In this document: piece after piece, positions 1 through 64,000 of the stretch
How the letters are laid out: each line of letters begins with the position of its first letter
How positions within the stretch are numbered: position 1 is the stretch's first letter
From: Rhizobium leguminosarum bv. trifolii WSM1325
GTDB taxonomy: Bacteria > Pseudomonadota > Alphaproteobacteria > Rhizobiales > Rhizobiaceae
Assembly (NCBI GenBank): GCA_000023185.1
Contig: CP001624.1
Location: 124,001-188,000, forward strand
Direction: 5' to 3'
Length of the DNA: 64,000 nucleotides
The notes under the pieces: generated by a model
What the model saw: the letters and a program-made list of their open reading frames with translations, nothing else
Databases searched by the model: none
Told to the model about the DNA's origin: nothing
Program-made: the position numbers and the translations under genes

Positions 1-788
1 ACGCCTTCGACATCAGCGATGAGCAGGTCAGGCGGGCAAGGCGCGGCTATTTCGCCAATATTTCCTATGTCGACGAGAAGATCGGCGACATTCTCGGCGT
101 CCTCGAACGGAGCCGCATGGCTGAAAACACGATCATCCTCTTTGCCTCCGACCATGGCGACATGCTCGGTGATCGCGGCCTCTGGTTCAAGATGAACTTC
201 TTCGAAGGATCGGCCCGAGTTCCACTGATGATCGCAGCACCCGGCTGGAAGCCCAGACGGATCGACCAGCCTGTCTCCACACTCGACGTGACGCCGACGC
301 TGGCGGGTCTTGCCGGGATCGATATCGCCTCGCTGAAGCCGTGGACCGAGGGCGAGGATCTCGCAGCACTTGCCGAAGGCACCGGCAGCCGCAGCCCGGT
401 GCCGATGGAATATGCCGCAGAGGGTTCCGAGGCGCCGCTCGTCTGCATCCGAGACGGACGATACAAGATCTCGCTCTGCGAGAAGGATCCGCCGATGCTG
501 TTTAATCTCGAGGCCGATCCGCAAGAACTCGACAATCTGGCGGCCGACCCGGCCCATGCCGAGATCTTGGCAAGGCTTGTCGAACAGGCCGGCCGGCGCT
601 GGAACCTTTCCGATTTCGATGCAGCCGTCCGCGAAAGCCAGGCGCGCCGCTGGGTGGTCTATGCGGCACTACGCAACGGGGCCTATTATCCATGGGACTA
701 CCAGCCGCTGCAGAAAGCCTCGGAACGCTACATGCGCAATCACATGGATCTGAACGTGCTGGAGGAAAACCAAAGGTTCCCGCGCTAG
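1..788 (+). CDS. betC: choline-sulfatase, C-terminal part
   Basis: This is the 3' part of a sulfatase that hydrolyses choline-O-sulfate to choline and sulfate, feeding glycine-betaine synthesis in the cytoplasm. The frame is open from base 3 and about 261 codons remain of a usual ~510. The metal-site segment SDHGDMLGDRGLW and the tail with AVRESQARRWVVY and ERYMRNHMDLN match what is remembered of rhizobial BetC closely. The N-terminal sulfatase signature with the formylglycine cysteine lies outside the window. The TAG stop overlaps the first bases of a RIME-like repeat. Usual partners betI, betB and betA, if present, would be upstream of base 1. Confidence 0.9.
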   Translation, partial: AFDISDEQVRRARRGYFANISYVDEKIGDILGVLERSRMAENTIILFASDHGDMLGDRGLWFKMNFFEGSARVPLMIAAPGWKPRRIDQPVSTLDVTPTLAGLAGIDIASLKPWTEGEDLAALAEGTGSRSPVPMEYAAEGSEAPLVCIRDGRYKISLCEKDPPMLFNLEADPQELDNLAADPAHAEILARLVEQAGRRWNLSDFDAAVRESQARRWVVYAALRNGAYYPWDYQPLQKASERYMRNHMDLNVLEENQRFPR

Positions 789-900
789 AACAGGATGATT
801 TTAGGCCGGGTCGGCCCAAAATTCTGAATCCTGTTCTACATTATCTAGTTAGAGCATGATGGCGTCCGAAAACCGCTCACACTTTTCGCCATCATGCTCT
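787..900. repeat. RIME-like palindromic mosaic element, copy 1
   Basis: Two adjacent hairpins. The first has arms AGAACAGGAT (787-796) and ATCCTGTTCT (828-837) around an inner TTTAGGCC/GGCC-AAA arm. The second has a perfect 14-bp stem, AGAGCATGATGGCG (851-864) with its complement at 887-900. A second near-identical copy is at 55832-55947 and a decayed one at 4288-4341. Layout and sequence resemble the Rhizobium-specific intergenic mosaic elements. It lies between convergent gene ends and supplies the last bases of the betC stop codon, so it may act as a two-way terminator. Confidence 0.8.
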
Positions 901-926
901 GGGAATGAGAAAGAAGTGCTTCTGAT

Positions 927-1787
927 TTAAGCCGTCTTGCGCGCCGGCGCCTCGCGCAGGAAATCCTCGATGAACGTCCTTTGCAGCAGGATGCCGTCCC
1001 ATTCATCGGGGAAGAAGGGCGAGTCGTAGATCAGCGTGAAGGGGCCGGCATAACCGGCCTTCTCGCACATCTCCAGGCAGGTGCGGTAATCCTCGGCATC
1101 GAGACCGGCAACGCCGTAGTCGGCCTTGGCATGGCAGATTTCCGCCCGGCCCATGATATCGGCAAGGCCCTGATATTTCGCTGGCGCCGCCCAGTTGCCG
1201 AGGTCGCCGTTAAGGCCGACCTTGCCGTCCAACCGGTCTAGCAGCCAGTTCATTTCGACCGCCGACGGCAGAAGGTCGAACCAGTTCTCGACGACGACGC
1301 GCACACCGCTGCCTTCCGCCTTTTCCGCTAACCAGTTCAGATGATGGGCCGCGCGGGTAAGATTTTCCTCCGTCGGCTTCTGCTTGCCGGCAATGACGCG
1401 CATCCTCTCAGCCCCGAGGGCTGCGGCGATGTCGATCCACTCCGCCATCCACTTGACGTCGCGTTCGGCGGTCTCCGGATGGCTCGGATCACCGTCCTCG
1501 ACGAGCAGCGTCTGGAACAGCACGTTCGAGGTCGCCATCGCATCGCGAAATTCGCTTATATAGGCGGCGTCGAGGCTCGGCAGATGGAAGGAACAGACCT
1601 CCAGCCGGTTGACGCCGCGTGCCGCAAGCGCCGCCGGAACATCGATCAACGCCGCAGCACCGGGACCATAGGGTTCCTTAGGCGCGGCACTTTTGTCGGG
1701 ATCGGGGCTATAGGCATAAACGGCGCCAAGCAGCCGATGCAGCGACCATGTCGAAACCGCGAAACGTCCGTTTTGCAAAACCTGCAC
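927..1787 (-). CDS. sugar phosphate isomerase/epimerase-like TIM-barrel protein
   Basis: A 286-residue protein of the xylose-isomerase-like AP2Ec TIM-barrel superfamily. Visible features are barrel-strand motifs RLEVCSFHLP, RMRVIAGKQKP, VVVENWFDLLPS and VGLNGDLGNWA, with Glu, Asp and His residues placed as metal ligands in this fold. The start is a GTG preceded by GGAGGAAAG at good spacing; no better ATG is nearby. It lies 66 bases downstream of the amidase gene on the same strand, so the two are probably co-transcribed. The substrate cannot be told from sequence; an epimerase or isomerase acting on a keto-sugar is the usual role. Confidence 0.75.
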   Translation of the reverse strand: MQVLQNGRFAVSTWSLHRLLGAVYAYSPDPDKSAAPKEPYGPGAAALIDVPAALAARGVNRLEVCSFHLPSLDAAYISEFRDAMATSNVLFQTLLVEDGDPSHPETAERDVKWMAEWIDIAAALGAERMRVIAGKQKPTEENLTRAAHHLNWLAEKAEGSGVRVVVENWFDLLPSAVEMNWLLDRLDGKVGLNGDLGNWAAPAKYQGLADIMGRAEICHAKADYGVAGLDAEDYRTCLEMCEKAGYAGPFTLIYDSPFFPDEWDGILLQRTFIEDFLREAPARKTA

Positions 1788-1853
1788 TTGCTTTCCTCCA
1801 GCATCTCCTCATGCCATCAATGGCAACTAAATCCCGGCGGTTCAATTGCCAAT

Positions 1854-3224
1854 TCAGGCAAAATCGTCGCGGATGATCGGCTCGGCGGCAAGGGCAATCC
1901 CCAGCAGCGCCTCATCGCGATGGGTGGTGGCCGAAAGCAGCAATCCAACAGGCATGCCAGCCTCGCCGGTGCCGCAGGGAATGGAAACGCCGCACCAGTC
2001 GAGGAAATTGCCAAGTGCTGTATTGCGCAACGTCTTGTTGTTCGTCGCGAAGAACAGCTCGTCATCCTGCTCCAGCGGCCCGATCGGCGGCGCGACATGG
2101 GCGACAGTCGGAAAGGCGAGCAGCCGGTCGCCGACCAGGCGCTCGACATCGGCGATCAGGCGGCTGCGCGCATCGAGGATCGCCAGGTAATCGGGCAGCG
2201 TCGTCTTGCTTCCGAGACGGGTGCGCATGACGACACGGTGGTCCATCCTGTCCGCATCCGGTCCTGCCAAGCGTTCGCGGTGAAGTGCGAAAGCCTCCGC
2301 CGTGACCAGCGGACCATATCTCGTCATCAGCTCGAATATCTCGTCGAAGGCGGGAATGACGGTACGGGCAACCTTAGCGCCGGCCTTTTGAAGACGTTCC
2401 AAAGCTGCCTCGAATGCAGCGACGACGCCGGGTTCCGCTCCGTCGAAGACGATGTTTTCAGGCACGATGAGTTCCAGCCCTTGCAGGGGAAGCTCAACGA
2501 CATCAGGCGCCGTCAGGCCGCGCATTGCCACATCGATCCAGACCGCGTCCCTGACGCTGCGGCAGAGCGGCCCCAGCGAATCCAGGCTCTTTGCCAGCGG
2601 ATAGACGCCTGCCATCGCGTGGCGACCGCGCGTCGCCTTATAGCCGACGATACCGTTGAAGGCGGCGGGAATACGCACCGAGCCGCCGGTATCGGTGCCC
2701 ATGGCGACCGGAACCAGTCCGGCGGCGACGACGACACCGGCGCCAGAGGACGAGCCGCCCGGAATGCGTGGAAGATCAGTGCCGCGCGGATTTACCGGCG
2801 TGCCGTAATGCGGATTGATGCCGAGGCCGGAAAAGGCGAACTCGCTCATATTTGTGCGTCCGACGGCGACCATGCCCGCCTGCCTGAGCAAAGCGACAAC
2901 AGCCGCATCGCGCTTGGCCGGCATATCCTTTGCCAGAACGACGGAACCCGCCGTCGTCGGCAGGCCTTCCATGTCGAAAAGATCCTTCCAGGCAATCGGA
3001 ATGCCATCCAGCAATCCAAGCGAGCGCCCTTCCCGCAGACGCCGCGAAGAGGCGCGCGCCTCCTCCATCGCCCGGCTTTCGAGCAATGTGGTGAAAACCG
3101 CCTTGTCGGCATAATGCGCGATGGAATCGAAAACCGCCTCGGTCACCTCGACCGGATCGACCGCGCCACCTTGAATGAGGACGGAAAGCTGCGCGACCGA
3201 CATCGCGCCGTAGGATTTGCTCAT
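1854..3224 (-). CDS. amidase signature family hydrolase
   Basis: About 456 residues from the ATG at 3224. It has the amidase-signature Ser-Ser-Lys machinery: the lysine segment PIAWKDLF near residue 80 and the Gly/Ser-rich PGGSSSGAG near residue 155, followed by TDTGGSVRIPA. These cytoplasmic enzymes hydrolyse small amides; the substrate here is unknown. The frame stays open upstream to 3305, with other in-frame starts at 3272 and 3305, and none has a strong ribosome site, so the N terminus is uncertain. The 3224 start (MSKSYGAMSVAQL) fits usual family length best. First gene of a likely two-gene unit with the isomerase-like gene. Confidence 0.85.
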   Translation of the reverse strand: MSKSYGAMSVAQLSVLIQGGAVDPVEVTEAVFDSIAHYADKAVFTTLLESRAMEEARASSRRLREGRSLGLLDGIPIAWKDLFDMEGLPTTAGSVVLAKDMPAKRDAAVVALLRQAGMVAVGRTNMSEFAFSGLGINPHYGTPVNPRGTDLPRIPGGSSSGAGVVVAAGLVPVAMGTDTGGSVRIPAAFNGIVGYKATRGRHAMAGVYPLAKSLDSLGPLCRSVRDAVWIDVAMRGLTAPDVVELPLQGLELIVPENIVFDGAEPGVVAAFEAALERLQKAGAKVARTVIPAFDEIFELMTRYGPLVTAEAFALHRERLAGPDADRMDHRVVMRTRLGSKTTLPDYLAILDARSRLIADVERLVGDRLLAFPTVAHVAPPIGPLEQDDELFFATNNKTLRNTALGNFLDWCGVSIPCGTGEAGMPVGLLLSATTHRDEALLGIALAAEPIIRDDFA

Positions 3225-3231
3225 GGGACTA

Positions 3232-3258
3232 TCCAGAAGAGAGATGTTCCTCTCTGGA
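3232..3258. promoter_or_regulatory. interrupted inverted repeat before the amidase gene
   Basis: TCCAGA (3232-3237) and TCTGGA (3253-3258) flank AGAGA/TCTCT arms, giving a near-palindrome just upstream of the preferred amidase start. It could be an operator or a leader hairpin. If the 3272 or 3305 start is used it would be coding. Weak evidence. Confidence 0.3.
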
Positions 3259-3463
3259 CTACCCCGGATCATTCCGGTCAACCAGAGCTTCACGATATTT
3301 TGCATTTATTGGTACGATTTTTTGAACACTGCGTTTGAAGATCGCCCCTTCAATTGCCACGATCGAAGACACACATGCTGCTCGCATGCGGAAGCGGTTC
3401 GGCACGAGGGTGGGAGTTTGCCCTAAAGAGACCGGCGCCGCATGTGTTGCAGGAGTAATTGAA

Positions 3464-3778
3464 ATGACAGATTGTGAAACTTTAAGCCGTCGCCAGGATA
3501 TGGTGACACTTCATGCGAAAGAGGACGAAACCGCCGGTTTAGGCGAGCGCGATTATGTAGATCATGTCAGCGCCCAGAAACTTTCAGCCTTCGAGCGCGT
3601 TGTCGTGGTCGGAGCGCTGGTTCTCTTGAGCTTTGCGGGGTTTGCCGCATATTCTTCCGGCAATACGGACCCGATGACGACATCGGCCATTGCCGCCACG
3701 GCCGGCGATAACATGCCGCCGCACCCGGCCTACGGCCATTGCCGCGACAGCAGCCCTTACGCTGAGAGGGTTTGCTGA
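3464..3778 (+). CDS. small single-pass membrane protein, unknown function
   Basis: A 104-residue protein starting at an ATG that follows AGGAG by eight bases. The first ~40 residues are charged and predicted cytoplasmic. One hydrophobic segment (about residues 43-61, VVVVGALVLLSFAGFAAY) is followed by a ~40-residue tail that ends with two cysteines (HCRD and RVC). No family recognised. The frame extends upstream to 3335, but that stretch has no ribosome site. Transcribed with or just ahead of the DUF1810 gene. Confidence 0.6.
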   Translation: MTDCETLSRRQDMVTLHAKEDETAGLGERDYVDHVSAQKLSAFERVVVVGALVLLSFAGFAAYSSGNTDPMTTSAIAATAGDNMPPHPAYGHCRDSSPYAERVC

Positions 3779-3850
3779 TAGCAAAACATATTGCCGGGCG
3801 TGGAAACCTTGGCCCAGGCTGCATCGACAGCAGGAAAAGGGAAAAGGACC

Positions 3851-4291
3851 ATGGCCGGCGACATCGACTACAAGCTTCACCGCTTCATAGACGCCCAGAA
3901 CGGCGTCTACGAACAAGCGCTCTTAGAGCTGAAAGCCGGGCGCAAGACCTCCCACTGGATGTGGTTCATCTTCCCGCAGGTCGCCGGTCTCGGTACGTCA
4001 GCGATGGCCGAAAAATATGCGATCCGCTCGGCGGAGGAAGCCGCCGCCTATCTCGCCGATCCTATTCTCTCAAGCCGGCTGCTGCGTTGCGTCGAGGCGA
4101 TCCTGTCCGTGAACGGCCGATCGGCGCACGAAATCCTGGGTTCACCCGACGACGTCAAGCTGCGCTCGTCGATGACCTTATTTGCCGCGATCAGCGATCA
4201 CGGTTCGCCCTTCCACCAGGTGATCGAGCATTTTTATCAGGGAAAATTCGACGATCGAACGATGAAAATCCTCAGTGCTAGCACCGACTGA
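3851..4291 (+). CDS. DUF1810 family protein
   Basis: A 146-residue protein of the DUF1810 family, recognised by YKLHRFIDAQNGVYEQAL, the KTSHWMWFIFPQ block and the SSMTLFAA and FYQGKFDDRTM tail. The family is cytoplasmic, small and of unknown function. The ATG at 3851 has AAAGGA upstream and begins exactly where the family does; the longer frame from 3791 would add 20 unsupported residues. The stop codon falls in a decayed RIME-like repeat. Confidence 0.85.
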   Translation: MAGDIDYKLHRFIDAQNGVYEQALLELKAGRKTSHWMWFIFPQVAGLGTSAMAEKYAIRSAEEAAAYLADPILSSRLLRCVEAILSVNGRSAHEILGSPDDVKLRSSMTLFAAISDHGSPFHQVIEHFYQGKFDDRTMKILSASTD

Positions 4292-4341
4292 TTTTATGCC
4301 GGTCGGCTTAAAATCTGAATGCTGTCGCAAATTAAATAGTT
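4288..4341. repeat. decayed RIME-like fragment, copy 3
   Basis: GATTTTATGCCGGTCGGCTT, then AAAATCTGAAT and ATTAAATAGTTA, follow the order of the first half of the full copies at 787 and 55832, with substitutions that destroy the outer arm. It fills the whole gap between two convergent genes and overlaps both stop codons. Confidence 0.6.
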
Positions 4342-4528
4342 ATCGGCCCGGCCTGCTCTCCAGCGTAGCAATTTCCTCGGAAATTTCGCTCAGCCGCTGA
4401 CGCAGATCGCTATCAGTGCCGTCATCGACCTCTTCCTCGCCGAAACAATAGCGCGCATCATGGAGCTCCAGCTTGGCCTCAAGCTCGGCGCGTTTGGCAT
4501 ACAGGCGTTTGAGATAGACGTAGTTCAT
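4340..4528 (-). CDS. small coiled-coil protein, unknown function
   Basis: A 62-residue, strongly charged protein. Residues 5-22 (LKRLYAKRAELEAKLELH) and 40-58 (RQRLSEISEEIATLE) show heptad-like leucine spacing, so a two-helix coiled coil is likely. The ATG at 4528 is preceded by GGAGG, and the upstream frame to 4597 lacks a ribosome site. No homologous family recalled. Convergent with the DUF1810 gene. Confidence 0.6.
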   Translation of the reverse strand: MNYVYLKRLYAKRAELEAKLELHDARYCFGEEEVDDGTDSDLRQRLSEISEEIATLESRPGR

Positions 4529-4610
4529 CTCCCTGCCTCCACATCGCTCTCGGGTTAGTGTGAAAACGGCATGGAAGCGGTAAGGTTCCCCTCCCACACA
4601 CTTGTGGTCG

Positions 4611-5234
4611 TCAGGCGAAAGAAGCGATTGCCGCCTGGCAGGCCTTGGCGAAATGACCGCAGCAGCCGGCAGCGCCCATGGCCTGGCGGCTGACGCGCGC
4701 GCCTTCGAGCAGCAGCGTCAACGTATCGGCAAGAAGCTGGGGTTCGCGCGCGCCGGCCGCCGAACAGAGCGCAGCCAGGCGATCACGCTGTTCGGCCTTG
4801 TGCCGCTCGATCATTTCGTGGGCGGGATGGCCCTCGCCCTTCAGCTCGATGGCGGCATTGGCGAGATCGCAGCCGGCGGGCTCACCGTTCAGACATTGCG
4901 CCCGCAGTTCCACCCAGGCATCCAGCTGGGCGCGCGGATTGTCGGGATAGGCCGCTTCCAGATCTCGCCAGATGGTACCCGCCTTTTCGGAGGCGCGGCG
5001 CAGCGTTTCGCAGACGAGTTCGTCCTTCGAGCCGAAATGCCGGTAGAGCGTCATCTTGTTGGTCAGAGCCGCGTCGGCAATGGCATCGACGCCGATGCCG
5101 CGAATGCCGCGCTCGCGGAAAAGCTCCGAGGCGGTCGAGACGATACGCTCCCGCGGCGGGATGCGATCTTCTAAAACGGCTGCGGAGATTTCATTCGAAG
5201 TTTCTGATTTTTTTGAGGACGTAGTCCTTGACAT
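4611..5234 (-). CDS. TetR/AcrR family transcriptional regulator
   Basis: A 207-residue repressor-type regulator. The TetR helix-turn-helix is at about residues 26-73 (RIVSTASELFRERGIRGIG, then MTLYRHFGSKDEL), followed by a helical ligand domain with several cysteines (CLNGEPAGCD; AAGCCGHF). The ATG at 5234 is chosen; the codon before it is TTG. It is divergent from a small gene at 5362, and the gap contains three palindromes that are probable operators, so it likely represses itself and its neighbour. The ligand is unknown; the SDR gene further on is another possible target. Confidence 0.88.
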   Translation of the reverse strand: MSRTTSSKKSETSNEISAAVLEDRIPPRERIVSTASELFRERGIRGIGVDAIADAALTNKMTLYRHFGSKDELVCETLRRASEKAGTIWRDLEAAYPDNPRAQLDAWVELRAQCLNGEPAGCDLANAAIELKGEGHPAHEMIERHKAEQRDRLAALCSAAGAREPQLLADTLTLLLEGARVSRQAMGAAGCCGHFAKACQAAIASFA

Positions 5235-5241
5235 CAATGTG

Positions 5242-5278
5242 ACCGATCGGTAACAAATGCATTGTTACTTACCGGTAA
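5242..5278. promoter_or_regulatory. cluster of palindromic TetR operator candidates
   Basis: Three back-to-back symmetric sites lie right at the start of the TetR gene: ACCGATCGGT (5242-5251), GTAACAA-N5-TTGTTAC (5250-5268) and TTACCGGTAA (5269-5278). The GGTAAC/GTTACC half-site recurs. Position and symmetry are typical for TetR autoregulation and control of the divergent gene. Confidence 0.65.
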
Positions 5279-5361
5279 CACCACAAAACGCGAAAGTCAA
5301 TGCCGAGGGCATGGCAGCGGAAAGTGGAACACGGGCGACCGCCCACGAAAGGAGGACAACC

Positions 5362-5577
5362 ATGACAAAGACCAGAGATGACCTGACGATATCCGAAGCC
5401 CTTCGCGACCCCCTGATCGCCATGGTGTTGCGCGCCGACGGCGTAAAGCTTGAAGACTTCAAGCAACTCCTGGAGACGGCCGCCCGCAAACGCGAGCCGC
5501 GCTCGCCATCGGTGGGCAATATGATCGGAGCACTCGCAAGCCGCGCCAATCTGCCGGCAATGCCCTGCTTCGGCTAA
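5362..5577 (+). CDS. small hypothetical protein, divergent from TetR gene
   Basis: A 71-residue soluble protein (MTKTRDDLTISEALRDPLIA at the N terminus; ends AMPCFG). AAAGGAGG lies seven bases before the ATG, one of the best ribosome sites in the window, so expression is likely strong when derepressed. No family recognised. It sits alone between the TetR operators and a terminator, so it is the most direct regulatory target of that repressor. Confidence 0.7.
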   Translation: MTKTRDDLTISEALRDPLIAMVLRADGVKLEDFKQLLETAARKREPRSPSVGNMIGALASRANLPAMPCFG

Positions 5578-5620
5578 GGAAGCCGCCTAAACAGCTTGGG
5601 GATCTCTCCCTGCCCCCGTC

Positions 5621-5653
5621 AAGGGCTGCCGTCATAACCAGACGGCGGCCCTT
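5621..5653. terminator. bidirectional hairpin terminator
   Basis: AAGGGCTGCCGTC (5621-5633) pairs with GACGGCGGCCCTT (5641-5653) through a 7-base loop, with one G-T pair. It lies between the convergent ends of the small gene and the SDR gene. There is no clear U-tract. Confidence 0.6.
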
Positions 5654-5659
5654 GCCGCT

Positions 5660-6517
5660 TTAAAGGATCGGCTTGCCGCCGGTGACAGCGATTGTCGTGC
5701 CGGAGACGTAGCTCGACAAGGGATCGGCCAGCATCACATAGGCTGTGGCAAGCTCGGCCGGCTGTCCCGGCCGTTTCATCGGCACCTGCTTGCCGAAGTT
5801 GCTGACGCTTTCTTCAGGCAGTGTCGATGGGATGAGCGGCGTCCAGATGGGCCCTGGCGCCACCGCATTGGCGCGAATGCCTTTCTCGGCCAGAAGCTGA
5901 GCAAGGCCGGCGGTGAAATTCTGGATCGCGCCCTTGGTCGTCGCATAGGCAAGCAGCGTCGGGTTCGGATTGTCCGAATTGATCGAAGCCGTGTTGATGA
6001 TGGCGCTGCCGGGCTTCATATGGGCGACGGCCGCCTTGGTCAGGTAGAACATCGAATGGATATTGACCTTGAAGGTCAGTTCCCACTCTTCATCACTGAT
6101 CTCGTCGATGCTCTTGAAGCTTGCCTGATGTGCGGCATTGTTGACGAGAATGTCGATACCGCCGAGCTCCTTGACCGCCGTCTCGACGATCTGTCTGCAG
6201 TGGGCGGGATCCTGGATGTCACCGCTGACGAGGATAGCCTTGCGTCCGGCCTGCTCGACCAGCCGTTTCGTCTCATCGGCATCCTCATCCTCGTCGAGAT
6301 AGGACAGCAGCAGATCGGCACCCTCCCTGGCATAGGCGATCGCCACTGCCCGGCCAATGCCGCTATCGCCGCCGGTGATGATCGCCCGCTTGCCCTTCAG
6401 CCGCTCGGAACCGCGATAGCTCTTTTCGCCATGGTCGGGAACCGGGTCCATCTGTGCCGTGAAACCCGGCATCGGCTGCTTCTGGGACGGGAAAGGCGGT
6501 GTGGGATAATTTGGCAT
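5660..6517 (-). CDS. SDR family oxidoreductase (general-stress type)
   Basis: A 285-residue short-chain dehydrogenase of the YghA/YhdF type. The Pro-rich N-terminal extension (residues 1-40) is typical of that subgroup. NAD(P)-binding TGGDSGIG is at residues 48-55, NNAAHQ and the catalytic Ser follow, then YATTK (Tyr-Lys) and PGPIWTPL. The ATG at 6517 follows AGGAGG; the upstream frame to 6544 is not needed. The substrate is unknown; relatives reduce small aldehydes and respond to stress. Convergent with the 71-residue gene. Confidence 0.88.
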   Translation of the reverse strand: MPNYPTPPFPSQKQPMPGFTAQMDPVPDHGEKSYRGSERLKGKRAIITGGDSGIGRAVAIAYAREGADLLLSYLDEDEDADETKRLVEQAGRKAILVSGDIQDPAHCRQIVETAVKELGGIDILVNNAAHQASFKSIDEISDEEWELTFKVNIHSMFYLTKAAVAHMKPGSAIINTASINSDNPNPTLLAYATTKGAIQNFTAGLAQLLAEKGIRANAVAPGPIWTPLIPSTLPEESVSNFGKQVPMKRPGQPAELATAYVMLADPLSSYVSGTTIAVTGGKPIL

Positions 6518-6732
6518 CGTGACCTCCTGAGTTTCAGAGATCAAACTCGGCCTGATGCTTGTTGTTCCAAGTCTCGCGGCGGAATGACCTTCTCGAGCAA
6601 CCGCTCGCGCTGAGCGCGCTCACGGCCGTCGCCGCATCCTAAATTTCCGGTGATGATTGAAAACGGAGCCTCATCTGATCGGCCCAATCCGACTGGCAAC
6701 CCGCGAAATGTTGCCATTTGCCACGGCGACAG

Positions 6733-6756
6733 CTATGCCATAGTAATGTAACATAG
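6733..6756. promoter_or_regulatory. candidate IclR operator at the regulator's own promoter
   Basis: CTATG (6733-6737) and CATAG (6752-6756) form an inverted repeat. It contains CCATAGTAATG (6738-6748), which recurs with one change as CCATAGTTATG in front of the amidohydrolase gene (8899-8909). It ends 10 bases before the IclR start codon. Confidence 0.5.
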
Positions 6757-6766
6757 TCGCGTTTTC

Positions 6767-7615
6767 ATGAGGGGCGTTGAATTGGACGGAAAGACATCAG
6801 CAGCAGTTTATTCCGAAGATGAGGGTGTTGCCGGCGAGACCGGTGGCAAGACAGCGCGTCGCGCGCGCGTCAGCGGCATCGACCGGGCGCTTCAGGTAAT
6901 CGACCATCTCTACGAGACCGGATCGCCCGCCGGCGTCTATGCTATCGCCAAGGCGGTGAAGGCGCCGCTGTCGACCGTTTACGTCATCGTCGACGATCTC
7001 GTCGAAAAGAACATGCTGACGCGCCAGGCCGACGGCTCGATCTGGCTCGGCGCGCGGCTTTACCATTACGGCCTTGCCTATGCCAGGTCGCTGGATTTCA
7101 TGAGCATCGCCACCCACGAAATGCACGATCTCTGCCGCCAGGCTGGCGAAACGGTGCAGGTCTGCGGCCGCGACGGCGACTATATGCTGGTGCTCGCCAT
7201 GGCCGACGGCCCGAGCCATTTTCAGGTGGCGTCCCGCGTCGGCACAAGGGTGCCGCTGAACTGGACGGCCTCCGGCCGCCTGCTCGTCGGCCACCTGGCC
7301 GAAGACGAGCGCATCGAACTGTTCAAGCGCTGCGCCCGCTCTTCACCGACTGGCCGCGCCGAGATCGATCCGGGCACGCTGTCGGAAGCCGCCGGCAAGG
7401 CCTTCGAATCGCGCCTGTCGATCCAGGCGGGAGAATCCGATTACGCGGTTGCCTGCATCGCCTCGCCGATCTGCGATCGCGACGGCCAGTGCGTCGCCAC
7501 CATTTCCATCGTGCTGCCGGAACAGAAGGCGTTTTCCGACGAGAACCACTATACGGCCCATGTGCGCAGTTCAGCGGAACGGATCGAAAAGCTGATGGGC
7601 TGGCGCAACCGCTAA
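6767..7615 (+). CDS. IclR family transcriptional regulator
   Basis: A 282-residue regulator. The N-terminal winged helix-turn-helix covers about residues 35-95 (GIDRALQVIDHLYETGSP, then APLSTVYVIVDDLVEKN). The C-terminal IclR effector domain follows (PLNWTASGRLLVGHL, then ESDYAVACIASPICD). The effector is unknown. It is convergent with the adjacent amidohydrolase gene, and the same motif precedes both, so it probably controls itself and that gene. Ribosome site at the 6767 ATG is poor; a TTG at 6779 is an alternative. Confidence 0.88.
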   Translation: MRGVELDGKTSAAVYSEDEGVAGETGGKTARRARVSGIDRALQVIDHLYETGSPAGVYAIAKAVKAPLSTVYVIVDDLVEKNMLTRQADGSIWLGARLYHYGLAYARSLDFMSIATHEMHDLCRQAGETVQVCGRDGDYMLVLAMADGPSHFQVASRVGTRVPLNWTASGRLLVGHLAEDERIELFKRCARSSPTGRAEIDPGTLSEAAGKAFESRLSIQAGESDYAVACIASPICDRDGQCVATISIVLPEQKAFSDENHYTAHVRSSAERIEKLMGWRNR

Positions 7616-7637
7616 GTATTGCGCCCTTCAGCGGATC

Positions 7638-8846
7638 CTACCTGTAGGAATAGCCGTGGCTATGGCGCACCAGCTTGCGCGCCCGCGGCACGTAGCGGCT
7701 GGCGGCAAAGGCATCGGCTCCCATCACCGCATAGCGCGGCTCGAACAGCTTATTGAGGACCGAAACGTCGCCGTTGGAATCCGTCGCCTCGAGATCGGAA
7801 TCGACCAGGTCGAAAATGGTAAATTCGGCTTGCGAACCGACCGCGAGCCGGTTCTCCATCGACAGCTTGATGACGGATGCCGGCGCATGGGTGACGGCTT
7901 CCACCACTTTGTCGAAAGGCATGCCGACACTGAGCAGCTTCGACATCGTCGTCGCCAGGTCCCAGACCGGGAAGTTCATCGAATGGCCGTGCAGGTCGGT
8001 AGAGATCGAGAACGGCAGAAGCCCGCGCGCGATCGCCGCCTCGGCGACCTTGAAGGAGAAGGAGGCGCCACCATGGCCGATGTCGAGACGGATGCCTTCG
8101 GAGGCGCAGCGCTCGGCGAGATTAAAGAGGTCCTCGTCTTCCATGATGCTCGAGCCGGCCTTGCCGTTGAAGCAGTGGGTGACGACGTCGCCGGGGCCGA
8201 GGATCTCCAGCACCTCGTCATAGAGCGCCGGCGGCTCGCCGACATGCACCATCATCGGCACTTTCAAGATCTTGGCGATCTTCTTGCCGAGCTTGACCGG
8301 GGTGACGCCCCAGGATCCGGTGATGACATGGCTGGCGCGCACCTTGATGCCGACGATGTGCTCGCTGTTTGCGGCATAGACTTCGAGGATGCGGTCGAGA
8401 TCGATATCGCGGATATCCCGCAATTCCGCGACGCGGTTGCAGGCGACGAGGCCTATGGAGCCGAGATTGAGGAAGGCCTTGATGCGTTCGCGCGAGGGCT
8501 CGATGATATATTCGCGGAAGCCATGGAAATTCGCCTCACCAGCCGAACCGGCATCGACGAGCGTAGTGACGCCGCGCTCGAGGCCGCATTCGGACGGGCG
8601 GATGGAAATATCTGTGCCGCCGTGCCAGATATGCACGTGCAGATCGACCCAGCCCGGCGAAATGAAGGCGCCTTTGCCGTCGATGCGCGTCACATCCTGC
8701 GAGACGGTAAGCGACGGACCGATCTCGGCGATCTTGCCGTCGGCATTGACGAGGATGTCGGTCGCCCCCTCGGATGGGCCAGAACCGAAAGCCATCGGTT
8801 TGACATTGATGAGGAGAAGCGGCTTCTTCGCCTGGTCGCCGGGCAT
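7638..8846 (-). CDS. amidohydrolase/deacetylase metallohydrolase (COG3964 type)
   Basis: About 402 residues. The metal-binding HVH is at residues 70-72 (GWVDLHVHIW), followed by the metal-bridging lysine segment VGIKVRASH, then MVHVGEP, VVTHCFNG and the Asp in SISTDLHG. This is the dihydroorotase-like subgroup annotated as amidohydrolase/deacetylase, often found in amino-sugar-acid or related catabolic clusters. The start is chosen at 8846 because AAGGA lies nine bases upstream; ATG at 8855 abuts the ribosome site and 8894 is TTG. The natural substrate is unknown. Confidence 0.85.
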   Translation of the reverse strand: MPGDQAKKPLLLINVKPMAFGSGPSEGATDILVNADGKIAEIGPSLTVSQDVTRIDGKGAFISPGWVDLHVHIWHGGTDISIRPSECGLERGVTTLVDAGSAGEANFHGFREYIIEPSRERIKAFLNLGSIGLVACNRVAELRDIRDIDLDRILEVYAANSEHIVGIKVRASHVITGSWGVTPVKLGKKIAKILKVPMMVHVGEPPALYDEVLEILGPGDVVTHCFNGKAGSSIMEDEDLFNLAERCASEGIRLDIGHGGASFSFKVAEAAIARGLLPFSISTDLHGHSMNFPVWDLATTMSKLLSVGMPFDKVVEAVTHAPASVIKLSMENRLAVGSQAEFTIFDLVDSDLEATDSNGDVSVLNKLFEPRYAVMGADAFAASRYVPRARKLVRHSHGYSYR

Positions 8847-8870
8847 GACATGCATTCCTTTCGAAGTCTT

Positions 8871-8886
8871 GGACCGAGATCGGTCC
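8871..8886. promoter_or_regulatory. perfect inverted repeat in the amidohydrolase leader
   Basis: GGACCGA-GA-TCGGTCC, a 7-bp perfect inverted repeat with a 2-base centre, 25 bases upstream of the chosen start. It could be an operator half of the regulatory region or a short leader hairpin. Confidence 0.35.
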
Positions 8887-8898
8887 TCCGTCAAAATT

Positions 8899-8914
8899 CC
8901 ATAGTTATGCTATA
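8899..8914. promoter_or_regulatory. candidate IclR operator before the amidohydrolase gene
   Basis: CCATAGTTATGCTATA, containing ATAG-N5-CTAT, matches the CCATAGT-ATG motif upstream of the IclR gene at 6738. The AT-rich bases that follow (8911-8935) are the likely promoter core for the minus-strand gene. Confidence 0.5.
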
Positions 8915-9052
8915 TAAATCTTTATAATAGAATAAAGCTGCGGATGTCGCTGTCAAGAAAAATGACGCGGCCGACACCGCTGAGAAAATGGAAGCGGCGC
9001 GCTCCTTGCGACGCGCGCCTCTCTCGAAGATCCGATAAATTCGCGTTTGTGT

Positions 9053-9922
9053 TCAATCCCCAAGGATCGAATAGTCGAGCCTTTCCAGGTGCTCCGGATC
9101 AGCGATGGCGTCGATCGCGGCGATCCTGCCATCGGCGATCGTCAGCGCCACGACGACGCGGAGCTGGCCCTGGATCTCCACGACGAACCCAAGCTCACCG
9201 CCGACGATGGCGATTTCGGCTGCCTGCGCCCGACCCTTGAAGGCTTCGGCCACGTCAGTTGCGCCGCGCATTTCGCCAATGGTGCCGAAGCGGGCGGCCG
9301 TCGCATCCGGCCGGAAGACGACGTCGGGGGCAAGCACCGCGATCAATCCCTCCAGATCGCCGTTGCGCGAGGCTGTCAGAAAGGCCTCGGCGATCGTCCG
9401 CTTATGGCCGAAATCGACATCTGGCGCTTCGTCCACCCCCTGCACCCGGCGGCGGGCGCGGCTTGCAAGCTGGCGGGTAGCGGCGGACGAACGGCCGATG
9501 ATCGGCGCGATCTCGTCGAAGGGCAGATCGAACATGTCGTGAAGCACGAAGGCGACACGTTCGGCGGGCGCCAGCGTCTGCAGCACGACGAGCAGCGCCA
9601 GACCGACCGAATCGGCGAAGGCGGCTTCGCGCTCGGGATCGTTCGCCGGATCGGCGATCCCGCCATGGTCGGGCACCTCCAGCGGCTCCTCGCGCCGGGT
9701 CTTGCGGGCGCGCAGCATGTCGAGGCAGATGCGCGCCACCACCGTCGTCAGCCAGCCGCCGAGATTGCCGACCCCTGTCGTATCGGTGCGGCTAAGCCGC
9801 AGCCAGGCCTCCTGAACGGCATCCTCCGCCTCGCTGCGCGAGCCGAGCATGCGAAAGGCTGCGGCCCTCAGATGCGCTCTGTTCGCCTCGAATTCTTCAG
9901 TCAGCCATTTTTTCTCGTCCAT
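9053..9922 (-). CDS. ECF sigma factor with fused SnoaL-like domain (ECF41-like)
   Basis: A 289-residue protein. The sigma-70 region 2 is near residues 13-80 (RMLGSRSEAEDAVQEAWLRL) and region 4 near 115-165 (LAPAERVAFVLHDMFDLPFDEIA). A ~110-residue SnoaL/NTF2-like domain follows, the arrangement that replaces an anti-sigma factor in ECF41 proteins. The group's DGGGK motif appears as DATAARFG, so it is degenerate. A perfect ECF41-type promoter precedes this gene and another precedes the divergent AhpD-like gene, the usual ECF41 target, which supports autoregulation and assignment to this group. Confidence 0.9.
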   Translation of the reverse strand: MDEKKWLTEEFEANRAHLRAAAFRMLGSRSEAEDAVQEAWLRLSRTDTTGVGNLGGWLTTVVARICLDMLRARKTRREEPLEVPDHGGIADPANDPEREAAFADSVGLALLVVLQTLAPAERVAFVLHDMFDLPFDEIAPIIGRSSAATRQLASRARRRVQGVDEAPDVDFGHKRTIAEAFLTASRNGDLEGLIAVLAPDVVFRPDATAARFGTIGEMRGATDVAEAFKGRAQAAEIAIVGGELGFVVEIQGQLRVVVALTIADGRIAAIDAIADPEHLERLDYSILGD

Positions 9923-9923
9923 T

Positions 9924-9950
9924 TGTCACATTCCTCCGCTGCGTTCCGTC
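9924..9950 (+). promoter_or_regulatory. ECF41-type promoter for the AhpD-like gene
   Basis: TGTCACA (9924-9930), a 16-base spacer, then CGTC (9947-9950), reading toward the gene at 10030. This matches the -35/-10 signature remembered for ECF41 sigma factors exactly. Confidence 0.8.
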
Positions 9951-9958
9951 AAGGCCAT

Positions 9959-9985
9959 GACGCATAAAACCCGGCCGATGTGACA
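9959..9985 (-). promoter_or_regulatory. ECF41-type promoter for the sigma factor gene
   Basis: On the minus strand TGTCACA (9985-9979), a 16-base spacer, then CGTC (9962-9959), reading toward the sigma gene at 9922. Its -10 lies only 8 bases from the -10 of the plus-strand promoter, so the two face each other. Confidence 0.8.
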
Positions 9986-10029
9986 GCGCCGGCGGATCGT
10001 CGAACACGAAACGTATAAGGAGACATATC

Positions 10030-10506
10030 ATGCAGGAAAAATTGGTCATGCAGGAGAGAATGGGAAATCCCGCCCTCGTCCTTCCCGCAGCCATGCAGGC
10101 GCTCAATGCTCTCAGCAAGGTGCCGACCGAAACCGGCCTTTCGCCAAAGCTGCTCGAACTCGTCAATCTGCGCGCCAGCCAGATCAACGGCTGCAGCGTC
10201 TGCATCGATGGTCATTGGCGCATTGCCCGCAAACACGGCGAGACCGATGAGCGGCTCTTTGCTGTCGCTGGCTGGCGCGACGCCCCCTATTATAGCGATG
10301 CTGAACGCGCCGCGCTTGGGCTGGCGGAGGCGATCACCCGCCTTAGCGATCGGGCGGATCCGGTGCCGGATGATATCTGGGATGAGGCGACCCGGCATTA
10401 TGACGGAAAGAGCCTTGCGGCACTGGTCATCGCCATCGCCAACATCAATGTCTGGAACCGGCTGAACGTCGCCACCCGACAGGTCGCGGGGCAATGGAAG
10501 CCGTAA
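10030..10506 (+). CDS. carboxymuconolactone decarboxylase / AhpD-like protein
   Basis: A 158-residue protein of the AhpD-like carboxymuconolactone decarboxylase family. The redox and proton-relay motif CSVC with a following His (Cys55, Cys58, His62) is intact, as in alkylhydroperoxidase AhpD-type peroxidase-reductases. Family members reduce peroxides or disulfides; the physiological substrate is unknown. AAGGAG precedes the ATG. It is divergent from the ECF41-like sigma gene and has a matching promoter, so it is the likely principal target of that sigma factor. Confidence 0.9.
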   Translation: MQEKLVMQERMGNPALVLPAAMQALNALSKVPTETGLSPKLLELVNLRASQINGCSVCIDGHWRIARKHGETDERLFAVAGWRDAPYYSDAERAALGLAEAITRLSDRADPVPDDIWDEATRHYDGKSLAALVIAIANINVWNRLNVATRQVAGQWKP

Positions 10507-10513
10507 ACGGCGA

Positions 10514-10552
10514 GGTTGCCGGCAGCGCGTCACGCCTGCGCTGCCGGCAACC
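10514..10552. terminator. bidirectional hairpin between AhpD-like gene and rhaI
   Basis: A perfect 15-bp stem, GGTTGCCGGCAGCGC (10514-10528) with its complement at 10538-10552, and a 9-base loop. It lies between convergent genes. No U-tract follows. Confidence 0.65.
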
Positions 10553-10599
10553 ATCATCCCGCTCAGCATGGCTTCAGGCCATGCGAGACAATCGGTCGT

Positions 10600-11892
10600 T
10601 CAGATGATGCCGCCGCCGCCGGCAGCGGATGCCGGGCGCTCGGCCGCCACTTGTCTGCGATAACCGCTGGCGCGGTAGACGGCGATCGGGTCGATTGCGC
10701 CGCCGGCCCTGCGGCGGGCTTCGGCCAGAATCGGCTCGACATCGGCGCGATAGGCGCGCTTCAGCGTTTCCGACGCCATCAGCGCGTCGTTATCGTCCTG
10801 GTAGCCGGAGAGCGCCTTGCGGTCGACGAGCAGTGCCTGCGCATAGGCACGGCGGATTTCGTTGGCGCTGTTGATCAGGCTTTCGATCGGGTCGGTGACA
10901 TTGTGCGACTGGTCGATCATATGGGCCGGGTTGAAATCGTTGACGCCGCGCTGCTCGGCGTCGACCAGTTCGTTGAAGACGAGGAACAGCCGGTAGGGAT
11001 CGATCGCGCCGGCGTCGAGATCATCATCGCCATATTTGGAATCGTTGAAGTGGAAGCCGCCGAGCTTGCCGAACTGGATCAGCCGAGCGACGATCATCTC
11101 GATATTGGTATTCGGCGCGTGGTGGCCGAGATCGACGAGGCAATAGGCCTTGGGGCCGAGCGTCTGGGCGATCAGGTAGTTGCTGCCCCAATCCTGCACG
11201 ATGGTGGAATAGAAAGCCGGCTCGTACATCTTGTGCTCGGAAAACAGCTTCCAATCGTCGGGCAGCGCCTTGTAGATATCCGCCATCGAGGCAAGGTAAC
11301 GCTCGAAAGCCTTGGTGAAATGGCTCTGGCCGGGGAAGTTCGAGCCGTCGCCGATCCAGACCGTCAATGCCTTGGAGCCGAGCGCCTTGCCGATCTCGAT
11401 GCATTCGAGATTGTGCTCGACCGCTTGCGCCCGTGTTGCCGCATCGGTGTGGCTAAGCGAGCCGTATTTATAGGAATGGGCCTGGCCGGGCGCATCGGAA
11501 AATGTGTTCGAATTCATCGCATCGAAGCCGAGGCCGAGCGCGTTGCCCTTGGCCTTCAATTCGCTGGCATCCGCCTTGTCCCAGGGAATATGCAGCGAGA
11601 CGTTCGGGGTCGCCTGCGTCAGCTGATTGATGACGGCGCAATCGTCGAGTTTGTCGAAGATGCCGCGCGGCTCGCCGGTGCCGGGGAAACGCGCAAAACG
11701 CGTGCCGCCGGTGCCGACGCCCCAGGAGGGAACGGCAACGAAGAATTCCGCAACCTTGCGGGTGACCGCCTCGATATCGACGCCGCGACGGGCAAGCGTC
11801 GCGCCCAGTGCCTCGTAGTCGGCTTTCAGAGCGGTTGCCCGCTTGTCGTTGTCAGTCGCGACCAGATCTGGCGCAATCCTGGAATCTGTCAT
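10600..11892 (-). CDS. rhaI: L-rhamnose isomerase, rhizobial type
   Basis: A 430-residue metal-dependent TIM-barrel isomerase converting L-rhamnose to L-rhamnulose in the cytoplasm. Visible barrel motifs include VPSWGVGTGGTRF, LTVWIGDGSNFPGQ, LFSEHKMYEPAFYST (Glu and Lys at the metal site), CLVDLGHHAP and GGFHFNDSKYGDDD. The start has GGGAGGAA upstream. It is the second gene of the minus-strand rhaD-rhaI unit, next to the divergent uptake operon, matching the arrangement described for R. leguminosarum bv. trifolii. A 281-base gap holding an antisense small gene separates it from rhaD. The C terminus is Ala/Gly rich. Confidence 0.93.
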   Translation of the reverse strand: MTDSRIAPDLVATDNDKRATALKADYEALGATLARRGVDIEAVTRKVAEFFVAVPSWGVGTGGTRFARFPGTGEPRGIFDKLDDCAVINQLTQATPNVSLHIPWDKADASELKAKGNALGLGFDAMNSNTFSDAPGQAHSYKYGSLSHTDAATRAQAVEHNLECIEIGKALGSKALTVWIGDGSNFPGQSHFTKAFERYLASMADIYKALPDDWKLFSEHKMYEPAFYSTIVQDWGSNYLIAQTLGPKAYCLVDLGHHAPNTNIEMIVARLIQFGKLGGFHFNDSKYGDDDLDAGAIDPYRLFLVFNELVDAEQRGVNDFNPAHMIDQSHNVTDPIESLINSANEIRRAYAQALLVDRKALSGYQDDNDALMASETLKRAYRADVEPILAEARRRAGGAIDPIAVYRASGYRRQVAAERPASAAGGGGII

Positions 11893-11970
11893 CTATTCCT
11901 CCCTGGTCGCGAACCATAGGGGCACGGTTCGCGTTCAAACGCTTACATGTCTTCAAACGAAGGAGCTACG

Positions 11971-12129
11971 ATGGACGTTGTCCGCATTCTTCTTGCGATC
12001 ATCCTGCCGCCCCTTGGCGTATTCTTGCAGGTCGGGATCGGCCTGCATTTCTGGCTCAATATATTGCTGACACTCTGCGGCTATGTGCCGGGGATCATCC
12101 ACGCAATATGGGTGATCCTCCGGAAATAG
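11971..12129 (+). CDS. YqaE/Pmp3 family small membrane protein
   Basis: A 52-residue proteolipid with two hydrophobic segments (about residues 4-24 and 27-49) and the family pattern ILLAIILPPLGVFLQVG and GYVPGIIHAIWVIL. Members are stress-linked plasma-membrane proteins of unclear mechanism. AAGGAG sits six bases before the ATG at 11971. It is placed antisense between rhaD and rhaI, so any rhaDI read-through transcript is antisense to it. Confidence 0.88.
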   Translation: MDVVRILLAIILPPLGVFLQVGIGLHFWLNILLTLCGYVPGIIHAIWVILRK

Positions 12130-12173
12130 CTCTATCCGTTTGCTTACGCGTCCGGACGCAAAACCGAATCGCT

Positions 12174-14270
12174 CTAACGCGTAAAACTCTGCACGTTGCC
12201 GGCATCGACGTTGATGATGTTGCCGGTCGATTTCGCCGAAAGGTCCGAGGCGAGGAAATAGATCGCCTCGGCGATATCTTCCGGAAACACGTTGAGTTTC
12301 AGCATCGAACGCTTGCGGTAATGTTCCTCGAGATCGTCCACCTCGATCTTGGACGAGGCGGCGCGCTGCTCGCGCCATTCACCGCTCCAGATCTTCGAAC
12401 CGCGCAGGACCGCGTCCGGATTGACCGTGTTGACGCGGATGCCGGCATCCGCGCCTTCCAGCGCCAGGCAGCGGGCCAGATGGATTTCGGCAGCCTTTGC
12501 GGTGCAATAGGCAGATGCATTCGGCGAGGCGGCAAGACCGTTTTTCGAAGCGACGAAGATGACGTTGCCGCCGAGCGTCTGACGGCGAAACAGGCGGAAG
12601 GCTTCACGCGAGACGAGGAAATAACCGGTCGCCAGAATATCGATATTGCGGTTCCACGTCGCAAGCTCGGTCAATTCGATCGGCGCGGAGGAGGCAATGC
12701 CGGCATTGGAGACGAGGATGTCGATGCCGCCGAATTCGACGCAGGCTTCCGCGAAGGAGGCGATCACCGCATCTTCCTTGGTGACGTCGAGCCGGACGCT
12801 GCGCACGGCGTCAGCGCCGAACTTCTTGACGAAATCGGCTTCGGTGCCTTCGAGCGCTGTCTGGTCGATATCGGCAAGCACCACGCAGGCGCCTTCGCCG
12901 ACGAGGCGCGCGGCCGTCGCCCGACCGATGCCGCCGGCGCCGCCGGTGACGAAGGCGACGCGACCGGCAAGGCTCTTTGGCTTCGGCATGCGCTGCAGCT
13001 TGGCCTCTTCAAGCAGCCAATATTCGATATCGAAGGCTTCCTGCTCGGGCAGGCCCTGATATTCGGAGACCGTCGAGGCGCCGCGCATGACGTTGATGGC
13101 GTTGACGTAGAATTCGCTGGCGATGCGGGCCGTCGCCTTGTCGCGGGCAAAGGACAGCATGCCGACGCCGGGCACCAGGAAAATGACGGGATTGGCGTCG
13201 CGGATGGCGGGCGAATTGTCATGCTTGCAGTCGTTATAATAGCGGGCGTAGTCGGCGCGGTAATCCTCTAGCGCCTTGTCGAGACCGGCAACGATCGCGT
13301 CGACATCGGGCTTGGCCGGGTCGAAATCGACGATCAGCGGACGGATCTTGGTGCGCAGGAAATGGTCAGGGCAGCTGGTGCCGAGCGCGCCGAGCGGGCG
13401 CAGATCGCTGGAATTGACGAATTCGAGCACGGCATCCTGATCGTCGAAATGCCCGAGCTTGCGCTCCTGCTTGCCGATGCGGCCGCGAATCTCCGGCATC
13501 AGCCGGGCGGCGATGGCGCGGCGTTCGGCGACAGGCAGGCTTTGTGTCAGCGCGCCACCGAAAATCGTCTTGCCTTCGGTCTTTTCGGCAAACCAGACGA
13601 TCGCCTTGTTGATGATATCGAGCGTCAGTTCGTAGCAGGCCTTGGCATCGTTTGCCCAGGTGAAGAGGCCGTGGCTCTCGAGCACGACACCCTTGGCATT
13701 CGGGTTTGCGGCGACGAATGCGCCGAGGTCGAGGCCGAGCTGGAAGCCCGGACGGCGCCAGGGCAGCCAGCCGATCTCGTCGCCGAAGATCTGCTGCGTC
13801 AATTCCTTCGAATTCTTAGACGCGGCGATCGCGATGATCGCGTCGGGATGCATGTGGTCGACATGGGTGAAAGGCACGAAACCATGCAGCGGCGTGTCGA
13901 TCGAGGCAGCACGGGCGTTCAGGTTGAAGGTGCAGTGCGGCAGGAAGCCGACCATGCGGTCCTCGTCCTCGACGCCCTTGTAGATGCTCTTCAGCGATTC
14001 CAGCTTGTCCTGGTAGAGCGTCGCGAAACCGTCGAGCTTGATCGTGCCGACATCGCCGCCCGATCCCTTGACCCAGAGTACATTCACCTTGCCGCCGGTC
14101 AGCGGATCGGTTTCCAGTACCTTCGCCGAGGTGTTGCCGCCGCCGTAATTGGTGATGCGCTTGTCGGCGCCGAGCAGGTTGGAACGATAGAGCAGCTTGC
14201 CAGGCTCATCGAGGCCCGCCGCGTAAGCATCATCCCACCGGTTTTCCAAAAGCCGGACGTTCGCCGCCAT
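12174..14270 (-). CDS. rhaD: bifunctional rhamnulose-1-phosphate aldolase / short-chain dehydrogenase
   Basis: A 698-residue fusion. Residues ~1-400 form a class II aldolase/adducin domain with zinc-site histidines (FTHVDHMHPD, VLESHGLFTWA). Residues ~428-698 form a short-chain dehydrogenase (VAFVTGGAGGIGRATAARL; catalytic YCTAK). It cleaves L-rhamnulose-1-phosphate to dihydroxyacetone phosphate and lactaldehyde, and oxidises lactaldehyde. GGAGGATGAC precedes the ATG at 14270; an upstream frame to 14306 is not needed. It is divergent from rhaR, with repeated GATCGTTTT sites in between. Confidence 0.92.
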   Translation of the reverse strand: MAANVRLLENRWDDAYAAGLDEPGKLLYRSNLLGADKRITNYGGGNTSAKVLETDPLTGGKVNVLWVKGSGGDVGTIKLDGFATLYQDKLESLKSIYKGVEDEDRMVGFLPHCTFNLNARAASIDTPLHGFVPFTHVDHMHPDAIIAIAASKNSKELTQQIFGDEIGWLPWRRPGFQLGLDLGAFVAANPNAKGVVLESHGLFTWANDAKACYELTLDIINKAIVWFAEKTEGKTIFGGALTQSLPVAERRAIAARLMPEIRGRIGKQERKLGHFDDQDAVLEFVNSSDLRPLGALGTSCPDHFLRTKIRPLIVDFDPAKPDVDAIVAGLDKALEDYRADYARYYNDCKHDNSPAIRDANPVIFLVPGVGMLSFARDKATARIASEFYVNAINVMRGASTVSEYQGLPEQEAFDIEYWLLEEAKLQRMPKPKSLAGRVAFVTGGAGGIGRATAARLVGEGACVVLADIDQTALEGTEADFVKKFGADAVRSVRLDVTKEDAVIASFAEACVEFGGIDILVSNAGIASSAPIELTELATWNRNIDILATGYFLVSREAFRLFRRQTLGGNVIFVASKNGLAASPNASAYCTAKAAEIHLARCLALEGADAGIRVNTVNPDAVLRGSKIWSGEWREQRAASSKIEVDDLEEHYRKRSMLKLNVFPEDIAEAIYFLASDLSAKSTGNIINVDAGNVQSFTR

Positions 14271-14362
14271 GTCATCCTCCCATATGAAATCATCATCGGA
14301 GCGCAAAGTTCGCGCCCCTTTTCGCAGACGGTATCGCTCATCAAAACGGAGGTTGTCAATCG

Positions 14363-14454
14363 AAAACGATCAAATTCGATTATTGTGCAGCGCAATATGA
14401 AAATTTATGATCGTTTTTGATTGACACATTGTCATATGTGCGAAATAAACGATC
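14363..14454. promoter_or_regulatory. three RhaR operator candidates in the rhaD-rhaR gap
   Basis: AAAACGATC at 14363-14371, its inverse GATCGTTTT at 14409-14417, and AAACGATC again at 14447-14454. The first lies just upstream of the minus-strand TTGACA (14359-14354) that could serve rhaD. The last overlaps the -10 of the rhaR promoter. Repeats of this kind suit a DeoR-type repressor that blocks both directions. Confidence 0.65.
14421..14449 (+). promoter_or_regulatory. sigma70-like promoter of the rhaR operon
   Basis: TTGACA (14421-14426), a 17-base spacer, then AATAAA (14444-14449), 20 bases before the rhaR start. The third RhaR operator candidate overlaps the -10. Confidence 0.55.
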
Positions 14455-14468
14455 GAAGGAGGAGCCCC

Positions 14469-15281
14469 ATGCACGAACGCGAACGCCATCGCATCATTCT
14501 CAGCGCCGTTCAGGAAAAGTCCGTCGTCACGGTTCAGGATATTTCCGAACTGACCGAGGCTTCCGAGGCGACGATCCGGCGCGACATCGCGGCTCTCCAT
14601 GTCCAGGGCAAGATCCGGCGTGTGCGCGGCGGCGCCGAGGCGGTACATCCGCCGCAGCTCGGCAATCTCGCGGGGCGTCCCTTCCGCGTTTCGGAATCCG
14701 TCAATATCGATAAGAAGCGCGCAATCGCACGCCAGGCCGTCGAGCTTTGCGATCCGGGCGATGCGATCATCATCAATGGCGGCACGACCACCTTCCAGAT
14801 GGTGCATTTCATGGCGGCGCACCGCCTGCAGGTGATGACCAATTCTTTCGCGATCGCCGAACATCTGGTCAAACATTCGAAGAACACGGTGACGGTGCCA
14901 GGTGGCGCGATCTATCGCGAGCAGAGCCTGATCCTCTCTCCCTTCGACAATGACGCGATTCGCAATTTCTACGCCCGCCGATTCTTCATCGGCGCGCAGG
15001 GCATCGGCCCGCTCGGCATCATGGAAGCCGACGCGCTGATTATTCAAAGCGAACAGAAGCTGATGCATCAGGCCGACGAACTGGTCGTCATGGCCGATTC
15101 CAGCAAGTTCCATCGCCGGTCGAGCCTCATTTTATGCCCGCTCGAGCGTGTGTCTACGATCATCACCGATGACGGCATTCCAGAGGAATCCGTCAGGATG
15201 ATCGAGAATGCCGGCATCAGGCTCATTGTCGCGAGCCCGGTCGCCCAGGCAATCAAGGAGGATTCCTCGTCGGTCGCATAA
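14469..15281 (+). CDS. rhaR: DeoR family regulator of rhamnose utilisation
   Basis: A 270-residue DeoR-type repressor. The N-terminal helix-turn-helix is at about residues 6-57 (HRIILSAVQEKSVVTVQDIS, then SEATIRRDIAALH). The sugar-phosphate sensing domain follows (AIIINGGTTTFQMV, LMHQADELVVMADSSKF). AAGGAGGAG precedes the ATG at 14469. First gene of the plus-strand rha operon; it presumably represses rhaDI and itself until a rhamnose-derived phosphate accumulates. Confidence 0.9.
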   Translation: MHERERHRIILSAVQEKSVVTVQDISELTEASEATIRRDIAALHVQGKIRRVRGGAEAVHPPQLGNLAGRPFRVSESVNIDKKRAIARQAVELCDPGDAIIINGGTTTFQMVHFMAAHRLQVMTNSFAIAEHLVKHSKNTVTVPGGAIYREQSLILSPFDNDAIRNFYARRFFIGAQGIGPLGIMEADALIIQSEQKLMHQADELVVMADSSKFHRRSSLILCPLERVSTIITDDGIPEESVRMIENAGIRLIVASPVAQAIKEDSSSVA

Positions 15282-15329
15282 GGCGCCGGGGAGGTGTGAA
15301 GAGTGTCAATCAAGTGGGAGGATGAAAGC

Positions 15330-16325
15330 ATGAAACTCGCAAAGAAACTCGCAATCGGCGTGGCATTTGCCGTCGCCATGATGGCCGGCACGGCAAGTGC
15401 TGCCGACATCAAGATCGGTCTCGTCGTCAAGTCGCTCGGCAACGGCTTCTTCGATGCTGCCAACAAGGGCGCGCAGGAAGCTGCCAAGGAGCTCGGCGGC
15501 GTCGAGGTCATCTATACCGGTCCGACGACGACGACGGCCGAAGGCCAGATCGAAGTCATCAACTCGCTGATCGCTCAGGGCGTCAGCGCCATCGCCGTTT
15601 CGGCCAACGATCCCGACGCGCTCGTTCCGGCGCTGAAGAAGGCTGCACAGCGCGGCATCAAGGTCATCTCCTGGGATTCCGGCGTCGCACCTGAAGGCCG
15701 TATTCTGCAGCTCAACCCGTCGTCCAACGAACTGATCGGCAAGATGTGCCTGACGCTCGTCAAGGACCATCTTGACGGCGGCAAGGGTGACTTCGCCATC
15801 CTGTCGGCGACGACCACCTCGACCAACCAGAACATCTGGATCGACCAGATGAAGAAGCAGCTCAAGGATTTCCCGGGCCTCAACCTCGTCACCACGGTCT
15901 ATGGCGACGATCTCTCGGACAAGTCCTATCGTGAAGCCGAAGGCCTCTTGAAGGCGAACCCGAACATCAAGGTCATCGTCGCTCCGACCACCGTCGGCGT
16001 TCTCGCCGCTTCCAAGGTCGTCGAAGACAAGGGTCTTGTCGGCAAGGTCTACGTCACCGGTCTCGGCCTGCCGTCCGAAATGGCCGGCGCGATCAAGTCG
16101 GGCGCCACGAAGGAATTCGCCATCTGGAACCCGATCGATCTCGGCTACTCCGCAACGCAGATCGCCTATCGCCTCGTCAAGGGCGAGACCGACGGCAAGC
16201 CGGGCAGCGAGATCGAAGTCGGCCGCATGGGCAAGATCAAGGTCGGCGACAATGGTGAAGCCGCCATGGCCGATCCCTTCGTCTACAATGCTTCGAATAT
16301 CGACCAGTTCTCCAAGGTCTTCTGA
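15330..16325 (+). CDS. rhaS: rhamnose ABC transporter, periplasmic binding protein
   Basis: A 331-residue type I periplasmic binding protein. The signal peptide is residues 1-24 (KKLAIGVAFAVAMMAGTASA), cut before ADIKIG. The ligand-binding fold shows VIYTGPTTTTAEGQ, IAVSANDPDAL, VISWDSGV and VIVAPTTVG, as in the RhaS/LsrB group. It delivers L-rhamnose to the RhaTPQ membrane complex. The ATG at 15330 has GGGAGGA upstream; GTG at 15303 would bury the signal peptide. An intercistronic hairpin follows. Confidence 0.92.
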   Translation: MKLAKKLAIGVAFAVAMMAGTASAADIKIGLVVKSLGNGFFDAANKGAQEAAKELGGVEVIYTGPTTTTAEGQIEVINSLIAQGVSAIAVSANDPDALVPALKKAAQRGIKVISWDSGVAPEGRILQLNPSSNELIGKMCLTLVKDHLDGGKGDFAILSATTTSTNQNIWIDQMKKQLKDFPGLNLVTTVYGDDLSDKSYREAEGLLKANPNIKVIVAPTTVGVLAASKVVEDKGLVGKVYVTGLGLPSEMAGAIKSGATKEFAIWNPIDLGYSATQIAYRLVKGETDGKPGSEIEVGRMGKIKVGDNGEAAMADPFVYNASNIDQFSKVF

Positions 16326-16346
16326 TCCGGAACCACCGCATTAAAG

Positions 16347-16370
16347 CCCGGCGGCCTGATGGCCGCCGGG
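16347..16370 (+). terminator. intercistronic hairpin between rhaS and rhaT
   Basis: A perfect 10-bp G/C stem, CCCGGCGGCC (16347-16356) with GGCCGCCGGG (16361-16370), and loop TGAT. Such structures after a binding-protein gene usually protect the upstream message and reduce downstream transcription, giving excess binding protein. Confidence 0.7.
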
Positions 16371-16398
16371 ATTCTCATTCGACACTGGTAGAAGCTTG

Positions 16399-17934
16399 AT
16401 GAACGCTGCCTTTCAACAAACCGCCACGGACAGCAAAACCGGTGATGCGCCCGCCATTCTGGAAATGCGCGGCATCTCCCAGATCTTTCCGGGCGTGAAG
16501 GCGCTCGACAATGTCAGCATCGCGCTGCATCCCGGCACGGTGACCGCGCTGATCGGCGAAAACGGCGCCGGCAAATCGACGCTGGTCAAGATCCTGACCG
16601 GCATTTACAGGCCGAACGAAGGCGAGATCCTCGTCGACGGCCAGCCGGTGACCTTTGCCAGCGCCCAGGCCGCAATCGATGCCGGCGTCACCGCCATCCA
16701 TCAGGAAACCGTGCTGTTCGACGAGCTGACGGTTGCCGAGAATATCTTCCTCGGCCACGCGCCGCGCACGCGTCTGCGCACCATCGACTGGCAGGCGATG
16801 AACAGCCGCGCCAAGGCGCTGCTGACTGCGCTCGAAAGCAATATCGATCCGACGATCCGGCTGAAGGACCTCTCGATCGCGCAGCGCCACCTGGTGGCGA
16901 TTGCGCGCGCGCTGTCGATCGAGGCCCGCATCGTCATCATGGACGAACCGACGGCAGCCCTTTCCCGCAAGGAGATCGATGATCTCTTCCGCATCGTCCG
17001 GGGCCTGAGGGAAAAGGGCAAGGCGATCCTCTTCATCAGCCACAAGTTCGACGAGGTCTACGAGATCGCCGATGATTTCGTCGTCTTCCGCGACGGCCGC
17101 GCCGTCGGCCAGGGCCGGCTCAAGGAAACGCCGCAGGACGAGATCGTCCGCATGATGGTCGGCCGCGACGTCGAGAATGCTTTTCCGAAGGTCGATGTCG
17201 CCATCGGCGGCCCGGTTCTGGAGATCCGCAACTACAGCCACCGCACCGAATTCCGCGACATCTCCTTCACCCTGCGCCAGGGCGAAATTCTCGGCATTTA
17301 CGGTCTGATCGGCGCCGGGCGTTCGGAACTGTCCCAATCGCTCTTCGGCATCACCAGGCCGGCCTCCGGCACCATGATGCTCGAAGGCCGCGAGATCACC
17401 ATCCATTCGCCGCAGGACGCGATCCGCGCCGGCATCGTCTATGTGCCGGAGGAACGCGGCCGCCACGGGCTGGCGCTGCCGATGCCGATCTTCCAGAACA
17501 TGACGCTGCCTTCGCTTACCCGCACCTCGCGCCGGGGCTTCCTCAGGGCGGCAGAAGAATTCGCGCTTGCCCGCAAATATGCCGAGCGGCTGGACCTACG
17601 CGCCGCCGCCCTTTCCGTCCCGGTCGGCACGCTGTCGGGCGGCAACCAGCAGAAGGTCGTCATCGGCAAATGGCTGGCGACGGCACCGAAGGTCATCATC
17701 CTCGATGAACCGACAAAGGGCATCGACATCGGCTCGAAGGCGGCCGTGCACGGCTTCATCAGCGAACTCGCCGCCGAGGGCCTGTCGATCATCATGGTCT
17801 CGTCCGAACTGCCCGAGATCATCGGCATGTCGGACCGCGTCCTGGTGATGAAGGAGGGTCTCGCCGCCGGAATTTTCGAACGCGCCGATCTGTCGCCGGA
17901 AGCGCTGGTGCGCGCCGCCACCGGCAATGCATGA
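16399..17934 (+). CDS. rhaT: rhamnose ABC transporter, ATP-binding protein
   Basis: A 511-residue fused double ATPase of the sugar CUT2 family. The first domain has Walker A GENGAGKST (residues 53-61), a divergent signature LSIAQRHL and Walker B VIMDEPTAAL. The second has a degenerate Walker A (GLIGAGRSE), signature LSGGNQQK and Walker B IILDEPTKG. It powers RhaP/RhaQ. The ATG at 16399 is preceded by a TTG codon. A tandem repeat spans its 3' end. Confidence 0.93.
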   Translation: MNAAFQQTATDSKTGDAPAILEMRGISQIFPGVKALDNVSIALHPGTVTALIGENGAGKSTLVKILTGIYRPNEGEILVDGQPVTFASAQAAIDAGVTAIHQETVLFDELTVAENIFLGHAPRTRLRTIDWQAMNSRAKALLTALESNIDPTIRLKDLSIAQRHLVAIARALSIEARIVIMDEPTAALSRKEIDDLFRIVRGLREKGKAILFISHKFDEVYEIADDFVVFRDGRAVGQGRLKETPQDEIVRMMVGRDVENAFPKVDVAIGGPVLEIRNYSHRTEFRDISFTLRQGEILGIYGLIGAGRSELSQSLFGITRPASGTMMLEGREITIHSPQDAIRAGIVYVPEERGRHGLALPMPIFQNMTLPSLTRTSRRGFLRAAEEFALARKYAERLDLRAAALSVPVGTLSGGNQQKVVIGKWLATAPKVIILDEPTKGIDIGSKAAVHGFISELAAEGLSIIMVSSELPEIIGMSDRVLVMKEGLAAGIFERADLSPEALVRAATGNA

Positions 17935-17986
17935 GGCCCGCAATGCATAAGGCCCAGCAATTCATAAGGCCCAGGAATTCCTAAGG
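17924..17986 (+). repeat. four-copy tandem repeat at the rhaT-rhaP junction
   Basis: The units GCAATGCATGAGGCCC (17924-17939), GCAATGCATAAGGCCC (17940-17955), a 17-base copy (17956-17972) and a partial last copy (17973-17986) stand head to tail. The first copy carries the rhaT stop codon. Each copy includes an ATAAGG- or ATGAGG-like core, and the last provides the AAGG before rhaP. Confidence 0.8.
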
Positions 17987-17987
17987 T

Positions 17988-18995
17988 ATGAGCATGGCAA
18001 GACTGATCAGAAAACGCGAAACCCTGCTGTTCCTCATCATCGTCGTGATGATCGCGATCTTTTCGACGCGCGCTGCCGATTTCGCAACGCCGGAGAACCT
18101 CGCCGGCATTTTCAACGATACCTCGATCCTGATCATCCTGGCGCTGGCGCAGATGACGGTTATCTTGACGAAATCGATCGACCTGTCGGTCGCCGCCAAC
18201 CTCGCCTTCACCGGCATGGCGATCGCGATGATGAATGCCGCCTATCCCGACCTGCCGCTCGTCGTACTGATCCTTGCCGCGATCGTCATCGGCGCCTGCC
18301 TTGGCGCCATCAACGGCTTTCTCGTCTGGGCGCTCGAAATCCCGCCGATCGTCGTCACACTCGGCACGCTCACCATCTATCGCGGCATGGCCTTCGTGCT
18401 TTCGGGTGGGGCGTGGGTCAATGCTCACCAGATGACGCCGGTCTTCCTGTCGGTGCCGCGCACGCCGATCCTCGGCCTGCCGGTTCTTGGCTGGGTGGGC
18501 ATCGTCATCGTGCTGCTGATGTATGTCCTGCTCAGATACACCCAGTTCGGCCGCTCGGCGTATGCGACCGGCGGCAATCCGACCGCGGCCGTCTATGCCG
18601 GCATCGATACGGGCTGGACGAAATTCCTGGCCTTCGTTCTGTCGGGCGCGCTTGCCGGCCTTGCGAGCTATCTCTGGGTGTCGCGTTATGCTGTTGCCTA
18701 TGTCGATATCGCCAACGGCTTCGAGCTCGACAGCGTTGCGGCCTGCGTCATCGGCGGCATTTCGATTGCCGGCGGCGTCGGCTCGGTCGCCGGCACCGTG
18801 CTCGGCGCGCTCTTCCTGGGCGTCATCAAGAATGCGCTGCCGGTCATCGGCATTTCGCCCTTCACGCAGATGGCGATCTCCGGAACCGTCATCATTCTCG
18901 CCGTCGCCTTCAACGCCAGGCGCGAGCGCAACCGCGGCCGCATCATCCTGCGCGACCGCGCCGCAGCCGAGATCAGAACGGAGGCCGCAGCATGA
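17988..18995 (+). CDS. rhaP: rhamnose ABC transporter permease
   Basis: A 335-residue polytopic inner-membrane permease of the CUT2 family with about 8-10 hydrophobic segments. The conserved features are LTKSIDLSVAANLAF, IVVTLGTLTIYRGMAFVLSGG and the GGISIAGGVGSVAGT loop that contacts the ATPase. The start may be 17988 or 17994; the AAGG from the tandem repeat is better spaced for 17994. The stop overlaps the rhaQ start (ATGA). Confidence 0.92.
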   Translation: MSMARLIRKRETLLFLIIVVMIAIFSTRAADFATPENLAGIFNDTSILIILALAQMTVILTKSIDLSVAANLAFTGMAIAMMNAAYPDLPLVVLILAAIVIGACLGAINGFLVWALEIPPIVVTLGTLTIYRGMAFVLSGGAWVNAHQMTPVFLSVPRTPILGLPVLGWVGIVIVLLMYVLLRYTQFGRSAYATGGNPTAAVYAGIDTGWTKFLAFVLSGALAGLASYLWVSRYAVAYVDIANGFELDSVAACVIGGISIAGGVGSVAGTVLGALFLGVIKNALPVIGISPFTQMAISGTVIILAVAFNARRERNRGRIILRDRAAAEIRTEAAA

Positions 18996-19999
18996 GCACC
19001 GTGTCCACCCACGAAAAGCGGGTCATCCCCGACCGCCTCGGCACACCCTTTCGCCGCATCGCCGCAAGCTGGGAAGTGCTGCTCTTTGCCGTCGCTGTGC
19101 TGATCTTCATCTTCAATTCGCTGGCTTCGCCCTATTTCCTCGATGCCTGGAACCTCTCGGACGCCACCTTCAATTTCACCGAAAAGGCAATGATTGCCTT
19201 CGCCATGGCGCTGCTCGTCATATCGGGTGAGATCGACCTCTCGGTCGCTGCGATCATCGCGCTCGCCTCGACGGCAATGGGCGCGGCAGCGCAGGCCGGC
19301 ATCGGCACACCGGGCCTCGTCGCGATCGGCATCGGCACCGGCCTTGCCTGCGGCATCTTCAATGGCGTGCTGGTCTCGGTGCTGAAACTGCCGTCGATCG
19401 TCGTCACCATCGGCACGATGAGCCTTTTCCGCGGTATTTCCTATATCGTGCTCGGTGATCAGGCCTATGGCAAATACCCGGCTGATTTCGCCTATTTCGG
19501 CCAGGGTTATGTCGTCTGGGTATTCTCCTTCGAATTCGTGCTCTTCATCGTGCTGGCGATCCTTTTCGCCATCCTGCTGCATGCGACGAATTTCGGCCGG
19601 CAGGTCTATGCGATCGGCAACAACGACTTCGCCGCCCGCTTCTCCGGCATTCCGGTCGAGCGCGTCAAATTCATCCTCTTCCTGTTGACCGGCGTCATGA
19701 GCGGCGTTGCCGCCGTCTGCCTGACCTCACGCCTCGGCTCGACCCGGCCGTCGATCGCCCAGGGCTGGGAACTCGAGGTCGTCACCATGGTCGTGCTCGG
19801 CGGCATCTCGATCCTCGGCGGCTCCGGCACCATCGTCGGCGTCGTCATCGCCGCCTTCGTCATGGGTCTCGTCACCTTCGGCCTCGGCCTACTGAACGTG
19901 CCCGGCATCGTCATGTCGATCTTCATCGGCCTGCTTCTGATCATCACCATCGCCATCCCGATCATCGCCCGTCGCATCAAGGTCATGAGCTCCCGATGA
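18992..19999 (+). CDS. rhaQ: rhamnose ABC transporter permease, second subunit
   Basis: A 335-residue polytopic permease paralogous to Rha[40 protein letters not shown] and [14 protein letters not shown] occupy the same places. RhaP and RhaQ form the heterodimeric channel. The same frame is open far upstream into rhaP, but the ATG at 18992, with the ATGA overlap on the rhaP stop, gives the normal family length. Its own stop overlaps the rhaU start in the same way. Confidence 0.92.
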
Positions 20000-20316
20000 C
20001 TTTAGAAAAACACGCCTTCAAAATGCAGCTCAATCCCGGCATGGAAGCCGAATACCGCAGGCGGCATGACGAGATCTGGCCGGAACTGGTCGATCTCCTT
20101 CATAAATCAGGGGCCAGCGACTATTCCATCCATCTCGACCGCGAAACCAACACCCTGTTCGGCGTGTTGACGCGGCCGGCCGACCACACGATGGCGAGCC
20201 TGCCGGACCATCCGGTCGTGAAAAAATGGTGGGCGCACATGGCCGATATCATGGCGACCAATCCCGATAATTCACCGGTCCAGAGCGACCTGGTCACCGT
20301 CTTCCATATGCCATGA
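19996..20316 (+). CDS. rhaU: L-rhamnose mutarotase
   Basis: A 106-residue ferredoxin-like-fold mutarotase that interconverts rhamnose anomers for the isomerase. Family residues are seen in [12 protein letters not shown] (active-site His), [14 protein letters not shown] and [13 protein letters not shown] (paired Trp). It has ATGA overlaps with rhaQ upstream and rhaK downstream, indicating tight translational coupling. Confidence 0.92.
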
Positions 20317-21692
20317 ACGCCATCTCCTATCGCCGCATCGCCGTCCTCGATATCGGCAAGACCAATGCCAAGGTCGTCGTGCTCGACAGCGAGACGGGCG
20401 CCGAGATCGCCGTGTTGAAACGGCCGAATATCGCGATCAAAACCGGTCTCTATCCGCATTACGACGTGGAGGCTCTGTGGTCCTTTGCGCTCGATGCGCT
20501 GAAGAGCCTTGCGCGCGAGCCCGGCTTCGACGCCATTTCGATCACAACCCATGGCGCCTCCGCAGCACTGCTTGGCCGGGACGGCAGGCTTGCCATGCCT
20601 GTCATCGACTATGAACACGAATATCCGCAGGACATCCGCGACGCCTATGCGCGGCTGCGCCCCTCCTTCCACGAAACCTTCTCGCCGCACCTGGCGATGG
20701 GTCTCAATGTCGGCGCGCAGCTGCACTACCAGAAGACCGCCTTTCCCGAGGAATTCGCTAAGGTTGCGACCATCCTCACCTATGCGCAATATTGGACGGC
20801 ACGGCTGACCGGTGTTGCCGCCAATGAGCTGACCTCGCTCGGCTGTCATACCGACCTCTGGAACCCCAAGGCCGGCCGCTATTCCTCGCTCGTCGACAGG
20901 CTCGCCATTCGCGACCTCATGGCGCCGATCCGTTCCGCCTTCGATGCACTCGGCCCGGTCCTCCCTGATATCGCCGCTGAACTCGGCCTTGCCGCACCCG
21001 TGCCGGTCTATTGCGGCATTCACGATTCCAATGCCTCGCTGCTGCCGCATCTGGTCCATCGCGAAGCGCCCTTCGCCGTCGTCTCCACCGGCACATGGGT
21101 GATCAATTTCGGCGTCGGCGGCGATCTCGATCACCTCGATCCGAAACGCGATGCTCTCGCCAATGTCGATGCCTATGGTCGGACCGTCCCTTCCTCGCGT
21201 TTCATGGGCGGCCGTGAATTCGAGATCCTGTCGGCCGAGATCGGCCCTGCCGACGAAAATGACACTCAGGCGGCAATCGGCCCGATCATCGACAAGGGCA
21301 TGATGCTGCTGCCGAATATCGCCCCGGGTTCAGGGCCTTTCCCGGGAAAGACAAGCCGCTGGATCGGTGCAGAGGAGGCAAGCCCCGAGGAGCGCTCTGC
21401 CGCTGCCTGCCTCTATCTCGCTTTGATGACCGATGCCTGCCTCGGACTGATTGGCGCCAAGGGCCCGGTTATCGTCGAAGGGCCTTTTGCGCTGAATGGG
21501 AGCTATCTCAAGCTGCTTGCCGCCCTGACCGGCCGCGAGGTCATGGCCCTTCCGGGTTCGACCGGCACCAGCCAGGGTGCGGCCCTTCTTACCGGCATCC
21601 GGCCAGTGTCGGGTGCCGAGACGCATGTTCCGCCGACCGATATCCCCGGACTGACCGCCTATCGCACCCGCTGGTACGCGGCGATGGAATAG
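20313..21692 (+). CDS. rhaK: rhamnulokinase-type sugar kinase (FGGY family)
   Basis: A 459-residue FGGY kinase phosphorylating L-rhamnulose. The N-terminal ATPase-fold phosphate motif is [15 protein letters not shown] (residues ~8-22); a second substrate and ATP region contains [16 protein letters not shown] and [14 protein letters not shown]. In R. leguminosarum RhaK has been reported as needed for transport as well as catabolism. Last gene of the operon. Confidence 0.9.
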
Positions 21693-21771
21693 GAGTCTTT
21701 CCAAAAGCGGCCTTGTTCGTCCCAACCTTCTCGCTAGTGTGGCACCTCGAAAATCATGTCGAGGAGATAGC

Positions 21772-22530
21772 ATGACAGAGACATTCGATCCCCGCGCCCT
21801 TGCCACCCGGCTTCACAGCCTGCGCCAGGCCGGCCGACAGGAAGCAACGAGCGCTTTCGCGCTGCCAACCGATCTCCATCAGGCGATGGAGGCGCAGGAT
21901 TTGCTTGCCGCTGCGGGCGGCATTTCCAGCAATGCCTGGAAGGTGACGGTCTCGCCGCAGGGCCAGGCAGTCACCGGCCCGCTGCATCCCTATGCCGAAG
22001 CCGTCTCGGGCGCTGACATCCCATGGTATCCGGGCCTGAAATTCGAGACCGAGATCGCCGTCCGCCTCGGCAGCGACCTGCCGGTCCGCGCCGGCATTCC
22101 TTACAGCCGCACTGAGGTGGTCGAGGCGATATCCGCTGTCTATCTCGGCGCCGAGCTGCTGGTCAGCGCCGTCAAGGAAAGCGGCAACGTTTCGTTTCTG
22201 CTGTTCGTCGCCGACCGTCTCGGCAATAGCGGCTATGTGCTCGGCCCGAAGCTCGAAAAAAGCGTCGTCGATACCGCCGGTAGCACGCCGCTCAAGGTCA
22301 CCCATGCCGGCCGCACGATCTATGATGGTCCGGCACAGCATCCGAAGGGCGACGTTCTCACCTGGCTCGTCGATTATGCCAATGACGGCTTGCGCCCGCA
22401 GACATCGCTGAAATCAGGTGCGCTCATCACCACGGGCACGTTGAGCGGCGCGATCGAACTGACCGAACCCGGCGAGATCGACATCCTGCTCGGCAATAGC
22501 AGCCTCAGCTTCTCTGTGTCGAAGGTCTGA
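21772..22530 (+). CDS. 2-keto-4-pentenoate hydratase-like (FAH superfamily) protein
   Basis: A 252-residue protein of the MhpD-like branch of the fumarylacetoacetate-hydrolase superfamily. Visible are LAAAGGISSNAWKVT near residue 45, the acidic metal-site segment KFETEIAVRL, and the closing pattern GALITTGTLSGAIEL and GEIDILLG. These enzymes hydrate dienoates or decarboxylate oxaloacetate-like acids; the substrate is unknown. GAGGAGATAG precedes the ATG at 21772. It follows rhaK by 79 bases with its own leader, so a role in rhamnose metabolism is possible but unproven. Confidence 0.75.
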   Translation: MTETFDPRALATRLHSLRQAGRQEATSAFALPTDLHQAMEAQDLLAAAGGISSNAWKVTVSPQGQAVTGPLHPYAEAVSGADIPWYPGLKFETEIAVRLGSDLPVRAGIPYSRTEVVEAISAVYLGAELLVSAVKESGNVSFLLFVADRLGNSGYVLGPKLEKSVVDTAGSTPLKVTHAGRTIYDGPAQHPKGDVLTWLVDYANDGLRPQTSLKSGALITTGTLSGAIELTEPGEIDILLGNSSLSFSVSKV

Positions 22531-22564
22531 TTGACCCCGATTTTCCCTGGATTGGTGCTGGATT

Positions 22565-22576
22565 TGGCAATTGCCA
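22565..22576. promoter_or_regulatory. palindrome upstream of the AraC regulator gene
   Basis: TGGCAATTGCCA, a perfect 12-bp palindrome. Its half-sites GGCAATT and AATTGCC recur, spaced apart, in front of the receptor gene (23556-23562 and 23578-23584). Candidate autoregulatory AraC site. Confidence 0.45.
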
Positions 22577-22655
22577 TCCGGTTCGGCCTGCGGTAATAAA
22601 CTTGAGTGCAAATTGAAGGTTTACTTCCGGCGCGTCGCCGGAGGCGGAAGTGGAA

Positions 22656-23540
22656 ATGACGTTTCAACCGCGGATGCAAAACAAGATCCAGGGCTTTTCC
22701 GTCGTCGGCGGCGTGCATCGCCGCCTGTGGAACGGCATCGTCGCCGATGTCTGGGACGTGGAATGTGCCTCTTATGCCGGCGGCTATTACGTCTCGCGCG
22801 ATCCGCGGCTGTTCATCATGCTCGACAAGCGGGGACCGGGCAATTCGCATATCAAGCTCTCGCCGAAGGAGCAGGGCACCGTCCAGGACACCGAGAAACG
22901 GCCGATCTCCTATGTGCCGGCCGGCATGGAAGTCTGGGCCGATCTGACCGACGTGCATTCGGTGCGCCACCTCGACATCCATTTCGACACCGAGACCGTC
23001 AGTCGCCGGCTGATGGAGGATATCGATCCGCGCCGTCTCGAAAGCCCGCAGCTTCTGTTTTCCGATGAGCGGGTGCTGTCGCTGGCACAGCTGGTCGCCG
23101 CCGAATGCCTCAATCCGGAGCCGTTGCACGATCTCTACGGCGACGGGCTGGCATTGGCGCTGATCATCGATGTCCTGAAAATTGCCAAGGCAATGCCGCG
23201 CAAACGCAGCAAGCTGGCCTCCTGGCAGCTTCGCCGCGCCACCGAATTCATCGAGGAAAATTGCCTGCGCAATATCCGCCTCGAGGAACTCGCCGGCCTG
23301 ACAGGCCTGTCGCAATCGCATTTCAGCCATGCCTTCAAGGCCTCGACCGGCATCGCTCCGCATCAATGGCAGACCAATGTCCGGCTCGACAGGGCAAAGC
23401 GGCTGCTTGTCGAAAGCGAAAATGCGTTGACCGCAGTCGCCGCCGAAACCGGCTTTGCCGATCAGGCGCATTTTACCCGCGTCTTCCGCAAGCATATCGG
23501 CATCACGCCGGCGAGCTGGAAGAAGGCACAAGTTGCCTGA
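22656..23540 (+). CDS. AraC family regulator of siderophore uptake
   Basis: A 294-residue activator. The N-terminal effector domain contains a cupin-like stretch (residues ~1-180). The C-terminal double helix-turn-helix covers about 195-290 (IRLEELAGLTGLSQSHFSHAF and VAAETGFADQAHFTRVFRKHIG). The start is the ATG at 22656; a GTG lies six bases before it. It sits directly before the receptor gene, and by analogy with siderophore-sensing AraC proteins probably activates that operon when the ferric siderophore is present. Confidence 0.85.
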   Translation: MTFQPRMQNKIQGFSVVGGVHRRLWNGIVADVWDVECASYAGGYYVSRDPRLFIMLDKRGPGNSHIKLSPKEQGTVQDTEKRPISYVPAGMEVWADLTDVHSVRHLDIHFDTETVSRRLMEDIDPRRLESPQLLFSDERVLSLAQLVAAECLNPEPLHDLYGDGLALALIIDVLKIAKAMPRKRSKLASWQLRRATEFIEENCLRNIRLEELAGLTGLSQSHFSHAFKASTGIAPHQWQTNVRLDRAKRLLVESENALTAVAAETGFADQAHFTRVFRKHIGITPASWKKAQVA

Positions 23541-23584
23541 TTGCAACGCTTGGCGGGCAATTGTTTGCAACGCGGAGAATTGCC
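23541..23584. promoter_or_regulatory. candidate AraC operator before the siderophore receptor
   Basis: TTGCAACGC occurs twice as a direct repeat 24 bases apart (23541-23549 and 23565-23573). Each is followed by a half of the GGCAATT/AATTGCC pair (23556-23562, 23578-23584). AraC proteins commonly bind such direct repeats about two turns apart. Confidence 0.5.
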
Positions 23585-23632
23585 CAAAAACGTTCAATTT
23601 TCCCCGATCGCGACAATCCACCCCGGTAAAAC

Positions 23633-23647
23633 TGAGTTAGTCACTCA
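23633..23647. promoter_or_regulatory. candidate RirA iron-responsive (IRO) box
   Basis: TGA-N9-TCA, here TGAGT-N5-ACTCA with perfect 5-bp symmetry, 60 bases before the receptor start. It fits the loose consensus described for RirA in rhizobia. The consensus is short, so chance occurrence is possible. Confidence 0.4.
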
Positions 23648-23706
23648 TCTTATTCAGGGCTTCGCCGCACGCGGGTATCGCGCGGCACGAGTGGGGTATA
23701 GGACAT

Positions 23707-25866
23707 ATGCGCGGGCAGACCAGGGGTCTCAATTTCAAGGTAATTCTATTGGCAGGAGTGGCGATCGCCGGCCTGATCGCGGGCTCCGCCGCGGCGCAGG
23801 AAGCGAATTCGACTGAGCTCGCGCCGATCGTCATCCAGGGCGGCGGCGACACCGCCACCAGTCCGGTCAAGGGCTATGTCGCCAAGAACTCCTCCGCCGG
23901 CTCGAAGAGCGACACTCCGCTCAACGAAATCCCGCAATCCGTCTCCGTCATCGGCACCCGTGAAATGGACGATCGCGGCATTACCAACAAGATCGACGAG
24001 GCGCTGCTTTATACGCCCGGCGTCACCTCGCAGCCCTTTGGCAACGACGGCGATACCGACTGGTTCTATATCCGCGGCTTCGACGCGACGCAGACCGGCG
24101 TCTACTTCGATAATCTGACGCTGTTCAGCTATGGCTTCGGCGGCTTCCAGCTCGATCCCTTCATGCTGGAGCGCGTCGAGGTGCTGAAGGGTCCGGCCTC
24201 CGTGCTATACGGCGGAGCAAACCCCGGCGGCATCGTCAATCTCGTCCGCAAGCGCCCGCTCGACGAGCCGCTGTTCTATACCGAGATCGGCATCAACAGC
24301 AACGGCAACGCCTTCACCGGCTTCGATGTCTCCGACAAGGTCGGCTCCAGCGGAACGATGAGCTACCGCATCACCGGCAAGGTTGCCGGCGGCGACAATT
24401 ATTCGGATTTTTCCGAGGATCTGCGCGGCTTCATCATGCCGCAGCTCACCATTTCGCCGGATGACAGCACGAGCCTGACGGTCTGGGGTTACCTCGCCGG
24501 GCTCGACCAGGTGCATACCGGCAACGGCTTCTTCCCTTATGTCGGCACTGTCGAGGATGCGCCTTTCGGCAAGATCGACCGCGACGCCTTCTATGGCGAG
24601 CCCGACATCGACAACGGCAGCTATGTGCAGAAGATGATCGGCTACGAATTCGAGCATGAATTCGACAATGGCATCAAGTTCTCGCAAAATGCGCGCTACG
24701 GCCATCTCGACAAGCATGAGATCGGCCCCTACCTGAACGGCTGGGTCGGCGGCGTGCCGACGGGTCCGGACTACCAGCTGGCGCGCATCGGCTTCGAAGG
24801 CCGCTCGGGGGTCGATAGCGTCTCGATCGACAACCGGCTCGAAGGCGAGACCGAAATCGGCGGCGCCACGCATAATCTTCTCGTCGGGCTCGACTACACC
24901 TATTACCGCCTCGAAAATTGGCAGGCCTGCTGCGGCTCCAATTCGATCAGCGCGACCGATCCCACCTATGGCACGACACAGGGCGCCAATTTCGTCTATG
25001 CGGACGGCGTCGTCACCAAGAACCAGATCGGCGTCTACGCCCAGGATCGGATCCATTTCGGCGATGGCTGGCTGCTGACGCTCAACGGCCGCTACGACTA
25101 TGTCGATATCGACCAGGACGCCGTAATCGGCACGACCTACAGCACCAACGACAGCGCGCTCAGCGGCCGCATCGGCCTTGCCTATGAGTTCGACAACGGC
25201 CTGACGCCCTATGTCAGTGCTGCGACTTTCTTCAACCCGCTCGTCGGCACCGGTGTTTCCGGCGCCTTGAAGCCGGAAGAGGGCGAGCAGTTCGAAGGCG
25301 GCATCAAGTATGAGCCGGCCTTCATCGACGGTTCGCTGACCGCCTCGGTCTTCCACATCACCAAGCGCAACAACACGGTGACCAATCCCTTGACCTTCGC
25401 CCAGAGCCAGCTCGGCGAGGTGGTTTCGCGCGGCGCCGAACTCGAAGGCAAGGTCAATATCAACGAGAACTGGAAGCTTCTCGCATCGCTTGCCTATACC
25501 GACATGGAGGTGATGGAGAACGACGCCAATCCGGCGCTGGTCGGCAATTCACCCTATATCGTCCCGAAGGTGACCGCCTCTCTCTGGGTCGACTACACGC
25601 TGACGACAGGGGCTTTCGAGGGCATGAGCCTTGGTGCCGGCGTCCGCCATCAGGGCTGGTCCTGGGCCGATGAGGCCAATACCGAGAAGGTGCCGGCCGC
25701 CACCCTCGTCGACGCTGCGATCCGATATGAGAAGGAAAACTGGGGCGCCTCGCTCAACGTCGCGAACCTCTTCGACAAGGAATATGTCAAGGGTTGCGGC
25801 GGGCTGACCGTCTGCGGTTACGGCGATGCCCGCACCATCACCTTCAAGCTCAGCAGGAAGTGGTAA
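23707..25866 (+). CDS. TonB-dependent ferric-siderophore receptor (FhuA family)
   Basis: A 719-residue outer-membrane receptor. The signal peptide covers about residues 1-31 (ILLAGVAIAGLIAGSAAAQ). A plug domain follows, with IPQSVSVIGTREMDDRG, WFYIRGFDATQTGVYFDNL and VEVLKGPASVLYGGANPGGIVNLVRKRP. The beta-barrel ends in ITFKLSRKW with a terminal aromatic. The plug pattern is that of hydroxamate-siderophore receptors such as FhuA/FcuA. First of a five-gene uptake operon whose ATPase, binding protein and permease follow directly. Confidence 0.92.
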   Translation: MRGQTRGLNFKVILLAGVAIAGLIAGSAAAQEANSTELAPIVIQGGGDTATSPVKGYVAKNSSAGSKSDTPLNEIPQSVSVIGTREMDDRGITNKIDEALLYTPGVTSQPFGNDGDTDWFYIRGFDATQTGVYFDNLTLFSYGFGGFQLDPFMLERVEVLKGPASVLYGGANPGGIVNLVRKRPLDEPLFYTEIGINSNGNAFTGFDVSDKVGSSGTMSYRITGKVAGGDNYSDFSEDLRGFIMPQLTISPDDSTSLTVWGYLAGLDQVHTGNGFFPYVGTVEDAPFGKIDRDAFYGEPDIDNGSYVQKMIGYEFEHEFDNGIKFSQNARYGHLDKHEIGPYLNGWVGGVPTGPDYQLARIGFEGRSGVDSVSIDNRLEGETEIGGATHNLLVGLDYTYYRLENWQACCGSNSISATDPTYGTTQGANFVYADGVVTKNQIGVYAQDRIHFGDGWLLTLNGRYDYVDIDQDAVIGTTYSTNDSALSGRIGLAYEFDNGLTPYVSAATFFNPLVGTGVSGALKPEEGEQFEGGIKYEPAFIDGSLTASVFHITKRNNTVTNPLTFAQSQLGEVVSRGAELEGKVNINENWKLLASLAYTDMEVMENDANPALVGNSPYIVPKVTASLWVDYTLTTGAFEGMSLGAGVRHQGWSWADEANTEKVPAATLVDAAIRYEKENWGASLNVANLFDKEYVKGCGGLTVCGYGDARTITFKLSRKW

Positions 25867-25959
25867 GTTGACAATCTGAGTTTAGTTTTGCAGGAACCTG
25901 TGGGGAAAGGGAGGGCCTGCCCTCCCGAACCCGTTGCAGCGCCGAACCTGGAGCAGACC

Positions 25960-26739
25960 ATGCCTTCGCCTTTCCTTGCCCTGTCGGCGATAGATTATGC
26001 CATCGGGCCGAAATCCATCCTGTCCGGCATCGACCTGACGCTTGAGCGCGGCCGCATTTACGGACTGGTGGGGCCGAACGGTTCCGGCAAGAGCACGCTT
26101 TTGAAGATCATCGCCCGCCAGGTCGCGCCGAAGTCCGGCGCCATCTCCTTCGACGGCAAGCCGGCGGGTGACTGGGGCAGCCGGGCCTTTGCCCGGCACG
26201 TCGCCTACATGCCGCAATTCACGCCGGCGACCGACGGGATGACCGTGCGGGAACTCGTGGCGCTCGGCCGTTTTCCCTGGCACGGCACGCTTGGCCGCTT
26301 CACCGCGACGGATCGCAACATGGTCGAGGAGGCGATCGTCCGCACCGAGCTCGAGGATTTTGCCGATCGTCTCGTCGCCAGCATGTCCGGCGGCGAACGC
26401 CAGCGCGCCTGGATCGCCATGATGCTCGCCCAGGACGCCCGCTGCCTGCTGCTCGACGAGCCGACGTCGGCGCTCGACCTCGCCCATCAGGCCAGCGTTC
26501 TCTCGCTAGTCATGGAACTCAGCCATGAACGCGGGCTGACCGTCATCATCGTGCTGCACGATATCAACCTCGCCGCGCGCTATTGCGACGCGATCATCGC
26601 GCTCAAACGCGGCCGGATCACTGCCGAGGGCACGCCCTGCGAAATCATGCAGGCCGACACGCTGCAGTCGATCTTCGGTGTCGGCATGGGCGTCTTCCCG
26701 CATCCGGTTCGAAACGAGCCGGTCAGCTATCTGTTGTAG
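25960..26739 (+). CDS. siderophore ABC transporter ATP-binding protein (FhuC-like)
   Basis: A 259-residue ATPase of the iron/B12 importer family. Walker A GPNGSGKST lies near residue 39, the signature is MSGGERQR, Walker B is CLLLDEPTSAL and the switch histidine is in VLHDINLA. The ATG at 25960 begins the conserved family N terminus; the frame is open to a TTG at 25888. It powers the double-length permease encoded two genes on. Confidence 0.92.
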   Translation: MPSPFLALSAIDYAIGPKSILSGIDLTLERGRIYGLVGPNGSGKSTLLKIIARQVAPKSGAISFDGKPAGDWGSRAFARHVAYMPQFTPATDGMTVRELVALGRFPWHGTLGRFTATDRNMVEEAIVRTELEDFADRLVASMSGGERQRAWIAMMLAQDARCLLLDEPTSALDLAHQASVLSLVMELSHERGLTVIIVLHDINLAARYCDAIIALKRGRITAEGTPCEIMQADTLQSIFGVGMGVFPHPVRNEPVSYLL

Positions 26740-26742
26740 ACC

Positions 26743-27618
26743 ATGGCTTTTTTCTCCCGCAGGCAGTTTCTGGCCGGTGCGGCGGCCTTGCTCTCCGCCC
26801 CCGCGCGTTTGCGGGCGGCGGAGGGCTTGCGCGTTGCGACACTCGATTGGGCGCTGCTTGAAACGCTGCTGGCAATCGGCGCGAATGTCGTTGCGGCGAC
26901 GGAACTGCGGCAATTCCGCGAGGTGGCGGTCACGCCTGACGTGCCGGCCACGACTGCCGATCTTGGCCTGCGCGGCACGCCGAATTTCGAGGTGCTGCGG
27001 TTTGTACGGCCGGACCTGATCTTCAACTCGAACTTCTATGCCTGGGCAGACCAACGCATGCGCGGAGTCGCGCCTGTGGAAAGCCATGCGATCTACAAAC
27101 CCGGCGAAAGCCCCTTTTCGCTTGCCGAACAGGCCACACTTGCAATCGGCGAGCGCCTGCAGCTTGCCACCGCCAGACAGTTGACCGAAGAGCTTGCAGC
27201 CAGGCTCGATCACCACCGGGCCCTCCTTGCCGCCGGTGACGGGCGTCCGGTGATCCCGATCAATCTCGGCGATGCCAGGCATTTCCGCGTCTTCGGCTCC
27301 GACAGCATGTTCGGCGAGGTGCTGAAACGCGTCGGCCTCACCAATGCCTGGCAGGCTCAGACCAGCTACTCGGCCGCCGCTCCCGTCGGCATTGAGATAT
27401 TGGCATCGATGCCCGACGCCTGGATCGTGATGATCCCGCCACACCCGGCCGATGCGCTCGCCACGCTGGCGACCAGCAGCTTCTGGAATGCGTTGCCGGC
27501 CGTGCGCGAAAAACGCGTGCTGATGCTCGGTTCGATCAATCCCTATGGCGCACTGCCGGCGGCCGGCCGCTTTGCCGATCTTCTGGCGGAGGGGCTTCAA
27601 CATGCATGGAATGGTTAG
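26743..27618 (+). CDS. Tat-exported ferric-siderophore binding protein (FhuD-like)
   Basis: A 291-residue periplasmic binding protein. The N terminus MAFFSRRQFLAGAAALL is a twin-arginine signal (SRRQFLA), as in many FhuD homologues. The class III two-lobe fold shows LRVATLDWALLETLLAIGA, RPDLIFNSNFYAWADQ and LKRVGLTNAWQ. It starts 3 bases after the ATPase stop and its 3' end overlaps the permease start by 17 bases. Confidence 0.9.
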   Translation: MAFFSRRQFLAGAAALLSAPARLRAAEGLRVATLDWALLETLLAIGANVVAATELRQFREVAVTPDVPATTADLGLRGTPNFEVLRFVRPDLIFNSNFYAWADQRMRGVAPVESHAIYKPGESPFSLAEQATLAIGERLQLATARQLTEELAARLDHHRALLAAGDGRPVIPINLGDARHFRVFGSDSMFGEVLKRVGLTNAWQAQTSYSAAAPVGIEILASMPDAWIVMIPPHPADALATLATSSFWNALPAVREKRVLMLGSINPYGALPAAGRFADLLAEGLQHAWNG

Positions 27619-29599
27619 CCGCGCCAAGCCCGCAGGAAGCGCGGGCACACCCGTCTTGGCGATATTACTGCCCGTACTCTGCATCACTGCCTTCGCACTC
27701 CTCATCGTAACGCGTCCTGAGGTTCCGAAGGGCGATGCCGATGCAGCCATGCTGAACAGCGTGCTGCTCTGGAACAGCATCATGCCCCGCGCCATGCTGG
27801 CACTGATTGCAGGCGCAGCACTCGGCCTTTCCGGCACATTGTTGCAGCGTGTCCTGCGCAATCCGATCGCCGATGCCTCCACGCTCGGCATCGCCTCCGG
27901 GGCGGAACTGGCAATGACCGCGGCCATGGGCTTCTCGCCCCTGCTCATCGGATTTTCGCGCGAGATGTCCGCCTTCGGCGGCGGACTCGCGGCCGTCGCC
28001 ATCGTGCTGGCTTTGAGCTGGCGGCGCGGGCTCGATCCGGTGACCGTGGCACTCTCCGGCCTGATCGTCAGCCTGATCGCCTCGGCCCTTAGCGTCACGC
28101 TGATCCTTTCGCGCGGCGAATATGCCATGTCGATCTATATCTGGGGCGCCGGTTCGCTCAGTCAGCAGGATTGGAACGGCGCGCTCTCGCTCGGGCCCCG
28201 GCTTATCCTCGGCTTTGCCGCCGCTCTTCTCCTGGTGCGGCCGCTCCGCATCCTTGCCCTCGACGACAGCGGCGCCAGGAGCCTCGGCCTTGCCCTGCAT
28301 TCGACCCGCCTGGCGATCATCGCACTCGCCGTCTGGCTTGCCGCCTCGGTGATATCAGAGGTCGGCGTCATCGGTTTCGTCGGGCTCGCAGCTCCCGCGA
28401 TCGCAAGGCTTGCCGGCGCACGCAGCACCGGCAAACTGATGCTGACCGCACCGCTGATTGGCGCCGGCCTGCTCTTCCTGACCGATTGCCTCACCCAGAT
28501 CCTCGGCCCCGGCTTTACCGATCTTGCGCCGACAGGAGCCGCAACCGCCCTGCTCGGCGGTCCCTTATTGCTTTGCCTGATGCCGCGCGTGCATTCCGTT
28601 TCGGCCGTTGCCACCCAGTCGACCGCAGCGCTGAACAGGCTCGCTAAGCCGCTTCTGGCCCTTGGCGCGCTTTTTACTGCCCTCGCCCTGATCTTCGCCG
28701 TCGTCCTCACCCTCGGCCCTGCCGAGGACGGCTGGCATGTCGCGACCGGCTCGCTCTTGACTGATCTCCTGCCCTTCCGACTGCCGCGAACGATCGTGGC
28801 GGCCGGGGCTGGCGCCATGCTGGCAGCAGCCGGCTTCATCATGCAGCGCGTCACCGGCAATCCGATCGCCAGCCCCGAGGTCCTGGGCGTCAGCAGCGGA
28901 GCCGGTGCAGGTCTGACCGTGGCGCTCTTCCTCTTCGGCTTCCCCTCGCCCATCATCATGCTGCTTGCCATGGCGCTCGGCGCGCTGGCAGCCTTCCTTG
29001 CAATGATCGCCATAGCAGCCCGCGCCCAATTCTCGCCGGAACGCATGCTGCTTGCCGGCGTCGGCATCGGCTCCTTCGCCATGGCGATCGTGACCATGGT
29101 GCTCGCAAAGGGCGATATGCGCGGCTATATCCTGCTGACATGGCTTTCCGGCTCGACCAACCGCGCCGGCGCCTTCGAAGCCTGGACGGCCATCATCTCG
29201 CTCGTCGTGCTGACGGCGCCCTTGCCCTTCCTCAGCCGCTGGCTGGCGATCCTGCCGCTTGGCGCCGGCCCCAGCCGCGCTGCCGGCCTTCATGTCGGGG
29301 CAAGCCGACTGGCGCTTGCCATCCTCGCCGCGCTGATGACGGCGATCGCCTCATTCCTTGTCGGGCCGCTCAGCCTCACCGGCCTGATTGCGCCGCATCT
29401 TGCCCGCCTTGCCGGCTTCCGCGCCCCGGGCCACCAGCTGACGGCGAGCCTTCTCCTCGGCGCCGGCGTGCTGATGGCGGCGGACTGGCTGTCGCGCATC
29501 GTCATCTACCCCTACCAGGTGCCGGTCGGCCTCTTCGCCGCCCTGATCGGCGGCCCCTATCTCATCTGGCTGCTTTCGCGAAAGGAGGTTCAGCAATGA
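27602..29599 (+). CDS. double-length siderophore ABC permease (FhuB-like)
   Basis: A 665-residue inner-membrane permease consisting of two homologous FecCD halves (about 1-330 and 335-665), as in FhuB. The repeated feature is LSGTLLQRVLRNPIADASTLG in half one and AAGFIMQRVTGNPIASPEVLG in half two, each followed by a glycine-rich ATPase-contact loop. About 18-20 hydrophobic segments. The start at 27602 follows GGAGGGG; the longer frame from 27545 would lie inside the binding-protein gene. Confidence 0.92.
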   Translation: MHGMVSRAKPAGSAGTPVLAILLPVLCITAFALLIVTRPEVPKGDADAAMLNSVLLWNSIMPRAMLALIAGAALGLSGTLLQRVLRNPIADASTLGIASGAELAMTAAMGFSPLLIGFSREMSAFGGGLAAVAIVLALSWRRGLDPVTVALSGLIVSLIASALSVTLILSRGEYAMSIYIWGAGSLSQQDWNGALSLGPRLILGFAAALLLVRPLRILALDDSGARSLGLALHSTRLAIIALAVWLAASVISEVGVIGFVGLAAPAIARLAGARSTGKLMLTAPLIGAGLLFLTDCLTQILGPGFTDLAPTGAATALLGGPLLLCLMPRVHSVSAVATQSTAALNRLAKPLLALGALFTALALIFAVVLTLGPAEDGWHVATGSLLTDLLPFRLPRTIVAAGAGAMLAAAGFIMQRVTGNPIASPEVLGVSSGAGAGLTVALFLFGFPSPIIMLLAMALGALAAFLAMIAIAARAQFSPERMLLAGVGIGSFAMAIVTMVLAKGDMRGYILLTWLSGSTNRAGAFEAWTAIISLVVLTAPLPFLSRWLAILPLGAGPSRAAGLHVGASRLALAILAALMTAIASFLVGPLSLTGLIAPHLARLAGFRAPGHQLTASLLLGAGVLMAADWLSRIVIYPYQVPVGLFAALIGGPYLIWLLSRKEVQQ

Positions 29600-30645
29600 T
29601 GGCTGAACGATTTACAGTTTCCGGCATCGCGATCACCGCCGATCCCGGCAGAATGCTCGACGAGATCTGCACACATTTCGTCGAGCACGGCACCGTCACC
29701 CGAAACGGCGACGCCGTGACAGTCGAGACGATGATCGGCAAGGCCGATATAAGTCGAGACGGCCAGGCACTCGCGATCGAGCTCTCCTGCCGGAGTGCGC
29801 GAGCGCTGCAGAATGTGCGGGCCATCCTTGCCGAACACCTGTTCGACTTTGCCGGCGAGGCGACGCTGGAGCTCACCTGGTCCGATGCTCCAAAGGCGGA
29901 CCGCCTGCCCGATCTGCGCGAAATCCGCGTCATCGGCGCCAAAAACATCACCCCGCATATGCGCCGGGTTACCGTCGCCTGCGACGACACTAGGCATTTT
30001 GCCGATGGCGGTCTGCATTTTCGCCTGCTCATTCCGCCGAAGGGGCGCCCACCCGTGTGGCCGCAATTGCGCCCCGATGGCCGCATCCACTGGGCGAGCG
30101 GCGAAGACGCACTGACCGTGCGCATCTATACGATCCGCAGCGTCGATGTGGAGCGGGGCGAGATGGAGATCGATTTCGTCCTGCATGAGGGCGACAACAT
30201 GCCCGGCGCCGAATGGGCGATCAACGCCAAGCCGGGCGACATCGCCGGCGCCCTCGGGCCGGGCGGCGGCGGAGTTTCCGACGCAACGTCGATCATCCTT
30301 GCCGGTGACGAGACGGCGCTGCCCGCCATCTCCCGCATCGCCGCCGAGATCCCCGAGGGAAGGCGGCTCACGATCTTCCTCGAAGTCGACAGCGCGGCGG
30401 AAGAACAGCCGTTACCCTCGGCAGGCATTCTCGATGTCACCTGGATGCATCGAAACGGCAAACCGGCCGGCACGCTTGATATGATCGAGAAATCAATCAA
30501 GAACGCGCTCAGCGATGCGGATGCCGACACCTTCGTATGGGCCGGCTGCGAAAGGGCGGAAGCCAAGCGCATTCGCGACTTCCTGAAGACCGAGCGCGGC
30601 CACGACCGCCAGAGGATGAGCATCGGCGCCTATTGGGAGCGCTGA
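29596..30645 (+). CDS. siderophore-interacting protein with N-terminal DUF2218 domain
   Basis: A 349-residue flavin-dependent ferric-siderophore reductase. Residues ~1-95 form a DUF2218 domain (ERFTVSGIAITADPGRMLDE, then LTW). The FAD-binding ferredoxin-reductase-like part follows (HMRRVTVACDD, VRIYTIRS), and the SIP tail has FVWAGCERAEAKRIRDFL. It releases iron from the imported siderophore in the cytoplasm. AAAGGAGG precedes the ATG at 29596, which overlaps the permease stop. Last gene of the iron operon. Confidence 0.9.
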   Translation: MMAERFTVSGIAITADPGRMLDEICTHFVEHGTVTRNGDAVTVETMIGKADISRDGQALAIELSCRSARALQNVRAILAEHLFDFAGEATLELTWSDAPKADRLPDLREIRVIGAKNITPHMRRVTVACDDTRHFADGGLHFRLLIPPKGRPPVWPQLRPDGRIHWASGEDALTVRIYTIRSVDVERGEMEIDFVLHEGDNMPGAEWAINAKPGDIAGALGPGGGGVSDATSIILAGDETALPAISRIAAEIPEGRRLTIFLEVDSAAEEQPLPSAGILDVTWMHRNGKPAGTLDMIEKSIKNALSDADADTFVWAGCERAEAKRIRDFLKTERGHDRQRMSIGAYWER

Positions 30646-30652
30646 TCAGCTC

Positions 30653-31534
30653 TTACGCCTTCTCGCGGAACATCTCGATGATGGCGGAAAAGTCCCTTCC
30701 GCCATGTCCTAGCTTGTCGAAGAGCGCATAAAGCTGCGCTGCTTCCGCGCCGAGTGGCGTGGAGGCGCCGCTTGTCAGCGCCGCTTCCTGGGAGAGCCTG
30801 AGATCCTTCAGCATCAGAGCCGCGGCAAAACCCGGCTTGTAGTCATTGTTCGCCGGCGAGGTCGGCACCGGTCCGGGCACCGGACAATAGGTATTGATCG
30901 ACCAGCACTGGCCCGACGAGGTCGAGGCGACGTCGAACAGCGCCTGATGCGAGAGACCAAGTTTCTCGGCGAGCACGAAGGCCTCGCAGACGCCCACCAT
31001 CGAAATGCCCAATATCATGTTGTTGCAGATCTTCGCCGCCTGGCCGGCGCCGGCCTCGCCGCAATGGACGATCTTCTTTCCCATCGCCTCCAGGATCGGC
31101 TTCGCCCTGGCGAAGGCGTCTTCCGTGCCGCCGGCCATGAAGGTCAGCGTGCCCGCGGTCGCCCCGCCCGTGCCGCCGGAGACCGGGGCGTCGAGCGACA
31201 GGCAGCTTGCGGCCTTGGCCATCTCATGCGCCTTGCGGCTGCTGTCGACATCGATGGTCGAGCAATCGATGACCAGCATCCCTTGCGCGGCGGACTGCAG
31301 GATATCGGTCCAGGCGGTCAGCACGTGTTTGCCCTGCGGCAGCATGGTGATGATGATCTCCGCGTCCTTGACCGCCTGGCTGGCATGGCTTGCCGGCTTG
31401 ACGCCGCTCTCCTCGGCCGCCTTCAGCACCGAAGCCGCGAGATCGAAACCGAGCACCTCGTGACCTGATTTGACCAGATTGGCCGCCATCGGCCCACCCA
31501 TGTTGCCAAGCCCGATGAATGCGATCCTTGCCAT
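30653..31534 (-). CDS. mmsB: 3-hydroxyisobutyrate dehydrogenase-like enzyme
   Basis: A 293-residue beta-hydroxyacid dehydrogenase. It has the NAD-binding IAFIGLGNMGGPMA at residues 4-17, the substrate motif DAPVSGGTGGATAGTL, the catalytic lysine in GAGQAAKICNNM and the tail NNDYKPGFAAALMLKDLRL. It oxidises 3-hydroxyisobutyrate to methylmalonate semialdehyde in valine breakdown, or a close analogue. Last gene of the Liv-type operon, 9 bases after the GMC oxidoreductase gene. The symbol is by family resemblance; the true substrate may differ. Confidence 0.85.
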   Translation of the reverse strand: MARIAFIGLGNMGGPMAANLVKSGHEVLGFDLAASVLKAAEESGVKPASHASQAVKDAEIIITMLPQGKHVLTAWTDILQSAAQGMLVIDCSTIDVDSSRKAHEMAKAASCLSLDAPVSGGTGGATAGTLTFMAGGTEDAFARAKPILEAMGKKIVHCGEAGAGQAAKICNNMILGISMVGVCEAFVLAEKLGLSHQALFDVASTSSGQCWSINTYCPVPGPVPTSPANNDYKPGFAAALMLKDLRLSQEAALTSGASTPLGAEAAQLYALFDKLGHGGRDFSAIIEMFREKA

Positions 31535-31543
31535 GCTCTTCTC

Positions 31544-33139
31544 CTATCGATTGTCTTCGAGGATCATTGCTGCCGCCTTTTCGGCGATCATGATCGTCGG
31601 CGAATTGGTGTTGCCCGAGGTGATCGACGGCATCACCGAGGCGTCGGCGATCCTCAGCTTGCCGAGCGCCCGGAATCTCAGCCTAGCATCGACGACGCTG
31701 TCCCTGTCGGCGCCCATGCGGCAGGTGCCGACGGGATGGAAGATCGTCGTGCCGATCTCGCCCGCCGCCCGCTCCAGATCGGCCTCCGTCTGATAGGCGG
31801 GGCCCGGCTTGAATTCCTCCGGCCTGAAGCGGGCAAATGAAGGCTGCGCGACGATCCTGCGGGTCAACCGTATTGAACGGACAGCTATGTCACGATCGCG
31901 CTGCGTCGAGAGGTATTTCGGGCTGATCGTCGGCTGGGCGGCAAAATCCGGGCTGGACAGGTGCACCGAACCCCGGCTTTCCGGCCTCAGATTGCAGACA
32001 CTCGCGGTGATTGCCGGGAAAGGATGGACGGGATCGCCGAACTTCTCCAGCGAGACCGGCTGCACATGATATTGCAGGTCGGGCGTTTCCCGGTCCGGGC
32101 CTGATCGGGTGAAGATGCCAAGCTGGCTCGGTGCCATCGCCATCGGCCCTGAGCGGCGGACGAGATATTCGAGCCCGATCGCCGCCTTGCCGATCAGCTT
32201 CGTCGCCTTCTCGTTCAGCGTCGGAACGCCTGTCACCTTGTAGGCCAGACGCAGTTGCAGATGGTCCTGCAGGTTCTCACCGACACCCTTGACCTCGGTG
32301 ACGACATCGACGCCAGCACGCTGGAGAACCTCCCCCCTGCCGATGCCCGACAGTTCCAGGATATGCGGCGAGCCGATCGAACCGGCCGAAAGGACGGTTT
32401 CTCTCGCTGCATAGGCGCGTTTCGCCACGCCACGATGCTGGAACTCGACGCCGGCAACGGCGCCTTCCTCCACCAGCAGCCGCCGGACCTGCGCCTTGGT
32501 CAGGACGGTCAGGTTGGAGCGCCTCATTACCGGGCGCAGGAAGGCCTTCGAGGTATTCCAGCGAATGCCGGAGCGCTGGTTGACGTCGAAATAACCCGAG
32601 CCTTCGTTGCTGCCGCGGTTGAAATCCGCGGTCTCCGGAATGCCCGCTTCCCTGGCCGCCTGCTGAAAGGCATCGAGCACGGCCCAGCGCACACGCGCCT
32701 TCTCGATGCGCCACTCGCCGCCGGCACCATGCATCTCGTCTTCGCCGCGATAAAAATCCTCGGACTTGCGGAAGAAGGGCAAAACATCGTCCCAACCCCA
32801 GCCGCTGCAGCCCATCTGCCGCCAGAGGTCGTAATCGCGCGCCTGGCCGCGCATGTAGATCATGCCGTTGATCGACGAACAGCCGCCGAGAACCTTGCCG
32901 CGCGGATAGCTCAGCGCCCGACCGTTCAGTCCCGCTTCCGGCGCCGTGGTGAAGCACCAGTCGGTACGCGGATTGTTGATGCAATAGAGATAACCGACCG
33001 GAATATGGATCCAGTGATAGTTGTCGCTGCCACCGGCTTCGAGCAGCAGCACCCGGCTCCGACCATCGGCAGACAGTCGGTTGGCGAGCACGCAGCCGGC
33101 GCTGCCTGCCCCGACGATGATGTAGTCGTAACGATCCAT
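31544..33139 (-). CDS. GMC family FAD-dependent alcohol dehydrogenase
   Basis: A 531-residue GMC oxidoreductase. The FAD motif is [20 protein letters not shown] near residue 4, followed by [33 protein letters not shown] (GMC signature 2) and the catalytic His in [10 protein letters not shown]. It resembles choline dehydrogenase and alkanol or polyethylene-glycol dehydrogenases; BetA identity is not claimed. The ATG at 33139 is used since the frame upstream covers a palindromic spacer. Located between the transporter genes and the hydroxyacid dehydrogenase gene, suggesting stepwise oxidation of an imported hydroxylated substrate. Confidence 0.85.
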
Positions 33140-33170
33140 GCCCCGACGAGACTCCAGATGCTTGCCGCTT

Positions 33171-33256
33171 CCCTCTCCCCGCAGCACGGGGAGAGGGAGA
33201 GTCGCAGCGCCGCCGCCCGTCTCTTTTCCCGGGAAAAGTAATTCTTTCCGGAAAGA
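33171..33256. repeat. three consecutive perfect palindromes
   Basis: CCCTCTCCCCG (33171-33181) with its complement at 33187-33197 around a 5-base loop, CTTTTCCCGGGAAAAG (33223-33238) and TCTTTCCGGAAAGA (33243-33256). They fill the gap between livM and the GMC gene inside one apparent operon. Any of them could form a hairpin that ends, slows or processes the transcript. Confidence 0.75.
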
Positions 33257-33271
33257 GAGAGGTCCGCCCGT

Positions 33272-34270
33272 TCAGCGGCGATAGACGAAGCCCAGTTTCC
33301 GCCCCAGCCGCGAGGCGTAGAATTCGCCGATGATGCCGCGGCGGAAGATCAGCACGCAGACCATGAAGACGATGCCGGTGATGATCGTCACCGGGAATTC
33401 CGAGGTGGCAAGGTAGTTTTCCAGCGCCACCACTAGCCCGGCGCCGAAGAGCGGGCCGATCAGCGTGCCGATGCCGCCGAGCAGCGTCATCAGGATCACC
33501 TCGCCCGACATCTGCCAGGCGACGTCGGTCAGCGTCGCAAACTGGAAGACGATCGATTTCACAGCACCCGCGAGCCCGGCAAGCGCTGCCGACATGACGA
33601 AGGCGCCGAGCTTGTAGCGCGCTACGGAGTAACCGAGCGAGATCGCCCGTTGCTCGTTTTCGCGGATCGATTTCAGGATCATGCCGAAAGGCGAGTTGAT
33701 GAAGCGCCAGATGATCAAGACGCCGATGATGAAAACAGCCAGCACGAAATAATACATGTTGGTCGAGCTGTTCAGATCGATGAAGCCGAAGAGATGGCCG
33801 CGCGGCACCGACTGGATGCCGTCCTCGCCTTCGGTGAATTCCGCCTGCAGGCAGAAGAAGAAGAACATCTGCGACAGCGCCAGCGTGATCATCGCGAAAT
33901 AGATGCCCTGGCGGCGGATGGCGAAGAAACCCATGACGAGACCGAGAAACGCCGCACCCGCCACGCCGATCAGGATGCCGAGTTCCGGCGGCAGGCCCCA
34001 TGCCTTCACTGTATAGGCGGTGAAATAGGCCGCGCCCCCGAAAAAGGTGGCGTGGCCGAAGGACAGCAGGCCGGTATAGCCGAGCAGCAGGTTGAAGGCG
34101 CAGGCAAAGAGCGCGAAGCAGAGCAGCTTCATCAGGAAGATCGGATAGAAAAAGAACGGCGCCAGCAGCAGGAGCAGCAGCCCCGCGAGCAGAAAACCCG
34201 CCTGCACTGAAAGAGCGGTACGGCTTTTTTCCGTTTGGATGGTTTCGGTGACGTCAGCCATGTCAAGCAT
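33272..34270 (-). CDS. livM: Liv-type ABC transporter permease, second subunit
   Basis: A 332-residue polytopic permease with about nine hydrophobic segments. The LivM features are LLGYTGLLSFGHATFFGGAAY and the GGIGTLIGPLFGAGLV loop. It overlaps the livH stop by 8 bases from the 34270 start; an ATG at 34261 is the alternative. The complex imports branched-chain amino acids or, in many rhizobial paralogues, amides, urea or organic acids. Confidence 0.88.
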   Translation of the reverse strand: MLDMADVTETIQTEKSRTALSVQAGFLLAGLLLLLLAPFFFYPIFLMKLLCFALFACAFNLLLGYTGLLSFGHATFFGGAAYFTAYTVKAWGLPPELGILIGVAGAAFLGLVMGFFAIRRQGIYFAMITLALSQMFFFFCLQAEFTEGEDGIQSVPRGHLFGFIDLNSSTNMYYFVLAVFIIGVLIIWRFINSPFGMILKSIRENEQRAISLGYSVARYKLGAFVMSAALAGLAGAVKSIVFQFATLTDVAWQMSGEVILMTLLGGIGTLIGPLFGAGLVVALENYLATSEFPVTIITGIVFMVCVLIFRRGIIGEFYASRLGRKLGFVYRR

Positions 34271-35150
34271 CCCGTCCGAAGAGGCCCGCGGGCCTGATGA
34301 GAAGCACGATCGCCATGATGACGAAGATCACGATGTTGGACGCCTCGGGATAGAAGACCTTGGTCAGACCTTCGGCGATGCCGAGCACATAACCGGTGAT
34401 GATCGCGCCCATGATCGATCCCATTCCGCCGACGACGACCACGGCGAAGACGACGATAATCATGTTCGAGCCCATCAGCGGCGAGACCTGGTAGATCGGC
34501 GCCGCCAGCACGCCAGCAAAGGCGGCAAGACCCGCGCCAAGCGCGTAGGTGAGCGTCAGGAGCACCGGCACGTTGACGCCGAAGACCTGGACCAGCACGG
34601 CGTTTTCGGTAGCGGCACGCAGGTAAGCCCCGAGTTTGGTCTTCTCGATCAGCAGCCAGGTGCCGAGGCAGACGACGAGCGAAACGACCACCACCCAGCC
34701 GCGATAGATCGGCAGGAACATGAAGCCGAGATTGGCGCCGCCGGCGAGCGCTGCCGGCGTCGCATAGGGCTGGCCGGAGGAGCCATAGAGATAGCGGAAG
34801 GTGCCCTCGACCGCGAGCGCCAGCCCGAAGGTGAAGAGCAGGCCGTAGAGCGGATCGAGATCATAGAGCCGGCGCAGGAAGAGCCGCTCGATGATTGCAC
34901 CGGCAAGGCCGACGATAACGGGCGCCAGGATCAGCGAGGGCCAGTAGCCGATGCCGGCATAGGTCAGCAGCAGGTAGGCGACGAAGGCGCCGAGCATATA
35001 TTGCGCGCCATGGGCGAAGTTGATCACTCTCAGAAGGCCGAAGATGATGGCGAGGCCGAGGCTGAGCAGCGCGTAGAACGAGCCGTTGATCAGGCCGATC
35101 AGCAGCTGGCCGAGCAGCGCCTGCAGGGGAATGCCGAAGATCATCGTCAT
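34263..35150 (-). CDS. livH: Liv-type ABC transporter permease, first subunit
   Basis: A 295-residue polytopic permease with LLIGLINGSFYALLSLGLAIIFGLLRVINFAHG near the N terminus and the ATPase-contact GGMGSIMGAIITGYVLGI near the C terminus, both typical of LivH. The start is at 35150; the frame upstream runs into livF. The livF stop is 4 bases before. Confidence 0.88.
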   Translation of the reverse strand: MTMIFGIPLQALLGQLLIGLINGSFYALLSLGLAIIFGLLRVINFAHGAQYMLGAFVAYLLLTYAGIGYWPSLILAPVIVGLAGAIIERLFLRRLYDLDPLYGLLFTFGLALAVEGTFRYLYGSSGQPYATPAALAGGANLGFMFLPIYRGWVVVVSLVVCLGTWLLIEKTKLGAYLRAATENAVLVQVFGVNVPVLLTLTYALGAGLAAFAGVLAAPIYQVSPLMGSNMIIVVFAVVVVGGMGSIMGAIITGYVLGIAEGLTKVFYPEASNIVIFVIMAIVLLIRPAGLFGRDA

Positions 35151-35154
35151 CTGG

Positions 35155-35855
<701 letters not shown>

Positions 35856-35856
<1 letters not shown>

Positions 35857-36638
35857 CAATGCTCCTCCGTGCCCATATAGGCCACGCGTACGCGCTCATC
35901 CTGGCTGACGGTGGCATAATCGCCCGCGGCGAGGATCTCACCGCGCTGCAGCACGGTGACGTGCTGGCAGATATTGGCGACGACGGAGAGATTGTGTTCG
36001 ACCATCAACACGGCGCGGTCGCGGGCGACCTCGCGGATGATCGAGGAAACGACGCCGACATCCTCCTGCCCCATGCCGGCCATCGGCTCGTCGAGCAGCA
36101 GCACTTTCGGATCCAGCGCCAGCGTTGTCGCGATCTCCAGCACGCGCTTGCGGCCATAGGAAAGATCGGCGGCGATATGGTCACGCTCCTTGGAAAGCCC
36201 GACGCTGGCCAGCAATTGCTCGGCGCGCCCGTTCAGCCGGTCGAGCGCCGAAATCGGCCGCCAGAACTGCGTGGAAAGATTGTTCGGTCGCTGCAGCGCC
36301 ACACGCACATTGTCGAGAACGGTCAGATGCGGGAAGACCGCCGAGATCTGGAAAGAGCGGACCAGCCCCATGCGCGCCACCTTGTCGGGCGGCGTCTTGG
36401 TGATATCGGTGCCCATCAGCGTGATCGTGCCTGAGGTCGGCTGCAGGAACTTCGTCAGCAGATTGAAGACCGTCGTCTTGCCGGCGCCATTCGGGCCGAT
36501 CAGCGCATGCACACTTGCGTCATGCACGTCGAGATCGACATTCTTGACGGCGGTGAAGCCGCCGAAATCACGGCGCAGGCCGCGGGCGGACAACACCACC
36601 CGCGGCTTTTCCTGAGTTTCAATTGCGGAAACCGCCAT
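35856..36638 (-). CDS. livG: Liv-type ABC transporter ATPase (LivG)
   Basis: A 260-residue ATPase. Walker A is GPNGAGKTT near residue 45, the signature LSYGRKRVLEI, Walker B VLLLDEPMAGMG, and the tail GEILAAGDYATV is typical of LivG. The start MAVSAIETQEK at 36638 lies 5 bases after the livJ stop; the longer frame would overlap livJ. Confidence 0.9.
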
Positions 36639-36643
36639 CGTGC

Positions 36644-37849
36644 CTACTTCACCAGATCGCAGCCGCTCTTGGCGGGATCGATATAGGCTTCCTTGCCGGG
36701 AATGGTGGCGAGCACGTTGAAATAATCCCACGGCTCCTTGCTTTCGGAAGGCTTCTTGACCTGCAGCAGGTACATGTCATGGATCATCCGGCCATTGGCG
36801 CCGACCGTGCCGCCGCGGCCGAAGACGTCATCGACCGGCAGTTCATGCAACTGCTTGGCGACGGCTTCCGTCTCGTCGGTGCCGGCCTTCTTCACCGCCT
36901 TCAGATATTGCGTCACTGCCGAATAGGTGCCCGTATGGATCATGTTCGGCATCTTGCCGGTGCGGGCGAAGAATTTTTTGGCGAAGGCGCGGCTTTCGTC
37001 GTCGCGATTCCAGTAAAACCCTTCCGTCAGCGTCAACCCTTGAGCCGCTTCGAGGCCGAGGCCATGGACTTCGGCGAGCGTGAAGAGCAGCGCCGCCAGA
37101 TGCTGGCCGCCCTGGGTGATGCCGAATTCGGCCGCTTGCTTGATGGCGTTCGAGGTGTCGAGGCCGGCATTGGCAAGGCCGATCACCTTGGCGCCGGACG
37201 ATTGCGCCTGCAACAGGAAGGACGAGAAGTCCTGGGTCGAGAGCGGATGGCGGACGGCGCCGACCACCTTGCCGCCGCTTGCCTTGACATAATCGCTGGT
37301 CTGCTGTTCCAGCGAATAGCCGAAGGCATAGTCGGCAGTCAGGAAGAACCAGCTATCGCCGCCCTGCTTGACGAGCGCGCCACCGGTGCCGACGGCCAGT
37401 GCATGGGTGTCATAGGCCCAGTGGAAGCCATAAGGCGAGCAGGCCTTGCCGGTCAGATCCGTCGTCGCAGCACCCGTGACGATGTCGATCTTCTTTTTCT
37501 CCTTGGCGATTGCCTGCACGGCGAGCGCCACGGACGAGGTCGTCAGTTCCATGATCGCATCCACCTGCTCGGTATCGTACCATTGGCGGGCGATATTGGA
37601 GGCGATATCAGGCTTGTTCTGGTGGTCGGCATCGACGATCTCGACCGGAACATCCAGCACCTTGCCGCCGAAATCCTCGACCGCCATCTTGGCGGCTTCG
37701 ACGGAGGACTTGCCGCCGAAATCGGCATAGACACCCGACTGGTCGTTCAGGATGCCGATCTTGACCTTGCCGTCGGTCGCGCTCTGCGCGAGCACCGCTG
37801 TGCTGCTTGCAAGCAGAAATGCAACTGATGCAATGAGATTCTTTCGCAT
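36644..37849 (-). CDS. livJ: Liv-type ABC transporter substrate-binding protein
   Basis: A 401-residue periplasmic binding protein. The signal peptide is residues 1-21 (MRKNLIASVAFLLASSTAVLA). The mature start is VKIGILNDQSGVYADFGG, and later IMELTTSSVALAVQ and WFFLTADYAFGYSLEQ follow. GGAGGAGAG precedes the ATG. The ligand pocket departs from the E. coli LivJ pattern I recall, and the downstream dehydrogenases suggest a hydroxylated or carboxylic substrate. First gene of the seven-gene minus-strand operon. Confidence 0.85.
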   Translation of the reverse strand: MRKNLIASVAFLLASSTAVLAQSATDGKVKIGILNDQSGVYADFGGKSSVEAAKMAVEDFGGKVLDVPVEIVDADHQNKPDIASNIARQWYDTEQVDAIMELTTSSVALAVQAIAKEKKKIDIVTGAATTDLTGKACSPYGFHWAYDTHALAVGTGGALVKQGGDSWFFLTADYAFGYSLEQQTSDYVKASGGKVVGAVRHPLSTQDFSSFLLQAQSSGAKVIGLANAGLDTSNAIKQAAEFGITQGGQHLAALLFTLAEVHGLGLEAAQGLTLTEGFYWNRDDESRAFAKKFFARTGKMPNMIHTGTYSAVTQYLKAVKKAGTDETEAVAKQLHELPVDDVFGRGGTVGANGRMIHDMYLLQVKKPSESKEPWDYFNVLATIPGKEAYIDPAKSGCDLVK

Positions 37850-38326
37850 ATTCTCTCCTCCCAGAGATTGGCCAGATTGCGGATCTGTTCAAATTTGGCC
37901 AGTCGCACTCCTCAGAACGACGGACCCTCCCCCTACGATCACGGAAATTCCGCCCTGAGGCAACGGGTGATTTACAACTAATTCCAAACAGCATCTGTGC
38001 ATTTTTGAACAGGGGTGAATCAGACAATTCTAGTCGGCGCTCCTAAAAAGCGCGACATGGTAAGCGTTTGCCGTAAGAACTAGAGCAGTTTCGAAGCTTC
38101 GGCAGGTCTGACAGCATTAGACAAAAGACCAATCGCGTGAGGTCGGGGCTTCCCGTCGTCGAGCGTTTTGCTCGCGTTCTGGGCGAGACCCCGCTCGCAA
38201 TGGCGTCAAGCCACAGCGGCGCAACGACCAGGCGAAGGTCAGATCAACCGCCGGAGGCGATCGAGCGTGCTATTTGCGGCAGAGCTGATCCGCACCACAC
38301 AAGCGAGGCAGAGGTGCAAGCGACAG
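37850..38326. other. non-coding stretch upstream of livJ
   Basis: The bases next to livJ must hold its promoter, but no confident -35/-10 pair was picked. The rest has only short open frames without ribosome sites, and no repeat or mobile-element end was recognised. By eye it is less GC-rich than the flanking operons. Confidence 0.4.
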
Positions 38327-38911
38327 TTATTTCGGCTTACGCAGATCGAGAGATCCAGTCGGAAGAGGAACCACACTAGCAAGTCGTTGGCCTACCACAG
38401 TACCGATTGTCGCGGCCCCGGAAGTATTTCTGGATGCGGACTCGATTTGGCGAAGAAACAGTCCGCTATCATCTGCAAGAGATCCGATGGTGATCATCGG
38501 CTCATCGTCGACGAAAAGTATCAATCCAATGCCGGATCCAATCTTATCCTCCACCCTGCATGGCAGGACTCGCAGTACGGTCTCCGCCTTTGTCGAAAAC
38601 AGGGATTTCACAAGCCCGCCAAGTGCTTCGATTTTATTGACGAACGGCCGCACGACAAGCGTGACCGCTTCTCCTTGAGATAGAGAGAGTTGGACGGAAA
38701 ACTGAGCCGGCGCAGAACCGGTTGGCAGGCAAGCACTATAAAGCTGAAAAATCGCGGCGCGGGCGAAATTCAACCGCGTATCATCGGATTCGGCTTCAGC
38801 GATTGATTGAAGAAAGCGTGAAGAGTTCACTGCCGCAATCCCTGTTTTGAATCGGGTAGCCCGATGATGATTCAATTTACAATATCGCATCTGGGAGCGA
38901 GCCGTCCGCAT
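38327..38911 (-). CDS. orphan hypothetical protein
   Basis: A 194-residue frame (187 if the ATG at 38890 is used). There is no signal or membrane segment. The middle shows alternating hydrophobic strands (EAVTLVVRPFVNKIEAL, GLILFVDDEPMITIG) and the N-terminal part looks helical. VDDEP resembles a receiver-domain start, but the rest of that fold is missing. Ribosome site is weak. Base composition looks lower in GC than neighbours, and it stands alone between non-coding stretches, suggesting acquired DNA. Function unknown. Confidence 0.5.
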   Translation of the reverse strand: MRTARSQMRYCKLNHHRATRFKTGIAAVNSSRFLQSIAEAESDDTRLNFARAAIFQLYSACLPTGSAPAQFSVQLSLSQGEAVTLVVRPFVNKIEALGGLVKSLFSTKAETVLRVLPCRVEDKIGSGIGLILFVDDEPMITIGSLADDSGLFLRQIESASRNTSGAATIGTVVGQRLASVVPLPTGSLDLRKPK

Positions 38912-39289
38912 TATTCATATTACCAAATGCCGACCTGCGAAAATCTCCGGTTTGTCCCCGATATCCTGGATATACCGCGAATGTTTGGCGAAGCTGGAGA
39001 CCCAGTTTAGATCGCAAGAAAATATGGAGGCATTGAGATCAATACGCTGACGTGTTGAGATCGCTATGACTCGTCTGTTAGTATGCGACGATATTGCGGA
39101 CAATGCCCTGGGGAGAAAGAACGCGTAACTAGTTCGCAGGCGCTTCCGCTCGTCGTGTCACGCATATTTTCTTCTTGAGCAACATGCTACATGTTGTTGG
39201 CAGCCAGCAATTCGAATGACAACACCCCGTGCTGTACCCCGGCACGCCCGAGACGACGAGTGCTGGACGGCGGAATGGCTCGGTTGGCC
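38912..39289. other. non-coding stretch downstream of the polysaccharide cluster
   Basis: No credible gene. The only structure seen is CAACATG-CTA-CATGTTG (39180-39196), a 7-bp perfect hairpin about 95 bases past the GH5 stop. It may mark the end of the cluster transcript, but it has no U-tract. Confidence 0.4.
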
Positions 39290-40474
39290 CTAATTTTGTA
39301 GCTTGAGGGCGGCGTCGCGCAGAGCCTGCCAAGCGGGGCTTCCATCATTATGGATGTCGAATTTGTCGTAGTCGTCCTGGGGATAGAGGCCCGAGTCCTG
39401 TGTGCTGGTGAGCCGCCAGACCACCCAGCCTGCGCAATCCGACGAGGCGATCGTGTTCAGCCAGGTTCCATAGGCATTTGCCTGATCGGCATCGGATCGC
39501 GGAACTCCAAATTCCTCCAGGATTACGGGTTTCCCAACATCTCGTCCGATCGCGCAGTATTCGCGAATGCGGGCATCGAAATCGGAATGGCTCATTTTGA
39601 CGTAGGATGGGTAGCCATGCCACGTGCCGAAATCGACGCTCGGAATGTTCATATCCGACAGCTTCTGATCCATATTCCCATGGCCGGTCGTTACGAGCTG
39701 TTTCGGTGCCAGGGATTTGACATAGGCTGACATTTCCGACACCCAGTCATGAAGGAGCGGTATGGGATGGATGTCAGGTTCGTTGGCCAGATCCCAGGCA
39801 AATATGGTGGGATCATCGGAGTAGCGGACACCAGTAATCGTGTTGACGCGCGACAGAACATGCCGAACCCATTCCTTGTAATCGCGTCGGGTTCGCGGAT
39901 CCGCGGCAAAAAAAGTGTATTTGTCCGAACTCCCGTACCAGGCGTTCATCTGCTGGGCACCGCCCGTGTAGGCCCAGAAATCGACGAAGGCGAGGATCAG
40001 CTTAAGCTTGCGCTTCGCCGCTTCCGCGATGAGGTAATCGACCTTTTGCAGGCCGTCAGGTCCGTCGTTGGGAACCATCTTGTTGGTTATCGGATCCCAG
40101 CTCATCATATAGATGCCCTTGGTTCCCAGATTGCTGGAATCGGCCGTGCTTTTTGAGTTCCAGATCGTCGGCACCCGGCCGTCCAGCGACCCTATAACCG
40201 GTTGCAGGAAGGTGCGCACCACATTGGCACCCATTGCCGTGGCGTCGTCCAACACGCGGGTGACTTCGCCTGACGAGCCAAATGTCAGATAATGGTTGTT
40301 GACGCCGGCCACGCGAAATGGCTTGCCGTCCAGCAGGAAGCCCCCCTCTTTCGTCGTGACGAAAAATTGCTGCCCAGATGACTGCGCGTCCGCAGATCCG
40401 ACCTGAGCGGACCAAAAGAGCGCCAACGCCACAGCGCCGACAGCGAAATTCCTAAAACGGTGAATACGTCTCAT
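39290..40474 (-). CDS. secreted glycoside hydrolase, GH5-like
   Basis: A 394-residue protein with a signal peptide (residues 1-30, FAVGAVALALFWSAQVGSADA) and a GH5-type barrel. The acid/base is Glu232 in WDLANEPDIH and the nucleophile is Glu321 in VILEEFGVPRS. HGYPSYVK supplies the usual aromatic/His loop. The pattern recalls endo-beta-mannanases and mannosidases. AAGGGAG precedes the ATG at 40474; a long upstream frame is out of place. Last gene of the polysaccharide cluster, 16 bases after the flippase, so it probably trims or degrades the cluster's own polymer in the periplasm or outside. Confidence 0.85.
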   Translation of the reverse strand: MRRIHRFRNFAVGAVALALFWSAQVGSADAQSSGQQFFVTTKEGGFLLDGKPFRVAGVNNHYLTFGSSGEVTRVLDDATAMGANVVRTFLQPVIGSLDGRVPTIWNSKSTADSSNLGTKGIYMMSWDPITNKMVPNDGPDGLQKVDYLIAEAAKRKLKLILAFVDFWAYTGGAQQMNAWYGSSDKYTFFAADPRTRRDYKEWVRHVLSRVNTITGVRYSDDPTIFAWDLANEPDIHPIPLLHDWVSEMSAYVKSLAPKQLVTTGHGNMDQKLSDMNIPSVDFGTWHGYPSYVKMSHSDFDARIREYCAIGRDVGKPVILEEFGVPRSDADQANAYGTWLNTIASSDCAGWVVWRLTSTQDSGLYPQDDYDKFDIHNDGSPAWQALRDAALKLQN

Positions 40475-40490
40475 GCAAAGAAACTCCCTT

Positions 40491-41870
40491 TCAAGCCCGT
40501 GACGCAATTCCGAATTGGTCTGTCTCGTCGAGGGAATTGCCGCATGTCGAGACACCGGCAGCCGCTGGTGGCGCTGTGGTTGACGGCGTCGCAATGCGCC
40601 GTGTGGCCCAATACAATGCCGGGCACAGAAACAGGCCTTGCAGTGAAACAGCGATGACCCAGAAGTTGGCTGTGCCTGCGATCCCGAATTGCGCACCACC
40701 GGCGGCGGCGACGATCTCCAGCACCGCAGCGCCGATCAGAACGAGGGTGGCAAAACCAAGGCGCCTTCGGACACGTTGAACCGCCAGATAATGATACTTC
40801 AACGCCATTCCGAACGCGGCAACGCCAAGAAACTGGAGGCTATTTCCTGCAATCGCAGCATAGGCCGGATTGAATATCCAGAGCATGAAACGCGACAGGA
40901 AGAGGAACGCCAAGGCGGTCGCCGCGCAGACGAGCATCGACAAGCCGAGCGATAGACGCAGGCGCCCGGAAAATAGCTCCGGCTCCCGCACGGCAATGGC
41001 AAACAACACCGAGGCGAGTGACGCAGGGACGAGAAGCGCAACGTTCAGCACCGTCCAGGCGGCATAGAAGGCGGCGTTGATCTCAGCGGACAGCATCACC
41101 GTGACGACGACGGGCAGCAGCAGCGCTGGCGCCTGAACAGCCATGCTGAGGGCATGGTGGCCGAAAACCTGTCCGAGCACCGGTCGGAAGGCGTGGGTCT
41201 CCGGCCGGTGGAAAATGCGCCTGCCGGCATAAACAAGAAGCGCGGCCACGACGACCAGCGAGACAAGCTGCCCGGCAAACCAGGTGGTGAAGATCGCCAG
41301 TCCGCTGGTCGCCCGGCCAAGTGTCAGGCCGAGAGCGATCAGCAAAAGAAGCTTGCTGGCGGCGAAGACGACATTCCGGGTCAGTTGAAGGCCGCTGCGC
41401 AAAAGGCCAACCAGGGCTTGGTCGAGCACGAGGGTCACGGCCGTCAGAGCGCAACCTGCGACGAAGAAGAGATCGGTCGCGGAGGAACCGACGATCGAGC
41501 CCAGCTGCGTCGATGTACTGGCTGCGATAACAAGATAGATCAGCCCCACGACGATGGAGGCGCTGAACGAGGCCAGGAGCGCGCCCGTCAGAAAAGGGCC
41601 TGCTCTCTTCTGACGGCCTATCTCGCCCATCAGGAAGGGCCCGAGACCGACTTCACCGAGATTCGCGAGGAGATTCATCAATGATATGGCGGCGGCGGCG
41701 AGACCGACAGCTTCGGCCGAGAAGGATCGCGCTGCGAACCACCAGTAGACGAAGCCGAGAATGGCCGTCATCAACGTTCCAAGGCCCAGCATGCCTGCAT
41801 TGAGGAGCAAAACCGCCTGGTTCATCAGGAGACTGCGGACCATGGCAATGGCGGCGCTGACGGTCATCAT
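40491..41870 (-). CDS. Wzx-like polysaccharide flippase
   Basis: A 459-residue membrane protein with 12 or so hydrophobic segments, starting LLLNAGMLGLGTLMTAILGF. Family patterns include NLGEVGLGPFLMGEIGR and PVVVTVMLSAEINAAFYAAW, as in the MATE/Wzx superfamily that flips lipid-linked oligosaccharide across the inner membrane. GGAG precedes the start, and two ATGs stand together. It begins 2 bases after the glycosyltransferase stop. Confidence 0.85.
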   Translation of the reverse strand: MMTVSAAIAMVRSLLMNQAVLLLNAGMLGLGTLMTAILGFVYWWFAARSFSAEAVGLAAAAISLMNLLANLGEVGLGPFLMGEIGRQKRAGPFLTGALLASFSASIVVGLIYLVIAASTSTQLGSIVGSSATDLFFVAGCALTAVTLVLDQALVGLLRSGLQLTRNVVFAASKLLLLIALGLTLGRATSGLAIFTTWFAGQLVSLVVVAALLVYAGRRIFHRPETHAFRPVLGQVFGHHALSMAVQAPALLLPVVVTVMLSAEINAAFYAAWTVLNVALLVPASLASVLFAIAVREPELFSGRLRLSLGLSMLVCAATALAFLFLSRFMLWIFNPAYAAIAGNSLQFLGVAAFGMALKYHYLAVQRVRRRLGFATLVLIGAAVLEIVAAAGGAQFGIAGTANFWVIAVSLQGLFLCPALYWATRRIATPSTTAPPAAAGVSTCGNSLDETDQFGIASRA

Positions 41871-41872
41871 GC

Positions 41873-42874
41873 CTACTCCACCGGTTCGAGAGCGCGAGCA
41901 GGAACCGAGGTGAACGGTCGCTTAAGGGCAGCGCGGGTCCGCCCGAGAGTAAAGCCGGCCGCAGTGGCCGCCAGGCCGGCGACCAGCGCCACGACCCGCA
42001 GAAGGCCGCTCGGCTGGCCAAGCAACACATCCGCGAATCCCCGCATAACTCCTTGGGGCAACGTCCTCGTCATATAGGTCTGTTCCGACGCCAGCGCCTC
42101 GCCGGAGCCTGCCATCAAACATAGTCTGGCCTTTGAAAGCCCTTCGGCCCAGCATCGGTGAAGGAAATATTTCCACGTCGCGCGATCGGCAGGTATGGCG
42201 TGATCGCTGCCGCTCGACGGCTCGAAGACGAAACGGCCATGCGGCAAGGCCTTGGTTGCACGGATGCAGAGTTCGGTTTCCTCACATCCGAGCGGCAAAG
42301 CCTTGGCCGTTCGACCTAAGCCCGAATCGAAGCCGCCCGTATGATCGAAAATGTCTCGGCGGATGCACATCGACGCGCCGATGAGATTGCGCACCGGCCC
42401 CGGATTAAGGCCGCGATAGGTGCAGCCGAGGGTCCACAGGAATTCGTCGGGAAACCAGGACGGACGGTCTGTTTCCCACAACGGGCGGATAGCGGACACG
42501 GCGCCCAGAACCGAGGGATCCTCGAGTTGCCGCACCAAGGTCGCCAGCAAATCCTGATCCGACACGGCGTCGTCATCGAGAAACAGGATGACCTCGCCGC
42601 GGCTGACAGAAATACCGGTGTTGCGGGCACCGGAGAGACCGGGCGGATGAATATTCTCGACGATCCTGACCGGGGTTTCGAAGCGCTTGGCGCGCAGACG
42701 CAGCGCGAGTGCCGGATTGTGATCGACGATGACGACGATCTCGTCCGCGGCCGGGATTTGGCGCGCTGCAGCCTCGATTGCTTTGTTGAGAATGTCCCAG
42801 CGCTTGTCGGAATAGCAGCAGATGACGATTGCCGTCGTGAGCTTGCCGGGCACGGGGTGCTGGAAATTATCCAT
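41873..42874 (-). CDS. family 2 glycosyltransferase
   Basis: A 333-residue GT-A enzyme. The nucleotide-sugar site is AIVICCYSDKRWD near residue 15, with the substrate segment SGARNTGISVSRGEVILFLDDDA (metal-binding DDD) and the acceptor region LGCEETELCIR. Residues ~290-310 form one hydrophobic segment. It adds a sugar to the lipid-linked repeat unit on the cytoplasmic face. Overlaps the DUF1616-like gene by 8 bases. Confidence 0.88.
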   Translation of the reverse strand: MDNFQHPVPGKLTTAIVICCYSDKRWDILNKAIEAAARQIPAADEIVVIVDHNPALALRLRAKRFETPVRIVENIHPPGLSGARNTGISVSRGEVILFLDDDAVSDQDLLATLVRQLEDPSVLGAVSAIRPLWETDRPSWFPDEFLWTLGCTYRGLNPGPVRNLIGASMCIRRDIFDHTGGFDSGLGRTAKALPLGCEETELCIRATKALPHGRFVFEPSSGSDHAIPADRATWKYFLHRCWAEGLSKARLCLMAGSGEALASEQTYMTRTLPQGVMRGFADVLLGQPSGLLRVVALVAGLAATAAGFTLGRTRAALKRPFTSVPARALEPVE

Positions 42875-43697
42875 TTTTCATCTCCGGATCAGCGAATTGC
42901 AGGCTTATTCCGGTGGATGCCGGGAACTGGAGTGGATCTATGGTCATCCAGACTTTGCGGTAGATCGTTCCCCTGTCGCCGCCCTTGAATAGCCAGGCTT
43001 CCAGCCGTGCGGGAGGGCGCGTTTTTGTCGGTACGGAGAATTCGAAGGTTTGGCTGGAGGAAGGTGCCAGTTCGAAGGTTGGCATCTTTCCAATCAGCGT
43101 GCCGCCCAGAACAAGGTCAAGACTGTAGACCGTCTTGGCGTCTTCCGAATTGCGCACGCCGACCGTTACCACATTGTTCGTCCAGTTCCATTTGGGCACC
43201 ATCCAAAGCTCGGTGAAATGAAACGGCTTGCGTTCAAGCGCGACCGGGCGCGCCACGAGGACGGAACTCGTCGCCAAGATCATGGAAGCTGCAAAGGTCC
43301 CAAAACGGCGGCCGGGCCAAGCCCAGGGAATGGCCGGAACCGGCCTTGCGAGCTGCAAAACGACATTCAGCCATCGAACGGCGAAAGTCGTCAGGCCCAG
43401 CGCGTATACCCAGCCTCGCGCATCGAGATGCCCGACGACATGCAGCAGAAGCCCACAAAAAATGCAGGCCGCGAAGCTCAGGAACACCGAGAGCGTCCCC
43501 CTCGTGACCATATCGCCCTCTATGCGCAGAGTGTCCACCAGCATGCGGCCCGGGAGATACAGTATCAGCGGCGCGCAGAGAACTAGACGGACCGCCTTCT
43601 CCCAGGTCGAAAAGGTTTCGGGCAGCCACGTTACGGCCAAGGCAGCGGCAAGAACCCACAGCGGAAGGGTTCCCAGAAAGACACGGCGGGCCATCAT
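42867..43697 (-). CDS. DUF1616-like membrane protein
   Basis: A 276-residue protein. Four or five hydrophobic segments lie in residues ~1-160, then a beta-rich outer domain (FHFTELWMVPKWNWTNNVVT, then VGVRNSEDAKTVYSLDLVLGG) like DUF1616 proteins found in archaeal and bacterial surface-glycan loci. The ATG at 43697 overlaps the upstream stop (ATGA) and has a distant GGAG. Function unknown; a periplasmic carbohydrate-handling role is an inference from context. Confidence 0.65.
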   Translation of the reverse strand: MMARRVFLGTLPLWVLAAALAVTWLPETFSTWEKAVRLVLCAPLILYLPGRMLVDTLRIEGDMVTRGTLSVFLSFAACIFCGLLLHVVGHLDARGWVYALGLTTFAVRWLNVVLQLARPVPAIPWAWPGRRFGTFAASMILATSSVLVARPVALERKPFHFTELWMVPKWNWTNNVVTVGVRNSEDAKTVYSLDLVLGGTLIGKMPTFELAPSSSQTFEFSVPTKTRPPARLEAWLFKGGDRGTIYRKVWMTIDPLQFPASTGISLQFADPEMKNG

Positions 43698-44581
43698 CGG
43701 GGACGGGCTCCTGCATCCGCCCATGCCGTTGCGCCGATGATCTGAGCGGCGCCCGGGTTCACCTTCATGAGCTTCTGGCGTATTATGTTCGGGTCGAAGG
43801 ATTTTTGGACGAGATGAACGATCTTGCTGTCCAGCCGGCTCAAAGTGAGGCCGAGGCGGCTATGGATCTGAGTCAGATACGCCCCGCGCGCATCGCGCAT
43901 CGTCGGCGACTGGTGCATCACATCGAGCAGAAAAACGGAATAGAGCGTCCATTCTCCGAACCGTGTCTGATCTTTGGACGCGCTCAGCCCCTGGAGCAGC
44001 TCGACGTAGGGTTTTGAGCCGTATCTCGACGCGATGTAGTCGTTCAGCGCGATAAGCCATTCGCGCTTGAAGCAGAAGAAATCGTTGATGAAATCGACGT
44101 AGCGAAAAGACCGGGCCGGCTCGACGCCGAGGATCTTTGCAACATTGCGCAACCGTTTCTTCTCGAAACGGTAGTGAAGATCGGGAAGCCTGTGGCTGGA
44201 ATAATAGAGAACCGGCTCGCGCCGGTCGATGAGATCGGTCGTCGCGATGGGCCGCAGCAGCAGTGTATCCGCACCGAGATTACAAAAATGCTCGGTCCGG
44301 CAGAATTCGAAAGCGCGCAGCTTGATGATCTGCTGTCGAAACCAACCGGGAAGTTCCAGTTCGCTGGCCGAAAGCCAGTCGTTGTCGCCGGTGACGGCGG
44401 CGCCAGGCACGAGACCCTTCGCGTCGAGGAAGGCTCTTAAAGCGGCCGGGTTGTCGGTGACCATGGTCAGGTTTCCCTTGTCGGGGAAATGCTGCTGGTA
44501 GGAGCGAAGTGACGCTTCGAGCAAATATTCGATGTCCCGCGAATGAACGCACATGAAAGCGTCGATACGGCTATCGATCAT
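43694..44581 (-). CDS. DUF6492-like putative glycosyltransferase
   Basis: A 295-residue soluble protein. The N-terminal strand-helix pattern (RIDAFMCVHSRDIEYLLEA) and FCNLGADTLLLRP, where a GxD-type acid motif would sit, resemble nucleotide-sugar-dependent transferases. This matches my recollection of the DUF6492 family. There is no membrane segment. ATGA overlaps on both sides show it is translationally coupled in the cluster. Confidence 0.6.
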   Translation of the reverse strand: MIDSRIDAFMCVHSRDIEYLLEASLRSYQQHFPDKGNLTMVTDNPAALRAFLDAKGLVPGAAVTGDNDWLSASELELPGWFRQQIIKLRAFEFCRTEHFCNLGADTLLLRPIATTDLIDRREPVLYYSSHRLPDLHYRFEKKRLRNVAKILGVEPARSFRYVDFINDFFCFKREWLIALNDYIASRYGSKPYVELLQGLSASKDQTRFGEWTLYSVFLLDVMHQSPTMRDARGAYLTQIHSRLGLTLSRLDSKIVHLVQKSFDPNIIRQKLMKVNPGAAQIIGATAWADAGARPR

Positions 44582-46671
44582 TGCAAATCTCCTGTTCTTT
44601 CCAAGGATTGCACCGGCTCTCCGGTCCGCTTACGAGGGACGGCGGGCTGACGTGCTTTCCCGAGCCGCCCGACGTCGAAAATGACCATGAAGCCGTTGTC
44701 GAAGGTGCGGTCGACATCGGGCTCGGAATTGAACTTGAGCAGCGACGATGACTGCAGGGGGACCGTGTGGTTTCGGTCCTGCGCGCCGCCGTCGAAATAG
44801 ACGCCGACGCCGGGCAGGCCGGTGGTCAAGCGCAAGTCGACCATGACGAAACCGACGCCCGAGTCGATCAGCAGCTTGCGTTCCATCGGGCCGAGAGCGG
44901 CTGCGGTGATGGCCATGCCTGTATCCTGCCCACTCTCAAGCGTGGTCGAGACCTTTTGCCGGCCATAGGTGGACAGGAGCAGGCGATTGATCCGGTCGGC
45001 TGCGAAATGCTGGCCGCCCAGCCATTTCCTGGTCCACCTTGCGGCGCTGATCCCCATCGGTTCTATCGATGAGGAGTCGGCCGACACTTCATAGCCGGCG
45101 GGAACTAGGATACGTGGTCCCTCGGAGCTGATGACACCAGCAATCAGCACCGTCGTTGCGGCGGCGGCAAGCGCCGTTGCGCGCAGCCAGCCACGCGACG
45201 TGCCGTGCCAGAACGCCGCGACGGCCACTGCGACGACAATTGCGACGCCGAGGAAGGATAGCGAGCCGATGCGGTTGCCAATCTCCCACCCACTGCGCGT
45301 CAGGCGGAAGATGATACTGACTGGATAGGCCAGCGTCACCAAAACGAGGATCTGGAGAAGGCTTGACCGCCATAGGCGCCATCTGGTCGGCGGCCACAGA
45401 ATGCTCGCATCCCGGTGCTGCCCATTGAAAACGAGCGAGCGGAGAAAGCCGGTGAGTAGTCCCAGGCAGATCAGCGCGACGCCCGCCATCGTCAGGTAAC
45501 GTTGCCAAGCAGGCGCCAAGGCTCCCGTGTCCGACACGAAAAGCTTACGCGTCGAGGTCGAACTCGTTACGAGTTGCGCTACCTCGTGTATGCCGCCTTC
45601 GAGGACGGGAAGGATGTAGCTGCCGGTGGGGTTCCCGACGATCTTCGACCAGGCGACCGGGGCAATCACGGCGATCGAGGCCAGCAGGATCGCCCGCCGC
45701 TTCTGCATAGCGGACGCGCCCTGTCTCAGGCATTCCATCACCGCCGTGCCGCACAAAAGCGCCGTGCAAAAATAGGAGGTGAGATGATGAGTGGCCGCGA
45801 GCGCCAGGATCAGGACCACGGTGGCGACGACCGTCGGCCAGCGTGGCGCGTCGCTTGGCTCGACGCGTTGGCTTTCCGAAGCCAACAGCACCGCCGCAAG
45901 CATGGGAATCGCCAGGCTTTCATAGGAGTAGTGGACGTCGAACAGCAAAAACGTGGACGAGCCCATGTAAACCAGGCAGGCGATGGCGGCGATCCGTGCA
46001 GAATCCGTGATCTTCTCAAAGAGCAGGAATAGCGCAAGCATCAGCATCAGCCGTGCTGCCGCCAACACGATGAGGCCTGCCGCGAAGACGGACAGTCCGG
46101 ACAGGTTGACCAAGGCGGACGTTATGAGCTCTAGCCCAGGATAGAGGGGGCTGACCGGCAAAAGGGGATTAGGCAGGAACAGTCGCCCCGCCTCCAGAAT
46201 GTCGTTCACCGTCGCCCAGTGCAGGAATTCGTCATGGTCTATGAAGGCGACGGGCGCGCGGATGACGCGCACCACGAAGAGGGCTGAGGTCACGATCACT
46301 ATGAGCGCCAGGCGCTCCAGGCGGCTGGCGCGCGGATGGATGATCCGCTCCGCCGCGGGGAGAAAGATTGCGGCGATAGCGCAATAGAACGTCGGAACCG
46401 CCCAGCCCTCTCCCAGCCGACTGGCATTTGCAGCATGAGCGGCCACAACAAGGGCGCAGCTGCATAGAAAGGCAAAGACCGGCGACATCCCGAGCGATGA
46501 AGGATCTGCAACACCTCCGACCGCGCTGTCCTGCCTGCGCAGGCCCAGAAATGCGGCTATCCACAGATCGACAGGTGGAATGGCAACGCTTCCTGTATAG
46601 CCATGACGATAAGCTCGGTCCTGGTAGGCCTTCTGCTCATCTGAAGAAGTCCGCCCCTTAACAACGGTCAT
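44578..46671 (-). CDS. large polytopic membrane protein, GT-C-like
   Basis: A 697-residue protein with about 12-14 hydrophobic segments between residues 60 and 510, then a ~180-residue outer domain. An acidic motif FIDHDEFLHWATVND after the early segments resembles the catalytic first loop of GT-C transferases; an O-unit polymerase is the alternative. If the flippase, export protein and transferases work as a Wzx/Wzy route, this is the best candidate for the missing polymerase or a lipid-linked-sugar transferase. Overlaps its neighbours by 4 and 14 bases. Confidence 0.6.
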   Translation of the reverse strand: MTVVKGRTSSDEQKAYQDRAYRHGYTGSVAIPPVDLWIAAFLGLRRQDSAVGGVADPSSLGMSPVFAFLCSCALVVAAHAANASRLGEGWAVPTFYCAIAAIFLPAAERIIHPRASRLERLALIVIVTSALFVVRVIRAPVAFIDHDEFLHWATVNDILEAGRLFLPNPLLPVSPLYPGLELITSALVNLSGLSVFAAGLIVLAAARLMLMLALFLLFEKITDSARIAAIACLVYMGSSTFLLFDVHYSYESLAIPMLAAVLLASESQRVEPSDAPRWPTVVATVVLILALAATHHLTSYFCTALLCGTAVMECLRQGASAMQKRRAILLASIAVIAPVAWSKIVGNPTGSYILPVLEGGIHEVAQLVTSSTSTRKLFVSDTGALAPAWQRYLTMAGVALICLGLLTGFLRSLVFNGQHRDASILWPPTRWRLWRSSLLQILVLVTLAYPVSIIFRLTRSGWEIGNRIGSLSFLGVAIVVAVAVAAFWHGTSRGWLRATALAAAATTVLIAGVISSEGPRILVPAGYEVSADSSSIEPMGISAARWTRKWLGGQHFAADRINRLLLSTYGRQKVSTTLESGQDTGMAITAAALGPMERKLLIDSGVGFVMVDLRLTTGLPGVGVYFDGGAQDRNHTVPLQSSSLLKFNSEPDVDRTFDNGFMVIFDVGRLGKARQPAVPRKRTGEPVQSLERTGDLQ

Positions 46672-47818
46672 CGTGCTTCAAATCTCCAAGCAGTGCTGGA
46701 CCGGCTCGCAGTTCAGGCTGCGGATGCGAAAGTACGCGCCTGTACACCATCAGCAGCTGGTCCGTGCAATCGTCCCAGTCCGGCAACCTCGTCTCAATTG
46801 AGATCGGCCCCGCGTCCATGGCAGCGAGCATTTCACGCGCGGTGAAGTCTGGCGAAGCGTTGAGCGGAATGGATCGCACGAGGCCCTCCTCAGCCAGCTC
46901 CCGAAAGCCGGATGTGTCGGTGGTCAGTACGGGAGCCTTTACCGAAAGCGCCTCCATAACCGCCACGGGATGAGCTTCATAATCGCTGAGGAGCACGACA
47001 AGAGCGGCCGAAGACAAAAGATCGGCCATTGCGGACCGGTCGGTCGGCGGAATTACCCCGATCTCGACACGGTTGCCGAGCCCGAGTCCGGCCACCTGCT
47101 GACGCAGCTTCGCCTCATAGGGCCCTTCTCCCAGGATCCGAAGTCGCATATCGGGGAATTTTGATGCCAGCACATTAAATGCAGCAAGCGCCCGATGATG
47201 ACCTTTATAACGCTCCAGTCTGCCGAGCGATACAATCAGCGGGCTGTCGTGAGGTGAAGCCGGTCGCCGCCCGGACGTTTCCGGCAGGCGCGCGCCATTG
47301 GGAATAACGATGAACCGGTCTCTCGCGATTGCCATATTCTGGCTGAATAGATCCGCTTCGAATCGCGACACGCCAATGAGTTGCGCGGCCCTAGCAGCCA
47401 GAGGCGCAAGCATTCTATGTTGGAAGCGTCGGACCGAGGACCGAAATCGTGACGAATGGCCACCGCTGTGAAAGGTGACCACGAAAGGAAGCCCCTTGCG
47501 CGATGCGGCAGCCATTCCCAGCGGTGCCAGGAAGGTGTGGTAGCCCTGAACATGCATCAGGTCCCAATCCCCTTCGGCGACCGCCCTGAAGACGCCGGGG
47601 GCGAAGCACCAATCCCGCCCGCGGGGAAATGTCTTCAGCCTGACAATCTGCACGCCGTCTCGGGTTTCCACTGCCGGAAGAAGGCCGTGGGGATTGCCCG
47701 TCAATACCGTCACCTTATGCCCCTTGCGCACGAGCCGGGTTGCGACCTCGCCTACATGGGTTTCCGTCCCTCCGGCAAAAGGCAGGTATCTCGCGCTGAG
47801 CATCAAAATGCGCATCAT
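46658..47818 (-). CDS. family 4 glycosyltransferase
   Basis: A 386-residue GT-B enzyme. The N-terminal domain has LSARYLPFAGGTETHVGEVA; the sugar-nucleotide domain has PLIVSLGRLERYKGH and the EX7E-like SDYEAHPVAVMEALSVKAPV. It transfers a sugar with retention of configuration. Start at 47818 or the adjacent ATG at 47815. It is followed 25 bases upstream by the family 2 transferase of the same cluster. Confidence 0.88.
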   Translation of the reverse strand: MMRILMLSARYLPFAGGTETHVGEVATRLVRKGHKVTVLTGNPHGLLPAVETRDGVQIVRLKTFPRGRDWCFAPGVFRAVAEGDWDLMHVQGYHTFLAPLGMAAASRKGLPFVVTFHSGGHSSRFRSSVRRFQHRMLAPLAARAAQLIGVSRFEADLFSQNMAIARDRFIVIPNGARLPETSGRRPASPHDSPLIVSLGRLERYKGHHRALAAFNVLASKFPDMRLRILGEGPYEAKLRQQVAGLGLGNRVEIGVIPPTDRSAMADLLSSAALVVLLSDYEAHPVAVMEALSVKAPVLTTDTSGFRELAEEGLVRSIPLNASPDFTAREMLAAMDAGPISIETRLPDWDDCTDQLLMVYRRVLSHPQPELRAGPALLGDLKHDDRC

Positions 47819-47843
47819 GCGGCCTCGCCAATTATTCCAGACC

Positions 47844-48617
47844 TCAGGAAATGCTCTGCTCGAGGACTTGGACGCCGGTCGGTGTACTGACGCGTTCTCG
47901 GAAGATCGTCTTCAGCACGCGCCAGCCATCCGGAAGCGCACGCAGATTGCTGACGCCGAAGACGCGCTCCGATTCAAAGCTCGCGACTTCCATGATTTTG
48001 AGCTTGTTCTTCAGGGCCCGCAAATTGATCAGCGTCTCGATTTCGAAGCCGTCGCAATCGGCACGCAGCAAGGGAACATGCCGTTTCCAAAAGCCCATGT
48101 AGCCGTAGCACAGGTCGCTGAAAGAGCTGCCATAGAGCATCCGGACCAGCAAGGTCAGACCCAGATTGCCGAAACGGCGGATAACCGTCATGTCGCTGGT
48201 GCCGCCACCCTGCATAAAGCGCGAGCCCTTGACGAAATCCGCACCTGCAACAAGAGCCGCGACGAACAAGATGATTTCGTAAGGATCCATCGATCCGTCG
48301 GCATCAAGCATCACGATCATATCACCAGATGCGGCTTCGAAGCCCGTCCGCAATGCGATACCTTTGCCCTTCTTGGGCTGAAGTACGATCTTGACATCGT
48401 CGCGCATGCTTCGCGCTATATCCGGCGTTCCGTCTGTCGATCGCCCGTCGACGATGATGATTTCATGCACCCATGTCGGTATGCGGGGCAAAAGCAGCTT
48501 AATATTTTCCGCTTCGTTCAAGGTTGGAATGACGAGTGAGGTCCTTGGCAAATTGAACATCGGACCTTGGACCGGCATTGAGGAATGCGACGATTCTAAA
48601 GCTTTGATTGTAGACAT
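47844..48617 (-). CDS. family 2 glycosyltransferase (DPM1-like)
   Basis: A 257-residue GT-A enzyme of the dolichol-phosphate-mannose-synthase-like group. The nucleotide-sugar site is SLVIPTLNEAENI, the metal site IVMLDADGSMDP and the acceptor-site segment is GSRFMQGGG. There is no C-terminal membrane pair. It probably makes a lipid-linked sugar or adds to the growing unit. AAGGAG precedes the ATG at 48617; the upstream frame is unsupported. Second gene of the cluster, 116 bases after the export gene. Confidence 0.88.
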   Translation of the reverse strand: MSTIKALESSHSSMPVQGPMFNLPRTSLVIPTLNEAENIKLLLPRIPTWVHEIIIVDGRSTDGTPDIARSMRDDVKIVLQPKKGKGIALRTGFEAASGDMIVMLDADGSMDPYEIILFVAALVAGADFVKGSRFMQGGGTSDMTVIRRFGNLGLTLLVRMLYGSSFSDLCYGYMGFWKRHVPLLRADCDGFEIETLINLRALKNKLKIMEVASFESERVFGVSNLRALPDGWRVLKTIFRERVSTPTGVQVLEQSIS

Positions 48618-48733
48618 AAGCTCTCCTTGGCGTTTTGGACCGCATGACAAATCGCAAATCGACGATGCCCCTGAGCTCTTTGGCCGAGAGGAGGACTAAA
48701 CTCTCCCACTCGGGAAGAGTATCTGGTTAAGCC

Positions 48734-50074
48734 TCAATGTACTTTGATCAGATCGCCGGGCTGTAAGACCGTCTCTTCGGTCGCAGCTTCGACGATGACA
48801 CCATTCGGTCCAGGCCGAACGATTTCGAATTCAACATCGCCGCTATCGTTCGACGATACCATGGACTGGAAAATTTCAAGATCGCTCTCGGTCGTCTGCA
48901 ATGCCGTGGATAGGCCTCTTTCAGCATCCGCTGCCGACTTTTCGATCTCGATCTTGCGTTCGATACGATCGCGCTCAACGTCCTGTTTTGCTGCCGCCAG
49001 CCGTTGCTTCGCGCTCTCTACATCGATGACGGCTTGCTGCTTTCGATCTTCCGACTCGGTCAGTTCGCTTTGTGCCCGGGTCAACTCAATGCTGGTGACA
49101 AGTTTGTTTTTGGCCAAATTCTCGATACTTGCCAGCCGATCCTGACGGACCCGAATGGTGGCATCATAATTGCCGACGCGTGCCTGACGCAGATCGAGAT
49201 CGGTCTGAGCATCGGCAACAGATTTTACGAAAGCACTGCTCTGCGCATCCTTGCTCGTCGTTACCAACTGGCGCTGCCATGTCTCATCATCCAGCAACCG
49301 TTGAGCATCGGGATCGGGACCAAGAACAGGTGTGCCAATGCTGGCAATTTGTACGGAATCGCGCTTCGCCCTGAGCACCTCGGTTCGCGACGCAAGCCGC
49401 TTCAGATCGGACAGCCCAACTTTCAACCGCTCGATCTGGCGTGTAATTTCCACACTCTGCCATGGCTCAATAGTCTTCGCCGCCATGCCACCGGCTTGCG
49501 CAACGGCATGCAGAACGGTCATGCCATCAACATATCGAAACGAGCCAGGATTACGAACCGGGCCGGTAATATAAATAGGCTGGTGCTCAATCTTGACGAT
49601 ATTCACGAACCCCTTTCTGCCGACCAAACTTTCGTAGGACGGCAGAATTATCGCCTCCACATCCGACGGAGGAAGCCCTCGAACCGGGAAGCGTCCCAAA
49701 AGCGGAACCGAAATCGTTCCGTCCGCTTCAACGGCGTATTCGCCAGTGAGCTCAGGCCGCTGGTAAAAGTTCCAGGGAACTGCTCCCTGTGAACCCGCCC
49801 AGCGATCTTCTACGGAGGCCAGGCTTTCGTAAAATGCGAGATTCAATTTATCGCCTGAGCGAAGACCGTCACGCAACAACTGAGGCTGCCGGGCCAAAGT
49901 CTCACCAGATGTCACAACCGAGACCGGTTGCGCGGGCGCAGGTAACTCTTCTGCCGCCGGCGTCAAAGGAACAACTGCCGCAAATACCACACACAGTATT
50001 GTTTGATTTAGGCGAGAACCTCTTCTCAGCCTATATTCCGACATAGCTGGAGATATTATTTGCGAAAGCTTCAT
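48734..50074 (-). CDS. polysaccharide export protein (OPX/ExoF-like)
   Basis: A 446-residue protein. A signal sequence lies near residues 22-42 (LNQTILCVVFAAVVPLTPAAE) without a lipobox cysteine, as in ExoF rather than Wza. The polysaccharide-export domain follows (LRSGDKLNLAFYES; GEYAVEADGTISVPLLGRFPVRG) with a SLBB-like IYITGPVRNPGSFRYVDGMTVL. Residues ~230-400 form a long coiled coil. It would link the inner-membrane synthesis machinery to export. First gene of the cluster, with a CtrA-like site 50 bases upstream. No Wzc-type kinase is seen in the window. Confidence 0.85.
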   Translation of the reverse strand: MKLSQIISPAMSEYRLRRGSRLNQTILCVVFAAVVPLTPAAEELPAPAQPVSVVTSGETLARQPQLLRDGLRSGDKLNLAFYESLASVEDRWAGSQGAVPWNFYQRPELTGEYAVEADGTISVPLLGRFPVRGLPPSDVEAIILPSYESLVGRKGFVNIVKIEHQPIYITGPVRNPGSFRYVDGMTVLHAVAQAGGMAAKTIEPWQSVEITRQIERLKVGLSDLKRLASRTEVLRAKRDSVQIASIGTPVLGPDPDAQRLLDDETWQRQLVTTSKDAQSSAFVKSVADAQTDLDLRQARVGNYDATIRVRQDRLASIENLAKNKLVTSIELTRAQSELTESEDRKQQAVIDVESAKQRLAAAKQDVERDRIERKIEIEKSAADAERGLSTALQTTESDLEIFQSMVSSNDSGDVEFEIVRPGPNGVIVEAATEETVLQPGDLIKVH

Positions 50075-50124
50075 GTTTCAAATTTCCGGCTTGAAAACGT
50101 ACTAATCGCCTCGGATCTTTTTAA

Positions 50125-50143
50125 GGTTAACATAATATTAACC
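50125..50143. promoter_or_regulatory. CtrA-type box before the export gene
   Basis: GGTTAA-N7-TTAACC. This contains TTAA-N7-TTAAC read on either strand, the full alphaproteobacterial CtrA consensus. It lies 50-70 bases upstream of the minus-strand export gene, a plausible activator or repressor position. Confidence 0.5.
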
Positions 50144-50212
50144 ATATTCAATAGTACTTAAGAAGAATTAATATATCCTCCAATAAACCTCAGAGCCTGC
50201 CTCGAAAAGAAT

Positions 50213-50308
50213 TCAACGAATGTAGTATCTTGCCAGGCAGCGGGTGAGAATGCGGATGTGAGCGATGACGATCCAGGCTTCAGCCGAAGCGATTGATTTT
50301 TCCTCAAC
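50213..50308 (-). pseudogene. transposase C-terminal remnant (IS5-like)
   Basis: The minus strand encodes 31 residues ending in a stop: VEEKSIASAEAWIVI then AHIRILTRCLARYYIR. This is the kind of C-terminal tail seen in IS5-type transposases. Upstream of 50308 the similarity stops at once and an in-frame stop follows, so it is a fragment. It marks a past insertion next to the polysaccharide cluster. Confidence 0.5.
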
Positions 50309-50550
50309 GCTTGCCCCGGCACCAACATGAAAACCGTACTATCCGCAAACATGTGGGCGAACTCCTTTTGCGCGTATTATGGAAGAAGTTCGCGGGGAAG
50401 TCTCAGTCGTGGTCTGTTAAGCCACGCGGGTTTTTACTGTGCGAGTTTGGACAACGTCGCATCGGCCTTCTGCTCATAGCGATGATGACGGGATGGCAGG
50501 TGCGGAAAATTGCGCAATTCATTATTGGTTTTTGAATAAAGGGGACCGCG

Positions 50551-51504
50551 ATGAACAACCCACCGCAGTTTACTTGGGACGATCTGCAGTTTTTTCTCGC
50601 CGTCGCTCGCACTGGCCAGCTGTCGACGGCGGCCCGCCAGCTGCGCTCCAGCCATGCCACCGTCTCGCGCCGCATCGACCGGCTGGAGTTCACCCTCAAG
50701 GTCAAGCTGTTCGAGCGCAATCCGCGAGGCTACGTGCTGACTGCCATGGGCACGCGCTTCGTCGAGACGGCCGAGAGGATGGAGCAGGAGACCGAGCGGC
50801 TGCGCGCCGACCTCGCCGACGGCTCAATGGCGCAGCGCGGCCTGGTGCGGCTGAGCGCGCCGGAGGGTTTTGCCAATTTTTTCTTCGCAACCGTGCTGCC
50901 GCAGTTTGCCGCCCAGCATCCGCACCTCTCGCTCGAACTGGTGACGATCCAGCAGATCATGTCGCTGTCGCGCAAGGAGGCCGATCTTTCCGTCGTGCTC
51001 GACGAACCGAAGGGCGGGGCTTATTTCGCCGAGAAGCTGACGGATTACCACCTGCAGGTCTACGGCTCGCGCGAGTATCTGGCCAAAGCGCCCGACATCA
51101 ACTCCCGCGAAGACCTGCTCAGCCATCCCTTCGTCAGCTATATCGAGGAAATGATCTTCGCGCCGGGCCTGGATTACCTTGGCGACGTGCACCCGCGCAT
51201 CAAGCCGCAGTTCCAGAGCTCCAGCATCTTCGCGCAGCTGACCGCCACCAGAAACGGCCTCGGCCTTTGCATCCTGCCCTATTTCTTCGCCAGCCGTTAT
51301 CCCGAACTCGTGCGCGTGCTGCCAGACGAGATCGACCTCAAGCGCCATTACTGGATCACCTGCCATCGCGACCTGAAACAGGCGCCGCGCGTGCGCGCCG
51401 TCATCGACTTCCTGCGCGAGGCGGTGCGCGGCGAGGATGCGCGCTTCGTGCCGCCCTATGTGACCGCCGCCGGTCCGGCGCGACGCGCAAAGGCGGAAAC
51501 CTGA
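50551..51504 (+). CDS. LysR family transcriptional regulator
   Basis: A 317-residue regulator. The winged helix-turn-helix covers residues ~9-68 (WDDLQFFLAVARTGQLSTAA, then SSHATVSRRIDRLE). A LysR effector domain follows. AAAGGGGA precedes the ATG. It is near the glutaryl-CoA dehydrogenase gene, where LysR regulators often control that gene, but the convergent cupin gene lies between them. Glutarate or another effector is possible. Confidence 0.88.
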   Translation: MNNPPQFTWDDLQFFLAVARTGQLSTAARQLRSSHATVSRRIDRLEFTLKVKLFERNPRGYVLTAMGTRFVETAERMEQETERLRADLADGSMAQRGLVRLSAPEGFANFFFATVLPQFAAQHPHLSLELVTIQQIMSLSRKEADLSVVLDEPKGGAYFAEKLTDYHLQVYGSREYLAKAPDINSREDLLSHPFVSYIEEMIFAPGLDYLGDVHPRIKPQFQSSSIFAQLTATRNGLGLCILPYFFASRYPELVRVLPDEIDLKRHYWITCHRDLKQAPRVRAVIDFLREAVRGEDARFVPPYVTAAGPARRAKAET

Positions 51505-51843
51505 CTACTTCAGGAATTCGGCCCGATGCGGGGTGAATGCATCGATCAGCCGGCCCTTTTCCAGCGCCTTGACGCCGTGGATGAGATTGGGGGGCACAAT
51601 GAAGCTGCCGCCCTGCTTGAGCACCTCGGTCCGGCCATCGATCGTCACTTCGAAACTGCCTTCGGCGACGTAGCTGGCCTGGATGTGTGGATGCGAATGG
51701 GCCGCACCCACGGCGCCGCTTTCGAAGGCCACTTCCACCAGCATCATCTCGGGCAGATAGGTCATGATGCGCCTGACGACGCCGGGCTCGGGATTGACCC
51801 ATTCGGCGCCTTCGGCCGATACGAACAGATCGCTTGACGACAT
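51505..51843 (-). CDS. cupin domain protein
   Basis: A 112-residue single-domain cupin. Motif 1 is HSHPHIQASYVAEGSFEV (two His and a Glu-containing segment) and motif 2 is GGSFIVPPNLIHGV (His). The metal site looks complete. Function unknown; small cupins of this kind bind or isomerise sugars or serve as dioxygenases. GAGGAGGCGG precedes the ATG at 51843; the upstream frame to 52095 is unsupported. It is convergent with the LysR gene and divergent from the dehydrogenase gene. Confidence 0.82.
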   Translation of the reverse strand: MSSSDLFVSAEGAEWVNPEPGVVRRIMTYLPEMMLVEVAFESGAVGAAHSHPHIQASYVAEGSFEVTIDGRTEVLKQGGSFIVPPNLIHGVKALEKGRLIDAFTPHRAEFLK

Positions 51844-52006
51844 TTCCGCCTCCTCGTTCCAGAATCGATCGTGGGCAAAGTGGATCATGCCGACGCTTTT
51901 GAAAAGATGGCCGGGCCTGTCTTTTCGACGCGACCGCCGTCTGTTGACGCGGTCGGCTGGCGGGTCTATGGCCAACTTGAGCGAGGCAAGCTGAGGAGAC
52001 ACCGCC

Positions 52007-53194
52007 ATGCAGCATACGCGCGAAGTTTTCGACTGGGCCGATCCGTTCCGCCTGGTGGAGCAACTGACCAGCGAAGAGCGCATGGTGCAGGACACCGCCC
52101 ATGCCTATGCGCAGGAAAAGCTTGCTCCCCGCGTTCTCGACGCCTTCCGCAATGAAAAGACCGATCCTGAGATCTTCCGCGAAATGGGTGAACTCGGGCT
52201 GCTCGGCCCGACCATCTCGCCGGATTATGGCGGCGCCGGTCTCGGTTACGTCGCCTACGGCCTGATCGCCCGCGAGGTCGAAAAGGTCGACAGCGGTTAC
52301 CGCTCGATGATGAGCGTCCAGTCCTCACTGGTGATGGTGCCGATCGAAACCTTCGGGTCTGAGGCGCAGAAGCTGAAATACCTGCCGAAACTCGCCACCG
52401 GCGAATGGATCGGCTGCTTCGGCCTGACCGAACCCGATCATGGCTCCGACCCCGGCTCGATGGCGACACGCGCCAAGAAGGTCGACGGCGGCTACAGCCT
52501 CACCGGCTCGAAGACCTGGATCTCCAACGCGCCGATCGCCGATGTCTTCGTCGTCTGGGCAAAGACCGAGGACGGCCTCATCCGTGGCTTCATCCTCGAA
52601 AAGGGCTGGAAAGGGCTTTCGGCTCCCGCCATCCACGGCAAGGTGGGCTTGCGCGCCTCGATAACAGGCGAAGTGGTGATGGACGGGGTCTTCGTGCCGG
52701 AGGAAAACCTTCTGCCTGATGTCACCGGCCTCAAGGGACCATTCACCTGCCTCAACTCGGCCCGTTTCGGCATCGCCTGGGGCGCACTTGGTGCTGCCGA
52801 GGATTGTTATGCCAGAGCCCGGCAATATACGCTCGAGCGCAAGCAGTTCGGCCGGCCGCTTGCCGCCAACCAGCTGATCCAGAAGAAGCTCGCCGACATG
52901 GCGGCGGAGATCTCGCTCGGCCTTCAAGGCTGCCTGCGGCTTGGCCGCATGAAGGAGGAAGGCCATCCGCCGGTGGAGCTGACCTCGATCTTGAAGCGCA
53001 ACAGCTGCGGCAAGGCGCTGGAGATTGCGCGGGCGGCCCGCGACATGCTCGGCGGCAACGGCATCTCCGACGAATTCGGCATCGCCCGTCATCTCGTCAA
53101 CCTCGAAGTGGTCAACACCTATGAGGGCACGCACGACATCCACGCGCTGATCATCGGCCGGGCGATCACCGGCATTGCCGCCTTTGCGAACTAA
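52007..53194 (+). CDS. gcdH: glutaryl-CoA dehydrogenase
   Basis: A 395-residue acyl-CoA dehydrogenase that converts glutaryl-CoA to crotonyl-CoA in lysine and tryptophan breakdown. Features are [12 protein letters not shown] (substrate Arg region), [29 protein letters not shown] and the catalytic Glu373 in [19 protein letters not shown], the GCDH-specific arrangement. GAGGAGA precedes the ATG. The usual electron acceptor is ETF. Confidence 0.92.
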
Positions 53195-53198
53195 TACA

Positions 53199-53295
53199 TG
53201 CCGCCCAAAAGTGTGCAGCGGTTTTGGGACAACGGTGTGCATAAAACAGAGACCTAAGCGCGTCGCATGATTCCGGTTTGACGCGACGCGCTTAG
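53199..53295. repeat. dispersed rhizobial palindromic repeat
   Basis: A GCCCAAAAGTGTGCAGCGG segment, then GACAACGG and TGCATAAAACAGAGACC, is followed by a perfect 13-bp hairpin, CTAAGCGCGTCGC (53254-53266) with its complement at 53283-53295. I recall this type of element in many rhizobial intergenic regions. It lies right after gcdH and could terminate it. Confidence 0.65.
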
Positions 53296-53384
53296 CCTTT
53301 GACGCGAAAGGGCGAATTGCCACGCGCCTGACAATGTGCAACCTTCCCTGACGACGGCAAGAGCCGGCAAAAAGGGGATCATGC

Positions 53385-53846
53385 ATGTTTCTGCTTCTTG
53401 CATTACTGATTGGTGTCATTGCCGGGCTTCGCACGATGACCGCGCCTGCCGCCGTTGCCTGGGGCGCGGCGCTTGGATGGTTTGATGTCTCGCAGACGCC
53501 GCTTGCCTTCATGGGTTACCAGTGGACGCCGTGGATCTTCACGCTTCTCGCCATCGTCGAACTGATCGCTGACCAGTTGCCGACCACGCCGTCGCGCAAG
53601 GTGCCGATGCAGTTCGGCGCCCGCATCGTCTCCGGCGCGCTGGCCGGCGCCACGATCGGCGCCGCCAGCAGCCTGCTTTTCGGCGGGCTGATTGCCGGCG
53701 TGATCGGCGCCGTCATCGGCACATATGGTGGCGCCACCGTCCGCGGCAGACTTGCCGCGTCCTTCGGCAAGGATCTGCCGGCCGCTCTCATCGAGGATGC
53801 CGTCGCCGTCATCGGCGCGGTGCTGATCGTGGGGGCCGTCGCATGA
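53385..53846 (+). CDS. DUF4126 family membrane protein
   Basis: A 153-residue membrane protein with four or five hydrophobic segments, beginning LLALLIGVIAGLRTMTAPAAVAWGAALGWF, the family's N-terminal mark. A glycine-rich repeat region (GALAGATIGAASSLLFGGLIAG) follows. Function unknown. Its stop overlaps the start of the flavin reductase gene (ATGA), so the two are translated together. Confidence 0.82.
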   Translation: MFLLLALLIGVIAGLRTMTAPAAVAWGAALGWFDVSQTPLAFMGYQWTPWIFTLLAIVELIADQLPTTPSRKVPMQFGARIVSGALAGATIGAASSLLFGGLIAGVIGAVIGTYGGATVRGRLAASFGKDLPAALIEDAVAVIGAVLIVGAVA

Positions 53847-55204
53847 AAAGCTTCGACGCCATCGTTATCGGCGCCGGCCAGGCCGGCCCGTTTCTTGCCG
53901 CAAGGATGGTCGAAAAGGGCATGAAGGTGGCGCTGATCGAGCGCAAGTTCCTCGGAGGCACCTGCGTCAACGCCGGCTGCATGCCGACGAAAACGCTGGT
54001 CGCCAGCGCCCGCGCCGCCCATGTCGCAAGAAACGGCGCCACCTACGGCGTCAATATCCCAGGCGAGATCGCCATCGACATGAAGGTGGTCAGGGCGCGC
54101 GCCGAAACCGTGACCATGAACGCCCGCAACGGCCTGATCGGCTGGTTCGCCGGCATGGACGGCATGACCGTTATCTATGGCCACGCCCGTTTCGAGGACC
54201 CGAAGACCGTCAGCGTCAACGGCGAAACACTGACCGCACCGCGCATCTTTCTCAATGTCGGAGCACGGCCAGTTATCCCCGATCTGCCCGGGATCAACGA
54301 TATCGATTACCTCACCAGCACTTCGATCATCGATCTCGACTCCCTGCCACGGCATCTGGCCGTCATCGGCGGCAGTTATATCGGGCTGGAATTCGCGCAG
54401 ATGTATCGCCGTTTCGGCGCCGAAATCAGCGTTATCGAGCATGGTCCGAAGCTCGCATCGCGCGAGGACGAGGATATATCCGACGCGATCGCCGACGTCC
54501 TGCGCTCGGAGGGCATCGACATTCATACCGGCGCCAGCGAGATCGCCTTTTCCAAGAGCAGCGACGGAATAACGGTCGCCACCGATTCAGCGAGGATCGA
54601 TGCGAGCCATGTGCTGATTGCCACCGGCCGCAAACCGAACACCGACGATCTCGGCCTCGATGCCGCCGGCGTCATCACCGACGGACGCGGCTTCATTACC
54701 GTCGACGACAAGCTTGCCACCAATGTCGACGGCATCTGGGCGCTCGGCGACTGTAACGGCCACGGCGCCTTCACTCACACCTCCTACAATGATTTCGAGA
54801 TCGCCGCCGCCAATCTGCTCGACAGCGACGACCGCAAACTCTCGAGCCGCATCCTGGCCTATGCGCTTTATATCGACCCGCCGCTTGGCCGTGTCGGCAT
54901 GACGGAGAAGCAGGCGCGCGCCTCGGGACACAAGATCCTGATCTCGACCCGGCCGATGAGCCGCGTCGGCCGCGCCAGCGAGCGCGGCGAGACCAAAGGC
55001 TTCATGAAAGTGATCGCCGACGCGGAGACCAAAAAAATCCTCGGCGCGGCGATACTCGGCATCGAGGGCGACGAGGTGATCCACGGCATCATCGACGCGA
55101 TGAATGCAGGAACGACCTATCCCGCATTGCAATGGTCGGTGCCTATCCATCCGACGGTGTCGGAGCTGATCCCGACGCTGCTTGGGGATTTGAAGCCGGT
55201 TTAG
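53843..55204 (+). CDS. pyridine nucleotide-disulfide oxidoreductase (mercuric-reductase-like)
   Basis: A 453-residue flavoprotein. FAD-binding AIVIGAGQAGPFLAAR is at residues 6-21, the redox disulfide GGTCVNAGCMPTK has Cys41 and Cys46, the NAD-binding VIGGSYIGLEFAQ is mid-protein, and WALGDCNGHGAFT and the His-Pro of HPTVSEL complete the active site. The paired cysteines of MerA's metal-binding N and C termini are absent, so it is probably not a mercury reductase. Substrate unknown. Coupled to the DUF4126 gene. Confidence 0.88.
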   Translation: MKSFDAIVIGAGQAGPFLAARMVEKGMKVALIERKFLGGTCVNAGCMPTKTLVASARAAHVARNGATYGVNIPGEIAIDMKVVRARAETVTMNARNGLIGWFAGMDGMTVIYGHARFEDPKTVSVNGETLTAPRIFLNVGARPVIPDLPGINDIDYLTSTSIIDLDSLPRHLAVIGGSYIGLEFAQMYRRFGAEISVIEHGPKLASREDEDISDAIADVLRSEGIDIHTGASEIAFSKSSDGITVATDSARIDASHVLIATGRKPNTDDLGLDAAGVITDGRGFITVDDKLATNVDGIWALGDCNGHGAFTHTSYNDFEIAAANLLDSDDRKLSSRILAYALYIDPPLGRVGMTEKQARASGHKILISTRPMSRVGRASERGETKGFMKVIADAETKKILGAAILGIEGDEVIHGIIDAMNAGTTYPALQWSVPIHPTVSELIPTLLGDLKPV

Positions 55205-55247
55205 CGATGAATTGATGCTTCGAAATCGACAGCTGGAGGCGGGCTGA

Positions 55248-55817
55248 GTGTCTATCGAACTGCTGATCGAGCACTACGGCCTGTTGGCGATATTTCTGGG
55301 CGCGGCCTTCGAAGGCGAAACAGCCGCCTTCCTCGGCGGCGTCATTTCCCACCGCGGACTGCTGACCTATTGGTCGGCGTCGCTCGCGGCAACGGCAGGA
55401 TCCTTCGCCGGCGATCAGTTCTGGTTCTTCGCCGGCCGTTATGCGGCTCGATGGGGTCTCGTGCGCCGGCTGATGGAAAGGCCGGCGCTGGCGCGCGCCA
55501 CCCGCCTTCTGGAAAGATATCCGACCGGCTTCATCCTTGCGTTTCGTTTCCTGGTGGGATTGCGGACGATCAGCCCGATCGTCATCGGGACAACGCGAAT
55601 AGCGACCGGAAAATTCATCATCCTGAATGCCGTGGCCGCGTTTGCGTGGGGGCAGCTTTTCACGGCGCTCGGCTATCTCTTCGGGCACGGCATCGAACAG
55701 GCATTGGGCCACCTTCCGCTGCACCGTCATCTGCTGATTGCAATCGGAGCCGCGGCTGTCGCCGCAGTCGCGGCCCTTGTCTTTCGCAAGATGAAACTGA
55801 GCGCCAGGCACTCATAG
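55248..55817 (+). CDS. DedA family membrane protein
   Basis: A 189-residue membrane protein of the DedA/SNARE-associated family. Visible are FLGAAFEGETAAFLGGVISH near residue 16 (acidic residue), the GDQFWFFAGRYAARWG block and the family motif FRFLVGLRTISPIVIGTTR with its arginines. These act in phospholipid scrambling and membrane homeostasis. GTG start with GGAGGCGGG upstream. A RIME-like repeat follows. Confidence 0.88.
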   Translation: MSIELLIEHYGLLAIFLGAAFEGETAAFLGGVISHRGLLTYWSASLAATAGSFAGDQFWFFAGRYAARWGLVRRLMERPALARATRLLERYPTGFILAFRFLVGLRTISPIVIGTTRIATGKFIILNAVAAFAWGQLFTALGYLFGHGIEQALGHLPLHRHLLIAIGAAAVAAVAALVFRKMKLSARHS

Positions 55818-55831
55818 CGGTATGACGTCCT

Positions 55832-55947
55832 AGAACAGGATGATTTTAGGCCGGGTCGGCCTAAAACCCGAATCCTGTTCTAAATTATATAGTTGGAGCA
55901 TGATGTTGTCCGAAAACCGATCACACTTTTCGGCATCATCATGGTCT
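55832..55947. repeat. RIME-like palindromic mosaic element, copy 2
   Basis: It aligns end to end with the copy at 787-900. The arms are AGAACAGGAT (55832-55841) and ATCCTGTTCT, with a perfect inner TTTTAGGCC/GGCCTAAAA here. The second hairpin (GGAGCATGATG and the CATCATCATGGTCT region) has drifted. It separates convergent dedA and the polyol dehydrogenase gene and overlaps the latter's stop codon. Confidence 0.8.
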
Positions 55948-56989
55948 AGTCCATCACGATCTGCAGCTTCACGTCGCTTGGCCGGGCCTCGACGGCGCGA
56001 TCAAACGCCTTGATCGAATCTTCGAACTTAAAGGTCTCTGATATCAGCGGCTTCAGATCCACGCGTCCCGAGCCGAGCAGCGCGATCGAGCGCTCATACT
56101 GATGCGCGTAGCGGAACACTGTCTCGATGCGGATTTCCTTGGTGGATGCCGTCGAGACGTCGAAGCCGATCGGGTTGACCGGCAGGCCGACGACGACGAT
56201 GACGCCGCCTGGGCGCGGCAGCGCCATGATCGTCTCCCAGGCCTTCGGCGACCCGGAGCATTCGAAGACGACATCGGCGCCCCAGCCGTCGGTCAGCCGG
56301 GCAACCTCTTCGGCCAGGTTCTTCTCGCGGATATTGACCGGAATGACGCCCTGGTACTGCGCGGCGATATCGAGCTTCGGCTGGGCAAGATCGGCGACGA
56401 TGGCGCGGGCGCAGCCGCCGGCAAGCGCCGCGATCGCCACCATCGTGCCGATCGGCCCGGCGCCGAGGACGACGGCAGTATCACCAGGCGTAATCTTCGC
56501 CTTGGTGGCCGCCTGCATGCCGACGGCGAAGGGCTCGACCATGGCGCCTTCGGCGAAGCTGACATTGTCGGGCAGCTTGAAGGTGTAGTTGGCGGGATGC
56601 ACGACCTCCGGCGTCAGCACGCCGTGGATCGGCGGGGTCGCCCAGAAGGTCACGGCCGGGTCGATATTGTACATGCCGAGCCGGCTTGCCTTGGAATTCG
56701 GATCGGGAATGCCGGGCTCCATGCAGACGCGGTCGCCGACTTTCAGATGCGTGACGCCGGCGCCGACCTCGACCACCGTGCCCGCCGCCTCATGGCCGAG
56801 CACCATCGGCGCGTTGACGATGAAGGGGCCGATCTTGCCGTGCGTGTAATAATGCACGTCTGAACCGCAGACGCCGACCGTGTGGATCCTGATCTTTACC
56901 TCGCCGGGGCCGGTTTCGAGCGGCAGATCGATATCGCGGAGCGCAAGCTCATGCTGGCGCTCGAGGACAAGCGCACGGACTTTGGTCAT
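55946..56989 (-). CDS. zinc-dependent polyol dehydrogenase (xylitol dehydrogenase-like)
   Basis: A 347-residue medium-chain dehydrogenase. The catalytic zinc site is [11 protein letters not shown] and GHEAAG; the structural-zinc cysteines are mostly absent, as in the sorbitol and xylitol dehydrogenase group. The NAD site is [16 protein letters not shown] with acidic residue VADLAQPK. It oxidises a polyol such as xylitol or sorbitol to the ketose. AAGGAA precedes the ATG. Xylitol is the best guess because [14 protein letters not shown] relatives are annotated so. Confidence 0.85.
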
Positions 56990-57059
56990 CGTCGGTTTCC
57001 TTCCCTAGTGGCTTGCCCATGGTTTCATCGGGCAGCGTTGAAGCCGACTATAAAGCCCG

Positions 57060-57093
57060 AAGCCTTCCCAATTCAACCAGATTGAGAAGGCTT
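57060..57093. promoter_or_regulatory. long interrupted palindrome in the divergent polyol dehydrogenase-kdp region
   Basis: AAGCCTTCCCAAT (57060-57072) and ATTGAGAAGGCTT (57081-57093) pair over 13 bp with one mismatch across an 8-base loop. It lies about 70 bases upstream of the polyol dehydrogenase start and could be an operator or leader hairpin for that gene. The rest of the 392-base gap (56990-57381) holds the AT-rich kdp box and no gene. Confidence 0.4.
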
Positions 57094-57205
57094 TTGCTCA
57101 ACAAATGAAAAACTGCTCACGCAGATCTGCCGCGGCTCAGCACCGGCAGCGGCCCGTCCGAAAACTGCGCCAGCCTGGTCCGACGGCGAGCGGCCTCGTA
57201 AGGGC

Positions 57206-57223
57206 ATTTATAAGATTTTTATA
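57206..57223. promoter_or_regulatory. candidate KdpE box upstream of the kdp operon
   Basis: ATTTATAAGATTTTTATA is strikingly AT-rich in an otherwise GC-rich region, with TTTATA occurring twice in tandem. It resembles the T-rich KdpE site of enterobacteria and lies about 160 bases before the first small ORF. Confidence 0.4.
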
Positions 57224-57381
57224 TAGATGGCCTGTCGTCCGTCTCGAACCTTTATGCGCTTCGGCTCCATATTGATGGCCGAGAGATCGAAAGATCATCT
57301 CCACGCCAGAAAGCATGAAAGGCGGCCTCCCAGCGCCCTTTGTCTTGTCTGACTCCAAGAAGAACAACAGGAGTCACGATC

Positions 57382-57465
57382 ATGATGGATATCATTTTAC
57401 TTGGCACCGCGATCATATTCTTCGCGCTGTGCTTTGCCTACACCCGAGCCTGCGACAGGCTTTGA
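57382..57465 (+). CDS. 27-residue membrane peptide at the head of the kdp operon
   Basis: MMDIILLGTAIIFFALCFAY followed by TRACDRL. One hydrophobic segment and a CDRL tail. Similar peptides ending in CDRL precede kdpF in other kdp operons, to my recollection. GGAG lies upstream of the ATG. It is only 14 bases ahead of kdpF. It may be an extra Kdp-complex peptide; its function is not known to me. Confidence 0.6.
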   Translation: MMDIILLGTAIIFFALCFAYTRACDRL

Positions 57466-57479
57466 CCGGAGAAACGACG

Positions 57480-57569
57480 ATGACCCTCGATTATGTCTTG
57501 AGCGGTGCCGTGACCGTGTTTCTCACCGTTTACCTCACCTACGCTCTCCTTCGCCCAGAACGCTTTTGA
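57480..57569 (+). CDS. kdpF: potassium-transporting ATPase small subunit
   Basis: A 29-residue peptide (MTLDYVLSGAVTVFLTVYLT then YALLRPERF) with one transmembrane helix and the LxRPExF ending of KdpF. It stabilises the KdpABC complex in the inner membrane. Sits 69 bases before kdpA. Confidence 0.85.
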   Translation: MTLDYVLSGAVTVFLTVYLTYALLRPERF

Positions 57570-57638
57570 AGAGAACTGGCGCTTCTGCGGTCGCCCATGC
57601 GCGACCGAGAGGCAGCCGGGTATTGAAAGTTTACCTCC

Positions 57639-59342
57639 ATGACCCTCAACGGATGGCTTCAGATCCTGCTTTACTGCGGGATCGTCCTCGTGCTCGTCAA
57701 ACCGCTCGGCGGTTACATGACGCGTGTCTTCAGCGGCGAGCGCACTTTCCTGTCACCGGTCCTCGTTCCGATCGAACGGGGGCTTTACCGCCTTGCCGGC
57801 ACCAGCGAAGGCGAGGAACAGCATTGGACCTCTTATGCCTTCGCCGTGCTGCTCTTCAGCCTGCTTGGTGTCATCATACTTTACGCGCTGCAACGCTTGC
57901 AGGGCGGCCTTCCCTATAATCCGGCCGGCATGGCAGCCGTCCCGCCCGAGCTTTCCTTCAACACCGCCGTCAGCTTCGTCAGCAACACCAACTGGCAGAA
58001 CTACGGCGGCGAAAGCACGATGTCCTATCTGACCCAGATGGCCGGCTTCACCGTCCAGAACTTCGTCTCTGCGGCGACGGGCATCGCCATCGCGCTCGCC
58101 TTCATCCGCGCCTTCTCGCGCGCTTCGGGCAAGGTCGTCGGCAATTTCTGGGTCGATATGACGAGGGCAACCTTCTATGTGCTGCTGCCGATCTGCATCG
58201 TGCTGACACTGGTCTACGTCTACCTCGGCGTGCCGCAGACGCTTGGCGCTTATGTCAATGCCACCACGCTCGAAGGTGCGCAGCAGACGATTGCCGTCGG
58301 GCCTGTCGCCTCGCAGCTTGCGATCAAGATGCTCGGCACCAATGGCGGCGGCTTCTTCAACGCCAATTCGGCCCATCCGTTCGAAAATCCCGACGCGATC
58401 TCCAATCTCATCCAGATGGTCTCGATCTTCGCGATCGGTGCGGCTTTGACCAACGTCTTCGGCCGCATGGTCGGCAACCAGCGCCAGGGTTGGGCGATCC
58501 TTGCCACGATGGGCATCCTGTTCATCGTCGGTGTCGGTGTCACCTATTGGGCGGAAGCTGCCGGCAACCCGCTGATGCATGCTTTCGGTCTTGGCGGCGG
58601 CAATATGGAAGGCAAGGAAGTCCGCTTCGGCGTCGCCCTGTCCTCGCTCTTTGCGGTCATCACCACCGCGGCCTCGTGCGGCGCGGTCAATGCGATGCAC
58701 GGCAGCTTCACCGCACTCGGCGGCCTCATCCCGCTGATCAACATCCAGCTCGGCGAAGTTATCGTCGGCGGTGTCGGCGCGGGTTTCTACGGCATTCTGC
58801 TCTTCATCATCGTCGCAGTCTTCGTCGCCGGCCTGATGGTTGGCCGCACGCCGGAATATCTCGGCAAGAAAATCGAGGCGAAAGAAATGAAGATGGCCGT
58901 TCTCGCCATCCTCTGCCTGCCGCTCGCCATGCTGGTCTTCACGGCAATCGCAAGCGTCCTTCCAAGTGCGGTTGCATCGGTCGGGACCGCCGGCCCGCAC
59001 GGCTTCTCCGAAATCCTCTATGCCTATAGCTCGGCTGCGGCCAATAACGGCTCGGCTTTCGGCGGCCTCACCGGCAATACGCCCTGGTACAACATCACCC
59101 TTGGCCTCGGCATGCTGATGGGCCGCTTCCTGGTCATCATCCCGGCGCTTGCCATCGCCGGTTCGCTGATCGCCAAGAAGTCGGTTCCAGCCTCGGCAGG
59201 CACCTTCCCGACGGATGGTCCGCTCTTTGTCGGCCTGCTCGTCGGCACGATCCTGATCGTCGGCGGCCTGACCTTCTTCCCGGCGCTGGCGCTTGGCCCT
59301 GTCGTCGAGCACCTGGTCATGATCGCCGGCCAGACCTTCTGA
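57639..59342 (+). CDS. kdpA: potassium-transporting ATPase subunit A
   Basis: A 567-residue K+-selective channel-like subunit with about ten helices. Four P-loop-like selectivity segments are seen: [41 protein letters not shown] and [27 protein letters not shown] is a KdpA hallmark. Ribosome site before the ATG at 57639 is weak (GAAAG). Followed by a small ORF before kdpB. Confidence 0.95.
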
Positions 59343-59351
59343 GGTGATGCC

Positions 59352-59507
59352 ATGATCCTCCGTCACAGGCTTCGCAACGCCTTCCACCCTCGTCCCGGTG
59401 CGCCGGGACGAGGGAATGGTCCGAGACCCCAAGCCTCCGACGTCATCCTGGTGATGATGGCAGGCCTCCTCGTCATCGCCGCCATCGTCAAAATCTTACA
59501 GGGCTGA
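59352..59507 (+). CDS. 51-residue membrane ORF between kdpA and kdpB
   Basis: The frame starts 9 bases after the kdpA stop. Residues ~12-28 are Pro/Gly/Arg rich ([15 protein letters not shown]) because they are encoded by a 12-bp palindrome. Residues ~32-48 form one hydrophobic segment ([19 protein letters not shown]). GAGGTGATGCC precedes the ATG. No family recognised. It may be a real small subunit or a peptide interrupted by an inserted palindromic element. Confidence 0.5.
59387..59414. repeat. perfect 12-bp palindromic hairpin inside the small kdp ORF
   Basis: CCCTCGTCCCGG (59387-59398), loop TGCG, and the exact complement CCGGGACGAGGG (59403-59414). It sits in the message between kdpA and kdpB. 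The stem is G/C rich and would be very stable. It resembles short palindromic elements that insert in or near genes. Confidence 0.85.
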
Positions 59508-59551
59508 CCGGCTGCCGGTTCGCCATCCTCGTTTCAAAGCTGGAGTCTCTT

Positions 59552-61612
59552 ATGAGCCAGGCAAAATCCGCGAGCGTCATGGATTCTCGCATCCTCATTC
59601 CGGCCGTGGGGGCCGCTTTCAAGAAGCTAAACCCGTGGGCGCTTGCCAGAAACCCGGTCATGTTCGTCGTGGCCACGGTCTCGGTACTGACCACCGTTCT
59701 TTTCCTGCGCGATCTGGTGGCGGGCAACGGCAATCTCGGCTTCTCGTTCCAGATCAATCTCTGGCTCTGGTTCACCGTGCTCTTTGCCAATTTCGCCGAA
59801 GCCGTCGCCGAAGGCCGCGGCAAGGCGCAGGCGGATTCGCTGCGCAAAGCGCGCACCGAAACCCAGGCAAAGCTTCTAACCGGTACGGACCGCACCCAGT
59901 TCAAGTTGGTGCCCGGCACTAGCCTCAAGGTCGGCGATGTTGTGATCGTCGATGCAGGCGACATCATCCCATCAGATGGTGAAGTCATCGAAGGCGTCGC
60001 CTCCGTCAACGAAGCGGCGATAACAGGCGAATCCGCCCCTGTTATCCGCGAATCCGGCGGCGACCGCTCGGCGGTGACCGGTGGCACGCAGGTGCTGTCC
60101 GACTGGATCCGCGTGCGCATCACCGCGGCTGCCGGCTCGACCTTCATCGACCGGATGATTGCGCTCGTCGAAGGTGCGGAGCGCCAGAAGACCCCGAACG
60201 AGATCGCGCTCAACATCCTGCTTGCCGGTATGACGCTGATCTTCGTGCTCGCCACCGCGACGATCCCGAGCTTTGCCATTTATGCCGGCGGCTCGATCCC
60301 GATCATCGTGCTCGTCGCCCTCTTCGTCACGCTGATCCCGACGACAATCGGCGCGCTGCTGTCGGCAATCGGCATTGCCGGCATGGACCGCCTCGTTCGC
60401 TTCAACGTGCTCGCCATGTCCGGCCGCGCGGTCGAAGCCGCCGGCGACGTCGATACGCTGCTGCTCGACAAGACCGGCACGATCACGCTCGGCAATCGTC
60501 AGGCGACGACCTTCCGCCCGGTTCGCGGCGTTTCCGAACAGGATCTCGCCGATGCCGCCCAGCTCGCCTCGCTTGCCGACGAAACGCCGGAAGGCCGCTC
60601 CATCGTCGTGCTCGCCAAGGAGAAATATGCGATCCGCGGCCGCGACATGGCAAGCCTCAAGGCGACCTTCGTGCCCTTCACCGCCCAGACCCGCATGAGC
60701 GGTGTCGATCTCGACGGTTCCTCGATCCGCAAGGGTGCGGTCGATGCGGTGCTGGCTCATGTCAACGGCGATGCATCCTCGAAAAACGGCAGCGAGATCG
60801 TCCGTGAACTGCAATCGATCTCCGACGAGGTCGCCAAATCCGGCGGCACGCCGCTCGCCGTTGCCCGCGACGGCAGGCTGCTCGGCGTCATCCAGCTGAA
60901 GGATATCGTCAAGGGCGGCATCCGCGAGCGTTTCACCGAGCTTCGCCGCATGGGCATCCGCACCGTGATGATAACAGGCGACAACCCGCTGACGGCAGCG
61001 GCCATCGCCGCCGAGGCCGGCGTCGACGACTTCCTCGCCCAAGCCACGCCAGAGATGAAGCTGGCGCTGATGCGCGAGGAACAGTCGAAGGGCAAGCTCG
61101 TCGCCATGTGCGGCGACGGCACCAACGATGCGCCGGCGCTCGCCCAGGCCGATGTCGGCGTCGCCATGAACACCGGCACGGTCGCCGCCCGCGAGGCCGG
61201 AAACATGGTCGATCTCGATTCGGACCCGACGAAGCTCATCGAGATCGTCGAGATCGGCAAGCAACTGTTGATGACGCGCGGCGCGCTGACGACGTTTTCG
61301 ATCGCCAACGACATCGCCAAGTACTTCGCCATCATCCCGGCGATGTTCCTGACCTTCTACCCGCAGCTCGGCGTCTTGAACATCATGGGACTGTCGACGC
61401 CGCAAAGCGCCATCCTCTCGGCAATCATCTTCAATGCACTGATCATCATCGCGCTGATCCCGCTGTCGTTGAAGGGTGTCCGCTACCGTCCGATCGGCGC
61501 TGGTGCGCTGTTGTCGCGCAACCTGCTGATCTACGGCGCCGGCGGCATCATCGTCCCCTTCATCGGCATCAAGGCGATCGACATGGCTGTCGCAGCCCTC
61601 GGCCTTGCCTAA
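59552..61612 (+). CDS. kdpB: potassium-transporting P-type ATPase subunit B
   Basis: A 686-residue P-type ATPase, catalytic subunit of the KdpFABC pump. The phosphorylated residue is Asp306 in DKTGTITLG. The actuator motif is ITGESAPV, the hinge [18 protein letters not shown], and the nucleotide domain includes KGAVDAV. Seven or so hydrophobic segments. Full length for the family. Confidence 0.96.
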
Positions 61613-61645
61613 CGGAAGCCTGAATGCACTCCAAGGAGTAAGACA

Positions 61646-62215
61646 ATGTTGAAAGAACTTCGTCCGGCGGTCGTCATGATCGTTGCCACCACCGCCATCA
61701 CCGGCCTTCTCTATCCGCTCGCCATGACCGGTGCCGCCCAGGCCCTCTTTCCGAAGCAGGCGAACGGCAGCCTGATCGGGAACAACGGCCAGGTGATCGG
61801 CTCAATGCTGATCGGCCAGGCCTTCACCAGCGACAAATATTTCCACGGCCGTCCTTCGGCCGCCGGCGACGGCTACAATGCGGCTGCCTCCAGCGGCTCG
61901 AATCTCGGCCCGACCAGCCAGAAGCTGATCGACCGCGTCAAGGGCGACTACAACGCCGCCAAAGCGACGAACCCGAACGCGGAGGTGCCGGCCGACCTCG
62001 TCACCGCTTCGGGCAGCGGCCTCGATCCGCATATCTCGCCGGAGGCTGCCTATTTCCAGGTGGCGCGTGTTGCCAAGGCGCGAAGCCTTGATGAGGCCAA
62101 GGTCAAGGCGCTGGTCGACGGCGCCGTAGAAGACCGCGAGCTCGGCATTCTCGGCGAACCCAGGGTCAATGTTCTGGCGTTGAATCAGAGCCTTGATGCT
62201 TCTATGACTGAGTGA
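61646..62215 (+). CDS. kdpC: potassium-transporting ATPase subunit C
   Basis: A 189-residue KdpC. One N-terminal membrane segment ([17 protein letters not shown]) is followed by a periplasmic domain with [21 protein letters not shown] and [15 protein letters not shown], the family signature. It assembles and stabilises the complex. AAGGAG precedes the ATG. Confidence 0.95.
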
Positions 62216-62327
62216 CCCTGATAGGCTGGGCGCCCTTTTTCTTCCCATCGCTGCGCTAACCGGAGGGGCGAAGGATAGGAAGATATAGCGCCCGTCCTCG
62301 GCAGCCATCTGCAGAAAGACCATACGC

Positions 62328-64000
62328 ATGCCAGACGACAGTCGCGACCAGGCCGGCAGGCCCTCGCCCGATGCGCTTCTCGAAAAAGCCCGGGCTGAAA
62401 CGCGCGGCCGTCTGAAGATCTTTCTCGGAGCCGCACCCGGTGTCGGCAAGACTTACGAGATGCTCGTCTCCGGCCGTGCCAAGATCGCCGACGGTCTCGA
62501 TGTCGTCATCGGCGTCGTCGAGACCCACGACCGCAAGGAGACCGAAGCGCTTATCCCCGGCTTCGAGATCATCCCTCGCGTCGAAATCAGCTACAGGGGC
62601 CGGGCGCTCGAGGAAATGGACCTCGACGGCATCCTTGCCCGCCGGCCTGATCTCGTGCTGGTCGACGAACTCGCCCACACCAATGCCGAGGGCAGCCGCC
62701 ATCCGAAGCGTTATCTCGACGTCAAGGAATTGCTCGATCGCGGTATCGACGTCTATACGACGCTGAACATCCAGCACGTCGAAAGCCTGAACGACGTCGT
62801 CTCGCAGATCACCCGCATCCGCGTGCGCGAGACTGTGCCGGACTCGATCATCGACCTTGCCGACGACATCGAGATCATCGACCTGACGCCGGATGATCTG
62901 ATCAAGCGCCTGCATGACGGCAAGGTCTACATGCCGCGCACCGCCGAGCGGGCGCTGACCAATTATTTCACGCCTGGCAACCTGACGGCGCTCAGAGAAC
63001 TTGCGCTGCGCAAGACCGCCCAGCGCGTCGACGACCAGTTGCTTTCCCATATGCAGGCCCATGCAATTTCCGGCCCATGGGCGGCGGGCGAGCGGGTGCT
63101 CGTCTCGGTCGACCACCATTCACGTTCCGCTTCGCTGGTGCGTTACGCCGCCCGCATGGCCTCGCGGCTGCGTGCGCCATGGGCCGCCGTCTATATCGAG
63201 ACCAACCGCTCGATCAATCTGACCGAAGCCGAACGCGATACCGTCGCCGCGACGCTGCGCCTCGCCGAGCAGCTCGGTGGCGAGGCGATTACCCTTCCCG
63301 GTCGCGAGGTGGCTGAAGAGCTCGTCGGCCACGCCACTGCCAACAACGTCACCCATATCGTCATCGGCGCCCCGAAGAAGCCGACATGGCGGGACTGGTG
63401 GGGCCGCTCGATCACCGACGAGCTGATCCGCAGGGCCGGCGAGATCAGCGTCCATGTCATTTCCGGCAATGAGAAGGACGGCACCACCGCGCGCGGCGTG
63501 AGGGCGGCGGCCACCCCGCCGCCATTGGATCTCGGGGCCTACCTGCTGGCGACCGGTTATGTCGCCATCGCGCTCGCCGTCGGCGTCGTGCTCGACCAGG
63601 TGCTCGACGTGCGCAACCTCGCCCTCGTCTTTCTGATGGCCGTGCTGACCTCAGCCGTCCTCCACGGCCTGCGGCCGGCCCTTTACAGTTGCATCCTCAG
63701 CGCGCTGTCCTTCAACTTCTTCTTCCTGCCGCCGCGCTACACGCTGACGATCAGCGATCCGGAAAGCGTGCTTGCGCTCTTCTTCTTCTTGGGCGTCGCC
63801 ATCATCGCCAGCAACCTGACGGCGACCGTGCAGCGCCAGGCCGCCGCCGCCCGCCAGCGGGCGCGCACGACCGAAGACCTTTATCTCTTCTCGAAAAAGC
63901 TCGCCGGCACCGGCACGCTCGATGACGTGCTCTGGGCAACCGCCTTCCAGCTTGCCTCGATGCTGAAGGTCCGCGTCGTGCTGCTGCTGCCGGAAGAGGG
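62328..64000 (+). CDS. kdpD: osmosensitive K+ channel histidine kinase, N-terminal part
   Basis: The start of KdpD, cut by the window edge after about 557 codons of a usual ~900. Residues 34-42 hold the KdpD Walker A GAAPGVGKT, followed by VVETHDRKET and VLVDELAHTN. A universal-stress-protein domain is at about 245-370 (VLVSVDHHSRSASLVRYAARM), and four hydrophobic segments begin near residue 410. The kinase core is beyond the window. It would phosphorylate KdpE to turn on kdp at low K+. It follows kdpC by 112 bases. Confidence 0.93.
   Translation, partial: MPDDSRDQAGRPSPDALLEKARAETRGRLKIFLGAAPGVGKTYEMLVSGRAKIADGLDVVIGVVETHDRKETEALIPGFEIIPRVEISYRGRALEEMDLDGILARRPDLVLVDELAHTNAEGSRHPKRYLDVKELLDRGIDVYTTLNIQHVESLNDVVSQITRIRVRETVPDSIIDLADDIEIIDLTPDDLIKRLHDGKVYMPRTAERALTNYFTPGNLTALRELALRKTAQRVDDQLLSHMQAHAISGPWAAGERVLVSVDHHSRSASLVRYAARMASRLRAPWAAVYIETNRSINLTEAERDTVAATLRLAEQLGGEAITLPGREVAEELVGHATANNVTHIVIGAPKKPTWRDWWGRSITDELIRRAGEISVHVISGNEKDGTTARGVRAAATPPPLDLGAYLLATGYVAIALAVGVVLDQVLDVRNLALVFLMAVLTSAVLHGLRPALYSCILSALSFNFFFLPPRYTLTISDPESVLALFFFLGVAIIASNLTATVQRQAAAARQRARTTEDLYLFSKKLAGTGTLDDVLWATAFQLASMLKVRVVLLLPEE

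Follow-up and report, generated by a model that had tools for sequence, protein, structure and literature searches.

A 62-bp, nearly two-fold symmetric unit on plasmid pR132502 of Rhizobium leguminosarum bv. trifolii WSM1325 is probably a dedicated bidirectional ECF promoter, one that would admit a single polymerase at a time and co-induce a sigma gene and its target at a fixed ratio. The window, the whole stretch of DNA that was analysed, comprises 64,000 nucleotides (bases 124001-188000 of a 660,973-base contig). The unit lies at positions 9924-9985 of the window, between the gene for an ECF41-like sigma factor on the minus strand and an AhpD-like gene on the plus strand. The initial annotation had placed one exact TGTCACA-N16-CGTC site on each strand here, and the sequence confirmed both: one site was found at 9924-9950 on the plus strand (TGTCACATTCCTCCGCTGCGTTCCGTC) and the other at 9985-9959 on the minus strand (TGTCACATCGGCCGGGTTTTATGCGTC). 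The plus-strand promoter (-35 element TGTCACA at 9924-9930, -10 element CGTC at 9947-9950) is aimed at the AhpD-like gene at 10030-10506. The minus-strand promoter (-35 element TGTCACA at 9979-9985, -10 element CGTC in the minus-strand reading at 9959-9962) is aimed at the sigma gene, which runs from 9922 to 9053. The two promoters face each other, and the gap between CGTC and GACG spans 9951-9958 (8 bp, as had been reported). The orientations bear out the earlier assignment of these two genes as the opposed outputs, and the description of the sites as ECF41-type holds as well, in that both agree with the published ECF41 promoter consensus (PMC3426412). This geometry is established.

The sigma gene (9053-9922, annotated RLEG_RS27440) encodes a protein of 289 aa with a C-terminal SnoaL_2-like domain. 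Its likely Shine-Dalgarno sequence, GGAGGAA, was read at 9931-9937 on the minus strand. The -35 element of the AhpD-directed promoter falls between this Shine-Dalgarno sequence and the start codon (9922-9937), so that a single stretch doubles as promoter and ribosome-binding region. The presumed target, an AhpD-like carboxymuconolactone decarboxylase gene, has its annotated start at 10048; given a likely Shine-Dalgarno sequence (AAGGAG) read at 10017-10022 on the plus strand, a start at 10030 is favoured. That the sigma gene might have its own sigma-70 promoter was considered and rejected, as the single consensus match within 8900-10700 falls past the end of the gene.

The frequency of the motif was also assessed. 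When the spacer was left free between 14 and 18, 0.06 matches were expected in the window, and none of 100 shuffles contained two or more sites. Across the 7.42-Mb genome these two were the only exact sites, compared with three for a reversed control pattern; one-mismatch sites numbered 67, compared with 38 for the control. Given that the exact-site count is no higher than that of the reversed control, the significance of the pair derives from its position and its relatives rather than from its count. A chance origin of the pair was rejected on the basis of its face-to-face placement between a sigma gene and the presumed target, and of its recurrence in relatives. One further one-mismatch site (5218-5244) overlaps the 5' end of an ORF judged TetR-like by eye, and was regarded as a chance match.

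The window sigma factor resembles ECF41 in architecture, promoter and kind of neighbour. Pfam models Sigma70_r2 and Sigma70_r4_2 scored above their cut-offs, whereas SnoaL_2 reached 25.2 bits against a cut-off of 27, and the best solved relative is SigJ (5xe7, residues 9-278); the protein thus has the ECF41 arrangement of sigma regions 2 and 4 followed by an extension with a SnoaL_2/NTF2-like domain. TGTCACA-N16-CGTC stands exactly at both genes, as at ECF41 targets. The neighbourhood is likewise that of ECF41, with a divergent AhpD-like CMD gene and no anti-sigma gene among the annotated neighbours. In the account of Wecke et al. (2012, PMC3426412), neighbours in the ECF41 group are a carboxymuconolactone decarboxylase, oxidoreductase or epimerase, with no obvious anti-sigma gene. 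With respect to conserved motifs, the window sigma factor departs from the group. WLPEP, in the linker between sigma2 and sigma4, is absent from it; the motif was found in none of 65 sigma factors encoded beside gap-8 units, in one of three beside units with other gaps (L064), and in 14 of 17 more distant relatives. DGGG is a conserved motif of the ECF41 extension. It too is absent from the window sigma factor, and it was present in none of the 65 gap-8 sigma factors compared with all 17 of the more distant relatives. Among ten sigma factors from a sample of plasmids, WLPEP occurred in none and DGGG in one (L215). Where relatives have NPDKL, described as a conserved extension motif of the ECF41 group (PMC7730460), the window sigma factor aligns DPEHL. 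Two NCBIfam models also scored below their cut-offs (SigJ, 242.8 bits vs 271; SigX4, 206.6 vs 323.25). In view of the missing WLPEP and DGGG and of these scores, we call the protein ECF41-like, and its sequence places it in a branch separate from canonical ECF41. SnoaL-like tails are also described for ECF groups ECF56, ECF205, ECF294 and ECF295 (PMC7730460, PMC8999054).

To locate the likely start sites, the S. meliloti SMb20029-rpoE9 operon served as reference; its motif lies 9 nt upstream of a mapped start (PMC3616915). Consistent with this, PMC6180224 (Table 1) gives the S. meliloti promoter as far as the ninth base past CGTC, a G, although the bold type that marks the start is missing from the plain-text version. 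With a start 9 nt past the motif, a distance taken from a canonical ECF41 member while the window sigma factor belongs to a separate branch, and with a gap of 8, each +1 would coincide with the outermost base pair of the other promoter's -10 element (the first G of GACG). The predicted starts are therefore 9959 on the plus strand for the AhpD-like gene and 9950 on the minus strand for the sigma gene, each a G on the strand concerned.

Base statistics were then compared between facing units and promoters that do not face another. The non-facing set (n=52, non-redundant, chosen by pattern alone) was drawn from 45 of 53 rows (the eight left out were two sites of the window unit, one relative with a single side, and five identical or nearly identical entries) together with 11 promoters from sigma-first loci, among them the site of L036 directed at the sigma gene. 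In this set the pyrimidine-purine step peaked at positions 8/9 (69%, compared with a mean of 23% elsewhere), in support of the predicted starts; a start offset of 10 would agree less closely with this peak. Position 8 of the facing units was a pyrimidine in all 52 sigma-side halves and in about 98% of target-side halves. Moreover, the base after CGTC differed between the two sets: among facing units it was a purine 51 times in 52, among non-facing promoters 19 times in 52 (p 3e-12, kinship ignored). Because this base pairs with position 8 of the other promoter, the -1 pyrimidine, such a purine signature is expected from dual use of the DNA. The signature itself is established. The possibility that the opposing GACG is merely an initiation sequence was rejected, since it was present in none of the 52 non-facing promoters. 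At an offset of 9 or 10, the two RNAs should start back to back and diverge without overlap. The initial annotation had supposed 5' ends overlapping by a few bases; this does not agree with the predicted starts, since overlap would require initiation at most 4 nt past the -10 element.

From this geometry a mechanism can be proposed. Holoenzyme containing this sigma factor would bind the unit in either orientation, and in both orientations would melt a nearly identical segment, about 9948-9961. Each RNA would have as its first nucleotide the first base of the opposing -10 element: 9959 for the AhpD-directed transcript and 9950 for the sigma-directed one. The computed bubbles are 9948-9960 and 9949-9961 (for a start distance of 9 and a standard bubble size), so that on geometry the opposed elements would share one melted region, as in a bidirectional promoter. 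The computed footprints, for a standard size, are 9919-9978 and 9931-9990. Since each footprint covers most of the opposing promoter, simultaneous occupancy is implausible, and there would be room for a single polymerase at a time; on this arithmetic, the earlier claim that two polymerases cannot occupy both promoters appears sound. We infer that both directions fire, and that the window sigma factor drives both. Active sigma factor would then raise its own gene and the target together, in proportions fixed by the two half-promoters, and use of a common site would limit the rate of positive feedback and place a ceiling on autoactivation. Given that the same sigma factor is expected to serve both directions, mutual exclusion would share out initiation and alter its ceiling and noise, not its direction.

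The spacing of facing promoters was examined across bacteria by a pattern scan of one genome per species, in which two facing promoters were sought with gaps of 0-30 bp allowed. On each side TGTCAC and CGT had to be present, separated by exactly 17 bases, so that near-consensus facing elements were required; at least 118 pairs were obtained. As the scan selects facing pairs only, its counts describe the spacing of such pairs; it is silent on how often pairs are missing or otherwise arranged, and blind to back-to-back promoters. Gap and neighbour counts were made on all 118 pairs listed, whereas target tblastn searches, per-position information, unit-to-sigma distances and the tree were based on the first 80 of the at least 118. 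Among the matches listed, the gap was exactly 8 in 88 of 118 facing pairs, and in 87 of the 91 listed pairs with a sigma or AhpD-like gene at most 700 bp away. Conversely, 87 of the 88 listed gap-8 pairs had a sigma gene (82) or an AhpD-like gene within that distance, compared with four of the 30 listed pairs with other gaps (gaps 9, 9, 11 and 30). The 87 pairs were distributed over Actinomycetota (54, plus one Rhodococcus record filed under Cyanobacteriota), Pseudomonadota (22), Acidobacteriota (5), Myxococcota (2), Armatimonadota (1), Chloroflexota (1) and candidate division FCPU426 (1), seven phyla in total, with the last three represented by single metagenome-derived genomes. Recurrence in relatives is thus established: where halves of good strength face each other, the gap is nearly always 8. 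An order-wide pattern search found pairs in four of 397 genomes, with a gap of 8 in three and a gap of 0 in one (G369). Other spacings beside a sigma gene were a gap of 9 in an actinomycete (L064, whose sigma factor has WLPEP) and in a Chloroflexi genome (L099), and a gap of 11 at L041. An Eremiobacterota genome (L128) contained a gap-8 facing unit with neither a sigma nor an AhpD-like gene detected within 700 bp.

In relatives, consensus -35 and -10 elements 16 bp apart are kept in both halves. The sequence within the gap varied widely: 55 distinct central hexamers were found in 68 oriented units, and the central six positions carried less than 0.25 bits each (42 non-redundant units). A constant length combined with a scrambled central sequence points to selection on the gap. 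The estimated distance from unit to sigma start was -2 to +1 in 42 of 68 loci and mostly -24 to 68 in the rest; as it is tight in many loci, conservation of length may be shared in part by the flanks. In this distance survey target ORFs were picked mechanically, some in the wrong frame. Target families varied at gap 8. AhpD-like targets were recognized by tblastn and others by Pfam; ten other target proteins, which are chosen examples, comprised four glyoxalase-like, two NmrA/NAD-binding and two pyridoxamine phosphate oxidase-like proteins, one ABC ATPase and one without a Pfam match. The ABC transporter ATPase, the divergent target of a gap-8 unit (L115:2719-3669), is not a redox-type enzyme, and the target without a Pfam match belongs to L109.

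To escape the facing-pair bias of the pattern scan, loci were also sampled by sigma factor first. In the family sample, 26 of 151 genomes had a sigma match at E 1e-40 or better, at 30 places. All 13 places with close relatives (at least 59% identity) had a facing pair with a gap of 8, and their halves scored 10-11 of 11 on the sigma side and 9-11 of 11 on the target side. In the class sample, three of 385 genomes matched at E 1e-55: the window itself, L155 (gap 8, halves of 10 and 10 of 11) and L156, which has the AhpD-side promoter only. Among close alphaproteobacterial loci, a gap-8 pair was therefore found in 14 of 15, with the weaker half scoring 9-11 of 11. The 17 more distant places (37-42% identity) contained no facing pair. 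A site of 10-11 of 11 toward the sigma gene or a gene before it was present at 15 of the 17, and none was found at L028 and L032. One distant relative of the same family, the DGGG-bearing L036, is divergent from an AhpD-like gene; its two sites (scores of 11 and 10 of 11) stand back to back, and their -35 elements are 31 bp apart. An exact back-to-back pattern with at most 30 bp between the sites was found in none of the 151 family genomes, a pattern too strict to recover L036. Back-to-back promoters are another solution to the divergent layout, one that stands for the distant relatives; since L036 belongs to another sigma branch, it does not alter our assessment of the window unit.

Plasmids gave a different picture from the close relatives. 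A match was present in 161 plasmid records; from the 40 listed, 11 loci were taken (ten tested and the window's own). A facing pair was present in one of the ten tested loci (L224, a Rhizobium). Only or mainly one half was kept elsewhere: the target side in L220 and L218, and the sigma side in L215, L216, L221, L222 and L223, while L217 and L219 had neither half in the vicinity of the gene. Scores were only 9 of 11 at several of the half sites, and L215 had a weak second site at a gap of 29. Neighbours of the half-units included a divergent HAD hydrolase at L223 and a type III polyketide synthase at L221 and L222. With a facing pair in only one of ten plasmid loci, the sigma factor is evidently viable without the unit, which is not universal among these sigma factors, and the retention of single halves suggests that each is conserved for its own sake. 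In the tree, a long branch with support of 100 set the 17 distant sigma factors apart from the rest. The unit may thus have arisen once and changed later, and inheritance is likely; the tree was made by a quick method with a midpoint root, and requires at least four changes of the facing-8 label on starred branches.

Inheritance of this kind bears on a simpler explanation, namely ordinary divergent autoregulation by independent promoters packed tightly, in which the spacing is ancestral and without function. The 17 distant sigma factors on one side of a well-supported branch are compatible with one origin and later losses, halves can disappear singly, and the distant divergent relative L036 copes with back-to-back promoters. 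Against this, a gap of 8 was kept in 87 of the 91 listed gene-associated pairs although the central bases are near random; the gap was the same for AhpD-like, NmrA, PNPOx and glyoxalase targets; and the purine after CGTC is typical of facing units. We therefore regard functionless spacing as unlikely. It could also be supposed that only one half is a working promoter, and that the other is retained for another reason, for instance as an operator or a translation signal. The -35 element (TGTGACA) lying between the sigma-gene Shine-Dalgarno sequence and start codon would suit such a role, and five of ten plasmid loci retain only or mainly the sigma-side half. Relatives, however, preserve both halves with -35, -10 and 16-bp spacer, L156 and L220 retain only the AhpD-side half, and in B. 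licheniformis and R. sphaeroides AhpD-like genes have promoters shown to be targeted by ECF41 (PMC3426412), all of which makes a single working half very improbable.

The initial annotation had further proposed that direct competition between the promoters could produce a switch, so that a cell commits to either the sigma factor or the target enzyme. Overlap of the polymerase footprints is in keeping with mutual exclusion, and at E. coli bidirectional promoters strong activation in one direction can repress the other (PMC12825309). Both directions, however, are expected to require the same sigma factor, so that more sigma factor would lift both. All 400 random parameter sets of a mean-field model with linear sigma action, no cooperativity and no noise also gave a single steady state. 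The switch was accordingly set aside as very unlikely. With regard to co-induction at a fixed ratio from a dedicated bidirectional promoter, a broader proposal can be advanced tentatively, with slightly less confidence than would be needed to favour it: that an alternative sigma family has evolved a fixed two-way promoter, with one bubble, two directions, one polymerase at a time and each start nucleotide coinciding with the outermost pair of the opposing -10 element, and that it may have been kept base-pair-exact in at least seven phyla because it locks the ratio of sigma factor to target and limits runaway autoactivation.

A natural, strong-consensus, base-pair-exact two-way promoter would here join a presumed positive autoregulator to its presumed target, in an arrangement that recurs in seven phyla. 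It offers a system for studying the effect of promoter mutual exclusion on feedback loops, output ratios and noise, in which the half-units of relatives provide natural controls. The unit would also lend itself to synthetic circuits as a compact part working in two directions.

The founding paper on bidirectional promoters is reportedly that of Warman, Grainger and colleagues from 2021. As described for such promoters in E. coli (PMC12825309), the present unit has near-symmetric DNA on which polymerase would act either way, one at a time, and divergent RNAs whose starts (here predicted) lie a fixed short distance apart. The E. coli promoters have shared or adjacent -10 elements and start distances of commonly 18, 10 or 23 bp; basal activity of the five tested was reported as too low for competition, which emerged once activity was raised (PMC12825309). 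In the unit described here, by contrast, both halves carry the full consensus of one alternative sigma factor, the predicted starts are 9 bp apart, and the genes are those of a sigma factor and its presumed target. Resemblance to divergent ECF41 loci is also close. These combine a C-terminally extended sigma factor with an AhpD-like or similar divergent neighbour and often have the motif before each of the two genes (36 and 41 of 55; Wecke et al. 2012, PMC3426412, Table 4); unlike that group, the window sigma factor lacks WLPEP. Sections 20, 21, 25 and 30 of PMC3426412 make no mention of a facing geometry or a fixed gap. Likewise, titles and abstract openings of the literature searched, a body that leaves most subscription papers outside it, held no description of the facing gap-8 geometry. 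The S. meliloti RpoE9 operon SMb20029-rpoE9 shares the promoter motif and an AhpD-like target (PMC6180224, PMC3616915), but it is a same-direction operon with one start mapped upstream, and its sigma factor is classed as ECF41 by the authors. Taken together, bidirectional promoters are already known, as are divergent ECF41 loci that carry the motif on both sides, and what appears to be new is the facing layout with its fixed 8-bp gap.
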